From assembly GCA_004292515.1 (NCBI GenBank), contig RDXB01000067.1, positions 1 to 57,705 of the forward strand: DNA of 57,705 nucleotides. Direction: 5' to 3'. The DNA comes from Oscillatoriales cyanobacterium (GTDB lineage: Bacteria; Cyanobacteriota; Cyanobacteriia; CACIAM-69d). Shown piece by piece: positions 1-57,705 of this stretch (its first letter is position 1; the number at the start of each line of letters is the position of its first letter). The position numbers and the translations under genes are program-made. The notes under the pieces are model-generated. The model was not told where the DNA came from, made no database searches, and saw only the letters and a list, made by a program, of their open reading frames with translations.

Positions 1-3000
1 CCGACGCTACGAGCATTGGTGATGGGGGACGAATTGCGGTTTGGGCCGATGGGCTGACTTGGTTTGGCGGCTCGATCGCAGCCCGGGGCGGCCCCTTGGA
101 TGGCAATGGTGGCTTTGCGGAGGTCTCTGGTAAACAGGATTTGGCGGTGCGGGGCACGGCGGATCTGAGTGCTTCCCAAGGGGCGATCGGGACGCTGCTG
201 CTTGACCCACGCGACATCATCATCGCCGCTACGCCAACCGGTGCCCAAGACGGGCAGTTGTCCTCCGGTGTGCCCTTGGGTCAGGCGGAGGGACAAATTC
301 TGAGCGCGGATGTGGATACGCTCTCCGCTTCATTGGATTTCACGATTTCGGAAAGCAGCCTCGAACGCTTGTCCAGCAGTGCCAGCATCGTCTTGGAAGC
401 CCAGCGAGATATTTTGCTGCAAAACCTACCCGATAACGCGCTGGATTTGCCCACCAGCAACGGCAGTTCGGTGCGGTTCCAGGCCGGGCGCAATATTCAG
501 GCAGCGGACACAACCGACCTGCTCAGTACCCGAGGGGGCAGCCTTACCTTGCAGGCGGGCGAATCCTTGGCGATCGGCCCGGTCTCCACCAGCGGCGGGG
601 CAATCTTCCTCACGACGGCTGACAGCGCCACCACGGGCAGCCTCAACACCGCAGGCGGCAACCTCACCATCACCGCCGGCGGCAATTTAACCACCGGCAC
701 CCTCACCAGTGGGGGCGGCAACCTGACTATCACCAGCAACAACGGGGCGATCGTGGCCAGTGCCATCCAAGCCAGTAGCCCCCAAGCGGGTGGGGCTATT
801 ACGCTCAACGGCAGTACTGGTGTGACCGTCAACGGCAACCTAGAAGCAATCAGCTCTAACGGCTCCGGCGGCGGCATCAACATTACCAGCTTCGGCCCGA
901 TCGCCCTCAACGGCAGCCTCAGCACTGCCGCCACGGTGGGTCGCGGTGGTGATGTCACCGTCACTAGCAACGGCAACAGCATCAACATCACCGGATCGAT
1001 CGCCACCAATGGCAACAACGGAGGCAACATCACCCTCTCGGCCGTGCAATCGATCGTCGTGGGGGAATTGACTGCCAACGGCACCAGCGACACGGCTGGT
1101 AACGTAACCCTCACCAGTCAGCTCAGCACCCTCACCACAGGCAACATCAACGCCACGGGCAGCAACCAGGGCGGCACCTTGCAAGCCCGTAGCGGCAACG
1201 GCATGACCCTCGGGACGATCGACCTTAGCAGCAGCACCAAGGACGGCGGCAACGCGACCCTCGGCATTACTGGCACAGGCGACATTCAAATCAATAGCCT
1301 GAATACCCAAGGTGGCACAAATGGGATCGGGGGATCTGTTGCCATCACCGCCACGCGATTTTTCCGGGCGATCGGGACGTTTATCGATCGCACCGGTCAG
1401 GTGGTCAGCATTGCAACCAGCGGCGGCAATGGCAGCAATAGAGTGGCGATCTCACATGGCGGTGGCAATCAGAATCCAAATGTCCCCTTCGTGGTAGGCG
1501 AAGTTCCTAGCAGCAACGGCAACGGTATCGCAGGCAGGATCAACACTAGCAACGGTGCAGTCGTTACCGGCTCATTCTCTGAGTCCTTCAACCAAGGGAG
1601 CATCCAGCTTGGCACAAGTCCACTGCCTAGCCCTAACCCACCAACCCCAACCCCAATTACTAGCCCTGAGCCAACCCCAACCCCAACTCCTAGCCCTGAG
1701 CCAACCCCAACCCCAACTCCTAGTCCTGAGCCAATCCCACCTCCAACTCCTAGTCCTGAGCCAACCTCGCCCTCAACTCCTAGTTCTGAGCCAACCCCGC
1801 CCCCAACTCCTAGCGCCACACCTAGTTGGGGCGACCTAGGACGAATCATCCAGCTCTGGGCAGTTAAATCCGCCCAAAATGACGGCTTAAGTATCACGGA
1901 GAGCGAGTACAGAAGCCGGCAAGCAATCATGAGGTATTTGGATAGAGATCGCCTTGATCTGGCCATTGTCGAACTCGATCGGCTTTACACCACTCTCACG
2001 AATGATCACCTAGGCCGTGTCCTGAGTAACAAGTTAGTTGACTTGCCGGGCTTGCAGGCCAACCTCACCCAACTTCAAAACCAAACTGGTCTGAAGCCTG
2101 CTGTTCTCTACACTTTTGCTCGATCAGAACAGCTCGACGTGGTGTTGGTCTTGCCCGATGCACCGCCGATCTATCGCCCCGTCCGCGAAGCCTCAGGCCA
2201 ACGCGTGACTGATACAGTCAACGATTTACGCAACTCGATCACCAGTTCTGTCGCCTACCTCACCAACAGCTACCGCCAACCAGCCGAACAACTCTATCGC
2301 TGGATTGTGGGCCCCATCGCCGAGGATTTAGTCAAAAACCAAGTTGATACGATCATCTTCTCCATGGATCGCGGGATGCGATCGCTTCCAGTATCGGTGT
2401 TACATAGCGGCCAGGAGTTTTTGATTGAGCGCTACAGCGTCGGACTGATTCCCAGCGCCGCCCTCACAGACACTCAATTCACCCCTATCAACGAAGCCCC
2501 GGTACTGAGCTTTGGCGTGTCGGAGTTTAGCGACATGCCGCCCTTGCCCGCCGTGCCGATCGAACTGGCCACGATCAACCGACTAATCACCACCGACCAA
2601 GCCTTCCTGAATGAAGAATTCAACCTCGAGAACTTGAAGCGACAGCGACGAGCCAATCCATTCCCCGTGCTGCACTTTGCCACCCACGCCGACTTCCGGC
2701 CCGGGCCCCCCAGCAATTCCTTTGTGCGCCTGTGGGATCGCCGCTTAGCCATCAGTGAATTGCGCCAACTCGGTTTGAGCGATCCGCCCGTGGAACTGCT
2801 GGTGTTGAGTGCTTGCCGCACGGCGATCGGGGATGACACTACTGAGCTAGGTTTTGCGGGGCTAGCGGTCGAAACCGGTGTCGAGTCAGTTCTCGCTAGC
2901 CTGTGGTCCGTCAGTGATGAGGGCACTTTGGGGTTGATGGCGAGTTTTTATGATGCTCTGCGATCGGCTCCCATCAAGGCCGAAGCCCTGCGCCGTGCTC

Positions 3001-3161
3001 AACTAGCGATGCTGCGGGGCGGAACCCGTTCAGAAAATGGGCTGTTAGTCTTCCCCAGTGGGACGGCTCCCCTACCGACCCAGCTAGGGGAGTCTGCCAA
3101 CTTTTCCTTGAGCCATCCCTACTATTGGGCCAGCTTCACGGTCATCGGTAGTCCCTGGTAA
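1..3161 (+). CDS. Haemagglutinin-like secreted protein with C-terminal CHAT domain (5' partial)
   Basis: The reading frame is open from base 3 and runs in from outside the window; the first residues ([17 protein letters not shown], then [16 protein letters not shown]) match the end of the filamentous-haemagglutinin/two-partner-secretion repeat region, so the TTG at 96 is not the true start. A long Gly/Ser/Asn/Thr-rich stretch (about 300-1600) with recurring GGNLTI-type units looks like a right-handed beta-helix. A proline-rich linker (1641-1820) leads into a CHAT domain (caspase-like cysteine peptidase fold, about 2100-3160). The likely catalytic His lies in HFATHADF (2673-2690) and the Cys in LSACRTA (Cys codon 2814-2816). 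In cyanobacteria this architecture is usually a very large exported surface protein. Substrate unknown; the secretion signal is outside the window. Confidence 0.9.
1641..1820 (+). repeat. Six 30-bp tandem repeats encoding a Pro-rich linker
   Basis: Six consecutive 30-bp units begin at 1641, 1671, 1701, 1731, 1761 and 1791. They are in frame and encode about [10 protein letters not shown] each. They form the flexible linker between the beta-helix and the CHAT domain. The first units are nearly identical and later ones diverge, as expected from repeat expansion followed by drift. Confidence 0.9.
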
Positions 3162-3220
3162 CTCTGAGGGTGACACCGAATCCATAGGCAGCTCTCAGCG
3201 ATCGCGACTGTTTATGCCGG

Positions 3221-6193
3221 TTATGCCGGTTGGGGTGGGTGGCGATCGAGGGCCTGTTTCAGATAGCGGCCCGTGTGGGAAATGGGGTTGACGGCGACCT
3301 GTTCGGGTGTGCCGGTGGCGATGATTTGGCCGCCCCGATCGCCCCCCTCGGGCCCCAGATCAATCACCCAATCGGCGCACCGGATAAAGTCCAAGTTGTG
3401 CTCGATCGCCAGCACCGTGTTGCCCTTATCGACCAACCGTTGCACCACATCCAGCAATTTGTGGACATCGTAGAACGAGAGGCCCGTGGTCGGCTCATCA
3501 ATCAAATAAAGGGTTTTGCCCGTGGCGCGGCGAGCCAGTTCCGTAGCCAGTTTGACGCGCTGGGCTTCCCCGCCAGACAGGGTGGGGGCGGGTTGACCCA
3601 GTTTGATGTAGCCCAAGCCCACATCGGAGAGGGTTTGCAAACGGCTGACGGCTTTCGGCACATTTTGGAAGACTTCGAGGGCTTCGTCGATCGTCATTTC
3701 CAGCACGTCGGCGATCGAGTAGCCCTTATATTTCACCTGCAGCGTTTCCCGGTTGTAGCGCTTGCCCTTGCAGACTTCGCATTGCACATAGACATCGGGC
3801 AGGAAGTTCATTTCGATCGTATTCACGCCCTGGCCGCCACAGGCTTCGCAGCGGCCGCCCTTGACATTGAAGGAAAATTGACCGGCTTTGTAGCCCCGCG
3901 CTTTGGCTTCGATCGTTTGGGTGAATACGTCGCGGATGATGTCGAACGCGCCGGTATAGGTGGCGGGGTTCGATCGCGGTGTGCGGCCGATCGGGGACTG
4001 GTCGATCGCGATCGCCTTGTCGATGTGGTGCAGCCCGCGAATCTCGGTCACTTCGGCGGGAAACGGAATCTTGTGACCCAGGTGGTGATAGAGCGCGGGC
4101 AACAGCAGCTCATTGACAAGGGTAGATTTGCCGGAGCCAGAAACCCCGGTCACACAGACAAATTTGCCCAGGGGGATCTCAACGCTCACTCGCTGTAGGT
4201 TATTGCGATGGGCATCAATAATCTTTAGGCTGAGGCCATTGCCCGATCGCCGCTCGGCCGGTGTGCCAATTTGCGATCGCCCCGATAGGTAAGCCCCCGT
4301 CAGCGATTCTTCGGCCGCCAAGAGACTGGGCAAGTTGCCTTGGGCAACCACACGGCCGCCATGAATGCCAGCGCCCGGCCCGATGTCCACCAAGTGATCG
4401 GCGGCGCGGATTGTGTCTTCGTCATGCTCCACCACAATCAACGTGTTGCCCAAATCCCGCAGCCGCACCAGGGTGGCCAACAGGCGATCGTTATCCCGCT
4501 GGTGTAGGCCGATGCTGGGTTCATCGAGCACATAGAGCACACCAGTCAGCCCCGCACCGATTTGGGTGGCCAGGCGAATTCGCTGGGCTTCCCCACCAGA
4601 CAGAGTGGCAGCAGAGCGATCGAGCGTCAGGTAATCCAAACCCACATCGATCAGGAATTTCAGACGCGATTCGATTTCCTTGAGCGCCAAGGCCCCGATC
4701 GCCTGTTGCCGTTCCGAGAGGAGCGATCGCCCATCCACACTGCCCGTCAACTGTTGCACCAACACCAGCGCTTCCCGCACCGAAACACTGGTTAAATCCA
4801 CAATTCGATGGGGGCCCAAGCGCACGGCCAAGGCTTCCGGTTTCAGCCGTTGACCATGACAAACTTCACAGGCTTGGTTGACTAAATATTGTTCGAGTTT
4901 CTGTTTATATTGCTCAGAAGTTGATTCACGATATTGCCGATCGAGAATCGGCAAGATTCCCTCATATTTGCGGTGATAACCCTGGCGATCGCGGAAGCGA
5001 GAATCCGTTTCAATCCAAATCGATTGATCAGTACCGTGGAGTAGGATTTGTTGCTGTTCTGGAGAAAGTTGATTCCAGGGGGTTTGGATTTCAAACCCAA
5101 AGGCCTGACCCACACTGTGCAGCAACGATAAATAGTAGGTACTATCTTTGTCTGACCAAGGGGCAACGGCCGCATAAACCGGCAACTTTGGATCAGGAAT
5201 CACGAGTTCTGGTGAAAAAGCTCGCAAAAATCCCAACCCGTGGCAAGCCGGACAGGCTCCATAGGGTGAGTTGAACGAGAACAGGCGCGGCGATAGTTCT
5301 TCCATTACCGCGCCATGTTCAGGACAAGCAAAATTCTCCGAAAAAACAAGAGGTTGCGGTGCTGATTCCTGCTTCAAATTAGGATCATCTCCAGCCGTAG
5401 ATGATTCTGGCAAAACATCCACCACAGCCACGCCACCGGCATGTTTAAGGCAGGTTTGTAAAGAGTCAACCAGCCGTTCTTGAATACCGTCTTTTTTAAT
5501 CAGGCGATCGACGACGATTTCGATGTCGTGAAATTTATTTTTATCTAGGTCGATCGCGTCGCTCAGTTCGCGCACTTCCCCATCAATTCGCACCCGGGCA
5601 AAGCCTTCAGAAACCAAGCTGGATAATAATTTTTTGTGCGTGCCTTTTTTGCCCCGCACCACCGGAGCCAAAATTTGAAACCGTGTGCGATCGGGCAGTT
5701 CCATCACCCGATCGCACATTTGATCGATCGCTTGGGGCGCAATGCCGCGATCGCAAATCGGACAATGGGGTTCACCCGCCCGCCCGTAGAGCAACCGCAA
5801 ATAGTCGTAGATTTCCGTCACCGTGCCCACGGTCGATCGGGGGTTGTGGCTGGTGGATTTTTGGTCGATCGAAATCGCCGGACTCAGGCCCTCGATCGCA
5901 TCCACATCAGGCTTGTCCACCTGGCCCAAAAACTGCCGCGCGTAGGCACTCAGGGACTCCACATAACGCCGCTGCCCCTCCGCAAAAATCGTGTCAAAGG
6001 CCAGCGACGACTTGCCCGATCCCGACACCCCCGTAAACACAATCAATTGATTGCGAGGTAGCTCTAAATCGAGGTTCTGCAAGTTGTTTTGCCTTGCACC
6101 ACGCACTCGAATCGTTTCACTCTGCCCCAGCAGCGGCACGGACAAAGGAGGCTGGCGATCGGGATTCGGACGGGCAGCAGCAGACTTGGCCAT
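3221..6193 (-). CDS. uvrA: Excinuclease ABC subunit UvrA
   Basis: DNA-damage-recognition ATPase of nucleotide excision repair, acting as a UvrA2 dimer that loads UvrB. Two ABC modules are visible: Walker A GVSGSGKSS near the N terminus and GVSGSGKST in the second half, each with the signature LSGGEAQR. Zinc-binding CxxC pairs are present (CPIC, CPAC, CEVC, CEAC, CEVC). Full length for the family, about 990 aa. The start is placed at the ATG at 6193 (MAKSAAARP); the frame continues 10 codons upstream to a non-ATG start at 6223, which is less likely. It converges with the CHAT gene, with about 60 bp between stops, and appears monocistronic. Confidence 0.98.
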   Translation of the reverse strand: MAKSAAARPNPDRQPPLSVPLLGQSETIRVRGARQNNLQNLDLELPRNQLIVFTGVSGSGKSSLAFDTIFAEGQRRYVESLSAYARQFLGQVDKPDVDAIEGLSPAISIDQKSTSHNPRSTVGTVTEIYDYLRLLYGRAGEPHCPICDRGIAPQAIDQMCDRVMELPDRTRFQILAPVVRGKKGTHKKLLSSLVSEGFARVRIDGEVRELSDAIDLDKNKFHDIEIVVDRLIKKDGIQERLVDSLQTCLKHAGGVAVVDVLPESSTAGDDPNLKQESAPQPLVFSENFACPEHGAVMEELSPRLFSFNSPYGACPACHGLGFLRAFSPELVIPDPKLPVYAAVAPWSDKDSTYYLSLLHSVGQAFGFEIQTPWNQLSPEQQQILLHGTDQSIWIETDSRFRDRQGYHRKYEGILPILDRQYRESTSEQYKQKLEQYLVNQACEVCHGQRLKPEALAVRLGPHRIVDLTSVSVREALVLVQQLTGSVDGRSLLSERQQAIGALALKEIESRLKFLIDVGLDYLTLDRSAATLSGGEAQRIRLATQIGAGLTGVLYVLDEPSIGLHQRDNDRLLATLVRLRDLGNTLIVVEHDEDTIRAADHLVDIGPGAGIHGGRVVAQGNLPSLLAAEESLTGAYLSGRSQIGTPAERRSGNGLSLKIIDAHRNNLQRVSVEIPLGKFVCVTGVSGSGKSTLVNELLLPALYHHLGHKIPFPAEVTEIRGLHHIDKAIAIDQSPIGRTPRSNPATYTGAFDIIRDVFTQTIEAKARGYKAGQFSFNVKGGRCEACGGQGVNTIEMNFLPDVYVQCEVCKGKRYNRETLQVKYKGYSIADVLEMTIDEALEVFQNVPKAVSRLQTLSDVGLGYIKLGQPAPTLSGGEAQRVKLATELARRATGKTLYLIDEPTTGLSFYDVHKLLDVVQRLVDKGNTVLAIEHNLDFIRCADWVIDLGPEGGDRGGQIIATGTPEQVAVNPISHTGRYLKQALDRHPPQPA

Positions 6194-6364
6194 AGGGGCA
6201 ACAACAGCGACAAACGCCAGCAAACAAGCAACGGCGCTCTTTATCCTAGCGTTCGATCGCGACGGGCGGCGGCGCGACCAAGACCGAAACGATAGGATGG
6301 AAAGTCATGGGGCGGTTTCCCACGCCAGCTTGCCCCAGTTACCCCCAGTGCGGAGACTTTGGCC

Positions 6365-7003
6365 ATGATTGCCCAACTGGACAAGCAACCCCACAGCCCT
6401 GAAACCTATAGCCCCGAAGCCTATCTCGATCGGGAAGTCAAGAGCGAACAGCGTCATGAGTACCATGATGGAGTCATCATCCCCATGACTGGCGGAACCC
6501 CCCAACACAATCGCATTAGTGGATTGTTCTACGCACGCCTACTCTTTGCACTGCTGAATCGTCCCTATGAAATCTTTCATACGGATCAGCGGCTGTGGAT
6601 TCCTGAGCGGCGAATCTATACCTATCCCGATGTGATGGTGTTGCCCAAGCCGATCGAACTGCAAGCGGGGCGTAGGGATACGGTGATGAATCCCCTATTG
6701 ATTGCCGAAGTCTTGTCAAAATCGACCCGCAATTATGATGGGGGCGAAAAGTTTGCCGCCTATCGCACAGTTCCCAGTCTTCAGGAATATTTATTAATTG
6801 ATCAATACGCCATGCGAGTTGAGCATTTCACCAAGCTCGATGACTGTGAATGGCGCTTTATCGAATACCATCGCCCAGAATCAATCCTGCAACTCAAAAC
6901 GGTTGAGGTGACGATGCAATTGAGTGATCTTTATAGCAATATTGATTTTTCTGAGATTGATGCTTTGGCAGATGATGAACTGAGTGATCATCCTGAAAAA
7001 TAA
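6365..7003 (+). CDS. Uma2 family endonuclease-like protein (DUF820)
   Basis: Member of the Uma2/DUF820 family, a PD-(D/E)xK-fold group massively expanded in cyanobacteria; functions of individual copies are unknown. Visible marks are the N-terminal SPEAYLDRE..EYHDGVI segment, the YPDVMV motif carrying the core Asp, and LIAEVLSKST supplying the Glu and Lys of the nuclease core, followed by a YLLID strand. About 212 aa, usual for the family. The ATG at 6365 is preferred over a TTG two codons earlier. It follows the divergent uvrA start by about 170 bp, so the two share a promoter region. The C-terminal tail is acidic. Confidence 0.9.
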   Translation: MIAQLDKQPHSPETYSPEAYLDREVKSEQRHEYHDGVIIPMTGGTPQHNRISGLFYARLLFALLNRPYEIFHTDQRLWIPERRIYTYPDVMVLPKPIELQAGRRDTVMNPLLIAEVLSKSTRNYDGGEKFAAYRTVPSLQEYLLIDQYAMRVEHFTKLDDCEWRFIEYHRPESILQLKTVEVTMQLSDLYSNIDFSEIDALADDELSDHPEK

Positions 7004-7027
7004 CTCATCACCTGAATGATGCAAGCC

Positions 7028-7048
7028 ATGACGCAACTCAAACCATGA
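7028..7048 (+). other. Possible 6-codon leader ORF overlapping the next start (ATGA)
   Basis: The ATG at 7028 opens a six-codon frame (MTQLKP) whose TGA (7046-7048) overlaps the ATG at 7045 as ATGA. The first nine bases of both ORFs (ATGACGCAA) are identical and 17 bp apart, so this looks like a tandem duplication of the start region. It may act as a decoy or coupling start; no expression evidence is visible. Confidence 0.3.
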
Positions 7049-7566
7049 CGCAACAACAATCGGTTCAGCAGCGGTTTGTGCGGTTGAGCACAATGGACGC
7101 TCGGGTGGGCAGACTAGGGGCGATCGCCTTTGGGTTGATGCTCGCTGCTAGTTCGGTGCAGGCTCAGTTACCCAATAATGGGCCAACCAGTCGCCCCGCC
7201 GATGGTTCACCGGCAGCAGCGGGCGATCGCCAGCCGCCGATCTCGCTGGTTGTGGAAAACCGTAGCCAGGCCACGTTCATTCGTCGGTTTGTGATTAAGC
7301 TGCGGCGCAATGACCCAGGCAGCGATTTGCTCGCCAATGCGATCGGGATCTATCCAGGGGAATCCCGGCTTTTGGTAGGAGACTATCCCCGGGAATTTTT
7401 TGTCTGCGTGGAAGTCGTGCCGCTGGTGCCGGTGAGTGGCGACAACAGCCAGATTAGCCATGTGTCCCTGGGCCGGGCCACCATTTCCGGTTCCAGCACT
7501 CGCGCTCGCTTTGGCATTGTGAATGAGTGGAACAGCCGCCGGTTCGATCGCGGTCCCTGTCCCTAA
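7045..7566 (+). CDS. Secreted protein of unknown function
   Basis: 173 aa. The N terminus has a basic stretch, a hydrophobic core (about residues 24-37, [15 protein letters not shown]) and a plausible signal peptidase site after VQA, so the mature protein is probably periplasmic. A Pro/Gly-rich spacer is followed by a compact beta-rich domain ([18 protein letters not shown], then [20 protein letters not shown]) that I cannot assign to a family. It lies 41 bp after the Uma2 gene and may be cotranscribed. Its stop overlaps the stop of ribH on the other strand (CTAA). An internal ATG at 7093 would still leave a signal peptide, so the exact start is uncertain. Confidence 0.75.
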
Positions 7567-8105
7567 GCTTCGGCCAGGGTGGGCGGCAGTGCACCTAGGG
7601 CCAGCGGCCCATCAGCACCGGGGGCGATCGCCTTCACCTGCTCCATCAGGCTGGCCATTTCGAGGGCGCTCATGGCGTAGTTCCAGCCCAAATTGCTCTT
7701 AATGCCGGCCCGTTCGAGGGCCTGTTGCATGGTGTCGGTGGTGACAATGCCAAACACCACAGGCACGCCCGTTTGGAAGCTGGCGGCGGCAATTCCCTTC
7801 GACACTTCCGCGCAAACGTAGTCGAAGTGTGGCGTTTGACCCCGGATCACTGCCCCCAGACAAATCACCGCGTCGTAGCGCTGGCTGAGGGCTAGTTGCC
7901 GCGCCACCGTTGGAATTTCAAAACTACCAGGCACCCAAACGTAATCGACTTGGCGACCTTGGGGATCCACATCGACCCCGTGGCGCTTGAGGCAGTCTTG
8001 GCAACCGGCCAGCAGTTTGGTGGTGATCAGGTCGTTGAAGCGCCCAATGACGATCGCAAACCGTTGCGACCCAGACCGATCGAAACTTCCTTCAAAAACA
8101 GCCAT
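7563..8105 (-). CDS. ribH: 6,7-dimethyl-8-ribityllumazine synthase
   Basis: Penultimate enzyme of riboflavin synthesis: condenses 5-amino-6-ribitylaminouracil with 3,4-dihydroxy-2-butanone 4-phosphate to give 6,7-dimethyl-8-ribityllumazine. Typical motifs are IVIGRFND at the N terminus, VPGSFEIP, and the active-site block [20 protein letters not shown] followed by [10 protein letters not shown]. At 180 aa it is slightly longer than usual because of an Ala/Pro-rich C-terminal tail. It is downstream of psbZ on the same strand (about 190 bp gap), an adjacency I recall from Synechocystis. It converges with the secreted protein gene, the two stops overlapping by 4 bp. Confidence 0.97.
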
Positions 8106-8298
8106 GTTGCACTCGAAAGCCCTCAGACCGGGCTGGCAGAAACACTAAACAAACACCAAACAAGCGCCTAAAAATGAATGAGGGGCAAGCGATCGCCCCC
8201 ATCTTGAACTCCAGACTTGGTCGGCTCCAGGCTCGGCTGGCTCCAAACTGGGCTGGTTAGCCGCCAATCCTGGGGTCTAGCAGTGGTTGCGATCGGGC

Positions 8299-8487
8299 CT
8301 AGGCCACAAAGAAGTTCAACACGGCCACCGCAATCACCAGGGCAAACCAAACGCCAGAACCCAGCCACAGCAGCGGCTTCGAGCGATCCCAGCTCTGGGG
8401 CAGGGCATAGGCGACCGGCACGCCTACGATCAACACCAGCGACATGGCGACCAATGCAAAAAGAACGAATTGAAAGGCGATCGTCAT
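8299..8487 (-). CDS. psbZ: Photosystem II reaction centre protein Z (Ycf9)
   Basis: 62 aa, the family length, with two transmembrane helices ([20 protein letters not shown] and [20 protein letters not shown]) joined by the conserved [14 protein letters not shown] loop. PsbZ is a thylakoid low-molecular-mass subunit at the periphery of photosystem II that stabilises antenna/PSII supercomplexes. The ATG at 8487 gives exactly the family N terminus (MTIAFQ); the frame runs further upstream to 8910, but that part is antisense to the next gene and is not PsbZ. Divergent from the tRNA nucleotidyltransferase gene, with ribH downstream. Confidence 0.97.
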
Positions 8488-8554
8488 AACAGTTTTCCGT
8501 TTTTTCCAACACAGCGCTCGGGTCTGACCGTCGAGCGAGCGCCCGAACGCAGCT

Positions 8555-8560
8555 ATTCTA
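8555..8560 (-). promoter_or_regulatory. Candidate -10 element for psbZ (TAGAAT)
   Basis: On the minus strand TAGAAT lies about 68 bp upstream of the psbZ ATG, a reasonable position for a sigma-70-type -10 box in the 126-bp divergent spacer. No good -35 is visible, so this is weak. Confidence 0.25.
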
Positions 8561-8613
8561 TCAAAACGCCATCTCCCCAAAGCCACCTTGTTTGAGATGG
8601 ATTTGGTTTCGCT

Positions 8614-11454
8614 ATGGATTTGGTGTTGTGCCACATCACGGTCGATTTTGATGCACTGGGCGCGGCGGTGGGCTGGGCGCGACTGCATCCAGGCACCAAA
8701 ATTGTGCTGGCGGGCGGGGCCCATCCGGGGGTGCAAGCGTTTTTGGCGCTCCATCGCGATGAATATCCAATCATTGAGCGCCGATCGGTGAATCCCAACC
8801 ATCTGCGATCGCTGGTGGTGGTAGACACTCAGCAGCGCGATCGACTTGGGAAACTCGCGGACTGGCTGGCCCTGCCCCAGATTCAGCAGGTGACGCTCTA
8901 CGACCACCATTTGGGGGCTGGCTGTGACATTCCGGCGACCAACCGACGAGTTGAGCCAGTGGGCGCAACGACCACGCTGATTGTTGAAGAACTACAACGG
9001 GCGGACTTGCATCCACCCCTAAGGGCGGCGGAGGCCACGGTGATGGCCCTGGGGATTCATGTGGACTGCGGCTCGCTGACCTATGAAACAGCGACGGCGC
9101 GGGATGCGGCGGCCCTGGCTTGGTTGATGGCCCAGGGGGCGAGTGTGGCGGCGATCGCCACCTATCTCGATCCGAGTTTGTCGCCCTTGCTGCAACGGTT
9201 GCTGGCGGAGGCGATCGATCAAGTCCATAATCATCCCGCCCAAACCCAGGACATCGGCGGTCAACGGCTAACTTGGGTGTTGCTCGAAGCCGATCGCTAT
9301 GTGCCGGGGCTGTCAACGGTGGCTTCGCGGCTGGTGGATACAATCGGGATTGATGGGTTGTTGTTGGGTACGCTCTACGGCCCCAAGGATGGCAGCGGTG
9401 GTTTGCGCCTGTCCTTGGTGGGGCGATCGCGCCTGACGGGGCCCAACTGGGGACAATTGCTGGCTCCTTGGGGTGGGGGCCACGCCCAGGCCGCAGCGGG
9501 AACGGTGCATTGGGCAGATACGAGCGATCGGGCGATTGGGCGCGATCGGGCGATCGGCTGTCTGCAATCCCTGATGACGGCTTTTCAGCAGCAAATTCCC
9601 CAGCCCCCAACAGCGGCGGATTTGATGTCCTCGCCCGTCCGCACGATTCGCCCGGACACCTCGATCGCCGAGGCCCAGCGCATTTTGCTGCGCTACGGCC
9701 ATTCGGGCCTGTCGGTGGTCGATCGCGCCGGGCAACTGGTGGGGATTGTGTCCCGGCGTGATTTGGATATTGCCCTCCACCACGGCTTCGATCATGCTCC
9801 AGTGAAGGGCTACATGACTTCTCGTTTACGGACGATCGCCCCCGATACACCCCTCAGCACAATTGAGTCCCTGATGGTGACTTACGATATCGGTCGCCTG
9901 CCGGTGTTGAATCAGGGGCAACTGGTGGGGATTGTGACCCGTACTGATGTGCTGCGCCGGTTCCATCGCGATCGCACCGGCACAACTGGCATAACCGGCA
10001 CAACTGGCACAACTGGCATAACGACGGCGGCGGCCACAGTCGATCAGCTCGGGCAGCTCACGGACTTGGGGGGCAACTTCTGTCCCCTGCTCTCGCGCCT
10101 GACTCCCCCCCTGCGCCGCCTGCTCGATCGGGCAGCGGCCCTGGCCCAAGACCAAGGCTGGCAACTTTATCTGGTGGGCGGGGGTGTGCGAGATTTACTG
10201 CTCGATGAAGCCCAAACATCCCTGAGCTTGTCCGATATTGATTTGGTGGTGGATGGGTGTCATCAGGCGAGATCGGGCGAGGGAGATGGGGCCGCCGTGG
10301 CCCTGGCCCGGGCCTTAGCAACGGACTATCCGGCGGCGCGGCTGCAAGTGCATGGGCAATTCCAAACGGCGGCCCTGCTGTGGCACAAAGACCCGCTGTT
10401 TGATTCTCTGTGGGTGGACATTGCCACCGCCCGCACGGAGTTTTATCCCTACCCCGCCGCCAACCCGGAGGTAGAAGCCAGCTCGATTCAACAGGATCTC
10501 TATCGCCGTGACTTTACGATCAATGCCCTGGCAGCGCGGCTGACGGAACCGAACCCAGGGGAGCTGCTGGACTTTTTTGGGGGCTTGATGGACTTGGGCG
10601 ATCGACAAGTGCGCGTGCTCCATGCCAACAGTTTTATTGAAGATCCGACGCGGATTTATCGGGCGGTGCGGTTTGCGGTCAAGCTGGGCTTTGCGATCGA
10701 ACCCCAAACAGAACGCTATATCCGTTACGCCATGGCCCAGTTACCGATCGCCCCCACCGATCGCCGCCGCCCAGCCCTGGAAACTCGCCTAAAAGCCGAG
10801 TTGAAATACATCTTGCAAACGGCCTATTGGTTACCGGCCTTGGCACTGCTCGATCGACTCGGGGCCTTGGCTTGCATTCACCCCGACCTGCGCTGGAGTC
10901 GATCGCTCCGATCGCAACTGCGTTGGGTCGCTCGCTTGGGTCAGCCCCTAACGGCCGCACCAGCGGGCGGCAATATCACCAGTCAGCGGTGGGAACTCCA
11001 ACTAGAAGCCCTCCTAGCCAACTTGCCCCCAGTCGATCGCCGAGCCGTGGGTCAGCGCCTGCAACTCCCCGAAGCCAGTTTGCAGCGTCTGGGAGCGTTG
11101 GTTGAGCTAGAGCAGCAGTTACCGATCGCCCTGGCCGGAACACCAACCCCCAGCCAGATTGCCCAAGCCCTAGACCCCCACGATCGCTCACTCCTTGTAT
11201 TGGTGGCCAGCCGCAGCGATCGTCCCCTGCGTCGTTGTCTGTGGCGCTATCTCACCCACCTGAGCCAGTTGCGATCGCCCCTTGATGGCCGGGATTTACA
11301 GCAACTAGGCTACCGGCCGGGCAAGCAGTTTCGGGAAATGCTGGGGGCGCTGCGCCAAGCGGTTTTGGATGATCAGGTGGGCGATCGAACAACAGCGATC
11401 GCTTGGGTACAAGCTCATTACCCCCTCTCGCCACCGACTCCCGATCGGTCTTAG
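8614..11454 (+). CDS. DHH / CBS / CBS / tRNA nucleotidyltransferase (poly(A) polymerase-type) fusion
   Basis: 946 aa, four modules. Residues about 1-320 are a DHH/DHHA1 phosphoesterase-like domain ([33 protein letters not shown]). About 335-450 are two CBS domains ([12 protein letters not shown]..., [12 protein letters not shown]...) that usually bind adenine nucleotides. About 485-760 are a class II nucleotidyltransferase head ([13 protein letters not shown], then [10 protein letters not shown] with the metal-binding DxD) and the [11 protein letters not shown] motif. The rest is the helical tRNA-binding region. Known family activity is addition of CCA, or only CC or A, to tRNA 3' ends; this DHH-containing class may be one half of a split activity. 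The neighbouring tRNA-Ser lacks an encoded CCA, consistent with need for such an enzyme. The start (MDLVLCH) fits homologues; a 17-bp duplicate of it lies just upstream. Confidence 0.93.
9976..10020 (+). repeat. Five 9-bp tandem repeats (Gly-Thr-rich linker)
   Basis: Units of ACYGGCAYA begin at 9976, 9985, 9994, 10003 and 10012. They are in frame and encode TGT/TGI triplets, about residues 455-469, between the second CBS domain and the nucleotidyltransferase head. Probably a slippage-expanded interdomain linker. Confidence 0.85.
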
Positions 11455-11509
11455 CGGATATCTGCAAAGCCAAAATTGATCCTCTGGATGCCCCATCGAT
11501 CGACGGAAA

Positions 11510-11584
11510 CAAGGGGCTTAAGCCCCTTGCTGCCACGACTACTGGTGCTGAGTTCGGGCCAAAAGAACTCTTGAGACATCCTCG
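11510..11584 (+). repeat. Dispersed palindromic element, copy 1 (intact palindrome plus tail)
   Basis: Perfect palindrome CAAGGGGCTTAAGCCCCTTG at 11510-11529, followed by a tail (ACGACTACTGGTGCTGAGTT, then CGGGCC, GAGACATCCTC) shared with copies at 21558 and 48517. It starts 55 bp after the tRNA nucleotidyltransferase stop. The RNA would fold into a strong hairpin and might also act in 3'-end formation. Confidence 0.85.
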
Positions 11585-11887
11585 CAGCGCGGCGGCAGGC
11601 GATCGGCCAACCGCAAAAAATGCAAAAATTGCAAATCTTTACGAACGAAAAACTCTTGACTTATTCTGAAGAATCAGAGCACCCACCCAAGAGCAACTGG
11701 CTTGGCCCTCGCTCCGTCGGTCTGACCCCTTGAGGGGCGATCGCCCGTGCCAACCTCGCTTCGACTTCCACTCGACTCGCCTTCCTGATCTCCCCACACC
11801 CCGCATGACCCGGTGGAGCCGCCAACACCCTTGTAGGCTGGACTCGATCGCTTCTGTCTACTGCCCTCTCTTGCTCAGAGGTTTCCC
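11585..11887. other. Non-coding spacer
   Basis: Spacer between the palindromic element and the next gene. It holds an AT-rich stretch (11616-11670) containing GCAAAAAATGCAAAAATTGCA-like short repeats and then GC-rich sequence. I see no gene, RNA family or convincing promoter. Confidence 0.4.
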
Positions 11888-12742
11888 TTGAATCCTTCCC
11901 CCCCCCAACCCCAACGAAGTCGCTGGATTGCGCCCCTCTTTTTGGTGACCGCAACCTTCGCTTCGACCCTCGGTGCCGGCTCCGTTGCCTGGGTCCGCTC
12001 CGGCGAAGTCAATATCTTTGGGATTCGAGTCACCCCGCCCCCGATCGCTAACTGGTTGGGAGGTGAGCAGTCCTTTCCCCCCCGCGAGGGTTGGCCGGTT
12101 TCCAAAACCGCCGAGCAAGAGCTAGATCCCTCTGACCCCAGCATTCCCGACCTTGTGTTGCAGCAGATTCGCCGCCATCCCCAAGGTGACAGCGCAGCCG
12201 CGATTCGCAACCATCCCACCACAACGGTTGAGCGGCCCGTCAAACCCTCCCCGATCGCGTCGCCATCCGTCAAGCCATCACCGGAGCAATCCACCGCTCC
12301 CGGCGATCTCGCCCCCCCGCCCGAAGCGGCCGATCCCAATCGCGCACAACCTGATGCGACGGCTAGCCCCGATGCGCCCACACCCTTGACGGATCGATTG
12401 CCCAGCAGTGATCGATCGCCCAGCGGTGGCAGCACCCCCCCTGAATCCGAGGGGCGATCGACCCCCGAGCGGCGACCGGCCCCCGAACGACCGGCCAGCA
12501 GTGAAGCCCCCGCCCCCGAACGGCCGGCAGCCACCCCCGAGCGCCGATCAACCGGCAACAGTGGCCCCAGCAACAGCGGCCGCAACAGCAGCCCCGGAGC
12601 CAACCGCAGCAACAATCCCAGCAGTGGCAGTGAGTCCAGTGGCGGCAGCAGTGGCAGTGAGTCCAGTGGCGGCAGCAGTGGCGGCAGCAACAATAGCGGA
12701 GGCGGCTCGGCAACCAACTCAACCAGTCCCAACAATCCATAG
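11888..12742 (+). CDS. Membrane-anchored low-complexity protein, unknown function
   Basis: 284 aa from a TTG at 11888 (MNPSPPQPQRSRW); no nearby in-frame ATG is seen. One hydrophobic segment (about residues 14-36, IAPLFLVTATFAST..) would anchor it, or act as an uncleaved signal. Residues about 37-100 look globular (VNIFGIRVTPPPIANWLG); the rest is Pro/Ser/Glu-rich and then Gly/Ser/Asn-rich (SGSESSGGSSG), partly from a 27-bp tandem repeat near 12624-12680. Codon use fits the genome. A 459-aa ORF on the opposite strand across this region is judged a composition artefact. The function is not recognisable; possibly a cell-envelope protein. Confidence 0.6.
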   Translation: MNPSPPQPQRSRWIAPLFLVTATFASTLGAGSVAWVRSGEVNIFGIRVTPPPIANWLGGEQSFPPREGWPVSKTAEQELDPSDPSIPDLVLQQIRRHPQGDSAAAIRNHPTTTVERPVKPSPIASPSVKPSPEQSTAPGDLAPPPEAADPNRAQPDATASPDAPTPLTDRLPSSDRSPSGGSTPPESEGRSTPERRPAPERPASSEAPAPERPAATPERRSTGNSGPSNSGRNSSPGANRSNNPSSGSESSGGSSGSESSGGSSGGSNNSGGGSATNSTSPNNP

Positions 12743-12882
12743 GAGATCTCGCCTGCGATCCCCCGGCCCGCATCAAACCAGCGCGTTATAATGCTGAGCG
12801 GTCGCCGCGCCCCGCAAAATAAGCGCCTTTTGAATCCGCCCGTTGACCCTTTAGCATTACCAACATTGCCACCGCGAGTTTC

Positions 12883-13206
12883 ATGAGCAACCCGCTGATT
12901 CATGCCTTTTTCGTTGGTAGAGCGATCGCCGAAGTTCTCAACGAACAAATCGAACGGACAGCCACCGATTGGTTGAGCGAACTCGGCAAATTTGATGCCG
13001 AGCAACGCGAAAACCTCCGTCAGTTTGTCGATGATGCGCTCGATCGCGCTCGCCAAGCCGAAGCCGCCGCCACCCAGGGGCGATCGAGCACCACGGGCAG
13101 CCCCACAGGCAGCGACGTGCAAGCCGAACTCGACGATCTGCGCGCGGAAATCGCCCGCCTCAGATCCGAAATCAAGCAATACCGAAGCGAAACCAACCCA
13201 AGCTAG
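12883..13206 (+). CDS. Small cyanobacterial/plastid-type protein (probably DUF6825)
   Basis: 107 aa. The start [19 protein letters not shown] and the following amphipathic helix ([23 protein letters not shown]) are characteristic of a family conserved in cyanobacteria and chloroplasts, which I believe is DUF6825. A short Ser/Gly/Thr spacer is followed by a C-terminal coiled coil ([19 protein letters not shown]). No catalytic motif. It lies only 28 bp before the ABC1 kinase gene and probably forms an operon with it, a pairing I recall from other cyanobacteria. Likely a membrane-peripheral or scaffold protein; exact role unknown. Confidence 0.85.
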
Positions 13207-13234
13207 AGTCGAGACGCACCGCACGGAGTCGAGG

Positions 13235-14917
13235 GTGAAAACGTACGACAGCAAAGCTTACCGATGGAACCGCGAGCGGTATTCACGCCCCCGCCGCTTC
13301 ATAGATATTTGGACATTTGTCACCCTGTGGTTGCTGTGGCTATGGATTGATACCAAGCCCTGGAGCTATCGCGGCGGCATGACTGAGGCGAAACAAAAGG
13401 CCCGCCGCCGTAAACAGGCTGTGTGGGTGCGTGACACCCTCCTGCAACTGGGGCCGACCTTCATCAAAGTCGGTCAGCTTTTTTCAACACGCGCCGACCT
13501 GTTCCCGGTGGAATACGTTGAGGAGCTGTCGAAGCTGCAAGACCGCGTCCCGGCCTTTGGCTATGACCAAGTAGAACGTATTGTTCGCCAAGACTTGGGC
13601 AAGTCGGTGCAGGAGCTGTTCCAAAGTTTTGATCCGATTCCTTTGGCGGCGGCCAGCCTGGGCCAAGTTCACAAGGCCCATTTGCGATCGGGCGAAGTGG
13701 TGGTGGTGAAAGTCCAGCGCCCGGGTTTAAAAAAGCTCTTTCAAATCGACCTGGCAATCCTGAAGGGGATCGCACGCTATTTCCAAAGCCACCCCCGTTG
13801 GGGCCCCGGCCGCGACTGGCTGGGCATCTATGAAGAATGCTGCCGGATTCTCTACCAGGAAATTGATTACCTGAACGAGGGGCGCAACGCCGATCGATTC
13901 CGGCGCAATTTTCGCCATGCGGACTGGGTGCGAGTCCCTCGGGTGTTTTGGCGCTATTGTTCACCCAGAACGATCGTGCTGGAATATATCCCTGGCATCA
14001 AAATCAGCCACTACGAAGCGTTGGAGGCGGCCGGACTCGATCGCACCAATCTAGCGGAACTGGGGGCCAGAGCCTATCTGGAGCAGTTGCTAGAAGGGGG
14101 CTTTTTCCATGCTGACCCACACCCGGGTAACTTGGCCGTGAGTCCTGATGGGGCGTTGATTTTCTACGACTTTGGCATGATGGGCCAAATCGAGACCAAC
14201 GTGCGATCGGGCCTGATGGAAACCTTCTTTGGCATTGCCCAAAAGAACGGCGAGCGGGTGATGAATTCGCTGATTGCCTTGGGGGCGCTGCAACCGACGG
14301 GAGACACGGGGCCTGTGCGCCGATCGATCCAATATATGTTGGATAACTTCATGGACAAGCCCTTTGAGAACCAGTCCGTGAGTACGATTAGCGACGACCT
14401 ATACGAAATTGCCTACGGTCAGCCCTTCCGGTTTCCAGCTACCTTTACCTTCGTGATGCGGGCGTTTTCTACCTTGGAAGGGGTAGGCAAGGGGCTAGAT
14501 CCCGAGTTTAATTTTATGGAGGTCGCTAAACCCTACGCGATGCAACTAATGAACGGAAATCAACCGGAAGTGGCGGGCGATTTGCTGGGCGAGTTGAGTC
14601 GTCAAGCGGCCCAGATGGGATCAACGGCGCTGGGATTGCCGCGACGCATTGATGACACGATCGAAAAGCTCGATCGCGGTGATTTGCGGTTGCGGGTGCG
14701 CGCGACGGAAACCGATCGCGTCTTGCGGCGGTTGAGCAATGCCCAGGTGGCCACCAACTACTCGATCCTGACGGGGAGTTTTGCCCTGTGCAGTTCTATC
14801 TTGATTGGGACTGGCTATGGGTGGTTTGCGCTGATTCCGGGGGGAATCGGGCTGATCCCAGGAATTGCCCTCATACGACTCCTGCGGCGCATGGATCGCT
14901 ATGAGAAGATGTTCTAA
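13235..14917 (+). CDS. ABC1/UbiB (AarF) family atypical kinase
   Basis: 560 aa from a GTG at 13235 preceded by GGAGTCGAGG. A frame extension back to 12992 exists but would overlap the previous gene almost completely. Family hallmarks are the KxGQ motif (FIKVGQLFSTRADLFP), the Ala-rich loop AAASLGQVHKA replacing the usual Gly-rich loop, the ATP-site Lys in VVVKVQRPG, the ExD-type region EIDYLNEGRNADRF, the catalytic loop DPHPGN and the metal-binding DFG in YDFGMMG. Two C-terminal hydrophobic helices suggest membrane anchoring. Family members support isoprenoid-quinone (plastoquinone, tocopherol) metabolism in cyanobacteria and plastids. Probably cotranscribed with the preceding small gene. Confidence 0.95.
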   Translation: MKTYDSKAYRWNRERYSRPRRFIDIWTFVTLWLLWLWIDTKPWSYRGGMTEAKQKARRRKQAVWVRDTLLQLGPTFIKVGQLFSTRADLFPVEYVEELSKLQDRVPAFGYDQVERIVRQDLGKSVQELFQSFDPIPLAAASLGQVHKAHLRSGEVVVVKVQRPGLKKLFQIDLAILKGIARYFQSHPRWGPGRDWLGIYEECCRILYQEIDYLNEGRNADRFRRNFRHADWVRVPRVFWRYCSPRTIVLEYIPGIKISHYEALEAAGLDRTNLAELGARAYLEQLLEGGFFHADPHPGNLAVSPDGALIFYDFGMMGQIETNVRSGLMETFFGIAQKNGERVMNSLIALGALQPTGDTGPVRRSIQYMLDNFMDKPFENQSVSTISDDLYEIAYGQPFRFPATFTFVMRAFSTLEGVGKGLDPEFNFMEVAKPYAMQLMNGNQPEVAGDLLGELSRQAAQMGSTALGLPRRIDDTIEKLDRGDLRLRVRATETDRVLRRLSNAQVATNYSILTGSFALCSSILIGTGYGWFALIPGGIGLIPGIALIRLLRRMDRYEKMF

Positions 14918-15011
14918 AGTTGCAACGATCAGCCACGATGTTGGTTGAGGGGTCATCTCCCCCATTGGTTGACTAAATTTAGGCAAAAGCTGGAAGGGCT
15001 GTTGATCGGTC

Positions 15012-15047
15012 AATTGGTCGGTTAATTGGTTGGTTAATTGGTTGGTC
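15012..15047 (+). repeat. Three 12-bp tandem repeats
   Basis: Units AATTGGTCGGTT, AATTGGTTGGTT and AATTGGTTGGTC lie in tandem, about 95 bp after the ABC1 kinase stop and 100 bp before the PP2C gene. No function can be read from them. Confidence 0.85.
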
Positions 15048-15143
15048 AATCAGGCCCGATCGCCCCTGCCCCAGCACGCTTGCCGGTCGCAACCCTCTTC
15101 ACGATGACGCTCGATCAAGTCATAACACCTGTCTAGTTTGCCC

Positions 15144-15977
15144 ATGAACTGCCGATCCTCGGGATTGACCGATCGCGGAATGCTGCGAAGCGTCAACCAA
15201 GATAATTTGTTTGTCGATCCGGATGGTCGGTTGTTTATTGTGGCCGACGGCATGGGCGGCCACGCGGGCGGTCAAGAGGCGAGCCGAATTGCCACGGAGG
15301 TTTTAAGTGAGGTTATTTTAAATCACTGGGACTCCGATCAGCCATCCGATGAGTTGCTCAAAATAGCTATTCACAAAGCCAACGAAGCCATCCTCGATGA
15401 CCAAGAGCGCCACCCCGAACGGGCGGAAATGGGCACGACGATCGTGCTGGTGCTCTATCGATCGGGGGAGTGGTGGCGGGCCCATGTGGGCGACTCGCGG
15501 CTATACCAGTCGCGGGATGGGCAACTGCAACAACTGACCCGAGACCACACCTGGGTGGCACGGGCCGTGGAAGCAGGAGACTTGAGCCTCGAACAGGCTC
15601 GGACGCACCCTTGGCGACATGTGCTGATGCAATGCTTGGGGCGGCGCGATTTGGAGTTGGTGGAAATCTATCGATTGAATTTGCAATCGGGCGATCGCCT
15701 ATTGCTCTGTAGTGATGGACTGACGGAAGAGTTGTCAGACGGGGAGCTGATTCATCACCTGTCCCAGTTACGATCAGCGACAAACTTAAGCGAGATTTCT
15801 GATCAATTGGTGCAGTCTGCCAAAGATCGTGGCGGCCGAGACAACATCACGGTGGTGTTGGTGGCGCTGGATGCTGAGGATGTGGCCGATGAGGATCAAG
15901 ACCTTGACCCTGATCATGAACCCTCTGAAGGGATGAGCGATGCAACGTTGTCGATGGGCGTTGTTGATGGGCTATAA
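15144..15977 (+). CDS. PP2C-family (PPM) serine/threonine protein phosphatase
   Basis: About 277 aa from the ATG at 15144 (a TTG two codons upstream is possible). All PPM motifs are present: RSVNQDN near the N terminus, the metal-binding VADGMGGHAGG, GTTIVLVL, HVGDSRLY, the SDGLTEELSD motif and the C-terminal GGRDNITVVLV with its conserved Asp. It is therefore expected to be an active Mn2+/Mg2+-dependent phosphatase, cytosolic, opposing Ser/Thr kinases. The tail (about 250-277) is acidic and probably disordered. Neighbours give no specific partner, although an ABC1-family kinase lies just upstream. Confidence 0.96.
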   Translation: MNCRSSGLTDRGMLRSVNQDNLFVDPDGRLFIVADGMGGHAGGQEASRIATEVLSEVILNHWDSDQPSDELLKIAIHKANEAILDDQERHPERAEMGTTIVLVLYRSGEWWRAHVGDSRLYQSRDGQLQQLTRDHTWVARAVEAGDLSLEQARTHPWRHVLMQCLGRRDLELVEIYRLNLQSGDRLLLCSDGLTEELSDGELIHHLSQLRSATNLSEISDQLVQSAKDRGGRDNITVVLVALDAEDVADEDQDLDPDHEPSEGMSDATLSMGVVDGL

Positions 15978-16035
15978 CCTCTAAAATCATTGCTCAAGTG
16001 CTAATGCCTGAGTCTTGCGGAGTGGTGGATTGGTG

Positions 16036-16557
16036 ATGGGATTGCGCAATAGAAACGAAGAAACGCTCGGATTTGCAGCTCGTTTTCGGCAATGGGCGAT
16101 CGCCCTGTTGTTGGTGGTGCTGGCGTGGGGGGCGATCAATCGCCCAACCCTGGCGGAAAACTACAATCGGTTTTCGCTGGTTGGTGCGGACTTTGCCAAC
16201 CAAGACCTGCGTGACGATGACTTCACCAAGGCGAATTTGCGGGATGCGGATTTTCATAGCTCCGATTTGACCGGTGTGCGCTTCTTTGCGGCCAATTTAG
16301 AAGGCACTAATTTCCAAGGGGCAAACTTGCGAGCAGCTACCCTCGATTCGGCGCGGCTAGTGAATGCGGATTTCAGTGATGCGGTGCTAGAGGGCGCTTT
16401 TGCTGCCAGCATCAACATTGTGGGGATCAAGATCACGGGGGCGGACTTTACCGATGTGATTTTGCGATCGGATACCCAGGACAAGCTCTGCGCGATCGCC
16501 GAGGGAACCAATTCCCAAACGGGACGCGAAACTCGGGAAACCCTGATGTGTCCTTAA
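16036..16557 (+). CDS. Pentapeptide-repeat protein with signal peptide (lumenal type)
   Basis: About 173 aa from the ATG at 16036 (MGLRNRNEE). A hydrophobic segment AIALLLVVLAWGAI followed by TLAEN looks like a Sec signal peptide, so the product is lumenal or periplasmic. The body is a run of A(D/N)LXX pentapeptides (ANLRDADF, ANLEGTNF, ANLRAATL) that fold into a right-handed quadrilateral beta-helix. The C-terminal DTQDKLCAIAEG..TRETLMCP with two Cys resembles thylakoid lumenal 15/17-kDa pentapeptide proteins and Cyanothece Rfr32. Biochemical role unknown. The last codons are duplicated 174 bp downstream (see repeats). Confidence 0.93.
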   Translation: MGLRNRNEETLGFAARFRQWAIALLLVVLAWGAINRPTLAENYNRFSLVGADFANQDLRDDDFTKANLRDADFHSSDLTGVRFFAANLEGTNFQGANLRAATLDSARLVNADFSDAVLEGAFAASINIVGIKITGADFTDVILRSDTQDKLCAIAEGTNSQTGRETRETLMCP

Positions 16558-16751
16558 CTTGATGTGTCGTTGACTTGGTGCAGCGTCTACCTCAAACGAT
16601 TGGTACATCAGATCGCAGATGCGATGAAGCTTTTAGTCGGTGGACATTGCCCACCCTACAGGCTACAGGCTGTTGTTAGTCGGTGGGCATTGCCCACCCT
16701 ACAGGCTCGGGAAACCTTGATGTGTCCTTGACTTGATGTGTCCTTGATTCG
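16532..16751 (+). repeat. Duplicated gene end flanking a doubled hairpin repeat
   Basis: The 46-bp segment 16532-16577, spanning the last eight codons and stop of the pentapeptide gene plus 20 bp, recurs at 16706-16751 with 41/46 matches. Between them a 32-bp unit occurs twice (16633-16664 and 16676-16707, one mismatch), each containing the palindromic core GGTGG(A/G)CATTGCCCACC. The second hairpin runs directly into the duplicated gene end. Confidence 0.85.
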
Positions 16752-16949
16752 CGCTTGATCTGCGATCGGGTTGAGCTGGCTGAGGGTGCTGCTCGCGGGC
16801 TACTCAACAAGGAGACAAGCACCGATTCTGACAAGATCTGTTAGCGCAGCCAGATTAAATCGTTGGCTGAGAAGTCAAGTGTCAAGAGTGATGCGAGTAG
16901 GTTACATTAAAGGGCAAAATTCAACAGCAGCAAGGCTTATACGGATCGC

Positions 16950-16976
16950 GTTGGGTTTTGCATAGTCCAACCCAAC
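16950..16976 (+). repeat. Inverted repeat, GTTGGGTT arms
   Basis: Perfect 8-bp arms GTTGGGTT (16950-16957) and AACCCAAC (16969-16976) with an 11-bp loop, followed by CTAC. This resembles the GTAGGTTGGGTT-type dispersed palindromes common in cyanobacterial spacers. The remaining sequence from 16752 to 17202 shows nothing else that I can assign. Confidence 0.7.
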
Positions 16977-17202
16977 CTACTAGCCACAAGCCAGCTCATT
17001 AGGCTAGTTGTTTTACTACAACCGCGATCGCAGCGCCGGATCTGGAGTTTGGCCCCAAGCTGAATCGAGCAAGTCTTAATCGATTTGGAGGCTTCGGCGA
17101 TCGCCCCAAGTCAGCAAAGTATAGTGTCAGTAAGGGGTTTAGCCAATCTCCCTGAAACATACATAACTCTTAAAAGCTGGCAGGCAGTTGGAGTCAATCG
17201 TT

Positions 17203-17448
17203 ATGTCAATTGAAAACGCTGACCAGTTTTTAATTGCAGCTGCTCGGAGTGAATCGCTGCGCGAACAATTCCAAAACGTCCACAATCCCGCAGAATTTGC
17301 GGCCCTGGCTGGCACATTGGGCTACGAATTTACGCCAGATGATTTGAAAGCGGCGGTGACTGAACATAGTCGCAGCGCCACCCAGCGGCGACATACCGGC
17401 GTGTGGGAGTGGCTGCGCACTGTGCCCTGGATTGAACGTGAGCCATAA
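17203..17448 (+). CDS. Nif11-family small protein
   Basis: 81 aa from the ATG at 17203, with GGAG nine bases upstream; a TTG at 17188 is rejected. The N-terminal Nif11 helix pattern is clear (SIENADQFLIAAARSESLREQF, then FAALAGTLGYEFTPDDLKAAV). Nif11 domains occur in nitrogen-fixing organisms and as leader peptides of ribosomally made peptides (proteusins, some lanthipeptides). Here there is no Gly-Gly cleavage motif followed by a Cys- or Ser/Thr-rich core: the tail is basic and Trp-rich (RRHTGVWEWLRTVPWIEREP). No modification enzyme or peptidase transporter is adjacent, so a free-standing Nif11 protein is more likely than a natural-product precursor. It is 44 bp before the DUF1611 gene. Confidence 0.85.
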   Translation: MSIENADQFLIAAARSESLREQFQNVHNPAEFAALAGTLGYEFTPDDLKAAVTEHSRSATQRRHTGVWEWLRTVPWIEREP

Positions 17449-17492
17449 ATCGCCTGGTTGCAAACCCAGCGTGAACCCACCATAAACTAACC

Positions 17493-18566
17493 ATGAGCCA
17501 AGATGCGATGGCATTTTTGAGTCCTCGTCTGCAAGAACGACGGGTGGCGGTTTTGCTGCACGGGGGAATTCGCGGCCCGCGTGGCAAAACGGGGCTGGCC
17601 TTTTTGCGCTACAGCAAGGCGGCGGTGGTGGCAGCGATCGATCAGGACTCGGCGGGGGAATCGCTGCGGGCCATCACGGGGATTGATCGATCGCTGCCGA
17701 TTGTGGCCACGGTGGCGGAGGCGATCGCGCTGGGGGCCGATACGGTGCTGATTGGGATTGCGCCGTCGGGTGGGGCCTTGCCGCCGGAATGGCGATCGGA
17801 ACTACAAGGGGCCTTGCGATCGGGCCTGTCGCTAGTGAATGGCTTGCATCAGCCCTTAGCCCAAGATCCAGACTGGCGATCGCTCTTGCAACCGGGCCAG
17901 TGGATTTGGGATGTGCGGGTGGAGCCGACGGGCCTGGCGATCGGGTCGGGGTTAGCACAAAAACTGGCGGTCAGGCGGGTGTTGGCAGTGGGCACGGACA
18001 TGGCGATCGGCAAGATGTCCACTAGCCTTGAATTGTGTCGCGCGGCCGATCGTCAGGGCTACCGAGCAGTATTTGTGGGCACGGGCCAGGCGGGGTTGAT
18101 GATTGCGGGGGTGGGTGTGCCGCTGGATGCGGTGCGGGTGGATTTTGCGGCAGGGGCTGTGGAACAGGCAGTGCTGCGGGCGGCCGATCGCCCCTGCGAT
18201 TTGATTGTGGTGGAGGGCCAAGGCTCCCTGCTCCATCCTGGCTCAACGGCCACATTGCCCTTGATGCGGGGATCTCAACCCACACACTTAGTGCTGGTGC
18301 ATCGCGCGGGGCAAACCCACTTACGAGACTTGCCCCATTGCCCGATTCCGCCTTTGCCGGAGGTGGTGGCGCTCTATGAGGCGATCGCCCGGGCGGGGGG
18401 CACTTATCCGGCGGCTTCGGTGGCGGCGATCGCTCTCAACACTGCAGGCTTATCTGAGGAAGTGGCCAGGGCTGAGTGCGATCGGGTAGCGAATGAAACG
18501 GGCCGGCCCTGTACCGATCCGGTGCGCTATGGGGCCGAAGCGATCATGGCAGCAATTTTGGGCTAG
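17493..18566 (+). CDS. DUF1611 family P-loop protein (DgcN-like)
   Basis: 357 aa, full length for DUF1611. The N-terminal domain (about 1-145) has LLHGGIRGPRGKTGLAFLRY; the C-terminal P-loop domain carries GTDMAIGKMSTS (Walker A-like, about residues 168-179), then VGTGQAGLMIAG and VVEGQGSLLHPG. A characterised relative, DgcN, acts with the epimerase DgcA in D-glutamate catabolism; whether this copy does so is inference. No dipeptide epimerase gene adjoins it here. It sits between the Nif11 gene (44 bp) and the CobD-like gene (76 bp), all on one strand, so the three may be cotranscribed. Confidence 0.88.
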   Translation: MSQDAMAFLSPRLQERRVAVLLHGGIRGPRGKTGLAFLRYSKAAVVAAIDQDSAGESLRAITGIDRSLPIVATVAEAIALGADTVLIGIAPSGGALPPEWRSELQGALRSGLSLVNGLHQPLAQDPDWRSLLQPGQWIWDVRVEPTGLAIGSGLAQKLAVRRVLAVGTDMAIGKMSTSLELCRAADRQGYRAVFVGTGQAGLMIAGVGVPLDAVRVDFAAGAVEQAVLRAADRPCDLIVVEGQGSLLHPGSTATLPLMRGSQPTHLVLVHRAGQTHLRDLPHCPIPPLPEVVALYEAIARAGGTYPAASVAAIALNTAGLSEEVARAECDRVANETGRPCTDPVRYGAEAIMAAILG

Positions 18567-18642
18567 CTGCTGCCCCAACCGGCAATAGCCCGCTAATAAC
18601 CCGCAATAGATCTCGCCCCAGCGATTAACCCAGATTCACTCC

Positions 18643-19716
18643 ATGACCGATCATCAAGCGCGCCCGACCCACGGAGGCAATTTGGCCTGGGCAGCGGCGA
18701 TCGCCCAATGTACTCCGGCTGAGTTGCTAGATTTTTCGGCCAGTATTAATCCCTTTGGGCTGCCACCGGGGGCGATCGCCGCGATCCAAGCCGCAATCCC
18801 TCAGTTGGGAGCCTATCCCGATCCAAACTATGGGGAGCTGCGATCAGCTCTGGCCCTGCATCACAACCTCGACCCCAACTGGATTCTGCCCGGTAATGGC
18901 GCAGCCGAATTGTTGACTTGGGCGGCACGGGACTTAGCGGCGGCGGCGGCTGTGGTCTTGCCGGTACCGGCCTTTGCCGACTATTGGCGGGCGTTGCGGG
19001 CGGCGGGGGCCCGGGTGCTGCCGATCGCCCCGGTGGAACCTTGGGTCTGGGATTGGTCAGACTGGCTCGATCAAGATTGCCAGCAATACGGACTACTGCT
19101 GAACAATCCCCACAATCCGACGGGTCAGCTTTGGGATCTTGACACCTTGCAGCCCCTGTGCGATCGCTTTGGCTGGGTGGTGATTGACGAAGCATTTATG
19201 GATTTTTTGCGCCCCGAGCATCAGCCCAGCGCGATCGCCTTAGTGTCGCAATGTCCTAACCTAATCGTCATTCGATCGCTCACCAAATTCTACGCCATGC
19301 CGGGGCTGCGGTTGGGCTATGCGATCGCCCAGCCCGATCAGCTGCGGCGCTGGCAACAGTGGCGCGATCCTTGGTCGGTCAACAGTTTGGCCGTGGTGGC
19401 AGCGATCGCCTGTTTGCAGGATCAGACCTTCGCAGAGCAAACCTGGAACTGGCTAGCAACAGCACGCTCAGAACTGGCTGCGGGCTTGGCAGCGCGATCG
19501 GGTTTGCGGCCTTTTGCCAGTGCGGCCAACTATTTGTTAGTCCAAACGGCACTCCCGAGCGACCAACTCCAACAGCACCTCTTGCGGAGCGATCGGGTGC
19601 TAATCCGAGACTGCTTGAGTTTTCCAGAACTGGGCGATCGCTTCTTGCGAGTGGCGGTGCGTCATCCCGCCGAAAACCAGCGTTTGCTCCAGGCAGTTGC
19701 CCAGGTCACTGGCTGA
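18643..19716 (+). CDS. cobD: PLP-dependent aminotransferase/decarboxylase of the CobD (CobC)-HisC family
   Basis: 357 aa fold-type I PLP enzyme. It opens with HGGNLAWAA and DFSASINPFGLP, which are typical of L-threonine-O-3-phosphate decarboxylase (CobD) rather than HisC. Other marks are the substrate/PLP motif NNPHNPTG (about 154-161), IDEAFMDF with the PLP-N1 Asp at 182, and the Schiff-base Lys at 215 in SLTKFYAMPGLRLGY. CobD makes (R)-1-amino-2-propanol phosphate for the cobalamin lower-ligand linker. Many cyanobacteria make pseudocobalamin, so this is plausible; a histidinol-phosphate aminotransferase role cannot be excluded. No other cobalamin gene or B12 riboswitch is visible nearby. 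Confidence 0.85.
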   Translation: MTDHQARPTHGGNLAWAAAIAQCTPAELLDFSASINPFGLPPGAIAAIQAAIPQLGAYPDPNYGELRSALALHHNLDPNWILPGNGAAELLTWAARDLAAAAAVVLPVPAFADYWRALRAAGARVLPIAPVEPWVWDWSDWLDQDCQQYGLLLNNPHNPTGQLWDLDTLQPLCDRFGWVVIDEAFMDFLRPEHQPSAIALVSQCPNLIVIRSLTKFYAMPGLRLGYAIAQPDQLRRWQQWRDPWSVNSLAVVAAIACLQDQTFAEQTWNWLATARSELAAGLAARSGLRPFASAANYLLVQTALPSDQLQQHLLRSDRVLIRDCLSFPELGDRFLRVAVRHPAENQRLLQAVAQVTG

Positions 19717-19746
19717 ACGGACGGCAGCTAGCAGCAGCTCCCCAAA

Positions 19747-19804
19747 AACACCTAAAAAAATGCCAAAAAACACCCCTCCAAGGCCCATTTGGGACAGAGG
19801 GGTG
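19747..19804 (-). terminator. Rho-independent-type terminator downstream of chlP
   Basis: Arms CACCCCTC (19771-19778) and GAGGGGTG (19797-19804) are perfect. On the minus strand the hairpin is followed by TTTTTTGGCATTTTTTT, a U-rich tail. It lies about 95 bp past the chlP stop and fits termination of chlP in the space convergent with the cobD-like gene. Confidence 0.75.
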
Positions 19805-19898
19805 ATGCGATCGCAGAGTCATCCGCGAATCCAGCTCAGATTCAGTTGTGGGGCGATCGCGGCGATCCTTGTGACCTACAGACCAGACGAATCAGCCC

Positions 19899-21119
19899 CT
19901 AGGGAGCCAGAGCGTTACCGCGCAACAGACTACCAATTGTCTTCGCCGTGATCTTCAGTTGCGTCAACGGATTCGCCGGCACAACAGTCTTGTACAGGTA
20001 GCTATCAAAAGTCAGCTTTTGCACATCGATGTCTTCGCACATTTCCACAAACGCCTCGCGCGTAGCATCCGAGCGATAGAACACCCGTTGCAGCAAGTCC
20101 AGCACCAAATAGGTCGTGCCGTACTGCTTGTCCCAGCGCTTCAGATATTGCTTCAGGTCGCCTTCGGTCGGAATCCGCTGGCCCTTTTGGGAAAACTCCA
20201 CGATCGCCTCAGCACACATCCGCGCCGACTTGGCCGCAAAGTAAATCCCTTCGCCCGAGGACTTAGTCACCGTACCGGCTGCGTCACCCACCAAGGCCAC
20301 ACGACCCACCACCCGGCGAGGGCGGGGATGTTCGGGAATCGGGTGCGCTTCCACCTTGATAATCTTGCCACCTTCAAGGCGTTTGGCCGCTCGGGCCCGA
20401 ATACCCGCTTGCAGTTCCTTGATCCGGGATTGGTTCACCCGCATCGTACCCGTACCCACAGCCACGTGGTCATACTTAGGGAACACCCAAGCGTAGAAGT
20501 CCGGCGAAACGTCGTCACCGACGTACATTTCCGCCAAATCTTCGTAGTAATTCATCTTGTCTTCGGGCAACCGGATGCGCTCTTGGAAGGCGATCGCATA
20601 GTTATAGTCACCCGCATCGATCGCCTTCGCAATCCGCGAGTTGGCCCCATCCGCCCCAATCACCAAATCCACTTGCAGGGTTTTAGCCGTACCCACCACA
20701 GACCCATCGGAATGGTCAGCGTAGTGCAGCGTGTAGGGATCCTTGTCGTTGCCGGGGATTTCCAGCTTGTGCACCGTGCCGTTAATCAGCGTGGCACCCA
20801 GTTTGGCTGCCCGCTCGCGCATGAAGCCATCCATGACCTCACGACGGCACATCCCGATATACTCTTCCGACTTCAGCGTGGAACCGATGTTGACCTCAAT
20901 ATTAGAAGGCGAGATCATCTTCATCTTAGTTACGCGCCGATCGATGATCTCAGGGGGCAGATCAAACTCATCGACCATGCACAACGGAATTGCGCCGCCG
21001 CAGGGCTTGGCGTTGTCCAGTTTGCGCTCGAACAAATAGGTTTCGATTCCAGCTTTAGCGAGCGTTTCCGCGGCCGAGGAACCAGCTGGCCCACCGCCAA
21101 CAACAGCAACCCTTAACAC
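19899..21119 (-). CDS. chlP: Geranylgeranyl reductase
   Basis: 406 aa FAD-dependent reductase that reduces geranylgeranyl pyrophosphate or geranylgeranyl-chlorophyllide to the phytyl form, needed for chlorophyll a, tocopherol and phylloquinone. It has the N-terminal Rossmann motif VVGGGPAGSSAAETLAKAG with the terminal acidic residue in LFERK, the conserved KPCGGAIPLCMVDEF block, VIGADGANSRIAKAI, and the VGDAAGTVTKSSGEGIYFA FAD-ribityl motif. The GTG start at 21119 is supported by TTAGGAG about 10 bp upstream and by the immediate Rossmann strand (MLRVAVVGGG). Length and motifs are standard. Transcribed alone, ending at the predicted terminator at 19747-19804. Confidence 0.97.
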   Translation of the reverse strand: MLRVAVVGGGPAGSSAAETLAKAGIETYLFERKLDNAKPCGGAIPLCMVDEFDLPPEIIDRRVTKMKMISPSNIEVNIGSTLKSEEYIGMCRREVMDGFMRERAAKLGATLINGTVHKLEIPGNDKDPYTLHYADHSDGSVVGTAKTLQVDLVIGADGANSRIAKAIDAGDYNYAIAFQERIRLPEDKMNYYEDLAEMYVGDDVSPDFYAWVFPKYDHVAVGTGTMRVNQSRIKELQAGIRARAAKRLEGGKIIKVEAHPIPEHPRPRRVVGRVALVGDAAGTVTKSSGEGIYFAAKSARMCAEAIVEFSQKGQRIPTEGDLKQYLKRWDKQYGTTYLVLDLLQRVFYRSDATREAFVEMCEDIDVQKLTFDSYLYKTVVPANPLTQLKITAKTIGSLLRGNALAP

Positions 21120-21557
21120 GAACAGCTTCTCCTAATGACGTGTGTGGCTGGGGCTTCACCATCGCCTGCGGTTTGCGAGACAGCCGATCGCACCGAAAAG
21201 TCCGTTTTGTTCAAGAAGCGCGAGGCTCGAAACGGGTTTTCAGTCGAGTCCGAGCGGTCTGGTGCAAATTGAGGGACGCTGAGAAGTCCGGGGAAAACAC
21301 CAGGTAAGGCACTATCAGGGGCTAATTTCAGCAGCGAACAAGTTGCCGGAACTGAAACGAACACTGAAACTAACGGCGCTGTGGGTGTTCAAAGTTGGAT
21401 GTCATCCTATCACGGGGGTTTAGAGGGGCTGGCGGAGCCTCGGTTTGTATGACGAGAATGCAACAGAGTTTAACGATCCGATACCAGACAAGACCAGCCG
21501 CGAGGATGTCTAACAAAGCCGAAATTAATACCCTACACGCCCCATTGGTCAATGTAG
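21120..21557. other. chlP upstream region, no gene recognised
   Basis: About 440 bp upstream of chlP, presumably its promoter and leader. The short ORFs here lack recognisable features and I see no known riboswitch. The 80-bp palindromic element copy 2 begins at its far end. Confidence 0.4.
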
Positions 21558-21637
21558 GTAGAGGGCTTAAGCGACTTGCTTGCTATGACTGTTGGGGCTT
21601 GGTTCGGGCCGCAAGATACTGCTCAGACATGCTTTAA
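21558..21637 (+). repeat. Dispersed palindromic element, copy 2 (degenerate)
   Basis: GAGGGCTTAAGCGACTTGCT is a decayed form of the palindrome; the tail GGGGCTTGGTTCGGGCCGCA and CAGACATGCT matches the tails at 11510 and 48517. It directly abuts a GGDEF gene remnant. Confidence 0.7.
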
Positions 21638-21641
21638 GGAA

Positions 21642-21731
21642 AGCTATTTGGAACTGTTTGAGCGGGCAGATGAAGCGCTATACCGCGCTAAAAATGCTGG
21701 GCGAAATCGTGTGGTGGTGGCCGATTTGTGA
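21642..21731 (+). pseudogene. C-terminal remnant of a GGDEF (diguanylate cyclase) gene
   Basis: The frame from 21642 to the TGA at 21729-21731 reads ...LFERADEALYRAKNAGRNRV..., the conserved C-terminal end of GGDEF domains (AD.ALY.AK..GRN.V). There is no start codon and no upstream GGDEF sequence. The 5' side is occupied by palindromic-element copy 2, so only the last 29 codons of a diguanylate cyclase gene remain. Not expected to be functional. Confidence 0.8.
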
Positions 21732-22026
21732 CCCCTGGCGATCGAGTTGCCACATCCTGAAAGGTTAATCAACAGGTTGCCCTTGAGCTGACCTAGCAGG
21801 GCCAAGGCTGGCTAAACCCCCACCAACAAAATAAATGCAGGAGGCGATCGGGATCGCTTCCTGCAAGATAGATGGAATAGTCTTTAAGTCGTTTCTTGAA
21901 ACCAGCGTCACAACCAGTATGGGGGCTGATGGTGGGGCTGATGCTATTGATGGATCGCGCGATCGGTTAAGTTTACCGACACTGGATCACAGCCCTTGGA
22001 TCAGTCTGTGGCCGCGCGATCGTCCC

Positions 22027-22431
22027 TTAGCGACCCATGCCACGCGCCATATCCATAAAGGGACTGAGGCTGGGGCCGGGTCGGCGGCGGGTCGTCTTGG
22101 TGGGCATGAACTTAGAAGCAAAGGCCGTTTCTGGGGGCAGGGTCGGGGCGGCCGGGGCGGGCTTGGGCAACACCACAGGCTTAGCCGCTGCTGCTTTGGC
22201 GGCTTCGGCCTTGGCTGCTTTGATGCTAGTTTTGGCGGCCTTAGCAGGGGCTGCGGGAGCCGGGGTGGCTGGTGCGCTGGCAACCGGGGCCGGGGGAGCA
22301 ACTGGGGCCGGGGGAGCAGCCGGGGCCGGGGAAGCGGGGGCTGCCGGGGTGCTGGAGCCTTCGTCGCTGATTTCTAGGAAGAAGTTGTCTTGTTTGGGGC
22401 CAAACAGATTCTTCAGGGGACCGATCGGCAT
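22027..22431 (-). CDS. Small Ala/Pro-rich cyanobacterial protein, unknown function
   Basis: 134 aa from the ATG at 22431. The N terminus MPIGPLKNLFGPKQDNFFLEI is conserved-looking. The middle (about 28-95) is low-complexity Ala/Pro/Lys, resembling a flexible spacer. The C terminus has FASKFMPTKTTRRRPGPSLSPFMDMA, a motif I associate with a family of small hypothetical cyanobacterial proteins. No signal peptide or membrane segment. Conserved ends joined by a variable linker suggest a protein tethering two partners; that is inference. Confidence 0.75.
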   Translation of the reverse strand: MPIGPLKNLFGPKQDNFFLEISDEGSSTPAAPASPAPAAPPAPVAPPAPVASAPATPAPAAPAKAAKTSIKAAKAEAAKAAAAKPVVLPKPAPAAPTLPPETAFASKFMPTKTTRRRPGPSLSPFMDMARGMGR

Positions 22432-22932
22432 AGTCTTCCTCAGTCAGGTGAGCGGTAGCGGGCGAGCTGTTGCAACTGCAACGAACTCAGGGGTGTGGAG
22501 CACGATCGATTGCGATCGAGGGGGTTGCGATCGAGCGATGGGCAATGACTGCGGGCTACTGGCTAACCACTGGGTTTAGCCGTTGCTCCTAGGCTAGGTA
22601 CAATTGCTTACAAAATGCAACGTTTCGCAACAGTTTCTCTCAGTATTGTAGGCGGACTTTGCTCGATCGCTACAGTTTTTGATCCCTGTTGCTCAGAAAT
22701 TCTAACCAACTCTGAAAAAACTCTGAAAAATGTTGCTGGTGAACTATTTGCCCATCTCAACTCAGGCCGTTGTGTCTTGAGGTTGCTTGATTTTTTGAAG
22801 GGTCAGAACTCCTGGATGTTCAACAATTCTGGGTTGATGATCAATTTTTATCAACTTTGGTGAAGATTTTGGCACTGGTTCCACACTAGTTCCGCAGCAG
22901 TCTTGTTTGCAGTTGCCAAAACAAGGCCCAGC
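22432..22932. other. Non-coding spacer between divergent/tandem minus-strand genes
   Basis: Contains presumed promoter sequence for the small Ala/Pro-rich gene at its left end. An 82-codon ORF at 22615 has no family features and unusual composition. The AT-rich part (22660-22880) shows no strong hairpin. Nothing else is supported. Confidence 0.4.
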
Positions 22933-24435
22933 CTAGGAACTGATGCGACGACTGCTCAAACGCCGTTCGATCGCCTCGGCCACTGCCGTCACCACCGCCA
23001 CCCGCGCCCAGAGCTTGTCTTCGGCCGCAATCACTGTCCAAGGGGCGATCGGCGTGTGGGTGCGTTGGATCATCTGGTTCACTGCGACGTTGTAGAGGGG
23101 CCAGCGATCGCGATTGCGCCAATCTTCCTCGGTCAACTTGTATTGCTTAAAGGGGTTTTCTTGGCGCTCTTGAAAGCGGCGTAATTGCTCTTCAGGACTG
23201 ATGTGCAACCACAGCTTCACCAGCACCGTGCCACCAGACACTAGTTGACTTTCAAACTCGTTAATTTCCGCATAGGCGCGCCGCCACTCGGCTTCGGTAG
23301 CAAAGCCCTCAATCCGCTCCACCATCACGCGGCCATACCAAGAGCGATCGAAAATGCCAATTTTCCCTGCGGCCGGCAACCAGCGCCAAAACCGCCAGAG
23401 GTAGTGGTGCGATCGCTCCTCGTCGGTGGGGGCTGCAAAGGCTTGGACATTGTAGCTGCGCGGATCAAGAATGCCCGTCAGCCGGGAAATGGCCCCGCCT
23501 TTGCCCGCCGCGTCCCAGCCCTCAAACAACACCAACACGGGAAGTTGCTGCTGGTGAATTTTTAATTGGAGCGATCGCAAGCGGGCCTGTTGCTCGCTCA
23601 GGCGGCGCTCATACTTTTTGCGCGAGAGGGACTGGCTCAGATCCACCCGCCCTAATAAATTAGGCTCACCGGGATGGAGTTCTGTTTGGGGTGGCAAGGC
23701 TGGCGGTGGGCTGGACTGGGTGGGCCGGCGATCGAGCGCTTGCACAATGGCGGCGATCGTTTCGCTCAGGACTTGGATCGTGGCCCAGCGCCGACAGTTG
23801 CCCGCCACCAATGTCCAGGGAGCCGCACCCGTGCTGGTGGCGGCTAACATCGATTCCGCCAGGTTGCGATATTGCTTATAGTGCTTGGCCTGTTGCCAAT
23901 CTTCCGATCGCACGCGCCAAGCTTGGAATGGGTCGGCTTGATAGTTCTTGAGACGTTTTTTGAGTTCGTCGCGGCTCAGATGGATAAAAAACTTGGCGAT
24001 CGCCGCCCCATTGTCTACCAACTGCCGCTCAAAGGCATTCACTTCCCGCGCCGCCTCTGGAAACTGGCTATCAGAGAGGCGATCGAACAGCCGATCTTCC
24101 AGCAGCCGCGTGTACCAACTGTGGTAGAACAGGGCGATCGTGCCGGCCGGCGGCAACCGCAGCCAAAACCGCCGCAACCAGGGATAGCCCCGCTCGTGAG
24201 GTTCCGGTGGAAAAATTGGGTGCACCTGAAAGCCCCGAGGATCGAGGGAATCGCGCAGGTGCTTGACGATCGTCCCTTTGCCAGCCGCCGCCCAACCTTC
24301 CAACACCACGATCGTGGGCAGCTTGGCCGCTCGACAGTCCGCCTGGAGCGATCGCAGTTGCAAAGCCAACCGCTCCAGTTCAGCCCCATAGGCCGCCTTC
24401 TCGATCGTCACCCCCAGATCCAACATGTCCAGCAT
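22933..24435 (-). CDS. Two-domain PPK2: polyphosphate:AMP phosphotransferase-type
   Basis: About 500 aa from the ATG at 24435 (MLDMLDLGVTIEK); the frame extends 28 codons further to a TTG. Two tandem PPK2 domains each have a Walker A: GWAAAGKGT (about 48-56) and GWDAAGKGG (about 305-313). Two-domain PPK2 enzymes use polyphosphate to phosphorylate AMP to ADP. The C-terminal domain has the intact catalytic motif GIFDRSWYGRVMVER. The N-terminal domain has ALFYHSWYTRLLEDR, with Tyr-His in place of the Asp-Arg, so it is probably non-catalytic; that is inference from the motif. A Pro/Ser-rich linker (about 238-255) joins the domains. Cytosolic; probably monocistronic. Confidence 0.92.
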   Translation of the reverse strand: MLDMLDLGVTIEKAAYGAELERLALQLRSLQADCRAAKLPTIVVLEGWAAAGKGTIVKHLRDSLDPRGFQVHPIFPPEPHERGYPWLRRFWLRLPPAGTIALFYHSWYTRLLEDRLFDRLSDSQFPEAAREVNAFERQLVDNGAAIAKFFIHLSRDELKKRLKNYQADPFQAWRVRSEDWQQAKHYKQYRNLAESMLAATSTGAAPWTLVAGNCRRWATIQVLSETIAAIVQALDRRPTQSSPPPALPPQTELHPGEPNLLGRVDLSQSLSRKKYERRLSEQQARLRSLQLKIHQQQLPVLVLFEGWDAAGKGGAISRLTGILDPRSYNVQAFAAPTDEERSHHYLWRFWRWLPAAGKIGIFDRSWYGRVMVERIEGFATEAEWRRAYAEINEFESQLVSGGTVLVKLWLHISPEEQLRRFQERQENPFKQYKLTEEDWRNRDRWPLYNVAVNQMIQRTHTPIAPWTVIAAEDKLWARVAVVTAVAEAIERRLSSRRISS

Positions 24436-25226
24436 GGCACTGTCCCCAGGATGCGTGAAACCGTTGATTAGCCCCCAGGCTGCTTTTACCGTAGCGAGTG
24501 CTGCCCAATTCCCAGCCAAAACGTAAAGAAGACTTCAGAGCCGGGCCTCATCTACGGGCCAGAACAGGGCTAGGGTTCCCGATGATCGCCCCAGCCAAGG
24601 CCCGTTGGTTTCACCCCATGAAAGTGTTATTTGTTACTCAATGATTGAGCAAGGGATTGACTAAGATATGATCAGAAATAAGTCAGTCTAAGCTTGTCAT
24701 TGCAAGTCTTCTGACGGCTTATCTCATGACAAGAAGCAATTGTGGGTTTCACGGTCATGCTGGCTTGGGCGACGAATGGATGGCTAACAAGAGCGCCAAT
24801 CGATCACCGTGCTCGGAACCCCACCCATCCATCGCTCGTCCGGCGATCGGGAAGCAACAGCCTGCACCACATCCCCAAGAATCTCAGGCAATACCGATTG
24901 CCTGTGGTTGTCAGTCATTTCCAATCATCGCCAGGTGTTGCATCAGCCTGTCCCATCCCGATCGTCATTCAATCATCACTAAATGGCTATTGATGACTGT
25001 CGATGACCACTGTCGATGACCATCGATCGCCCCGCCACCACAATCCAACCGCGATCGCACTTCCCAAAAAGTGGCTGGGATCGACATAATTCCACCGCAA
25101 TTTGAGCCAAGCATCCTTGAAAATTGAAATCATATGGGTGTGGTCTTCTGTGTCTAAAAATATGTCTAAAAGTTCTACGCCACCGCTGTTTCTACCCATT
25201 TCTCACTGAAATGGCCGGGAAGCGAT
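24436..25226. other. Long spacer with a weak promoter candidate
   Basis: About 790 bp. A sigma-70-like pair TTGAGC (24645-24650) and TATGAT (24667-24672) with 16-bp spacing lies on the plus strand, but no gene follows for 550 bp. Near 24992-25025 the segment TGTCGATGACCA is imperfectly repeated. ORFs of 70-97 codons here look random. No RNA gene recognised. Confidence 0.35.
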
Positions 25227-25235
25227 GTGGCGTTG

Positions 25236-27374
25236 ATGGCGCATTCTTCTATCGCCACCGTCAGGGTTACAACCGAGTTGTCAATCGCCCCTAAGCCCTA
25301 TTCCTGGAGCCGAGCGCCGCCAGTGTCCGCACGAGAGCCGCTACCCGAAACCACCTCGCTCAATCCGGAGCAGGTCTTTGCCCTAATCGATCGCGTGCTG
25401 CCCTTTGAGGTGTGCTTGTATCACCAAGTGCTGCCCCTTGACTTGGATGGCGATCAGATTCGTTTAGGGGTCGCTGAGCTGAACTCCGAGGGACTAGCCT
25501 ATGTCGAAAAATTGCTGGCGCACCTGAGCTATCAAGTGGCGCAAGTGCTAGTGCCCGTGGCCGTTCAGCAACAGTTGTTATCGGCGTTCTTGAACTATGA
25601 TCGCCAACTCAAAGCGGCTGGCCACGTGGGGCCAATCGATCGCAGACAGCCGCGGCCGATCACCGCTAGCAACCCACCGCCCAACCATCCCAGGCATACT
25701 GGCTCGGCCCACCCTTCAAGCATGGTTCGCCTGCCGTCTGCGTCGATGCGGGAGCCTGACCCAGAAGCCCCCGATACCGATTTTTTGGCGGATTTGGCGG
25801 CTGGTGATGGGACCCAATGGGTAGATGACCCCCTGCATGGCTTGGATGGCTTGGATGGTTTAGATGGTTTAGATGGCACGGTAATCGCACCGCCGGTGAT
25901 TGAGTATAGCGACTGGATGGAGGTGGCGACCTCTGAAGACTCCAGCCCCACAACACCAGAGCAAAATTCGAGGGATGGGACTGTTTCGATCGACTCCCAT
26001 CTGGCCCATATTCCCAATCCGGCCCATGCTGCTGCTGATGATGGTAATGATCCGAACATGGCCCGGGCCAGCGATCAGCAGCCAGCCGCCCTGGCAACGG
26101 ACGCAGATCCAGCCAGCAGCGGGCTAGAAACCGACCAGTCACCCACTGTCATGGTTCCCCTCTCCGATCGCGCCATGCCTGCTGTCCTGTCTGCGGCCCC
26201 GGCCGAGCCGGCCACCCATGCAGATCGCTCCAGTCCGGGGAGTCCGGGGAGCTGCGATCGCCATCCCGATTCCCCCTTAATCACCTCGAAAGGTGAGGTA
26301 TTGGAGCCTCAATCTCCGTCGCCTACGCTTCTTCCTTTGCGATCGGATTCTTCTCCGCCCAGCCCCATGGATACGCTGACTGAACACCCCGTTGCATCTG
26401 CCTTCACTGCCGATCGAACCCCAGAACCGACCACGAACGAGCCAGCGGCTTCCGAGTCCCATCGCCGGGCGATCGAGGCGGTGATTTGGGGCGATCGCAA
26501 GCAGCCTGCGGATCAGACCGGCGAAATCGACCCAGACCCCGTCAGCGATTTGGGAGCCATGACCATTGCACCGCCGCCCGAAATGCTGGCAGCCTTGACC
26601 GAAGCAGCCAGCCACGAGTTGCCCGCCGCGCTGGCCCAACTTGAGCAGGATTTGGTCAGGGCCCTAGAACAACCCACAAGCAAAAAACGGCCGGTCAGTC
26701 GGGTTAATGCGGCAGAAATTGAGGCCGCTTGGATTCAGCCCACGGTGGTCTCACCCCTCGACTACGGAGTTCTGCATCCCCAAGCCCTCGTGCTGCAAAC
26801 GCGCTATGCCGATCGCCCCCTGTCGGAGCTGGGCGATTTGCCACCCAGGGCCTTGATTCAGGAACTATTGCAGCGGGCGATCGAGGGCGGTATTGGCCGG
26901 CTGTATTTTGATCGGCCCGAGCGCGATCGGGCGCGCATTCTCTGTAGCCGTGATGGCATTCTGCAAGCGGCCCTCGACCCCCTCAAGCCCTCCACCTTTC
27001 AAGGGGCGATCGATGAACTCAAGCTGCTGGCCGATTTGCCCCTGTTGCCGCCCGTGGGCAAGGCTCGTCAGATAGAAATTGAGCGCACCTACCGGAATGA
27101 ATTGTTGCTGTTGCGATTGCGGATTGCGCCTGGCCGCTTGGGCGAAGAAGCTACCTTGCAGGTGTTGCGCGGTGCGGCCCTGAAGTTTCACCAGCGCCAG
27201 CAGTTGGCCAAGTTGGGCCACGATGCGATCGACCTGACCCGCCAGTTACAGAAAAAATTGGCAGAAATGCAAGCCCGAGCCACCTTGTCACCGGATGTTG
27301 ACCCGCGCCTCCAGGAATTGACTCATCTCCAAAGTTTGGTGCAAAGCCTGATCGAGCGGCTAGCCGGCTGGTAG
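25236..27374 (+). CDS. MshEN/GspE-N-terminal-domain protein with disordered middle
   Basis: About 712 aa. Residues about 45-125 resemble the N-terminal domain of GspE/PilB ATPases (PEQVFALIDRVLPFEVCLYHQVLPL, then RLGVAELNSEGLAYVEKLLAHLSYQVAQVLVPVA), which in MshEN form binds c-di-GMP. Residues about 130-490 are Pro/Asp/Ser-rich and disordered, including four GLD repeats. The C-terminal part (about 500-690: LSELGDLPPRALIQELLQRAIEGGIGRLYFDR) resembles the second N-terminal domain of these ATPases, but no Walker A, Walker B or HIS box is present, so this is not a motor ATPase. It may be a regulator of type IV pili or surface secretion. Start ambiguous: ATG 25236 or GTG 25227. Confidence 0.8.
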   Translation: MAHSSIATVRVTTELSIAPKPYSWSRAPPVSAREPLPETTSLNPEQVFALIDRVLPFEVCLYHQVLPLDLDGDQIRLGVAELNSEGLAYVEKLLAHLSYQVAQVLVPVAVQQQLLSAFLNYDRQLKAAGHVGPIDRRQPRPITASNPPPNHPRHTGSAHPSSMVRLPSASMREPDPEAPDTDFLADLAAGDGTQWVDDPLHGLDGLDGLDGLDGTVIAPPVIEYSDWMEVATSEDSSPTTPEQNSRDGTVSIDSHLAHIPNPAHAAADDGNDPNMARASDQQPAALATDADPASSGLETDQSPTVMVPLSDRAMPAVLSAAPAEPATHADRSSPGSPGSCDRHPDSPLITSKGEVLEPQSPSPTLLPLRSDSSPPSPMDTLTEHPVASAFTADRTPEPTTNEPAASESHRRAIEAVIWGDRKQPADQTGEIDPDPVSDLGAMTIAPPPEMLAALTEAASHELPAALAQLEQDLVRALEQPTSKKRPVSRVNAAEIEAAWIQPTVVSPLDYGVLHPQALVLQTRYADRPLSELGDLPPRALIQELLQRAIEGGIGRLYFDRPERDRARILCSRDGILQAALDPLKPSTFQGAIDELKLLADLPLLPPVGKARQIEIERTYRNELLLLRLRIAPGRLGEEATLQVLRGAALKFHQRQQLAKLGHDAIDLTRQLQKKLAEMQARATLSPDVDPRLQELTHLQSLVQSLIERLAGW
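25839..25874 (+). repeat. Four 9-bp tandem repeats (Gly-Leu-Asp)
   Basis: GGCTTGGAT twice, then GGTTTAGAT twice, encoding (GLD)4 in the disordered middle of the GspE-N-like protein. The two codon variants suggest successive duplications. Confidence 0.85.
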
Positions 27375-27693
27375 AACCGCGATCGCCCCCAGTCCAGGGG
27401 GCCCGGGCTGGCCCAATCATCACAACAGCGCCGATCGCCCCTCAACCCTGATGACGACAGGGATTGATCCGCGAGTCACCGGATGCAGTTGCTCCGGCCA
27501 GCCTTGGTCAATCCCTGAGAAATCTTTGAAAAATCTTTGCAACGGCCTGGGCAAAATCATCCCCAGGCGATCGCCCCAAATCAGCCGGGGGTTAGCCTTC
27601 TAGTCTCAAAGCTGCAAAATTCCTCTACCATTGCCCTAAAACTTGCGGTTAAAACTAACCGATAGGGTCGATCGCCGATGCGGGTGATTTGGA
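27375..27693. other. Promoter-bearing spacer upstream of the DUF218 gene
   Basis: 319 bp containing a short tandem GAAATCTTTGAAAAATCTTTG near 27520-27540. No ORF or hairpin of note; presumed to hold the promoter of the DUF218 gene. Confidence 0.35.
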
Positions 27694-28767
27694 ATGTTTG
27701 AGACGCTGACATTTATCTTAATTTGGCTGTTTATCGGCTGGTTGATCTGGTATCTCCTATTCCAGGTCAAAGCCATTCCGGTGCCGTACTACACCGGTTT
27801 GGGGATTGTGACGATCTGCGCGCTGCTGACGATCGCCTTCATGAACCCCGACGGGCGCACGTCGGAGTCGATCGGCAGCCTGCTCTCCCTGTTGATTACG
27901 CCGCTGGGGCTGTCCCTGTTGCTGCTGTCTCGGTGGGTGCTGCGCGACGGGCCCGGCAAGTTTGCCACCAACGGCATTACGGCCTGGGCCTTTACGGTGC
28001 TGCTGCTGTTTAGCACGCCTGCGATTAGCTTCCTGCTAGCGGGGCAGCTTGAGCGCGAGGCGGTGCAAATGGTGGGCAATGGCGATCGCAATGCGGTGGA
28101 GGCGATCGTCCTGATGGGCAATGGCACCACGCGCGTGGCGGGCATTGGTCAGCAGCGGATCGAACTGACCGAAAGTGGCGATCGAATCACGCTGGCCGCC
28201 CAGCTCTATCGATCGGGTCGGGCTAACCGAATCATCGTCAGCGCCGGATTCCGCCCCGAGCTGAATGCCTACTGGCGACCGGCCAGCAGTGATTGCCGCA
28301 ACCCCGACGGAACGACGAACAACCGCTGCCGAGCGGCGGAATCCTCCGACATCAGCATTTTGCTTCAGGAAATGGGCGTGCCTGCCAGTGCGATCATCAT
28401 CCCCCGCAGCGAGGTGGCCAACAAGCGGGAAGTGGTGAACGTCCGCAACAGTGCCCTCGATGTACGGGATGAGTTTGGCGGCAACCCCCAAGGGGCGCGC
28501 GTGGCCCTTGTCACCTCGGCGATCGAAATGCGGCGATCGACCTTGGCCTTCGAGGCCGTTGGGTTCCGGGTCGTGCCCTCGCCCTCGGACTTCTACACGC
28601 TGCCCTACGATGCCCCCGACATCACCCCGCTGCCTTGGCGTTACTTCTCAATTCCTGACCTAGTACCCAGCTCGGAAGGCTTGACCATTAGCACCAAGGT
28701 TGTGACCGAATATCTACAAAGCGTGTTCTACTTCCTGCGAGGTTGGATTTCGCCATTTAGGCTCTAA
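27694..28767 (+). CDS. DUF218/YdcF (SanA/ElyC-type) membrane protein
   Basis: 357 aa. The N-terminal third has four hydrophobic segments (LTFILIWLFIGWLIWYLLF; YYTGLGIVTICALLTIAF; LLSLLITPLGLSLLLL; WAFTVLLLFSTPAISFLLAG). The soluble DUF218 domain follows (about 130-345: AIVLMGNGTTR, AAQLYRSGRANRIIVSAG, LLQEMGVPASAIIIPRSEVANKREVVNVR, VALVTSAIEMRRSTLAFEAVGF). Relatives ElyC and SanA act in envelope integrity and peptidoglycan precursor metabolism; specific function here unknown. The ATG follows a weak GGA. Transcription probably ends at the hairpin at 28808. Confidence 0.9.
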   Translation: MFETLTFILIWLFIGWLIWYLLFQVKAIPVPYYTGLGIVTICALLTIAFMNPDGRTSESIGSLLSLLITPLGLSLLLLSRWVLRDGPGKFATNGITAWAFTVLLLFSTPAISFLLAGQLEREAVQMVGNGDRNAVEAIVLMGNGTTRVAGIGQQRIELTESGDRITLAAQLYRSGRANRIIVSAGFRPELNAYWRPASSDCRNPDGTTNNRCRAAESSDISILLQEMGVPASAIIIPRSEVANKREVVNVRNSALDVRDEFGGNPQGARVALVTSAIEMRRSTLAFEAVGFRVVPSPSDFYTLPYDAPDITPLPWRYFSIPDLVPSSEGLTISTKVVTEYLQSVFYFLRGWISPFRL

Positions 28768-28807
28768 ACCACCCCAGAGGCGATCGCGCCCTAACCGTAC
28801 CCGAACC

Positions 28808-28846
28808 ATCCCCATACCGACGCGATCGGTGTGGGGATAGTTTTTG
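28808..28846 (+). terminator. Rho-independent-type terminator of the DUF218 gene
   Basis: Arms ATCCCCATACCGA and TCGGTGTGGGGAT (one mismatch) with a short CGCGA loop, followed by AGTTTTT. It starts 41 bp past the stop codon. Confidence 0.8.
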
Positions 28847-28919
28847 CTGAGGAATTTTGCTGAGGGATTTTGTTGAGGGATTTTGTTGAGGGATTTTGTT
28901 GAGGGATTTTGTTGAGGGA
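28842..28919 (+). repeat. Six 13-bp tandem repeats
   Basis: Units of TTTTGYTGAGGRA start at 28842, 28855, 28868, 28881, 28894 and 28907; the last four are identical. The array fills the space between the terminator above and the stop codon of the converging methyltransferase gene (28924). Confidence 0.95.
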
Positions 28920-28923
28920 TCAG

Positions 28924-29553
28924 CTACCCCAACCGGCGCGCCCGCACCACCTGCACCGATCCGCCCGCATGGAGTTCACGCACAATTTCCCCAAAGCCGA
29001 TCGACTCCAGCAGTCCGATCAAATCCGTTTGGACAAAGGCCCAAGCCGTTTCCGTTTCAAACAACCAAAAAAAGACCGCCACCCCCGGCCACAGCAGCGG
29101 ATTGGTCGGCCCATGAAAATCCACCAGCGTGAGAGTGCCGCCGATCGCCAGCACCCGATAGGCCTCCTGCAAAATTTGGCGCAATTGCACTGGCTCCATC
29201 TCGTGCATCGCCGCACTGCTGTGTACCACGTCAAAACTGCGATCGGCCAAGGGCATGGATTCAGCAAAGGCTTCCACGTAGGTCGCTTGGGGCACATTCG
29301 ATCGCGCCCGGGCTAGGGACTTGGGAGAAGCATCCAGCCCCGTTACTTGGCTCGATCGCGCCACCAGCAACGCCGTCGATTGGCCCCAGCCACAGCACAG
29401 ATCCAACACCCGCAGTTCCGGTTGCCAGTCAATTCCCCCGAGGGGCAACTCGCGAAACCGTTGCTCGCCCCCCACCGCCAAGGCCGCTACTCGCGAAATA
29501 TTGTCGTAAAGCCACTGGTAGCGATAGCTCAAATCCCGTAAAATCGTAGCCAC
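28924..29553 (-). CDS. Class I SAM-dependent methyltransferase
   Basis: 209 aa. Rossmann-like fold with motif I VLDLCCGWGQST (about residues 49-60), motif II VTGLDASPKSLARAR, and ESMPLADRSFDVVHSSAAMHEM as the post-motif II strand. AYRVLAIGGTLTLVDFHGP resembles the ubiquinone/menaquinone methyltransferase-like group. A hydrophobic patch (LLWPGVAVFFWLFET) near the C-terminal third suggests a lipophilic substrate or membrane contact. Substrate not deducible. GTG start at 29553 with AAGGA just upstream. Divergent from hemH with a shared 241-bp spacer; whether it has a tetrapyrrole or quinone role is open. Confidence 0.88.
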   Translation of the reverse strand: MATILRDLSYRYQWLYDNISRVAALAVGGEQRFRELPLGGIDWQPELRVLDLCCGWGQSTALLVARSSQVTGLDASPKSLARARSNVPQATYVEAFAESMPLADRSFDVVHSSAAMHEMEPVQLRQILQEAYRVLAIGGTLTLVDFHGPTNPLLWPGVAVFFWLFETETAWAFVQTDLIGLLESIGFGEIVRELHAGGSVQVVRARRLG

Positions 29554-29731
29554 AAGGAATCCTTAAAACATTATTGACAATAGCCTGAGCCGACTGCTTC
29601 TAATGAAAGCACCGCCTCGGAGCCTTTGAGGGTTCGTTTCGGCCCATTGCGATCGTCTCGCAGCACAGCTAATTGCAAAAATCTGCAAATACTTGCTCCC
29701 CTCGATCGCAGCGTGCCAGCGAAAATCTCAA

Positions 29732-29746
29732 GATATTGTTAATATC
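29732..29746. promoter_or_regulatory. Possible operator in the hemH/methyltransferase spacer
   Basis: GATATT-GTT-AATATC, an inverted repeat with 6-bp arms, lies 49 bp upstream of the hemH start in an AT-rich stretch. It could be a regulator site or part of the promoter; no family match is claimed. Confidence 0.3.
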
Positions 29747-29794
29747 AGTTAAGAATCTGAAAAAGAAAACCAGCAACGGAAACGGGAAGCGGTT

Positions 29795-30958
29795 ATGAGT
29801 CGAGACGGAGTCTTATTACTCAACCTAGGTGGGCCAGAAAAACTCGAAGATGTCCGGCCTTTCCTGTTTAACCTGTTTTCCGACCCCGAAATTATTCGGT
29901 TGCCCAGCCCTCTGCTGCAAAAACCCTTGGCCTGGCTGATTTCCACCTTGCGCGCCTCCAAATCCCAGGAAGGCTACAAGCAAATTGGTGGTGGCTCGCC
30001 CTTGCGGCGCATCACGGAAGACCAAGCCCGCGCCCTGCAAGCCAACCTGCAACAACGGGGACGCGATGCCAAGATTTACATCGGCATGCGCTACTGGTAC
30101 CCCTTCACGGAAGAGGCCCTCGACCAAATCAAGCGGGATGGGGTTGAAAATCTGGCCATTCTGCCGCTCTATCCGCAGTTCTCAATCAGCACCAGCGGAT
30201 CTAGCTTCCGTCTGATTGAGCGGATCGTTGCCAAGGATGAGCAGCTTCAGCAAATCCGCCACCGGGTCGTGCAGTCTTGGTACGATCGCCCCGGCTATTT
30301 GCAAGCCATGGCAGATTTGGTCGCGCGGGAACTCGATCACTGCGATGACCCCAACAGCGCCCACATCTTTTTCAGCGCCCACGGGGTGCCTGTCAGCTAC
30401 GTCACCGAAGCAGGCGACCCCTACCAAAAGGAAATTGAAGACTGCGTGGCCCGCATCATTCGGACGCTGAACCGTCCGAACCAACATACCCTGGCCTACC
30501 AAAGCCGGGTTGGCCCGATCGAGTGGTTGCAACCCTACACCGATGATGCGATTCGCGAGCTAGCAGATCAAGGCGTGAAGACCCTGGTCGTGGTGCCCAT
30601 CAGCTTCGTGTCAGAACACATTGAAACCCTGGAAGAAATTGACATGGAGTACCGTGAAATTGCTGAAGAAGCGGGGATCCATGATTTCCGCCGCGTGCCT
30701 GCCCTGAACGTGCATCCGGGCTTCATCGAAGACTTGACCGACCTGGCGATCGAAACCCTCGATGGTCGCGGGGTCACCCTGGCTGAAACTCTGCACCCGC
30801 CGGAAAAAGCCAAGATCTACCCCCAAGAAAAGTGGGAATGGGGCCTAACCACGGCTGCGGAGGTTTGGAATGGCCGCTTGGCCATGCTGGGCTTCTTGGC
30901 GTTGGCGTTGGAATTGATGAGCGGCCGCGGCCCCCTACATTTCGCGGGTCTGCTGTAG
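29795..30958 (+). CDS. hemH: Ferrochelatase with C-terminal CAB domain
   Basis: Inserts Fe2+ into protoporphyrin IX to make protoheme. 387 aa: ferrochelatase domain (about 1-320) opening [18 protein letters not shown], with the [12 protein letters not shown] motif, the active-site His in [13 protein letters not shown], and [22 protein letters not shown] carrying the conserved acidic residues. A linker leads to a C-terminal transmembrane helix with the chlorophyll-binding motif [18 protein letters not shown]. This LHC/CAB extension is typical of cyanobacterial and plastid type II ferrochelatase, where it mediates dimerisation and product control. The enzyme is thylakoid/plasma-membrane associated. 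Its stop codon lies in a 22-bp tandem repeat. Confidence 0.98.
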
Positions 30959-30999
30959 AGTCTGTTGTCCCAAACAGTAGAGTCTGTTGTCCCAAACAA
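30956..30999 (+). repeat. 22-bp tandem duplication starting at the hemH stop codon
   Basis: TAGAGTCTGTTGTCCCAAAC plus two bases occurs twice in tandem (30956-30977, 30978-30999). The first TAG is the hemH stop, so the duplication copies the stop codon. Confidence 0.9.
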
Positions 31000-31001
31000 T
31001 T

Positions 31002-31034
31002 GCCCCAAGGATCTGGTAGACAAATCCTTGGGGC
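31002..31034 (+). terminator. Strong hairpin after hemH
   Basis: Perfect 11-bp arms GCCCCAAGGAT and ATCCTTGGGGC with an 11-bp loop, 44 bp past hemH. No U tract follows (instead GGGGCGATTCATT is repeated), so it may be a terminator, an RNA-stability hairpin, or both. It lies between convergent genes. Confidence 0.5.
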
Positions 31035-31183
31035 GATTCATTGGGGCGATTCATTGGGAACTTGTTGGGTGCTGCCAGGGGGTCGAGGGGATGGTGACGA
31101 TATGGAGTGGCGATTCGATCGCCACCCCACCCAGACAACGTGGTGCAGCCCGCCGGCCACACCCGATCGCATCACCCTAGGCC

Positions 31184-32731
31184 CTAAGCTGCGTGGGCCG
31201 CGAGGTATTCCACCTCAGCGGCATATTCCGGCAGTTCCCGCAGCTTGGCCAAAATCCTGGCTGGCATCTTCACCTGCTTGTCATCTAGGCGGTTGTAGAT
31301 ACCCTTGAGCAACAGGCCCAGCACATCACCCCAGTAGCGAATATCCACCTGTTCAATTTCAATTTGCTTCAGGTTCATGCCCCAGCGAATGATGCTGGCC
31401 AACTGGCACGCATCCGCATGGGCAAAGGATGTGAGAGTCATGGTTTTAATTGCTTCGTTGAGGGCCCTTTTCATGCCTTCATCGGAGCCTTCCGCGATCG
31501 CTGCCTTCAGCACATCCAATTGCTCATGCAGGGTTTCAAAGCTGTAGGGATAGACCTCAGCAATTACCATGTCCCCGCTTTCTACAATTTGGATGCGATC
31601 GCCTTCGATCACATTGATCATCGGGATGATTTCGCGATCGCCACCCAAGTCCAACTGGCCCATAAAAACGTGCTTTTCATAGCCCGCAGGCACGCCTTTG
31701 AAGTACAGCGGCGCGCGTTTGCCCGACTTCAGAATCTTGTGCAGAGCAATATCCAACGTGTTGACACACCAGCCGATATCACGAGTCACCAAAACGCGCG
31801 GATGATTCAACTCCATCATGGTCAGGGAATTGAGCACCAACCGCAGCGCTTCTTCCACGTTTTGGGCGTAGGTGAAGCGATCGGGCGCGTGCATACTCAC
31901 CAGGCCGCGTGCCACCTTTTCATCCATTTCCAGGCTGATCGGGCTGTTTTCCACCACATGGGTAAAGCGCACCAGCATAAACATGGTTTTGCGGGGCTTG
32001 CTGGTGTCGGCGAGCATCCACTCAGCAACTTTTTTAGAACCTGCGTAAATATCCGGCGTAAAGTAGCGTGATGCTTTGCCCGTTGAGGAAAACACGCAGC
32101 GTTCAACCTCAAACGCTTCGCAGAGGTTAATGATATTTTCCGTGCCGATCGCATTGGTGGTGATGGTGCGATAGACCTGGGTTTCAGCCAGGCCGGGCAA
32201 GCGCTGGGCAGCTAGGTGAAACACGATGTCGGGCCGCTCTTTTTCAAACACTTGCCGCATCGCGTCCAGATCGCGCACGTCTGCTTTGTAGTAGGTGCAG
32301 GGAGCGCTGCTGTTGCTGCCGCCATCATCGACCGGAGATGGGCCATCGGCCACATCCACCGACGACACCTGCTTGACTTCAAAGGCTGACTTCAGGCGTG
32401 CAATCAGATTGCCACCCACAAACCCCTCACCGCCCGTCACCAGGATCGATTTACCCCGAACAATGGCAGCCACTTCGTCTTCATAGAACTTGATCCGACG
32501 ACGCAGGATTTCGCTGAAGGGATTTTCCTGGAGGCGTTCTTTGCCAGCGGCTTCAATCAGCGCCTCAGTCATGCTCCAAAGGCGATCGAGCAGGCCAGGA
32601 TCTCGAGGCTCGGGCGATCCTGGTGGCACGGTCTCGGCAATGAGGGCGAGAATTTGGTCTCGATCGAGCGCGGCCAGATTGAGGGCTTCATCGCGGGCGA
32701 TAGTTTGCATTCCGTCGTCAACCATTTTCAT
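31184..32731 (-). CDS. NAD-dependent epimerase/dehydratase (polysaccharide biosynthesis, CapD-like)
   Basis: 515 aa. A helical N-terminal region (about 1-90) of unknown role precedes a short-chain dehydrogenase-type domain with the NAD(P) motif ILVTGGEGFVGGNLIARL, YYKADVRDLDAM, and FHLAAQRLPGLAE. The catalytic triad shows as FSSTGKASRYFTPDIYAGSKK, with YxxxK in YAGSK. C-terminal to it are about 200 residues, including RFTYAQNVEEALRLVL. It resembles the Polysacc_synt_2 family that modifies UDP-sugars at C4/C6, but with extra N- and C-terminal parts, so the exact sugar is unknown. The ATG is preceded by GGGAGG six bases upstream. No glycosyltransferase cluster adjoins it. Confidence 0.88.
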   Translation of the reverse strand: MKMVDDGMQTIARDEALNLAALDRDQILALIAETVPPGSPEPRDPGLLDRLWSMTEALIEAAGKERLQENPFSEILRRRIKFYEDEVAAIVRGKSILVTGGEGFVGGNLIARLKSAFEVKQVSSVDVADGPSPVDDGGSNSSAPCTYYKADVRDLDAMRQVFEKERPDIVFHLAAQRLPGLAETQVYRTITTNAIGTENIINLCEAFEVERCVFSSTGKASRYFTPDIYAGSKKVAEWMLADTSKPRKTMFMLVRFTHVVENSPISLEMDEKVARGLVSMHAPDRFTYAQNVEEALRLVLNSLTMMELNHPRVLVTRDIGWCVNTLDIALHKILKSGKRAPLYFKGVPAGYEKHVFMGQLDLGGDREIIPMINVIEGDRIQIVESGDMVIAEVYPYSFETLHEQLDVLKAAIAEGSDEGMKRALNEAIKTMTLTSFAHADACQLASIIRWGMNLKQIEIEQVDIRYWGDVLGLLLKGIYNRLDDKQVKMPARILAKLRELPEYAAEVEYLAAHAA

Positions 32732-33189
32732 AGCAACCTCCCAAAGACACCCCCACAGTCGATTTGCAGGGGTTGGACAAGCAGAGTAGAAAGATTCATG
32801 TCAGGGCAGATTGCCGCTGGCAAAGCCTTAGGACATTAAGTGAAACTGTAAACTATGGGTCGAGGAACCCGCCACCGCCTGAAATGCTCAATCCCCAAGA
32901 CCAATCAGCATTTGAAGGCAACAACCGGCGATTTTGGGTTTCGCCGGTTGGTTGACCAGTTGGTGAACTTGCAGGGAAAGGTTGTGCCCTAGAGTCATCG
33001 ACAAATTGACCGACCGTTGTGCGATCGATTGAGTCTATTCATATCGATTGATCCACCGTGTTTCGGCAAATGCCAATTAACTCCTAAGCCAGTTTGTAAA
33101 TTGTCACCTTTGGCGATCGAGAACCGGGCAGCCAGCCCGATTCAAGACTCAATGGCTCGCGTCATCGCCCTGAGCATAGTGGCGGGAGT
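32732..33189. other. Spacer with a perfect hairpin (32922-32950)
   Basis: 458 bp between epimerase and larE, both on the minus strand. A perfect inverted repeat CAACCGGCGA / TCGCCGGTTG with a 9-bp loop lies at 32922-32950. It is about 190 bp upstream of the epimerase start and could be a regulatory or dispersed hairpin. No ORF with family features; the rest presumably holds the epimerase promoter. Confidence 0.5.
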
Positions 33190-34035
33190 CTAGCCCTGGG
33201 CGATCGCCCCCACACTAGCCAAGGGCGGGGCCTGGCCGATCGGGCGGTTGAGTTTGCCACTAATCAGCCCTTCGAGATCGAGGGACACATAGAGAAACCC
33301 AAAACTCTGAAACTGGGCCACTAATTCAGGCAAATCGATCGCCGTCACGAAGGCCGCAATTTGGCTGGGTGGCAGCTCGATGCGGGCCGTGTCGCCCTCG
33401 GAGCGCACGCGCAGGTCACGATAGCCCAACTGGCGCAAATGCCGCTCGGCTCGGCCCACCCGCTGCAATTTTTCCAGGGTGATCGATTCGCCGTAGGGAA
33501 ACCGGGAACTGAGGCAGGGCTGGGCTGGTTTGTCCCACCAAGGGAGTCCGAGGTGCTTCGAAATTTCACGCACCTCCAGCTTGCTGATGCCTAACTCGGC
33601 CAGGGGCGATCGCGCGCCGCGTTCTTTGGCGGCTTGGATGCCTGGGCGGTAGTCGCGTAGATCATCGGCATTCACCCCATCGAGCACGTAGGGATAGCCC
33701 CGCTCGATCGCCAAGGGCTTCAGGGTGTCATGCAGCTCGCTTTTGCAGAAGTAGCAGCGGTTGGTGGGATTGGCGGCGTAGTTGGGGTTGCTCAGTTCGT
33801 GGGTTTGGACAATTTCGTGGCGAATCCCGATCGCGGCTGCTTGGATTTGGGCTTCTTCGAGATCATCCGGCAACAGGGAAGGCGACTCGGCCGTAACAGC
33901 CACGGCGCGATCGCCCAACACATCAAAAGCGACTTTGGCGACCAAGGTGCTGTCAATGCCACCGGAATAGGCCACCAGGGCCCGATCAAGGTCTTGAAAA
34001 AAGGCGCGTAAGTGATCGAGTTTGGCCGTGATCAT
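33190..34035 (-). CDS. larE: ATP-dependent sacrificial sulfur transferase LarE
   Basis: 281 aa from the ATG at 34035 (three codons inside a TTG start). PP-loop ATPase with ALVAYSGGIDSTLVAKVA; LarE converts the biscarboxylated nicotinic acid mononucleotide made by LarB into the bisthiocarboxylic precursor of the nickel-pincer cofactor of lactate racemase-type enzymes. Diagnostic NRCYFCKSEL and the QPCLSSRFPYG motif are present; the Cys in the latter (about 174) aligns with the sacrificial Cys176 of Lactobacillus LarE. larB, larC and larA are not in this window, so the partners must be elsewhere. Monocistronic by position. Confidence 0.93.
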   Translation of the reverse strand: MITAKLDHLRAFFQDLDRALVAYSGGIDSTLVAKVAFDVLGDRAVAVTAESPSLLPDDLEEAQIQAAAIGIRHEIVQTHELSNPNYAANPTNRCYFCKSELHDTLKPLAIERGYPYVLDGVNADDLRDYRPGIQAAKERGARSPLAELGISKLEVREISKHLGLPWWDKPAQPCLSSRFPYGESITLEKLQRVGRAERHLRQLGYRDLRVRSEGDTARIELPPSQIAAFVTAIDLPELVAQFQSFGFLYVSLDLEGLISGKLNRPIGQAPPLASVGAIAQG

Positions 34036-34384
34036 GGTTTGCAAGCGGTTGGCTGGGCGTGAAGGAGGTTGAGAGTTTGGACAGTTGAAAGTTTGGGCAA
34101 TGGAGACATCCTAGCGCGGGGCGATCGCGGCCAGATCTGCCCCCAGTCAACCCCCAACACAGGCCCCAACACAGGCCCCAATTGGCCCTCAATATAGGCT
34201 TCAGACCCAACATAGGCTCCAGATTAACCGCAGCATTACCCGAAGCATCAGCCGCCTGATCAGCCCGGCGATCCTGGGGTTGGCGACGCTGACGATCGGG
34301 ATTGCCCCAGCCTAAGATGGGCCTTGGCATTCCCCACTACTGCAACTCAATCACGCCTTCCCAGTCCATTCCCCTACAAGTCTT
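34036..34384. other. Spacer with short direct repeats
   Basis: 349 bp between divergent larE and the CsgG-like gene. CCAACACAGGCCC is repeated in tandem near 34148-34180, with diverged CCAACATAGGCTCC forms further on. No gene or strong hairpin; presumed promoters for both genes. Confidence 0.4.
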
Positions 34385-35077
34385 ATGAAATCGACGCTGA
34401 TGTTTCGTGGCGCAAACCTGTTGGCTAGCGTGGCGCTGACGGTGGGGTTGTCCCTGCCAGCGGTGGCCCTGACGGCGACTTCCCTCAGTGCTGCCGGGGC
34501 GATCGCCAGCGCCAGCCCAGCCGACAAGCAAACCGAGAAAAAACGGATCGTCGTACTGGACTTTTACTATGGCAACACCAGTGACACGGGCTATTGGAGC
34601 AGCTATCGCGGCGGCGCGGCCGGCACTGGGGTGAGCGAGTTGGTCACCAATGCCCTAGTTGAGTCGGGCAAATATCGGATCGCCGATCGCAGCCAAGTGT
34701 CAGGCAGCAGCAGCGAGGTCAGCGTGGCCCAAGCCGTGGAAATTGGCAAGCTGAATAAAGTTGATGCGGTGATTATTGGCACCGTGACCCAGTTCAATTT
34801 GGAAACCCGTCGATCGAGCGGCGGGGCCTTTGGCATTGGCGGCAACTCGGAAGAGACGATCGCCCGGGTCAAGCTGTCGGCGCGGATCATCGACACGGCT
34901 ACGGGCGATATTTTGGGCACTGCCAAGGGCGAATCGGAAGTGAAATCCCGCAGTGGCGGCGGCTCCGTTTTTGGCGTGGGCGGCAGCAGCAGCAACAGCG
35001 ACGGCAACGCCCTCCTGAGCAAGGCCGTGGAAGAAGCCGCTGGTAAACTATCAACAGACATTCAAGCCAAGTTCTAG
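34385..35077 (+). CDS. CsgG-family secreted protein
   Basis: 230 aa with a signal peptide (MKSTLMFRGANLLASVALTV, then GLSLPAVALTA). The mature part has the CsgG/curli-assembly pattern: RIVVLDFYYGN, GTGVSELVTNALVESGKYRIADRSQV, AVEIGKLNKVDAVIIGTVTQFNLE, VKLSARIIDTATGDILGTAKGESE. CsgG of enterobacteria is a lipidated outer-membrane curli secretion pore. This protein contains no cysteine and therefore no lipobox, and no csgA/B/E/F-like gene is nearby, so a pore role is doubtful. Gly/Ser-rich loops (SSGGAFGIGG; SGGGSVFGVGGSSS) replace the usual transmembrane-hairpin regions. A palindromic element lies 89 bp downstream. Confidence 0.85.
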   Translation: MKSTLMFRGANLLASVALTVGLSLPAVALTATSLSAAGAIASASPADKQTEKKRIVVLDFYYGNTSDTGYWSSYRGGAAGTGVSELVTNALVESGKYRIADRSQVSGSSSEVSVAQAVEIGKLNKVDAVIIGTVTQFNLETRRSSGGAFGIGGNSEETIARVKLSARIIDTATGDILGTAKGESEVKSRSGGGSVFGVGGSSSNSDGNALLSKAVEEAAGKLSTDIQAKF

Positions 35078-35165
35078 GGTTAATCAACGGTTGATCAAAT
35101 CCCTTGAAACCCTGATTCCACCGTAATGAAATCGTGGGTCAACAGGAGTACGGGATCGTGATAGA

Positions 35166-35185
35166 CAAGGGGCTTAAGCCCCTTG
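35166..35185 (+). repeat. Dispersed palindromic element, copy 3 (intact palindrome)
   Basis: Perfect CAAGGGGCTTAAGCCCCTTG, preceded by ATAGA and followed by TTATGACCATTGGGGC. Its left flank (TGAAACCCTGATTCCACCGT and AATGAAATCG, 35104-35134) matches the left flank of copy 4 (48391-48424), so the element extends on that side too. Confidence 0.9.
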
Positions 35186-35262
35186 TTATGACCATTGGGG
35201 CATGGGAAGTCAGCCTGCTCGTGCTTGGCTAGGTGTTGTCGGTTAGGGATCGATGGAAATTG

Positions 35263-36792
35263 ATGGGTAAGTCTGGATTTCGATCGCGCCGCTTCGTCAA
35301 TGCTCCTGCCACCACGCCAGACCCGATCGCCCCAACGCAGTCGATCGCCCCAACGCAGTCGATCGCCCCAACGCCATCCCTCGTGCCGGTCGCTGTTTCT
35401 TGGGCCGCTCGGGTGGGCGATCGCTTGGCCCGATCGGGTGACTGGGATGCTGCTGCCCGGGCCTATGCCGCCGCGTTGACCAACTATCCCCAAGAACTGC
35501 GATCGGCGATCGCTTTGGGTGAGGTGGAATTGCGGCGCGATCGACCCGAAGCGGCCCTGGCGGCCTTTGAGCCAGCCTTGGCCAGAGAGCCGCACAACCT
35601 GGCGGCCTTGCTGGGAGCCAGTCGGGCCCACGAGCATCGGGGCCATTCCACCGCCGCCGCCGAGCTGGCCCTGCAAGCCTTGGTGCACCATCCCGATCGC
35701 CCGGAACCCGCCCGCCGGTTGGCGGCCCTCGATCGGGCTGAAGGTCGCCCCTTTGATGCGGCCGACAGCGGGCAAGGCCGTCTTGCCGATCGCTGGCTGT
35801 GGGCCTGGGCAGCACAACTGGAGCAATCCGATCGCCTGCTGCGCCTAGACTCCGACCCCGATCGGCTGTTTGCGGCCCAAGTGGATGGCGGCTACTTGTG
35901 GCATTGGCGCGGGGCGATCGGGATCTGGGATGCCGAAACCCGCTTAGTCCTGGAACTCTCGGCGGGCAACTTACCCCAATGGTTGCGCGCACAGCCGCCC
36001 TTGCCGGCCGCCACCTTGAGCCTGAGCGGCCGGGTAGCCGTGCTGGCCAGCGGGGCGGGCGATCGGCTCGATCGCTGGCTGGAGTCCGTTGTGCCACGCT
36101 TGCAAACCCTGCTGGACTGTGGCGAATCCTGGGAAAGCTTTGATGCCTTTGTGTTTGACCGGATTGATCGCCCCTTTCAGCAAGCCACCCTCGATCGGTT
36201 TGGGATTCCGCGCGATCGGGTGGTGGAACTAGAGCAGCACGGCTTGATCCAACTGGCCACAGCGATCGTGCCCCGCCGCTTTAATGGTCCCTCGGGCTAC
36301 GGTGTGCAAGGGATCCGCGATCGGTGGGGGACAATCGACCCAGCCCAAGCCACCCAGCGCTGGCTGTTGTGGCCGACCGCTACCGGCTCCGGCCGCTGGC
36401 TGAATGGGGAAGAACTGCTCGATCGCTTGGCTCCTTGGGGCTTTGAGCGCCTCGATCCCGATGCATTGACCTTTGAGCAACTGCTGGCCGCCTTCCAAGG
36501 GGCCGAGGCGATCGTTGGGCCAGCCCATCCCGTTTGGGCGCTGTTGCCCTGTTGTCCGCCCGCTTGCAGTTTGCTGGAGCTGGGATCGCGCCGCTATGGC
36601 CCCCTGGCTCAACTGGCCGGAGCCACCTATCGATCGATTCCCGGAGAGGGCCGAGCCGATGGACGATCGCCTCGGGGGGAGTTGTGGGTGCGATCGGCGG
36701 AAGTGCGGGCGGTGTTGGCGCGGTGTCTAAAACGAGGGTTGCGGATCTCACCCGATCGCCCCACAGTCGCCAAACGACCCAAGAAAAAATAA
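35263..36792 (+). CDS. TPR protein with glycosyltransferase family 61 (DUF563)-like domain
   Basis: About 509 aa from ATG 35263; a GTG at 35233 is also possible. After a linker with three PIAPTQS repeats (18-bp DNA unit, about 35325-35378), residues about 45-145 hold TPR-like helices (AARVGDRLARSGDWDAAARAY, then AAFEPALAREPHNLAALLGAS). The C-terminal half matches DUF563/GT61: RFGIPRDRVVELE, FNGPSGYGVQGIRDRW, RWLNGEELLDRLAPWGFERL, and FEQLLAAFQGAEAIVGPAHPVWALL. GT61 enzymes transfer xylose or GlcNAc; the acceptor here is unknown. Cytosolic by sequence. The same region contains other envelope-polysaccharide genes. Confidence 0.8.
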   Translation: MGKSGFRSRRFVNAPATTPDPIAPTQSIAPTQSIAPTPSLVPVAVSWAARVGDRLARSGDWDAAARAYAAALTNYPQELRSAIALGEVELRRDRPEAALAAFEPALAREPHNLAALLGASRAHEHRGHSTAAAELALQALVHHPDRPEPARRLAALDRAEGRPFDAADSGQGRLADRWLWAWAAQLEQSDRLLRLDSDPDRLFAAQVDGGYLWHWRGAIGIWDAETRLVLELSAGNLPQWLRAQPPLPAATLSLSGRVAVLASGAGDRLDRWLESVVPRLQTLLDCGESWESFDAFVFDRIDRPFQQATLDRFGIPRDRVVELEQHGLIQLATAIVPRRFNGPSGYGVQGIRDRWGTIDPAQATQRWLLWPTATGSGRWLNGEELLDRLAPWGFERLDPDALTFEQLLAAFQGAEAIVGPAHPVWALLPCCPPACSLLELGSRRYGPLAQLAGATYRSIPGEGRADGRSPRGELWVRSAEVRAVLARCLKRGLRISPDRPTVAKRPKKK

Positions 36793-36876
36793 TGCGGGAT
36801 GGAGGGCGCGGGATAATGGGTTAATCAACGGTCAATCCATCTTGACGATCAATAGACATCTTGCATCAATCCAGAC

Positions 36877-36978
36877 CCTCACCCTAAATCCCTCTCCCAA
36901 GTCGGGAGAGGGACTGGGAAACCGACCATGCGATCGCTGAAAACCCTGATTTCTGGCTCCCCTTCTGGGGGATGAGGG
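36877..36978 (+). repeat. Cyanobacterial dispersed repeat with CCCTCTCCC hairpin
   Basis: CCCTCACCCTAAATCCCTCT followed by a perfect 9-bp hairpin CCCTCTCCC (36890-36898) / GGGAGAGGG (36904-36912), then GGCTCCCCTTCTGGGGGATG and AGGG. I recognise this as a degraded copy of a repeat common in filamentous cyanobacteria. It lies in the 255-bp spacer before the TPR gene. Confidence 0.7.
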
Positions 36979-37047
36979 CTTCTAGCGGATTCGCGCAAGA
37001 GGTCTAATCATTGGCGATCAATCCAATAATCGCGATCAAACTGGCCC

Positions 37048-37791
37048 ATGCGGCAACTCAAGCAGCGAATTTGGCAGTCAGCGGGACTGACGGGAATCGG
37101 CGGATGTTTGGTGGTGCTGGCTTGGGGGATGGGAACCAGTCTGGCAGCTCCGCCCCGGTCGCCTCGTCCACCGCGCCCCACGCCGGCCAACCCCGCCCCA
37201 CGCCCGTCCTCACCCGCCGAGCTGCCGTTGCGCCAGGCCGATGGGTTGTATCGAGAGGGGTTGCAGTTGGCGGCGACGGGTCAATGGCAGCAAGCGATCG
37301 AGCGCTTCACCTCGGCCCTGCGCCTGAACCCCAAACTCGCTGAGGCCCATAACGATCGAGCCACAGCCTATGCAGCCACGGGTCAACAGTTGCTGGCCAT
37401 GGCGGACTATAACCGGGCGATCGAGCTGGATCCCAAGTACGCTAATGCCTATTTCAACCGCGCCAATCTGTTAGTACAGCAGGAAAGCTACTTTCGGGCA
37501 ATTGATGACTACCAGCGGGCTTTGACGCTCAATCCTGATGATGCAGAGGCCCTGCACAATCAGGCGATCGCCCAGGCCGCCGTGGGCTACTTCAAAGAAG
37601 CCGTAGACGGGCTGCAACGGGCGGCGCGGCTCTTTGGTCAGCGGGGCGATCGGGTGGGTTACGATCGGGCGATCGAAGCGTTGCGGCTGTTGCAACCCGA
37701 GCCACCCGCTGCGAATTCCCCGGCAGGTTCCGCGACCTCCCCCGCCGCACCCACCGAACCGGGGCCAACGCCCTCCCCAGTGGCCCCATGA
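37048..37791 (+). CDS. TPR-repeat protein with N-terminal membrane/signal segment
   Basis: 247 aa. Hydrophobic segment LTGIGGCLVVLAWGMGTSLAA (about 14-34) followed by Pro-rich sequence: a signal peptide or anchor. Residues about 65-200 hold four TPR units, including GLYREGLQLAATGQWQQAIERF and AMADYNRAIELDPKYANAYFNRANLL. The Pro/Ala-rich C terminus (about 215-247) overlaps the start of the NodB gene by 4 bp (ATGA at 37788), so the two are translationally coupled. Likely periplasmic scaffold; partner probably the deacetylase or other wall proteins (inference). Confidence 0.88.
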   Translation: MRQLKQRIWQSAGLTGIGGCLVVLAWGMGTSLAAPPRSPRPPRPTPANPAPRPSSPAELPLRQADGLYREGLQLAATGQWQQAIERFTSALRLNPKLAEAHNDRATAYAATGQQLLAMADYNRAIELDPKYANAYFNRANLLVQQESYFRAIDDYQRALTLNPDDAEALHNQAIAQAAVGYFKEAVDGLQRAARLFGQRGDRVGYDRAIEALRLLQPEPPAANSPAGSATSPAAPTEPGPTPSPVAP

Positions 37792-38492
37792 CTTGGCAGT
37801 TTGCTTGGCTCTATCCCCATCTCTACCGGTGGTTGGCTCCACGCTTCCCGCTTGGCCTGTGGCAGGGCGATCCAAGTCGGCGCGAAATTGCCCTCACCTT
37901 TGACGATGGCCCCCACCCGGACTACACGCCGGAGCTGTTGCAGGTGCTCGATCGCCACCAGGTGACGGCCAGCTTTTTTTGGTTGGGCGGTTGGGTCGAT
38001 CGCGTGCCCCAGGTGGCCCGGCAGGTTTGGCAACGGGGCCATTGGTTGGGGCTACATGGCTACACTCACCGGGCCTTCCCCACCCTCAGCGCAACCGAAC
38101 TACACCAGAGCTTGCAACGAACCCAAGGGGCGATCGCCCGGGCCTGTCAGCTCGATCCCGATTGGGTGCGGCAAAACGTGCGGGATGTGCGGCCGCCGAC
38201 GGGCTTGTTTTGGCCGGGAACCTTGCCCCAATGGATTGACTGGGGCTATCGGCCGGTGATGTGGAGCGTTGTGCCGGAAGATTGGACGTTGCCGGGAGTT
38301 GACGTGGTGGAGCGGCGATCGCTGGCCCAGGTGCAAAACGGCTCGCTGTTGGTGTTGCACGATGGCCCCTGTGGCGGTCGAGACGTGGCGGCTACGGTCG
38401 ATCGATTAATTCCTCAACTGCGCGATCGGGGCTGGGACTTCGTGACGGTCGATCGATTTTGGTCTCAAAATCACTGGGCCCAACATAACTAA
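37788..38492 (+). CDS. Polysaccharide deacetylase (NodB/CE4 family)
   Basis: 234 aa. CE4 motifs: ALTFDDGPHPDYTPELL with the catalytic base and metal Asp, HGYTHRAF with the two metal His, RPPTGLFWPGTLPQW, the WSVVPEDW motif and LLVLHDGP with the C-terminal His. These metal-dependent enzymes remove N- or O-acetyl groups from peptidoglycan or chitin-type sugars. There is no cleavable signal peptide, though the first 25 residues are hydrophobic/aromatic and may associate with membrane. Coupled to the preceding TPR gene by a 4-bp overlap. A perfect hairpin follows 12 bp after the stop. Confidence 0.93.
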   Translation: MTWQFAWLYPHLYRWLAPRFPLGLWQGDPSRREIALTFDDGPHPDYTPELLQVLDRHQVTASFFWLGGWVDRVPQVARQVWQRGHWLGLHGYTHRAFPTLSATELHQSLQRTQGAIARACQLDPDWVRQNVRDVRPPTGLFWPGTLPQWIDWGYRPVMWSVVPEDWTLPGVDVVERRSLAQVQNGSLLVLHDGPCGGRDVAATVDRLIPQLRDRGWDFVTVDRFWSQNHWAQHN

Positions 38493-38503
38493 ACCCAAAA
38501 TAA

Positions 38504-38543
38504 TGCCCGAGCGATCGCGGATGAGGGGGCGATCGCTCGGGCA
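38504..38543. terminator. Perfect 15-bp hairpin between convergent genes (bidirectional terminator-like)
   Basis: Arms TGCCCGAGCGATCGC (38504-38518) and GCGATCGCTCGGGCA (38529-38543) with a 10-bp loop. It sits in the 72-bp gap between the NodB and rseP stops. Each arm contains a HIP1 site. On the minus strand it is followed by TTATTTTGGGTTTA, on the plus strand by AAGTCAAATC, so U-rich termination fits rseP better. Confidence 0.65.
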
Positions 38544-38564
38544 AGTCAAATCAACGCAACGGCC

Positions 38565-39665
38565 CTATTGCTGCTGCAAGAACCGCTGCACCCATTCCAG
38601 TTGGGTGGTGTCCCGCACAATCAGGAAAATCCCCAGGCCCAACAGCAAAAACAGCCCCGTTTGCATCACGTTTTCTTGGAATTCCTGGGGCAGGGGTTTG
38701 CCGCCGCGCAGGGCTTCGATCGCCAAGAAAAAGAGCTGACCGCCATCGAGGGCCGGCAACGGCAGGATATTAATCACCGCCAGGTTAATGCTGATCAGCG
38801 CCATGAAGGGCAACAGGCTGGCCGCATCGGACTGGGCAATATTGGCTCCCCATTCCACAATCTTCACCGGGCCAGAAACCTGCGGGGCGACCTCCCGGAA
38901 ATTGGCCGCCAGGGTGACGAAGCCGCTCACCGTTTGCGTCACCATTCCTTCAAAGCGATCAGCCGCCAAACTCAACACCTCGATCGGGGTTTTGGCCCGG
39001 CGATAGATCGGCTTGCCGTTGGGAGCCAGTTGCACGCCGATCCGCCCTTGGCCGGTTTCATCCGTTTCGGGCTGCACGCGCAGCTTCAGGGTTTCCGGGC
39101 CACGCTGAATTTCCAAAATCAACGGGCGATCGGGACTGGCCTTGATTTGCTCCATTAGTTGCTTGACGCTGGCTTGCTCGCCGGCCAAGGATTGCCCATC
39201 GATCGCCTGCACCACATCGCCCGCCTTCAACCCAGCGCGCCCGGCCGGGTTGTCGGGAGCCAACACCTGGGGCACAATCACCCCCGGCTCGTAGCGAAAG
39301 CCATCGGGCACACCCAAGATGCCATACTGAGCCGCCAACACCCCGTAGGCAAAAATCAGGTTTGCCACCACGCCCGCCGCAATCACGATCGCCCGATCAG
39401 CGATCGGTCGGTTCCGCATCAGGTTCGGATCATTGGGGGGAATCGGGCTGTTTTCATCATCATCGGGAAAGCCGACAAACCCACCCAGGGGAATCGCCCG
39501 CAAGGCATATTCCGTCTGCGATCCCTGGTATTTCCACAGCACCGGGCCAAACCCGATCGAGAATTTATTGGCGTAAATGCCCTGCAACCGCGCCGCCGCA
39601 AAATGTCCTAGTTCATGGACAAACACCAGCAGCGCCAACACACCGATCGCCACCAATACCGACAT
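38565..39665 (-). CDS. rseP: Site-2 intramembrane zinc metalloprotease RseP
   Basis: 366 aa. HELGH metal-binding motif in the first transmembrane helix (VLALLVFVHELGHFAAARLQ, about residues 8-27), one PDZ domain (about 125-215: VLAPDNPAGRAGLKAGDVVQAIDG), and the third-ligand motif NILPLPALDGGQLFFLAIE with the Asp. Further helices at about 90-112 and 340-357. S2P proteases cleave transmembrane anti-sigma factors and signal-peptide remnants. Single PDZ is the cyanobacterial/Gram-positive arrangement. It is 69 bp downstream of the subtilase gene on the same strand. The name follows the family; the substrate is unknown. Confidence 0.95.
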   Translation of the reverse strand: MSVLVAIGVLALLVFVHELGHFAAARLQGIYANKFSIGFGPVLWKYQGSQTEYALRAIPLGGFVGFPDDDENSPIPPNDPNLMRNRPIADRAIVIAAGVVANLIFAYGVLAAQYGILGVPDGFRYEPGVIVPQVLAPDNPAGRAGLKAGDVVQAIDGQSLAGEQASVKQLMEQIKASPDRPLILEIQRGPETLKLRVQPETDETGQGRIGVQLAPNGKPIYRRAKTPIEVLSLAADRFEGMVTQTVSGFVTLAANFREVAPQVSGPVKIVEWGANIAQSDAASLLPFMALISINLAVINILPLPALDGGQLFFLAIEALRGGKPLPQEFQENVMQTGLFLLLGLGIFLIVRDTTQLEWVQRFLQQQ

Positions 39666-39734
39666 AGGCCCAGCCGCTCAAATCCTTATGCAGTCCGAGT
39701 GTAAGTTTCCAGTATAGAAGGGCCAGGGCAATGC

Positions 39735-42683
39735 TCAGGCGGCGATCGCGGCCAGTAGTCCTTCGGCGATTAGGGCTTGGTGGACAAAAACGGCCAGATC
39801 GGCGCGGGTCGTGGCTTGGTTGGGAGCAAAGCGGCTGGGGTCGGGCTGAAGGGCGATCGCCCCGCGTTTGACAGCCGCCGCCACTTTGCCCAGCACAGCA
39901 TTGGGAATCTCGGCCCGATCGCTCAGGCCGGCCAACAGGGTCGCCGGTTCATCGGGCCAGTCCAACCCCGCCGCCAGGGAAGCCGCCAGTTGCCACCGAG
40001 GCACACCCAGCTCGGGCCCAAAGTGGTTGGCATCAATCCCCGACAGAAATTGACCGCTATAGGCCCGGGCGATCGCCTCAGTGGCCCAATAGCCCGTCGG
40101 CACGTCGGCAAAATCTTTGGCCGGTCGGCGATCGCCCGGATTAAACGCCTTCACCAACACCGCCGCCAACTGGGCCCGATTGATCGGCTCGTCGGGGCGG
40201 AAAGTGCCGTCCTCGTAGCCACTGACGATCGATTCCACACTAAGCACCGCGATCGAGGGAGCGGCCCAATGGCTGGCAATGTCGCTAAAGGGGCTGCTGT
40301 TGGTTTCCGTGCTGTTGTTGCTGCGGCCCAAATCGACAATGTAGGGCGATCGCAGCGTGGGAGCCATACCCCGGGCCACCAGGGCTTGGTAGATCAGGGC
40401 GGACACCTCCCCTCGGGTAATGGCGCGATCGCTCTCCAGTCGATCCAAATCGGGATAATTCACCACCATCCGCCGCACCGTAGCCGTGGCAATTTCATCG
40501 CGGGCAAAGGTGGGAATCCGCAGCGCATCGGCGTAATAGCTCAAGACCCCCAGTGATCCACCCGTAAAGCCCAAACCATTGACCAAAGCCACCCAGGCCT
40601 GGGCGCGGGTCAAGTTGGCATTGGGCTTGAAGCTGCCATCGGGAAAGCCCGCCAGCAAGCCCCGGCGGTAGCACTGGTCGATCGCCCCGGCCGCCCAAAA
40701 ACTAGCGGGCACATCCCAAAACTTAGCCACCGGCCGCACCGAGGGCAAACTGGGAAACGCCTTCACCAGCAGGGCCGCAAACTGCCCCCGCGTCAAATTG
40801 GTATTGGGGCGAAAAGTGCCGTCCTCCTTATAGCCGCTCATGATTTGCCGCTGAATCAAGGCCCGAATAAACGGCTCGGCCCAATGGCCGGTCACGTCGT
40901 CTCCGGTCGGGGTGGGCGTGGGTGCGGGCGCTGGCCCACCCCCGGCCCGGCGGCGCGCTTCCAACACGGCTTTATAGGCATTGACTTTGCCATAGCCAAA
41001 CCAGCGGGAAAATCCTTGGCTGTTGTAGCTGCCGTAGCGCAAGCCCAACTGGGGGTCGGGGTTGTTGTCGATGATCTTGTCGGCGGTGGATTCCAGGATT
41101 TGTTTGACCTCGCGGGCCGTCAGGGCAGGATTGGCCGCCAAGACCAAGGCCGCCACCCCGGCCACCACCGGGCAAGCGCTGGAGGTGCCGCCAAAGTCGC
41201 CGGTAAAATCTGTGCTGCTGTAGCCCGCCGATCCGAGCCGATCGGTCGTAAACACGCCCGCCCCCGGCAGGTTCACGGTTACTTCCGGCGGGGTGAGGAT
41301 CGCCCCCGTTTCCGGCAGCCAAACTCCCGGCGGCGCATTGTTGCTGGGGGCGCAAACAGAAATGTTGTCGCCCCAATTGCTGTAGGCGGCTTTGCGATTG
41401 AGGCTGGTGGAAGCGGCCACGGCGATCACATCCGGGTGGGCCGCAAAGCCCGAGAGCCATTCGGTCGATCCCGACAGGGCATTGCTGGGCCAGCCGCGCT
41501 CGTTGACCGTGCCGTTGACGGGGCGATTGGCATTACCCGCCGCAAACACAATCACGCAGCCTTTGCCGTTGCGGCCCTGGCTGGCGGCCCGGCTGAGGGC
41601 GGCCCGCTGGCGAGTGGAGAGGGGAAAATAGACGGCGCTGGGGCCCCAGCTACAGGAAATCACTGCCGCCCCCCGGGCCACACACCAATCAAACAGCTCT
41701 TCCACGGCTTGGTCGTCGAGATAGCCGGTGGTGCGAATGGGCATCAGGGCGCAGCGGGGAGCCACACCGACCACGCCGCTGCCGTTTTCTTCCGCTAAGG
41801 CCACGCCCGCGCAGGATGTGCCGTGGCTGTCGTCGCGAGTGCCGGGTAGGGGGGTGAGGTCTTTGTCTTTGAAGTCTTTGGGGCTGACGATTTTGCCGTC
41901 GCCTTTGAAGTCGGGATGGTTGAGGTCTACGCCGTCGTCGGCGATCGCCACCACGATCGCCCGATCGCCCCGGGTAATGTCCCAGGCTTTTTCCACATCA
42001 ATGTGGGAGCCGGCCGCATAGCCACTGCCACCGCTATGGTGCAAATACCACTGGGAGCTGTAGAACCCATCACGCGGCTTATAAAAATTTTGGGTTTGCA
42101 AAATGGCATTGGGTTCAGCACTCAGCACAGCGCTGTTGGCCATTAGGCTGTTGGCCACCTTGAGGGGATTGATCGGGGTGCGATCGCTCAGGCGGTAAAC
42201 ATAGGCGTTGGGAATCCCGGCGATCGGCTGTACCAAAATCAACCCCAACCCCTCCGCGATCGCATCCACCGCCGCCACCAGCAAGTCTGGGTGAAAGACG
42301 ATCGTCACCTGATCGGTGATGTAAACCCGACTGCTGAGAGAGTTGTGGTAGTGATAAGCATGGCTGACGTAATCAAACTGGCCCGAGTCGCGGGCCGCTT
42401 GCATTGCCCGATCACGCGCGGCCGGCGACACCGTGAGCTGCACCAGCGATCGCCCCGCGGCCAACGGTTCCACCGCCGTCACGCCCGGTAGACTCGCCGG
42501 ATTCACGCTGGCAGGAGCCTTGGTTCGCACCACAAAACAATCAGCCGCCTTCTCCAGCAAGATTTCATCCCCGCCCCGTTGGAGAATCGCCCCCAGGGAG
42601 CTAGCGGGCATTTGATTGGCCCCCAAAACCGGATCGGTGGGAGCGATCGCATCTACAGCAGGCGAGGGTTGCACGTCCGCCAC
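39735..42683 (-). CDS. S8 family subtilisin-like protease with C-terminal SLH domains
   Basis: 982 aa. Residues about 25-200 form a cyanobacterial S8-associated N-terminal region. The catalytic domain (about 220-580) has Asp249 (IADDGVDLNHPD), His287 (DDSHGTSCAG), oxyanion Asn384 (FAAGNAN) and Ser501 (GGTSSACPVVAG). After a Pro/Thr linker (about 583-597) come SLH motifs (VTGHWAEPFIRALI..GTFRPNTNLTRGQFAALLVKAF; ..FPDGSFKPNANLTRAQAW; SHWAAPSIAVL..EDGTFRPDEPINRAQLAAVLVKAF). SLH domains normally bind secondary cell-wall polymer outside the cell. No signal peptide is visible, so location is unclear. GTG start with AGGAG nine bases upstream. rseP follows. Confidence 0.93.
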   Translation of the reverse strand: MADVQPSPAVDAIAPTDPVLGANQMPASSLGAILQRGGDEILLEKAADCFVVRTKAPASVNPASLPGVTAVEPLAAGRSLVQLTVSPAARDRAMQAARDSGQFDYVSHAYHYHNSLSSRVYITDQVTIVFHPDLLVAAVDAIAEGLGLILVQPIAGIPNAYVYRLSDRTPINPLKVANSLMANSAVLSAEPNAILQTQNFYKPRDGFYSSQWYLHHSGGSGYAAGSHIDVEKAWDITRGDRAIVVAIADDGVDLNHPDFKGDGKIVSPKDFKDKDLTPLPGTRDDSHGTSCAGVALAEENGSGVVGVAPRCALMPIRTTGYLDDQAVEELFDWCVARGAAVISCSWGPSAVYFPLSTRQRAALSRAASQGRNGKGCVIVFAAGNANRPVNGTVNERGWPSNALSGSTEWLSGFAAHPDVIAVAASTSLNRKAAYSNWGDNISVCAPSNNAPPGVWLPETGAILTPPEVTVNLPGAGVFTTDRLGSAGYSSTDFTGDFGGTSSACPVVAGVAALVLAANPALTAREVKQILESTADKIIDNNPDPQLGLRYGSYNSQGFSRWFGYGKVNAYKAVLEARRRAGGGPAPAPTPTPTGDDVTGHWAEPFIRALIQRQIMSGYKEDGTFRPNTNLTRGQFAALLVKAFPSLPSVRPVAKFWDVPASFWAAGAIDQCYRRGLLAGFPDGSFKPNANLTRAQAWVALVNGLGFTGGSLGVLSYYADALRIPTFARDEIATATVRRMVVNYPDLDRLESDRAITRGEVSALIYQALVARGMAPTLRSPYIVDLGRSNNSTETNSSPFSDIASHWAAPSIAVLSVESIVSGYEDGTFRPDEPINRAQLAAVLVKAFNPGDRRPAKDFADVPTGYWATEAIARAYSGQFLSGIDANHFGPELGVPRWQLAASLAAGLDWPDEPATLLAGLSDRAEIPNAVLGKVAAAVKRGAIALQPDPSRFAPNQATTRADLAVFVHQALIAEGLLAAIAA

Positions 42684-42724
42684 GGGGCATTTCTCCTGAG
42701 TCGTTGGGCAGGGATCGAAACGGG

Positions 42725-42796
42725 ATCAGCATCAGCACTGATATCAGCACCGACATCGACATCAGCACCGACATCGACATCAGCACCGATATCAGC
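42725..42796 (-). repeat. 18-bp tandem repeats upstream of the subtilase gene
   Basis: ATCAGCACCGACATCGAC (plus-strand reading) is exact at 42743-42760 and 42761-42778, with diverged units on both sides. The array is about 60 bp upstream of the subtilase start, inside its likely 5' leader, and 170 bp from the divergent gene. Confidence 0.85.
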
Positions 42797-42945
42797 ATCG
42801 GCCGCTGGTGGCATCGGCCGTTAGTGGCCATGCCTGATCCAATCTAGGCCGATCGCTCCCGTACAGGCCTAGGGGCGATCGAAGTCGTAGAATAGAGCCG
42901 ATTTGACGGCCCACCTTCCGTGGCCTTTACTCAATCCATCCAGCC

Positions 42946-43947
42946 ATGCTAGCCCTTCGATTCCCTCGGTTGCTGCGCGTTGCCCTCCCTTTGTTGGCGG
43001 TGGCTGCCTTGGCATCCCCGGCACGGGCCCAAGACACGAATGTGCCTGATGCCGAAACTCCCAGCTCCGAGCCAGAGGTTGTCCAGACTAGTGGCTTACT
43101 CAGCGCGGCGGGTGGTAAGCGGTTAATGGAAGAGGCCGCACGGGCGATCGACGCCCAAAACTACGGGCTGGCCCAGCAGCGATTGCAGCAAGCCCGCCAA
43201 GTCTTTAACCAGCTCTCCAACTTTCACCAGCAACTGGCCGGAGCCTTCTCGGCGATCGATAACGGTGTTTCCCAAGATCAGCGCAAGAGTGCCCTCGAAG
43301 CGGCCCAACTGCGGGATATGTCCACCTACCAATTAGCCCTGGTACATCGAGCCCAAAATCAACTGGAACTGGCGATTCCCCTCCTGGTGCAAATTGTCGG
43401 GAGCCAAAGCCCGACCCGAGACTTGGGAGCCAAGGCCTATCAGCAACTCGCGGAACTGGGCTTCATTCGATCGAGCGCGCCGAATTCGGTCACACAAGTC
43501 AGTGGCTTGCTCAGTATGCCCAGTGGCCAGCGGCTGATGAATGAAGCATCCCAGGCGATCGAGTCCCAAAACTACGGTCTGGCCCAGCAGCGGTTGCAGC
43601 AGGCCCGCCAAGTGTTCAACCAGCTTTCCAACTTCCACCAGCAACTGGCTGGGGCCTTTGCAGCGGTTGACAATCGGGTGTCCCAAGATCAGCGCAAAAG
43701 TGCCCTAGAGGCGGCGGAAATGCGCGATGTGTCAACCTACCAGTTGGCCGTGGTGCATCGGGTTCAAAATCAACCGGAATTGGCGATTCCCCTGCTGACC
43801 CAGGTGGTGGGCAGCCAAAGCCCCACGCGGGATTTGGGGTCAAAGGCCTATCAGCAATTGGTGGAATTGGGCTTCGTTCGTCCCAGTTCGCCACGACCGG
43901 CCAGTGGCGCAACGCCGACCCCAACTCCGGCTGCGTCCCCGCGCTAG
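42946..43947 (+). CDS. Secreted protein with two tandem copies of a ~130-aa domain
   Basis: 333 aa. A clear signal peptide (LLRVALPLLAVAALASPARAQ, about 9-29) predicts export. Two highly similar domains follow, about residues 48-180 and 185-315, sharing NYGLAQQRLQQARQVFNQLS, VSQDQRKSALEAA, MRD.STYQLA and GSQSPTRDLG.KAYQQL.ELGF. Helical, TPR-like. I recall single-domain cyanobacterial relatives, so this copy appears to be an internal tandem duplication. A Pro/Thr tail ends it. Function unknown; probably a periplasmic scaffold. Divergent from the subtilase gene and just upstream of the DUF3685 gene on the same strand. Confidence 0.85.
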   Translation: MLALRFPRLLRVALPLLAVAALASPARAQDTNVPDAETPSSEPEVVQTSGLLSAAGGKRLMEEAARAIDAQNYGLAQQRLQQARQVFNQLSNFHQQLAGAFSAIDNGVSQDQRKSALEAAQLRDMSTYQLALVHRAQNQLELAIPLLVQIVGSQSPTRDLGAKAYQQLAELGFIRSSAPNSVTQVSGLLSMPSGQRLMNEASQAIESQNYGLAQQRLQQARQVFNQLSNFHQQLAGAFAAVDNRVSQDQRKSALEAAEMRDVSTYQLAVVHRVQNQPELAIPLLTQVVGSQSPTRDLGSKAYQQLVELGFVRPSSPRPASGATPTPTPAASPR

Positions 43948-44019
43948 GGGGCGATCGCACCGCTCGGGCTAACTTGTGGACTAACTTGTGGACTGGGTTT
44001 TGAGGGGCTGACCGGCAGC

Positions 44020-45276
44020 ATGACTGAGCCTGATGCACGGAATTTGCCCCGATCTCGATCGCCCCTGCTGACCGGGCGACAGCGCTGGTTTCGATCGCAA
44101 TGGCTGGTGATTGATCAAGCGCTGCGGGAAACCGCCCTACTTGCTCACCAGACTGATCAATCCGGGCTGGATCGGTGGGTGTTGGCGGGGCGGCAACGGG
44201 AGTTGCGGGCCGCTCGCGGCCTGGTGAATTGGTTGGCGGGGGGGATGCCCCCCATGTCGTTATCGGAACCCAGCCCTGAACCAGCCGAGCCGGACTGGTC
44301 ACCAACACCGATCGCCGATCGCCCCCCGCCCGGTGATTCCCCCCAGGCGATCGACTTGGCCCTGTGGCGATCGACCCTGTTTGACCAGGCCGTGGCCCGG
44401 TTGGTGGTCGATCGATTGGTCAACCTGACGGGCAACCCTCTCGAACTCGACATTTTGCACCCAGACCAGCGCCGTACCCTGATGGCCTTGGTGGTGCGGC
44501 GGCTGGAACGGGGTCTAGAAACGACCCGGTCGGCCGGCTGGCGGGGCGACCGCTGGGCCACCGAACGAGAAACCCTACTACGGGGATGGTGGCAAGACCT
44601 GCTGGCTGATTTTGCCGGCGATTGGGTGGCAGTCGATCGCCTGGGAGAGGACTGGCCGATCGTCTCGGGTGATATTTTGCACCGGGCCGTGAACCTCCCC
44701 GATCTATTCGATCATCTGCTTTGGGGATTGCCCTTAGCTGTCGATGGGGTGGTGGCCGAAGTGGGCACGGCGGCCGCCCTCGATCGCGCTAGTGCCTTGC
44801 TGCATAACCTGGCCATCACCCTGGCCTGTGCCGTGGTGCAGCCGATTTTGAACCGCTATGGCGATCGCGAAGCCCTCAAACTGGCCCTGTTCGATCGGCG
44901 CTGGCTGCCCACCCGCGAAGTGGAGCGATTTCGGAATGACTTGGCTTGGAAATATCGTGTGCAGCGTTGGCTAGACGATCCCAAAGCGATCTATGAAAGC
45001 CGCCACTGGTTGCTCACGGTCAGCGATCGCGGCATCGTCAGCCTAGCCATCTATGCCCCCCGCAATCAGGAATGGCGCAACCTGGGTGGTGTGCCCTTGG
45101 TCGTTACCCTCTCGATCGAAGCCCGCGACGCGATCGCCCCACGGGTACGAGCCACCGCCCTACTCGCGGGACGTGGAGTCATGATCCTGTTACAAGCCCT
45201 CGGTCGGGGGATCGGCTTTGTTGGTCGCGGCATTGTCCAAGGCTTGGGGGATGCCCTCGATCGCCGAGGACGCTAG
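44020..45276 (+). CDS. DUF3685 family cyanobacterial/plastid protein
   Basis: 418 aa. Charged N-terminal half with a Pro-rich loop (about 80-110), then helical segments (LFDQAVARLVVDRLVNLTG; AVNLPDLFDHLLWGLPLAVDG; LALFDRRWLPTREVERFRNDL). The block WKYRVQRWLDDPKAIYESRH followed by GIVSLAIYAPRNQEW is characteristic of DUF3685, found in cyanobacteria and chloroplasts. A hydrophobic C-terminal segment (GVMILLQALGRGIGFVGRGI) may interact with membrane. Molecular function unknown. It is 72 bp after the duplicated-domain gene and may share its transcript. Confidence 0.8.
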   Translation: MTEPDARNLPRSRSPLLTGRQRWFRSQWLVIDQALRETALLAHQTDQSGLDRWVLAGRQRELRAARGLVNWLAGGMPPMSLSEPSPEPAEPDWSPTPIADRPPPGDSPQAIDLALWRSTLFDQAVARLVVDRLVNLTGNPLELDILHPDQRRTLMALVVRRLERGLETTRSAGWRGDRWATERETLLRGWWQDLLADFAGDWVAVDRLGEDWPIVSGDILHRAVNLPDLFDHLLWGLPLAVDGVVAEVGTAAALDRASALLHNLAITLACAVVQPILNRYGDREALKLALFDRRWLPTREVERFRNDLAWKYRVQRWLDDPKAIYESRHWLLTVSDRGIVSLAIYAPRNQEWRNLGGVPLVVTLSIEARDAIAPRVRATALLAGRGVMILLQALGRGIGFVGRGIVQGLGDALDRRGR

Positions 45277-45399
45277 GGGGCCGCTGTGCCGGTTGGTTGG
45301 CCCGGTTGGTTGAGCCAGCCCCCCGCGATGCCATGATTGCGATGCCCCCGCGATGTCGTGGTTGCGATGTCGTGGTTGCGATCCTGTGGAGTCAGGGGC

Positions 45400-45918
45400 T
45401 TAGTAATCAGACTTTTCGATTTTGCGGCGAATATCGTTGAGATCAATGTAGCGATCGGTGGCATTCCGCAGCTCACGGGCGATCATCCCTTCCGTGGAAA
45501 CCACCGTGATGTGAGTATTTTTGGAACGCAGCAGCTCGATCGCCCGTTCAAAATCTCCATCACCACTAAACAACACCACCGCATCGTATTGATCCACGGT
45601 GTTGAACATATCAATCACGATTTCAATATCCAAATTCGCCTTCTGGGAATAGCGTTCGGATTTGTCGTCGTAATATTCCTTTAGCAACTTGGTACGAACC
45701 GTGTAACCCAGATTAATCAACGCATCCCGAAAGCCTCGCTGATCCTGCGGATCCTTCAGACCCGTATACCAAAACGCATTGATCAGTTGAACGTTAGAAG
45801 GTTCGGTGAAATATTCTAGAACGCGCCGAGGATCGAAAAACCAGCCATTCTTTTGCTGGGCATAAAACATATTGTTGCCATCCACAAAGATGGATAGGCG
45901 CGCGGTATTAATTGTCAT
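45400..45918 (-). CDS. LabA-like NYN domain protein
   Basis: 172 aa. PIN-like/NYN fold: FVDGNNMFYAQ (about 11-21) with the first Asp, LDIEIVIDMFNT with the second acidic cluster, and VVLFSGDGDFERAIELL with the SGDGDF motif, all matching the LabA/DUF88 group. S. elongatus LabA takes part in negative feedback of circadian output; other NYN proteins are RNases. Which applies here is not known. ATG at 45918. It converges with the DUF3685 gene; the gap carries GATGTCGTGGTTGC repeated in tandem. Cytosolic. Confidence 0.92.
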   Translation of the reverse strand: MTINTARLSIFVDGNNMFYAQQKNGWFFDPRRVLEYFTEPSNVQLINAFWYTGLKDPQDQRGFRDALINLGYTVRTKLLKEYYDDKSERYSQKANLDIEIVIDMFNTVDQYDAVVLFSGDGDFERAIELLRSKNTHITVVSTEGMIARELRNATDRYIDLNDIRRKIEKSDY

Positions 45919-46510
45919 AGAGAAGGAAACCTAGCTTGTTGATTCAGAGGTTTTTGAGGGGTTTTTAGGGATCTAGACTCTAGCAGGCGGTTGGGCAATC
46001 CCCATGGGCAGCGCCGACCGGCTACCGGTGCAATCGTCAGCACTATTGCTCCGACGAAGCAGGGGCTAGGAAGGCTCCAAGCAATGGACTGCGAAAAATA
46101 GCTCACGGGAGTTGATCGCGAGCCGACCGAGCACCACAAAAAGGGCTTGGGATGTTCGAGCCGCTTTCAGCCTAGCAGTTCATAATATTCCTTAACTTTT
46201 ACACAAACGCGGTCGCTTCGGTAGCAATCCCGCACTGACCACCGTTGGGACTCGCTGGCGATCGCCCGGTGAGCTGGGATTCTAGCATTTTGCCGACTGC
46301 CCGATCAGGCGCGATCGCGACCCCCAACCAGTCTGCAATGCGATGTTCCCAGGTGGGGGCGATCGGGCGGCAGTTTTCCCATCCAAAATCTTCCTGTCCA
46401 AAATCTTCCTGCCCGAAATCTTCCTGCCCAAAATTTTTCTAGCCATCAGTGGCACAGAATCCAAAAAACTCTGCTACTATGTAGCTCGCGCTGTCAAAGC
46501 GCCACAATTT
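45919..46510. other. Spacer upstream of labA-like gene and tRNA-Ser
   Basis: About 590 bp. The labA-like promoter should lie near 45919-46000. Four 15-bp tandem repeats occur at 46385-46444. A sigma-70-like AT-rich stretch with TATGTA (46478-46483) lies 28 bp before the tRNA and could be its -10. No ORF supported. Confidence 0.4.
46385..46444 (+). repeat. Four 15-bp tandem repeats
   Basis: AAAATCTTCCTGTCC, AAAATCTTCCTGCCC, GAAATCTTCCTGCCC and AAAATTTTTCTAGCC in tandem, 67 bp upstream of the tRNA-Ser gene. Confidence 0.9.
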
Positions 46511-46600
46511 GGAGAGATGGCTGAGTGGTCGAAAGCGGCAGATTGCTAATCTGTTGAGGGTCGTTTAGACTCTCCGAGGGTTCGAATCCCTCTCTCTCCG
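46511..46600 (+). tRNA. tRNA-Ser (anticodon GCU)
   Basis: 90 nt. Acceptor arms GGAGAGA (46511-46517) and TCTCTCC (46593-46599) pair, with G as discriminator (46600). The anticodon loop TTGCTAA places GCT at 46545-46547, reading AGC/AGU. The long variable arm (TGAGGGTCGTTTAGACTCTC region) marks a class II serine tRNA. The T arm contains GGTTCGAATCC. CCA is not encoded, so it must be added after transcription. Confidence 0.97.
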
Positions 46601-46994
46601 TTCCAAATTCCTGAAACAGTGAACCCTCCACCCAGGCACGAGTTGTCATGGGCTGTGGCCTCCCGATTTCCAGGGCCAAGGGTCTAGCTCGATCCCACAA
46701 CCTCACGGCTTGTCCTGCCGAGCGATCGCCCCGCCCTACCCCACAGAGGCGAGGCATTGCTGTCATGTAGTTTTTGTCATGGATGGGTGTCATGCATAGG
46801 TGTGATGCTTCTCCATCGCCAATGCGTGTATTTTCGGCCGGGTAATGCACAATAAACCCAATTACAGCCGGGTCATCGGCTCTGCGATCGCCCCCTGCCC
46901 CATGGGTCATCCCGATGGGTAATCTCGATCGATGGTGGCGCGATCGCTCCGGTGTCCGACCTGAGTTGGATTTTTCCTTGAGGAGTGAATTGCC
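46601..46994. other. Leader/promoter region of the ABC binding-protein gene
   Basis: 394 bp with no gene. The last 20 bp hold the ribosome-binding site GAGGAG (spacing about 9) for the next ATG. No riboswitch family is recognised; near 46900 the sequence CCCATGGG...CCCGATGGG gives only a weak hairpin. Confidence 0.4.
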
Positions 46995-48314
46995 ATGACC
47001 CGTTTGCCCGATCGCCATCGCCCTTGGTTTCGCTGGCTGGCCGTTACTGCCCTGACCGCCACGTTGGGAGCCTGTGGTAGCCAGCCGGCCGCCAACAATT
47101 CCGCCAGCCCTGGAAGCGCTGCCAGTCCGGCGGGTGAAGCTGCCGCCGATGGGCTGAAAATTGGGGCCCTGTTGCCCACCACCGGGGACTTGCAATCGAT
47201 CGGGCAGCCGATGAATGAGGTCTTGCCCCTAGCCGTGGAGACGATCAACGGTTGCGGCGGCGTGAATGGCAAGCCGATCAGCCTGGTGGTGGCCGACGAC
47301 CAGACCGATCCGACCGTGGGTGTGGAAGGGATGACCAAGCTGGTGGAAGTGGACAAGGTGGCCGGCGTGGTCGGTTCCTTTGCCAGCAGCGTGTCAGGCG
47401 CAGCGGTGGACGTGGCCGTACGCAACAAGGTGATGATGATTTCGCCCGGCAGCACCAGCCCTGTGTTTACGGAGCGGGCGCAAAAGGGTGACTTTAAAGG
47501 GTTCTGGGCGCGGACTGCACCGCCCGATACTTACCAGGCAGAAGCTTTGGCCAAGTTGGCCAGTGAACGTGGCTTTAAGAAAGTCGCCACGATCGCCATC
47601 AACAATGACTACGGCGTGGGCTTTGAGCAAAAATTCATTGCCGCCTTCAAAAAGCTGGGCGGCACCGTGACCAACGAAGCCAAGCCCACCCGCTACGACC
47701 CCAAGGCCGCCACCTTTGAATCGGAAGTGAACGCGGCCTTTGGTTCCAAGCCAGAAGCAGTGGCAGCGATCCTCTACGTGGAAAGCGGCGCGCTGTTGCT
47801 GAAAGCGGCCTACGAGCAGGGCTTGAGCAAGGGCGTACAAATCATGCTGACGGACGGCATGAAGACCGACGACCTGGCCAAGCAGGTGGGCATGGGGCCT
47901 GATGGCAAACCGATTGTGGCTGGGGCGATCGGGACGGTTCCTGGGGCTGACGGGGCAGGGCTAAAGGCCCTGACCGAGCTGGTGCAAAAGAAATTAAACA
48001 AAGGCCCCGCAGCCTTTGTGCCCCAAACCTGGGATGCGATCGTGCTGATGGCTCTGGCAGCACAGGCAGCCGGCAACAACACCGGCGAAGGGATCCAAAG
48101 CAAGATCCGGGAAGTGTCGAACGGTGAGGGCGAAGTGGTCACCGACGTATGCAAGGGGCTGGAGCTGCTGAAGGCCGGCAAGAAAATCAACTACCAGGGC
48201 ACCAGCGGCAACGTAGACATTGATCAAAACGGCGACGTGGTGGGCAACTACGACGTGTGGGGTGTGGAAAGCGACGGCAAAATCACGGTCAAGGGCAAGG
48301 TGAAACTGCAATAG
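46995..48314 (+). CDS. natB: Branched-chain/neutral amino-acid ABC transporter substrate-binding lipoprotein
   Basis: 439 aa. Lipoprotein signal peptide with lipobox LGAC (Cys about residue 27), then a Ser/Ala/Pro linker and a type I periplasmic-binding fold (Peripla_BP_6): IGALLPTTGDLQSIGQPM, AVETINGCGGVNGKPISLVVADDQTDP, VVGSFASSVSGAAVDVAV, NNDYGVGFEQKFIAAFKKLG. It resembles NatB of the cyanobacterial N-I neutral amino-acid transporter or LivJ-type proteins; ligand uncertain. No permease or ATPase gene adjoins it, normal for cyanobacteria, where Nat genes are scattered. GAGGAG RBS. Palindromic-element copies follow its stop. Confidence 0.88.
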   Translation: MTRLPDRHRPWFRWLAVTALTATLGACGSQPAANNSASPGSAASPAGEAAADGLKIGALLPTTGDLQSIGQPMNEVLPLAVETINGCGGVNGKPISLVVADDQTDPTVGVEGMTKLVEVDKVAGVVGSFASSVSGAAVDVAVRNKVMMISPGSTSPVFTERAQKGDFKGFWARTAPPDTYQAEALAKLASERGFKKVATIAINNDYGVGFEQKFIAAFKKLGGTVTNEAKPTRYDPKAATFESEVNAAFGSKPEAVAAILYVESGALLLKAAYEQGLSKGVQIMLTDGMKTDDLAKQVGMGPDGKPIVAGAIGTVPGADGAGLKALTELVQKKLNKGPAAFVPQTWDAIVLMALAAQAAGNNTGEGIQSKIREVSNGEGEVVTDVCKGLELLKAGKKINYQGTSGNVDIDQNGDVVGNYDVWGVESDGKITVKGKVKLQ

Positions 48315-48432
48315 CCGCAGCGGAGTTCGTCAGTCAGCAGGGGTAGCTTGCAAAACAAGACCTACCCCTCTTGATTTGTGGGGTGAAAGGATGCTGAAAC
48401 CTTGATTGCGCCGTGATGAGATTGCGGGGCAG

Positions 48433-48452
48433 CAAGGGGCTTAAGCCCCTTG
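48433..48452 (+). repeat. Dispersed palindromic element, copy 4 (intact palindrome)
   Basis: Perfect CAAGGGGCTTAAGCCCCTTG, followed by TTACGACGACTGAGGC. Left flank TGAAACCTTGATTGCGCCGT and GATGAGATTG (48391-48424) is homologous to that of copy 3. It lies 119 bp past the ABC binding-protein stop. Confidence 0.9.
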
Positions 48453-48516
48453 TTACGACGACTGAGGCGTAGAAAATCGACGATTCCAGACTCGTGACGG
48501 GAAATGATGACACCCC

Positions 48517-48588
48517 CTAAGCCCCTTGCCCCTACGATGATCGGTGCTTGGTTTGGGCCGAAAGATACTTTTCAGACATCCTCTGAGA
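48517..48588 (+). repeat. Dispersed palindromic element, copy 5 (right half plus tail)
   Basis: Only the right arm CTAAGCCCCTTG of the palindrome remains, followed by CTACGATGATCGGTGCTTGG, then TTTGGGCCGAAAGATACTTT and CAGACATCCTC, the best match to the tails at 11530-11584 and 21577-21637. Confidence 0.8.
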
Positions 48589-48796
48589 TATTCCCACGGC
48601 GATTATCAAAGAAATCTCAGGAATTGATTAGATTTTCTTGGGTACTAATTTTTAGAAATCTCTGTTTAGAGTTGCATCAAAAATAGTATATTCAGTGAAG
48701 TCGGGTCGTTTGCCTGACTGATTAATTATTGCTCTTCGTGCTGTAGATTCATCTCGCTAATCAACCGACTTGCCTAGTTTGAGAGTTTCAATACCC

Positions 48797-49168
48797 ATGT
48801 TAGAAGCATTTATCTTTGCTGTAATTTTGCTGGGATTTTTAGGGACGATCTTCAAGCAAAACTTGATTATGAAGATCGTTTCCATGGACGTGATGAGCAC
48901 TGGAGTCATTGCTTACTACGTTTTGATTGCGGCACGATCAGGATTTTTCACCCCCATCCTCCCAGAGACCGCCCGGGCCGTTGACTATGCAGATCCGGTA
49001 CCCCAGGCAGTAATTTTAACGGCGATCGTGATTGGGTTTTCAATTCAAGCCTTGATGTTGGTTGGAACCATGAAACTGGCGCGGGACAATCCAACTCTGG
49101 AAACCCATGAGATCGAGAAAAGTATGGTATCTCAACCCCAATCAACATCCAAGAGCCACCGATCTTGA
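48797..49168 (+). CDS. mrpC: Mrp-type Na+(cation)/H+ antiporter subunit C (NuoK-like)
   Basis: 123 aa from the ATG at 48797. Three transmembrane helices (LEAFIFAVILLGFLGTIF; MDVMSTGVIAYYVLIAA; PQAVILTAIVIGFSIQALML) with the NuoK/MnhC-type PVPQAVILTAIVIG motif holding the third helix. MrpC is homologous to the NuoK/NdhE subunit of complex I. First gene of a run C-D-E-F-G-DUF4040-B on one strand; 185 AT-rich bases separate it from mrpD. A polar Ser/Gln tail ends it. Lower GC than the neighbouring genes. Confidence 0.9.
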   Translation: MLEAFIFAVILLGFLGTIFKQNLIMKIVSMDVMSTGVIAYYVLIAARSGFFTPILPETARAVDYADPVPQAVILTAIVIGFSIQALMLVGTMKLARDNPTLETHEIEKSMVSQPQSTSKSHRS

Positions 49169-49353
49169 AATAGGAGCTAATCGTCTGTTTTTTGAAATCG
49201 ACAAGGATTTTTGAGAATTTTTGAGAAATCAATTATAGATTGCTGATTTTTCTTGAGATTTCTCTGGACATTGCTTGATATCAATGATTCTTAAAATGAT
49301 CATTTGATCTTGGTTTTGCTACCTCAAGGTTATGTCGGACACTTGATGTTTGA

Positions 49354-50829
49354 ATGAGTGAGCCAATGACGTTTTCTACTGTGGCTGAACCCTTGACGAT
49401 CGGGGGGATTGCCGGACTGTTGATGTTGGGGTTTGTGGTGATTTTGTGGCCCAAACTCGATCGCCCCTTGGCTCTGTTGGGGGCGATCGCCTCGGGGTTG
49501 TATGCCTGGCCGTTGCTGCTCACCTCGGAGCCGATCGCACTCACCTTGCTCGATCGGTTTGGGGTGAATTTAGTTGCCGACTCCTTGGGTGGCTACTTCA
49601 TTTTGACCAATGCGATCGTCACCGCAGCAGTAGTTTTATACACCTGGCAAGCACCCAAAACGACTTTCTTTTATAGTCAACTGCTGATTTTGCATGGCAG
49701 TTTAAATGCGGCATTTCTCTGTGCTGACCTGGTGAGTATTTACATTGCCCTTGAGGTCAGCGGCATTGCGGCCTTTTTGTTAATTGCCCATCCCCGCACT
49801 GATCGATCGCTCTGGGTGGCCCTGCGCTATCTGTTCACCAGCAATGTGGCGATGCTGTTCTATCTGGTGGGCACGGTTTTGGTCTATCAAAATAGCCAAT
49901 CCTTTGCCCTGGCAGGTCTGAAAACTGCACCTCCCGAAGCCCTAGCCTTCATCCTGTTGGGACTGTTGGTGAAAGGTGGCGTTTTTGTGTCGGGATTGTG
50001 GTTGCCGCTCACCCATGCGGAATCGGAAACTCCCGTTTCGGCGATGCTGTCGGGTATTGCGATTAAAGCCAGTATTTTGCCCCTGTTGCGTTGTGCGTTG
50101 GTCTCCGATGACTTGGAACTGATTGTGCGCATTGTGGGGGTGGCAACGGCCTTATTCGGGGTGACCTATGCCGTGTTGGAAAAGGACACCAAACGGATGT
50201 TGGCGTTTCACACGGTGTCGCAGTTGGGATTTGTGTTGGCCGCGCCGATCGCGGGTGGGTTCTATGCCCTCAGCCACGGTTTGGTGAAGTCGGCACTATT
50301 TCTGATGGCAGGGTCTTTGCCCGATCGCCGCTTCCCCGTTTTGCAGGAGCAACGGATCGATCGCTGGCTGTGGATTCCCCTCGCGATCGCCAGTTTGTCG
50401 ATTTCCGGGTTGCCGCCCCTGGCTGGGTTCGCCGCCAAAGCCCTCACCAGCAAGGATCTCTGGCCCTGGCAATCGGTGTTGATGAACGTGGCCGCCGTGG
50501 GCACGGCCATTTCCTTTGCTAAGTTTCTGTTTCTCAAGCCGGCTCCCGGCCCCCAGGCGGCGACCTTTACGCCCAATGGTGGATTTTGGGCGGCGATCGC
50601 CCTGCTGCTGGGTGGGTTGGTAGTCGGCAATGGGTTTTACCTGGAAGCCTACACCGCCGAGAGCATCGTCAAAGCCCTGCTGACTCTTGGGGCCGGCTGG
50701 CTGATCTATTGGACGATTGTGCGGCGGCTGGCGGTGAAACTGTCGCAGGTGGCCGAAGAATTTGACCACCTGTTGGGGGCCATGGGCCTCACCTCAATCG
50801 CGCTGTTTTGGATGGCTCTGTCATGGTAA
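49354..50829 (+). CDS. mrpD: Mrp antiporter subunit D (NuoM/NuoN-like)
   Basis: 491 aa, about 14 transmembrane helices, proton-conducting membrane transporter family (Proton_antipo_M). Typical sites: the conserved Glu in SIYIALEVSGIAAF, the Lys in LVKGGVFVSGLWLPLTHAESETPVSAMLSGIAIK, and the discontinuous-helix segment KRMLAFHTVSQLGFV. In cyanobacteria such genes are often annotated ndhD5/ndhD6. The next gene starts inside its stop (ATGGTAA). In Mrp complexes D and A are the ion-translocating subunits; here no long MrpA is present, so D may carry the transport path alone (inference). An alternative start is the ATG at 49366. Confidence 0.92.
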   Translation: MSEPMTFSTVAEPLTIGGIAGLLMLGFVVILWPKLDRPLALLGAIASGLYAWPLLLTSEPIALTLLDRFGVNLVADSLGGYFILTNAIVTAAVVLYTWQAPKTTFFYSQLLILHGSLNAAFLCADLVSIYIALEVSGIAAFLLIAHPRTDRSLWVALRYLFTSNVAMLFYLVGTVLVYQNSQSFALAGLKTAPPEALAFILLGLLVKGGVFVSGLWLPLTHAESETPVSAMLSGIAIKASILPLLRCALVSDDLELIVRIVGVATALFGVTYAVLEKDTKRMLAFHTVSQLGFVLAAPIAGGFYALSHGLVKSALFLMAGSLPDRRFPVLQEQRIDRWLWIPLAIASLSISGLPPLAGFAAKALTSKDLWPWQSVLMNVAAVGTAISFAKFLFLKPAPGPQAATFTPNGGFWAAIALLLGGLVVGNGFYLEAYTAESIVKALLTLGAGWLIYWTIVRRLAVKLSQVAEEFDHLLGAMGLTSIALFWMALSW

Positions 50830-51209
50830 GCATCGTCCTGTTTCGGCTGTTGTTGTGGTTGTTGCTGACGGCCGATGGCAGCGGCATCAACTTGGCGATC
50901 GGACTGTTAGTGGCGGTGTTGCTGCCGAGGCAGCGGCTGGCTCCCGATCGGCTCCGGGATTGGCTCCAAGTGTTGGGCAAAATTGCGATCGCGATTCCCA
51001 TGGCCTACATCGAAGCGATCGAAATTATGATTTGGCCCCACCGCCACGAAGCAACAATCCGCGAACCAGTGCGACCCAATCGATCGGCTCAACTGGTATT
51101 TTTAGACATTTTTCTGATTACCTTCACGCCCAAAACGATCGTTTCCCACTACAACGAAGCGGGCTGGTATGACGTTCACCAAATTGAAAGATCCTCTCGC
51201 CAGCCCTAG
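50823..51209 (+). CDS. mrpE: Mrp antiporter subunit E
   Basis: 128 aa. Two N-terminal hydrophobic stretches (IVLFRLLLWLLLTA; NLAIGLLVAVLLP), then LQVLGKIAIAIPMAYIEAIEIMIWP and a soluble tail ending in FLIITFTP-type sequence (VFLDIFLITFTPKTIV), matching MnhE/MrpE (PF01899). Its ATG lies inside the mrpD stop (7-bp overlap), showing translational coupling. A palindromic element and about 160 bp follow before mrpF. Confidence 0.9.
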   Translation: MVSIVLFRLLLWLLLTADGSGINLAIGLLVAVLLPRQRLAPDRLRDWLQVLGKIAIAIPMAYIEAIEIMIWPHRHEATIREPVRPNRSAQLVFLDIFLITFTPKTIVSHYNEAGWYDVHQIERSSRQP

Positions 51210-51275
51210 AGCATTTCATCACCTTGGATTGGCTGGGTTTGAGAGCTTTGATTGTCCTAGCCCAATCAACCTAGA

Positions 51276-51295
51276 CAAGGGGCTTAAGCCCCTTG
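51276..51295 (+). repeat. Dispersed palindromic element, copy 6 (intact, inside the Mrp operon)
   Basis: Perfect CAAGGGGCTTAAGCCCCTTG preceded by CTAGA and followed by TTCCCAAGATGATG. It sits between mrpE and mrpF, 67 bp after the mrpE stop, where the hairpin could attenuate or process the operon transcript. Confidence 0.9.
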
Positions 51296-51368
51296 TTCCC
51301 AAGATGATGATATTCACGAAATCAGCCAATTTTCTCGTCAGCCCTAGCCCCTGCCTAGCCCATGAGCC

Positions 51369-51620
51369 ATGCTCGAAATTATCTTAATTGCCACGATTTT
51401 GATTCTGCTAATTCCCATCTATCAAGCCTTCCAGACTGAGGATATTTGGCAAAAGATGCTGGCATTTTCCAGTATTTCCAGCAAAGCATCCATCATCATT
51501 CTGATTGTTTCAGTGCTGCGAGATGACTGGTGGATTGGTGTGGTTGCCGTAATCATTTTGAGTGTAGGCAACGCAGGATTAATGTTATTAGCCAATGTTT
51601 TAAAACGGATTGATCACTGA
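51369..51620 (+). CDS. mrpF: Mrp antiporter subunit F
   Basis: 83 aa with three hydrophobic helices (IILIATILILLIPIYQAF; ISSKASIIILIVSVL; WIGVVAVIILSVGNAGLMLLA), the size and pattern of MnhF/MrpF. It ends as TGATG with the mrpG start, a one-base overlap. Weak sequence hallmarks, so the assignment relies partly on position in the operon. Confidence 0.82.
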   Translation: MLEIILIATILILLIPIYQAFQTEDIWQKMLAFSSISSKASIIILIVSVLRDDWWIGVVAVIILSVGNAGLMLLANVLKRIDH

Positions 51621-51904
51621 TGAAACTAGCGATCGAGTGGTTTGGCAACCTATGCCTCATCGGGGGCACAATTTTTTGGCTGTGGGGCACGGTGCAACTG
51701 CTGGCCCGGCGATCAGTGCTGTTTAAGTTGCACGGTCTGTCGGTGTCCGACACTTTGGGGTCTTTGGCGATCGTCTTTGGGCTGCTGGTGCGAATTCCTG
51801 CGGAATGGCCCCTGCTACTGTTGGCAATGATTTCCTTGGCGGTGTGGAACACGATGTTGGGCTATGTGTTGGCCTACTGCTCCAGCACGGGAGGGGATGC
51901 ATGA
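51620..51904 (+). CDS. mrpG: Mrp antiporter subunit G
   Basis: 94 aa, three hydrophobic helices; MnhG/PhaG-type motif LARRSVLFKLHGLSVSDTLGSLAIVFGLL, where the KLH-G-TD/SDTLG segment is diagnostic. Starts at the mrpF stop and overlaps the next start by ATGA (51901-51904). Confidence 0.88.
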   Translation: MKLAIEWFGNLCLIGGTIFWLWGTVQLLARRSVLFKLHGLSVSDTLGSLAIVFGLLVRIPAEWPLLLLAMISLAVWNTMLGYVLAYCSSTGGDA

Positions 51905-52536
51905 TTCCCAACTTGAGTACGGTGCTAGCCAGCGCCCTCCCTTTTGCCAATGACCTGTCGATCGCAGCGGTGGCGGCCCTGTTGCCCGTGACGGCGGGCC
52001 TGGTGATTTTACAAAACAGTCCCTATCGCGCATTGGTGGCGAGGGGGATGCTGGGGGCAATGGCAGCCACCACCTATGCCCTGTTGGGGGCGGCGGATGT
52101 GGCCCTCACCGAAGCGCTGATGGGCACGATGCTGGCCGTGACCCTCTACGCGATCGCCGTGCAATCGTCGCTGGTGTTTCGGTTGGGCTTTGTGGATCGC
52201 GGGGACGGCCAGCCCGACCCATTGCCCCAATGGTCTACCCTGTTCACCTGTTTGCGGAATACCTATCAGCCCCATCACCTGCGGATCGAGCTAGTGCCCT
52301 ATCCCAGCGCGATCGCCCTGGAGCGAGCCTTGCATGAGCGGGCGATTCACGCCACCTACCAGCCCGCCGCCGAGGCCGATCGCCCCGTGATCACCACTCG
52401 GGTGCAGCGCCTGCACGAGATCATGCAGGCCCCACCCCTGAGTGATTTGGCAGCGATCGCTTACTCACCCCTGGCGAGTCCGGCCCCCGTCGCCCTACCC
52501 GATCCCACCATTTCCCAGGAATCCGCCGAACCATGA
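51901..52536 (+). CDS. DUF4040 (MbhD-like) antiporter subunit
   Basis: 211 aa from the ATG at 51901; the upstream frame back to 51805 is antisense-free but overlaps mrpG and is rejected. About residues 15-95 hold three hydrophobic helices with ALVARGMLGAMAATTYALLGAADVALTEALMGTMLAVTLYAIAV, the DUF4040/MbhD pattern that corresponds to the C-terminal part of long MrpA. The rest (about 100-211) is soluble, with a Pro-rich tail, and is not recognised. It starts and ends with ATGA overlaps, fixing it in the operon. It probably supplies the MrpA C-terminal function as a separate subunit. Confidence 0.83.
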   Translation: MIPNLSTVLASALPFANDLSIAAVAALLPVTAGLVILQNSPYRALVARGMLGAMAATTYALLGAADVALTEALMGTMLAVTLYAIAVQSSLVFRLGFVDRGDGQPDPLPQWSTLFTCLRNTYQPHHLRIELVPYPSAIALERALHERAIHATYQPAAEADRPVITTRVQRLHEIMQAPPLSDLAAIAYSPLASPAPVALPDPTISQESAEP

Positions 52537-53213
52537 CTAATTGGCCCCTCAGCAAATGGCTCTATCTACTGGCTGGCTTGGCGCTCTACGTGAAGATGGT
52601 GGTGTTGCCAACCCTGGCTCCAGAGGTGTCGGGCGCGGCGATCGTGGCAGCCGTCACCAGCGATAGCGGCGTGCCCAATGCAGTGTCGGGCATTATTTTT
52701 CGCAACCGGCTCTACGACACGATCTTTGAAGTGGTGGTGTTTACGATCGCGATTATGGGGTCGAAATTCCTGCTAGCCACGGAGCAGCCTTCCTGCTCGA
52801 TCGAACGGCTGACCGATCGCCCCTCGATCGTCCTGGCCCGGTTGGGCGCAACGATCGCGGCCTTGGTGGCGATCGAACTCGGGATTCGCGGCCACCTGAG
52901 TCCCGGCGGCGGCTTTGCGGCCGGCGTGGCGGGCGGCACGGCGATCGGCTTGGTGGCCGTATCCGCTTCTCCCGACTGGATGCAAGCCCTCTATCAACGT
53001 TGGCAAGCCGCCACCTGGGAAAAAATCTCGGTGTTGGTGTTTATTCTGCTGGCAGCGCTGATGCTGATGGGCTACGAATTGCCCCACGGTGAAATGGGCA
53101 ATTTGATCAGCGGCGGTTGGTTGCCAATCCTCAATTTCTTGGTGGCGGTGAAAGTGGCCCTCGGTTCTTGGGCCGCCGTGTTGATTTTCATTCGTTACCG
53201 CGGCCTGTTTTAG
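52533..53213 (+). CDS. mrpB: Mrp antiporter subunit B
   Basis: 226 aa. An N-terminal part with YDTIFEVVVFTIAIMGSKFLL resembles the MbhE-type segment, followed by the MnhB domain: ELGIRGHLSPGGGFAAGVAGGTAIGLV (the GHLSPGGGFxxG motif is diagnostic), then ISVLVFILLAALMLMGYELPHGEMGNLISGGWLPILNFLVAVKVALG. Membrane protein of the plasma or thylakoid membrane. Last gene of the operon; ATGA overlap with the DUF4040 gene. It ends 140 bp before the converging pentapeptide gene. Confidence 0.9.
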   Translation: MTNWPLSKWLYLLAGLALYVKMVVLPTLAPEVSGAAIVAAVTSDSGVPNAVSGIIFRNRLYDTIFEVVVFTIAIMGSKFLLATEQPSCSIERLTDRPSIVLARLGATIAALVAIELGIRGHLSPGGGFAAGVAGGTAIGLVAVSASPDWMQALYQRWQAATWEKISVLVFILLAALMLMGYELPHGEMGNLISGGWLPILNFLVAVKVALGSWAAVLIFIRYRGLF

Positions 53214-53325
53214 CGGTGGGAATGGTGGGGGAGCGGTGTTAGTTAAAGCCCATGCAACACCGCTCGCCCCGTCAGATCCAAGCAGTTGGACGATCGCAAA
53301 CCAACAGGTCGATCACGGTGGCATG

Positions 53326-53361
53326 GTGGGACTACTGGTGGGACTACTGGTGGGACTACTG
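53326..53361 (+). repeat. Three 12-bp tandem repeats covering a stop codon
   Basis: GTGGGACTACTG three times exactly. On the minus strand the TAG stop of the pentapeptide gene (53356-53358) lies within the first unit read. Confidence 0.92.
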
Positions 53362-54465
53362 CGCCCAGCCGATCGCCCCGGACAAATCCGCCCCGCGCGT
53401 CACGGTTCCATCGAGGGTCGCCCCGACGAAGTTGGTGTTGTTGGTGAGGATGCCTCGCAAGTCTGCCTCGGCCAGATAGGCGCGATCGAAGTTGGCATTC
53501 AGCAGGTTAGCGCCCTGCAAAATCGCGCCGCCCATTTTGGACTGGCGCAAATTCGTGCTAATCAGCTTGGCTTGCCGAAACACCGCCAGACTGAGGGCCG
53601 ATCGCTGCAAATTGGCCTGGGTCAAATCCGCGCCGGTGAAATCCGCGCCGGTGGCCACAGCGCTGACCAAGCGGGTTTCGATCGCCCGCGCGCCCATTAA
53701 CTTGGCACTGCTGAGGTTTGCCTCTTCCAAGTTGGTTTGGCGCAAACCCGCCTGCACCAAAATCGCGTTGGCAAAATTAGCCTGAAAACCATCGGCCCCG
53801 CCGAGCTTGGCTTGGGTCAGGTTCGCGCCCTCAAAGTTCGCACCCACCAAGGACGTACCCAGGAACGTCGCGCCTACGGGGGTCGATCGCCCCAACTTGG
53901 TCGATCGCAGGTTCGATTCTGAAAAATCTGCCCCATCGAGTTGGGCAAAGCGCAGGTCAGCCCCTTGCAGGTTCGCCGCCCGCATCCGAGCCGCCGCCAA
54001 CAAACTTTGCACAAAACTCGCGCGCTGGGCCGTGGAGCCATTAAAGTTCGCTTCCCGCAGCCGTGCCTTGTCCAGCACTGCTTCCGTGAGAATCGCGCGC
54101 TGGAATTGGGCCCCGCGCAGCTTGGCTTCGATCAGGGTTGCCCCACTGAGGTTGGCCCGCTTGAACTGGGTGGCGCGCCCCGCAATCCCATCCAATCTTG
54201 CGCCGGTCAGGTTCGCTGCGGTCAGGTTTGCTTGATCGAGGTTGGCGCGGCTGAGATCCACCCCTTGCAGATCCAAGCCCGTCAAATCTGCCCCCGACAG
54301 GTCACAACCCACACAGGCGCGGGTGGTCTGTAACTGGGCGATCGCAGTGGCCGAGCCATTGGCCTGACTCGGGGTGGCCGCAGCCAGGGGCCGAGCGCCC
54401 GGCCCAGCCACCGTCACCGCAACGGCCAAGGCGGTCGCGTTACTTGCCGCCGTAATAAAACGCAA
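53356..54465 (-). CDS. Secreted pentapeptide-repeat protein
   Basis: 369 aa. N-terminal hydrophobic segment (ITAASNATALAVAVTVAGPG) followed by ARPLAAA looks like a signal peptide. About residues 50-360 are nearly continuous A(D/N)LXX repeats (GADLTGLDLQGVDLSRANLD...), enough for roughly 15 beta-helix coils. Cys50 and Cys53 (ACVGCDL) precede the repeats. The start is a TTG at 54465 with AAGGAG eight bases upstream, inside the end of the DUF4090-like gene; the 26-bp overlap implies translational coupling. No ATG gives a comparable start. Function unknown. The stop falls in a 12-bp tandem repeat. Confidence 0.88.
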   Translation of the reverse strand: MRFITAASNATALAVAVTVAGPGARPLAAATPSQANGSATAIAQLQTTRACVGCDLSGADLTGLDLQGVDLSRANLDQANLTAANLTGARLDGIAGRATQFKRANLSGATLIEAKLRGAQFQRAILTEAVLDKARLREANFNGSTAQRASFVQSLLAAARMRAANLQGADLRFAQLDGADFSESNLRSTKLGRSTPVGATFLGTSLVGANFEGANLTQAKLGGADGFQANFANAILVQAGLRQTNLEEANLSSAKLMGARAIETRLVSAVATGADFTGADLTQANLQRSALSLAVFRQAKLISTNLRQSKMGGAILQGANLLNANFDRAYLAEADLRGILTNNTNFVGATLDGTVTRGADLSGAIGWAQ

Positions 54466-54721
54466 TTTCCTTCTCCTTGAGCGGGGTCAAGTCGGCATCC
54501 AACAACATTTGATCCAGTTCGGCTTGGGCAAAATGCTTCACCCCAATCCGCACAATCCGCGATCGCATGGTGTTGGTCACGCCGCTGCGTTGGCGCTGAC
54601 CTTCAATGGCCATCACCTTGCGATACAGCTCCAGACGCGCAGGCGGAATCGGCGTTCCATCAAAATCAATGCCCTGCTCGATCGCCACATCGATCGCGTC
54701 GGCTCCGGTCGTTTGCGACAT
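54440..54721 (-). CDS. Small conserved cyanobacterial protein (probably DUF4090)
   Basis: 93 aa, ATG at 54721. Highly conserved-looking core IDVAIEQGIDFDGTPIPPARLELYRKVM followed by RSGVTNTMRSRIVRIGVKHFAQAELDQMLLDA, ending KEKEIAFYYGGK. I associate this with a ~90-aa cyanobacterial family, probably DUF4090, without known function. No signal peptide or membrane helix, so cytosolic. It is upstream of, and overlaps, the pentapeptide gene by 26 bp. Confidence 0.88.
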   Translation of the reverse strand: MSQTTGADAIDVAIEQGIDFDGTPIPPARLELYRKVMAIEGQRQRSGVTNTMRSRIVRIGVKHFAQAELDQMLLDADLTPLKEKEIAFYYGGK

Positions 54722-54900
54722 ACACTAAAACCTGAAATCAATAATAAATAGACTGCACAAGTCAAACCCTGAACAAGTCGTTGATCGCACTGGGTCGGCG
54801 CTTGCCCTAATCTACCACCGGCCGCGCCATCCCCCGATCGCTCAACCCCAAATCCTTCCCGCCCACTCCCCGATCGCCAAAACAATCGCCAAAACTGCCC

Positions 54901-55098
54901 ATGACTCCTCCTTATCTGCGTCCGGCTCCCTGGTGGAATTGGTTAGGGGCGATCGCCCTGCTCACGGCAACCCTCTGGCTGCTAAGGGGATTGGGTATTT
55001 TGGGCTTTTTGCCTGGGATCGTGTTTGGCGTGCTGTTTGGGGCGATGATCGTCCTAGCGTTGTTGGGCGTATGGGGCGTGCGATCGCGCCGTTGGTGA
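54901..55098 (+). CDS. Small two-helix membrane protein, unknown
   Basis: 65 aa with two hydrophobic segments (NWLGAIALLTATLWLLRGLG and FLPGIVFGVLFGAMIVLALLG) separated by a Gly-rich turn and a basic C terminus (RSRRW). ATG at 54901 preceded by weak purine sequence. Coding appears plausible from codon use; no family recognised. Confidence 0.6.
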   Translation: MTPPYLRPAPWWNWLGAIALLTATLWLLRGLGILGFLPGIVFGVLFGAMIVLALLGVWGVRSRRW

Positions 55099-55216
55099 AA
55101 AGTAATTAAGAAGAAATAGTGATAATTCAAGCAATTACTATGGGTCATCACTTGCCGTGGCAAAAACTTTTCGGTTAACGTTTGGAGAACTAACCCTCTC
55201 CATACTTGTACCCACA

Positions 55217-57118
55217 ATGAACTACCGTTTCTTGAGCGAGCTATCTGCATTAGGTATATTCACTACTTCTGTACCAGCTTTAGTTGCACCTGTAGCAAAT
55301 GCAGCCGGCCTATCAACAGCAGAAATCGCCCAAAAGGCGATCGCGACCACTGTACAAATCAACAACCCGGCAGGTGGCGGGGGATCCGGTGTCATCATTG
55401 GGAAAAACGGCAATGAGTACACTGTTTTGACAGCAAACCATGTCATTGACAGTGCTGGTGCTCAGTATGTAGTCGTGACTCCTGATGGCAATACGCACAC
55501 AATCACCAGAGTTCAAAGCTTTCAGCAATCTGCAAACTCGCCAGACTTGGCATTAGTTTCTTTTGAGAGTACATCAGGCTACTCAGTCGCAATCTTAGGC
55601 AATTCAGAGCAAGCCAGCACTGGCGCAGACATATACGTCTCAGGATTCCCAGCTCCAGGCTTAGGAGTCACAGAACGTAATCATGAATTTACCAATGGCA
55701 TCATCACTAGCCGACCGACTGATCGGCCTCAAGGCTACACCATGCGCTACAACGCTGTAACCCGCATGGGCATGAGTGGTGGGCCAGTATTTGATGCAGC
55801 TGGTTTGGTCATTGGTATTCATGGACAAGGCGATACAGCCGGCAATGTGGAAAGTTCCAACCGGACTTCTGTTGCCATTAAAACAGGGTTTAATGCCGCG
55901 ATTCCGATTGCAACATTCCTGAATACAGCAACTTCAGCTGGTGTAAACTCCAGTTCTTTCAAGGTCGATACCAAAACCCTAATCCAGAACTTATATTCAG
56001 CATCTAACCCAGTCACTGCGCGTGATTTTTACGTTCGCGGTTTAACGCGCTATGAAAAACGCGAGTGGGCAGAGGCAGAGAAAGATTTCAATCAGGCAAT
56101 CACACTCGATCCCGACTTTGTAGATGCATATGCAAAGCGCTCTGAGAGTCGCTTATCTCAAGTGTTCACGATGAACCTTCGCAATGAAGCAAAGGGTGAT
56201 GACGTGGAAGTTGTTAAATCTGTAATTGCTGACCTTGATCGGGTGATCGCTCTGGATCCCAACAACTATTCACTGTATGTGACTAGAGGATGGGCTCATA
56301 GTCTAATGCGTAAGCAACGCGAGCTAGCTATTCAGGATTACAATCGAGCCCTTGAGCTGGCTCCAGAAGATTCAGAAGTCTATGGAGCTCGCTGCTCAGG
56401 GTATCTGCTGTCCAAGAAATACCGTGAGGCTTTTGAGGACTGCAATAAGGCTATCAAGATGGGTATTGAAGCTAAGTACACGCTTGCAACTGCCTACAAT
56501 AATCGTGCAGTTGCTCGCAGTCGCTTGGGTGATACAGCCGGGAGCATTTTTGATCTCACTAAGGCAATTGAAATTGCGCCTGATGTACCAAGCTTCTACG
56601 CTAATCGAGGCGCTTACAGACATAACATGGGAGATAAAGCAGGGGCACAAGCCGATTTCGCTCGAGGAGCCAGCCTTGCCTTAGAGCAGGGTGATACAGA
56701 AACTTACGATGCAATTCGTCGTGCAGCCAGTACATTGAGTATTCTGTCCGATTGCTATATCGCTACGGCAATACTGACTGGTGATGGCTCCGAAGCACAA
56801 CTTAATTTACTCCGGGGATGGCGTGATAGTGTCCTACTGAAAACCAGTATTGGTCAGGCTTTAGTAGCCCATTACAGGAATGTTGGGCCGCTTGTTGCAC
56901 TCAATTTACCTGATCACCCGACTATGTCAGCAATTCTGGTGAAGAGCTTTATCTTACCCGCTGTAAACCTCATCCAAACTCGCCAGAAATTCCCACAGCT
57001 TGACAAACTGCTTGATCCACTGATTTACAGTTTTTTTCTCAGTGTTCTAACGACTGGAACCATCTTGCATCATATCTTCCGTCGATTTGGCGTAACCACA
57101 GCTACTGAGCTTTTCTAG
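55217..57118 (+). CDS. Trypsin-like serine protease - TPR - CFI-box protein
   Basis: 633 aa from the ATG at 55217; the frame extends to a TTG at 55157, but the signal peptide begins at this ATG (MNYRFLSELSALGIF, cleavage after ANA). Residues about 45-240 are a trypsin-like domain: His in TANHVID, Asp in SPDLALVSF, Ser in MGMSGGPVF. Residues about 270-500 hold four to five TPRs (FYVRGLTRYEKREWAEAEKDF; YNRALELAPEDSEVYGARCS). From about residue 510 the sequence SDCYIATAILTG, LLRGWRDSVLLKTSIGQALV and HYRNVGP match the CFI-box-type C-terminal domain, ending in a hydrophobic stretch (IYSFFLSVLTTGTILH). Visibly lower GC and almost HIP1-free versus its neighbours. A COP23 gene converges on it. Confidence 0.9.
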   Translation: MNYRFLSELSALGIFTTSVPALVAPVANAAGLSTAEIAQKAIATTVQINNPAGGGGSGVIIGKNGNEYTVLTANHVIDSAGAQYVVVTPDGNTHTITRVQSFQQSANSPDLALVSFESTSGYSVAILGNSEQASTGADIYVSGFPAPGLGVTERNHEFTNGIITSRPTDRPQGYTMRYNAVTRMGMSGGPVFDAAGLVIGIHGQGDTAGNVESSNRTSVAIKTGFNAAIPIATFLNTATSAGVNSSSFKVDTKTLIQNLYSASNPVTARDFYVRGLTRYEKREWAEAEKDFNQAITLDPDFVDAYAKRSESRLSQVFTMNLRNEAKGDDVEVVKSVIADLDRVIALDPNNYSLYVTRGWAHSLMRKQRELAIQDYNRALELAPEDSEVYGARCSGYLLSKKYREAFEDCNKAIKMGIEAKYTLATAYNNRAVARSRLGDTAGSIFDLTKAIEIAPDVPSFYANRGAYRHNMGDKAGAQADFARGASLALEQGDTETYDAIRRAASTLSILSDCYIATAILTGDGSEAQLNLLRGWRDSVLLKTSIGQALVAHYRNVGPLVALNLPDHPTMSAILVKSFILPAVNLIQTRQKFPQLDKLLDPLIYSFFLSVLTTGTILHHIFRRFGVTTATELF

Positions 57119-57126
57119 GACTTACC

Positions 57127-57215
57127 AGGCTCGGGTTCATCAAATTACCCAAGCCTGATGTTGTTGAGAAGATAGATCTCTGGATCTGCCTTTTTTCTGT
57201 ATTGAAAAAAGGCAG
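57127..57215. terminator. Two hairpins between convergent protease and COP23 genes
   Basis: CAGGCTCGGGT / ACCCAAGCCTG (57127-57157, one mismatch) and a perfect CTGCCTTTTTT / AAAAAAGGCAG (57186-57215, 8-bp loop). They lie in the 121-bp gap between the converging genes, so transcription in both directions probably ends here. Neither is a textbook stem plus U tract. Confidence 0.5.
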
Positions 57216-57239
57216 TTGTATAGTCTACTTCAAAGCAAT

Positions 57240-57705
57240 TTACTCAACCCGCCGTAAAAACTCTTGCAGGTCAAAGTAGGTGACGATTCGACTATTAGTA
57301 TTAGCCGTGTTGCTGGGTTGCGAGTAACTCTCATAAAGAGGCTGGGAAACAGCACTGCTACCAATTGGACGTAGTGCCTGCAGGCGTGCCGCAGCATGTT
57401 GTGCTAAGGACTCCCGTGAATTGGGCTGATAGCGCAGCGTGAACACAAGCCCATCGCAAGCAGTCGCACTCAAATCACGAACCGTGCAGATGACCGGGGT
57501 GTTATTCATATAACCGGCAGCTAGGTAGATCAGTTGACCGCGACTGTAGTAGGTTTGCAAGCGCGCTGAGACTTCCTGGCAGCGGCGCTCGGGAGTCCAG
57601 CCGGCCCCTTCAAACTGGCGCGATCGCCACACAATTACAGGAAATTGACCGCGCTTGGTGACAGCGATCGTGGCGGGATGACCCTCGGCACTGCCACAGA
57701 CAAAT
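57240..57705 (-). CDS. COP23 domain protein (5' end beyond window)
   Basis: The frame is open to the window edge: on the minus strand it reads FVCGSAEGHPATIAVTKRGQ, then FPVIVW, before RSRQFEGAGWTPERRCQEVS. Together with RLQTYYSRGQLIYLAAGYMN, NTPVICTV and CDGLVFTLR this is the COP23 (circadian oscillating protein 23) domain, a cyanobacterial secreted domain with conserved Cys and PVI.W, F..AG.TP..RC..VS motifs. The GTG at 57632 is internal. A Ser-rich C-terminal tail follows. COP23 genes, as I recall, often lie beside trypsin-like proteases, as here. Function unknown. Confidence 0.88.
   Translation of the reverse strand, partial: FVCGSAEGHPATIAVTKRGQFPVIVWRSRQFEGAGWTPERRCQEVSARLQTYYSRGQLIYLAAGYMNNTPVICTVRDLSATACDGLVFTLRYQPNSRESLAQHAAARLQALRPIGSSAVSQPLYESYSQPSNTANTNSRIVTYFDLQEFLRRVE

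What the first reader, a model, noticed from the sequence alone, without database searches (positions are those of the whole stretch)
55217..57705. Protease-TPR-CFI-box protein facing a COP23 gene: possible secreted two-component module
A secreted trypsin-like protease with intact His/Asp/Ser, TPRs and a CFI-box C terminus converges with a COP23 gene. Both are exported-type proteins of unknown role, and the protease gene is noticeably poorer in GC and HIP1 sites than the surrounding genes, suggesting separate acquisition. The CFI-box end may anchor or sort the protease, and COP23 could be its substrate or inhibitor.
Basis: partly seen in the sequence, partly recalled or inferred. Interest (0 to 1): 0.6.

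Follow-up and report, generated by a model that had tools for sequence, protein, structure and literature searches.

The report
Rearranged COP23–protease gene pair
The window ends in a secreted protease gene facing a COP23 gene, and this proves to be an unusual, turned-around copy of a gene set (COP23 followed by one or two trypsin-like proteases) that recurs across many cyanobacteria, which gives the named but functionless COP23 family a likely role as a dedicated partner of exported proteases.

Summary
55217-57118(+) encodes an exported trypsin-like protease (H75/D110/S187), TPRs and a C-terminal CFI-box above NCBIfam's cut-off. 57240-57704(-) is a COP23 gene whose 5' end is lost at the contig end. 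The protease is a composition outlier (GC 47%, lowest GC3 of 38 ORFs); its HIP1 poverty is unremarkable.

In cyanobacteria COP23 is typically the first gene of a one-strand cassette COP23 -> TrypA -> TrypB(TPR). Of 98 COP23 genes, 57 have a trypsin within 1 kb downstream on the same strand (about 0.1 expected); an overlapping named set gives 69 of 98. COP23 and its neighbour protease co-diverge as pairs, even against within-genome swaps. In Arthrospira the three consecutive genes change expression together. The window protease falls in the TrypB clade; the window COP23 is sister to this genome's other copy that keeps a trypsin behind it. So the window holds a rearranged copy, convergent on a hairpin, without TrypA. 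The CFI-box is unique to this copy (1 of 252 protease ORFs).

Unexpected lead: 39% of cassette COP23s and some exported neighbours end in [LVAI]W-COOH. What COP23 does to the protease is not shown.

The parts
55217..57118 (+). Exported trypsin-like protease with TPRs and CFI-box C terminus (633 aa, stop included); a clade-B ('TrypB') protease of the COP23 cassette
   Evidence: Pfam/NCBIfam hits; tree placement with second trypsins of COP23 cassettes, SH-aLRT 97; best full-length relatives lie in COP23-COP23-TrypA-TrypB operons
55217..55303 (+). Probable Sec signal peptide (29 aa, ends ...PVANA)
   Evidence: Sequence inspection; most hydrophobic stretch of the protein is residues 9-27; not tested with a predictor
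55382..55819 (+). Trypsin_2 domain, residues 56-201; catalytic H75, D110, S187
   Evidence: Pfam PF13365 E 5e-24; triad by alignment to 243 relatives, 240 of 244 in all with H-D-S
56024..56668 (+). TPR region, about residues 270-484
   Evidence: Pfam TPR_1 and others
56753..56938 (+). CFI_box_CTERM domain, residues 513-574 (CYIATA...)
   Evidence: NCBIfam NF041770, 47.4 bits in the protein scan and 52 in the genome scan, cut-off 40; not in any other protease of the survey
56939..57115 (+). C-terminal tail after the CFI-box, with hydrophobic stretches at residues 568-586 and 598-617
   Evidence: Hydropathy
57186..57215 (.). 12-bp perfect inverted repeat (CTGCCTTTTTTC-6-GAAAAAAGGCAG) between the two convergent stops, probably a two-way terminator
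   Evidence: Intergenic strand folds at -48.5 kcal/mol, z -6.6; the simple terminator scan did not list it
57240..57704 (-). COP23 gene, 154 codons, 5' end cut by the contig end
   Evidence: Pfam PF14218 E 5e-31; sister of the genome's own C95 copy, SH-aLRT 99

Best explanation
The pair is a rearranged copy of a conserved cyanobacterial export cassette. The usual cassette is COP23 (small, exported, four cysteines), then a short trypsin-like protease (TrypA), then a trypsin-like protease with TPRs (TrypB), all on one strand and probably one transcript. Here COP23 and a TrypB-type protease have been brought end to end, TrypA is missing, and the protease carries an unusual CFI-box end. A second COP23 with a TrypA-type protease behind it sits at C95 of the same genome. 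Most likely mechanism: COP23 is made first, is exported, and binds its own protease as a dedicated partner (inhibitor, chaperone or adaptor) that holds or directs its activity outside the cytoplasm. Shown: the conserved order, co-divergence of the pair, co-regulation in one organism, intact triads, clade of the window protease. Inferred: export (signal peptides by eye), one transcript, binding, and that COP23 regulates rather than feeds the protease.
For: 57 of 98 COP23 genes have a trypsin within 1 kb downstream on the same strand and 8 more within 3 kb, against about 0.1 expected from 2.1 trypsins per Mb; by the tree labels this spans 14 GTDB families. In an overlapping named set from genome contigs 79 of 98 (69 within 1 kb). 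Some cassettes lie on plasmids. Trees: window protease in clade B with four cassette proteases (97) and window COP23 beside the C95 copy (99). Best full-length relatives of the protease lie in COP23-COP23-TrypA-TrypB operons with overlapping stop and start regions. COP23 and adjacent trypsin distances correlate, r 0.55 against a within-genome-swap null of 0.17, maximum 0.41 in 5000. In Arthrospira, consecutive GDL46_RS07465 (COP23), RS07460 and RS07455 (serine proteases) are three of only 21 differentially expressed genes, all about log2 -2 (PMC13114239). 240 of 244 proteases keep H-D-S.
Against: No binding or activity data. Co-divergence and synteny show inheritance as a unit, not contact. 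The read-through COP23+TrypA model reached only pTM 0.68 with no usable interface. COP23 has no recognised fold. In the window the two genes cannot share a promoter, and TrypA is absent, so this copy may be decaying or re-purposed. About a quarter of the first-set COP23s, among them a whole clade of 13 (about 260-300 aa), have no trypsin nearby.
Confidence: 0.6

Rival explanations
1. COP23 is the substrate: the co-encoded proteases process COP23 outside the cell, for example trimming a tail or releasing it on a daily cycle.
For: Same conservation and co-expression as above; COP23 tails are long, low-complexity and predicted disordered, as cleavable tails would be (residues 113-136 under pLDDT 50).
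Against: Two different proteases per COP23 and pairwise co-divergence fit a binding partner at least as well; the core domain with four conserved cysteines looks compact.
Confidence: 0.2
2. The window pair is two unrelated genes: a foreign TPR-protease landed by chance next to a COP23 gene, and has no link to it.
For: Composition of the protease is far from its surroundings while COP23 is only mildly low; synteny around it is broken in both genus-mates; convergent, separate transcripts with a hairpin between.
Against: A random COP23 has about a 1% chance of any trypsin domain within 1.5 kb either side at about 2 per Mb, and this one belongs to the very protease clade that sits in COP23 cassettes.
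Confidence: 0.15
3. The CFI-box end is the point: it tethers the protease to the cell envelope and COP23 is incidental.
For: CFI-box is a real domain hit at the C terminus and is followed by two hydrophobic stretches.
Against: No other COP23-cassette protease has it (1 of 252), and no other CFI-box locus of the cyanobacterial sample held COP23, so it cannot explain the conserved pairing.
Confidence: 0.05

Closest known systems
COP23 family (Pfam PF14218; circadian oscillating protein of Synechococcus RF-1, Chen et al. 1996, cited in PMC6315102 and PMC11131595)
   Same: Same domain, small and exported-type, four conserved cysteines
   Different: Described in the held papers only as a membrane protein with strong daily expression and unknown function; link to proteases not mentioned in the papers held
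Protease with co-encoded dedicated inhibitor, such as staphopain-staphostatin or SpeB-Spi (from general knowledge)
   Same: Small partner gene and secreted protease gene side by side on one strand, presumed pairwise specificity
   Different: There the inhibitor stays inside the cell and follows the protease gene; COP23 is exported and comes first, and inhibition is not shown
HtrA/Deg (S1C) proteases
   Same: Trypsin-like domain with weak similarity (TIGR02037 E 1e-10, below its cut-off)
   Different: No PDZ domain; TPRs and a CFI-box instead
C-terminal tryptophan of McdB, which mediates its interaction with carboxysomes (PMC11321042, title and abstract only)
   Same: A C-terminal Trp as a recognition element in cyanobacteria
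   Different: McdB positions carboxysomes inside the cell; the tails seen here are on exported-type proteins

Membership tests
COP23 (PF14218) | Match above gathering score | tested here: met
   107.6 bits against 27
COP23 (PF14218) | Exported (signal peptide) | not testable with these tools
   The 5' end lies beyond the contig end; the C95 sister copy starts MNQRLLSLAALTIAAAGAVASSATASE
CFI_box_CTERM (NF041770) | Domain at the C terminus above cut-off | tested here: met
   47.4 bits against 40, residues 513-574 of 633
Trypsin-like peptidase (PF13365) | Domain match and intact His-Asp-Ser | tested here: met
   86 bits; H75, D110, S187
HtrA/Deg (S1C) | PDZ domain after the protease domain | tested here: not met
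   No PDZ match at E 1 or better
COP23 -> TrypA -> TrypB cassette (defined here) | COP23 of the trypsin-linked clades | tested here: met
   Groups with the C95 copy inside the mostly linked part of the tree
COP23 -> TrypA -> TrypB cassette (defined here) | Protease of clade B with TPRs next to COP23 | tested here: met
   distance about 1.4 kb between domains
COP23 -> TrypA -> TrypB cassette (defined here) | All genes on one strand, COP23 first | tested here: not met
   Convergent
COP23 -> TrypA -> TrypB cassette (defined here) | TrypA directly after COP23 | tested here: not met
   Only 121 bp lie between the two stops; a clade-A protease follows the other COP23 at C95
Co-encoded protease-inhibitor pair | Partner binds and inhibits the protease | not testable with these tools
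   Read-through model pTM 0.68, inconclusive

The most novel reading that the evidence does not exclude
COP23 cassettes are the core of an undescribed exported protease network in cyanobacteria whose members carry a shared C-terminal recognition tail, a Pro/Ser/Asn-rich linker ending in [L/V/A/I]-Trp-COOH, found on COP23, TrypA, TrypB and on neighbouring papain-type, DUF4344 metallopeptidase, CAP and kinase genes. The window copy has lost that tail on both genes and carries a CFI-box in its place on the protease.
Probability: 0.3. Interest if true: 0.8.

Novelty: new variant of a known kind. Interest (0 to 1): 0.58.

Why it matters
COP23 has been known since 1996 for its strong daily rhythm, is among the most rhythmic or most expressed genes in some cyanobacteria and endosymbionts (PMC6315102, PMC11131595), and has no known function. 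A conserved, co-regulated gene neighbourhood with active-looking exported proteases turns that into a testable proposal. The shared C-terminal Trp tail, if real, would be a new kind of recognition signal for exported cyanobacterial proteins. The window copy itself is an odd variant and of less general interest than the cassette it led to.

Tried and rejected
Alignment A1 was too diverse for a scan; the tighter A2 worked. COP23 fold: AlphaFold2 model of the window domain (pLDDT 76.6, pTM 0.72) gave no Foldseek match under E 0.5 and only VIA Z under 4 (T4 sliding clamp, Ascaris pepsin inhibitor-3 at 2.9); too weak to use. No solved structure by sequence for COP23. Read-through COP23+TrypA chain (stop of COP23 in L054 read as Gly) to see whether the two domains are placed together: pTM 0.68, in between, no coordinates to inspect. 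Synteny with genus-mates: the three blocks upstream of the protease lie on different contigs in both relatives, so no clean empty site could be read. HIP1 poverty as a sign of acquisition: not unusual for this window. CFI-box as part of the module: rejected. Defence-system library: protease hits are generic trypsin matches. A regular-expression triad check was misleading and replaced by an alignment. Papers: no text on CFI-box; only one held paper has both COP23 and serine protease.

Full report
What is there. The window is the whole of contig C6 of its genome. Its last 2.5 kb hold a 633-aa protease gene on the + strand (55217-57118) and, facing it, a COP23 gene on the - strand (57240 to the contig end). 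The protease has a likely signal peptide (by eye), a Trypsin_2 domain with His75, Asp110 and Ser187, TPRs, and a CFI_box_CTERM match above its cut-off, followed by hydrophobic stretches. The COP23 domain is nearly complete; its start lies beyond the contig. Between the stops is a 12-bp perfect inverted repeat (57186-57215); the intergenic strand folds far better than shuffles (z -6.6). The C95 copies of COP23 and protease have native composition.

Is the pairing chance? I took 98 COP23 genes with about 6 kb on each side, mostly the best-scoring ones in 84 COP23-bearing genomes out of 244 sampled, and searched all ORFs with a trypsin profile built from this protease. 57 have a trypsin domain within 1 kb downstream on the same strand, 8 more within 3 kb, 4 upstream on the same strand. 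At about 2.1 trypsins per Mb in such genomes about 0.1 such cases are expected. The commonest layouts are COP>T>T>, COP>T> and T>COP>T>. A second set of 79 named loci, found by COP23 sequence alone, gave 79 of 98 (69 within 1 kb). The second set was seeded with linked COP23s and shares some genomes with the first, so it is a replication in wider species, not an independent estimate of the rate. Cassettes also occur on plasmids of Stanieria and Nostoc.

Which proteases? In the tree of trypsin domains the neighbours fall mainly into a proximal short clade (A) and a distal clade, often with TPRs (B), with a third group upstream of COP23 in some species. The window protease is in clade B with four cassette proteases (SH-aLRT 97). 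Its best full-length relatives, at 37-41% identity, are the second proteases of COP23-COP23-TrypA-TrypB operons in which the protease frames abut or overlap. The window COP23 is sister (99) to the one at C95, which is followed by a clade-A protease. Two genus-mates lack the protease and have only the third kind of COP23. So this genome holds the cassette in two pieces, each with its own COP23, and the window piece is turned. It is the only convergent pair in the first set; the second set has four, in Hormoscilla and a Microcoleaceae genome, the one inspected in Hormoscilla with a Uma2-like gene between.

Do they belong together? Distances among COP23s and among their neighbour trypsins correlate (91 non-redundant pairs r 0.48; 69 pairs r 0.55). 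When trypsins are swapped only among pairs of the same genome, which keeps species kinship, the null has mean 0.17 and maximum 0.41 in 5000. The pairs are thus inherited as units. Independent expression evidence: in an Arthrospira platensis RNA-seq study with 21 differentially expressed genes, three are the consecutive tags GDL46_RS07465 (COP23), RS07460 and RS07455 (serine proteases), all at about log2 -2 (PMC13114239). The authors do not comment on their being neighbours in the passages I read.

How does it work? 240 of 244 aligned proteases keep His-Asp-Ser, so the units look active. COP23 is small, has four nearly invariant cysteines and a compact predicted core with a disordered tail, and matches no known fold. 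I take binding of the neighbour protease as most likely, with COP23 as a regulator or carrier, and substrate as the main rival. A read-through chain of COP23 and TrypA predicted as one protein gave pTM 0.68, which neither supports nor refutes an interface. These steps are inference.

The CFI-box. It occurs in 8 of 244 cyanobacterial genomes. No COP23 was found in the seven other loci, and it is absent from all 251 other trypsin ORFs (motif search). A search with the tail alone found only two weak matches in 386 genomes. It is a private addition to this protease.

An unexpected feature. 57 of 146 distinct linked COP23s end in Trp, usually preceded by L, V, A or I and a Pro/Ser/Asn-rich linker; at 60% identity 16 of 42 clusters have it. 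Proteases have it less often, and almost only where COP23 has it (19 against 1, Fisher p 3e-7). Other genes in these loci have it too: papain-type, DUF4344 metallopeptidase, CAP and TPR proteins, and Ser/Thr kinases. In 603 genes from random stretches of two genomes only 1 of 187 with similarly polar tails ends in Trp, and that one lacks the motif. I found this while looking at the data, so it needs a fresh test. The window pair lacks it; the C95 COP23 ends in AGTSAW.

Verdict. Observation confirmed; interpretation partly supported. The window copy is a rearranged, probably acquired variant; the real finding is the widespread COP23-protease cassette, for which I found no description in the papers held.

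Noticed in passing
L050, L051, L055, L057, L240, L225, L216, L065 and others: Shared C-terminal tail: Pro/Ser/Asn-rich linker then [LVAI]W-COOH on cassette COP23s, some proteases, and neighbouring exported proteins.
   Followed up: partly
L053 6527-7960, L084 6847-8499, L116 10731-12227; plasmids L333, L334: Ser/Thr kinases, some with PsbP-like or DcrB-like C-terminal domains, lie close to COP23 cassettes in 42 of 132 loci (31 per Mb); solo COP23 loci have 21 per Mb, so the enrichment over a proper background is unproven.
   Followed up: partly
L218 5347-6492: Natural fusion of a fasciclin domain with COP23 in a Microcoleaceae genome, beside a convergent trypsin-like gene that lacks the catalytic His by alignment.
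   Followed up: no
L106, L109, L110, L117, L122, L125-L127, L143-L146, L149: A separate clade of longer COP23 proteins (about 260-300 aa, SH-aLRT 100) never has a trypsin nearby.
   Followed up: no
window 52554-55096: Three blocks upstream of the protease that are adjacent here lie on different contigs in both genus-mates, so this end of the contig is a patchwork.
   Followed up: partly
window 53356-54465 (-): 369-aa pentapeptide-repeat-like protein (A(D/N)LxxA repeats) with an exported-type N terminus, next to the finding; seen in the ORF list only.
   Followed up: no
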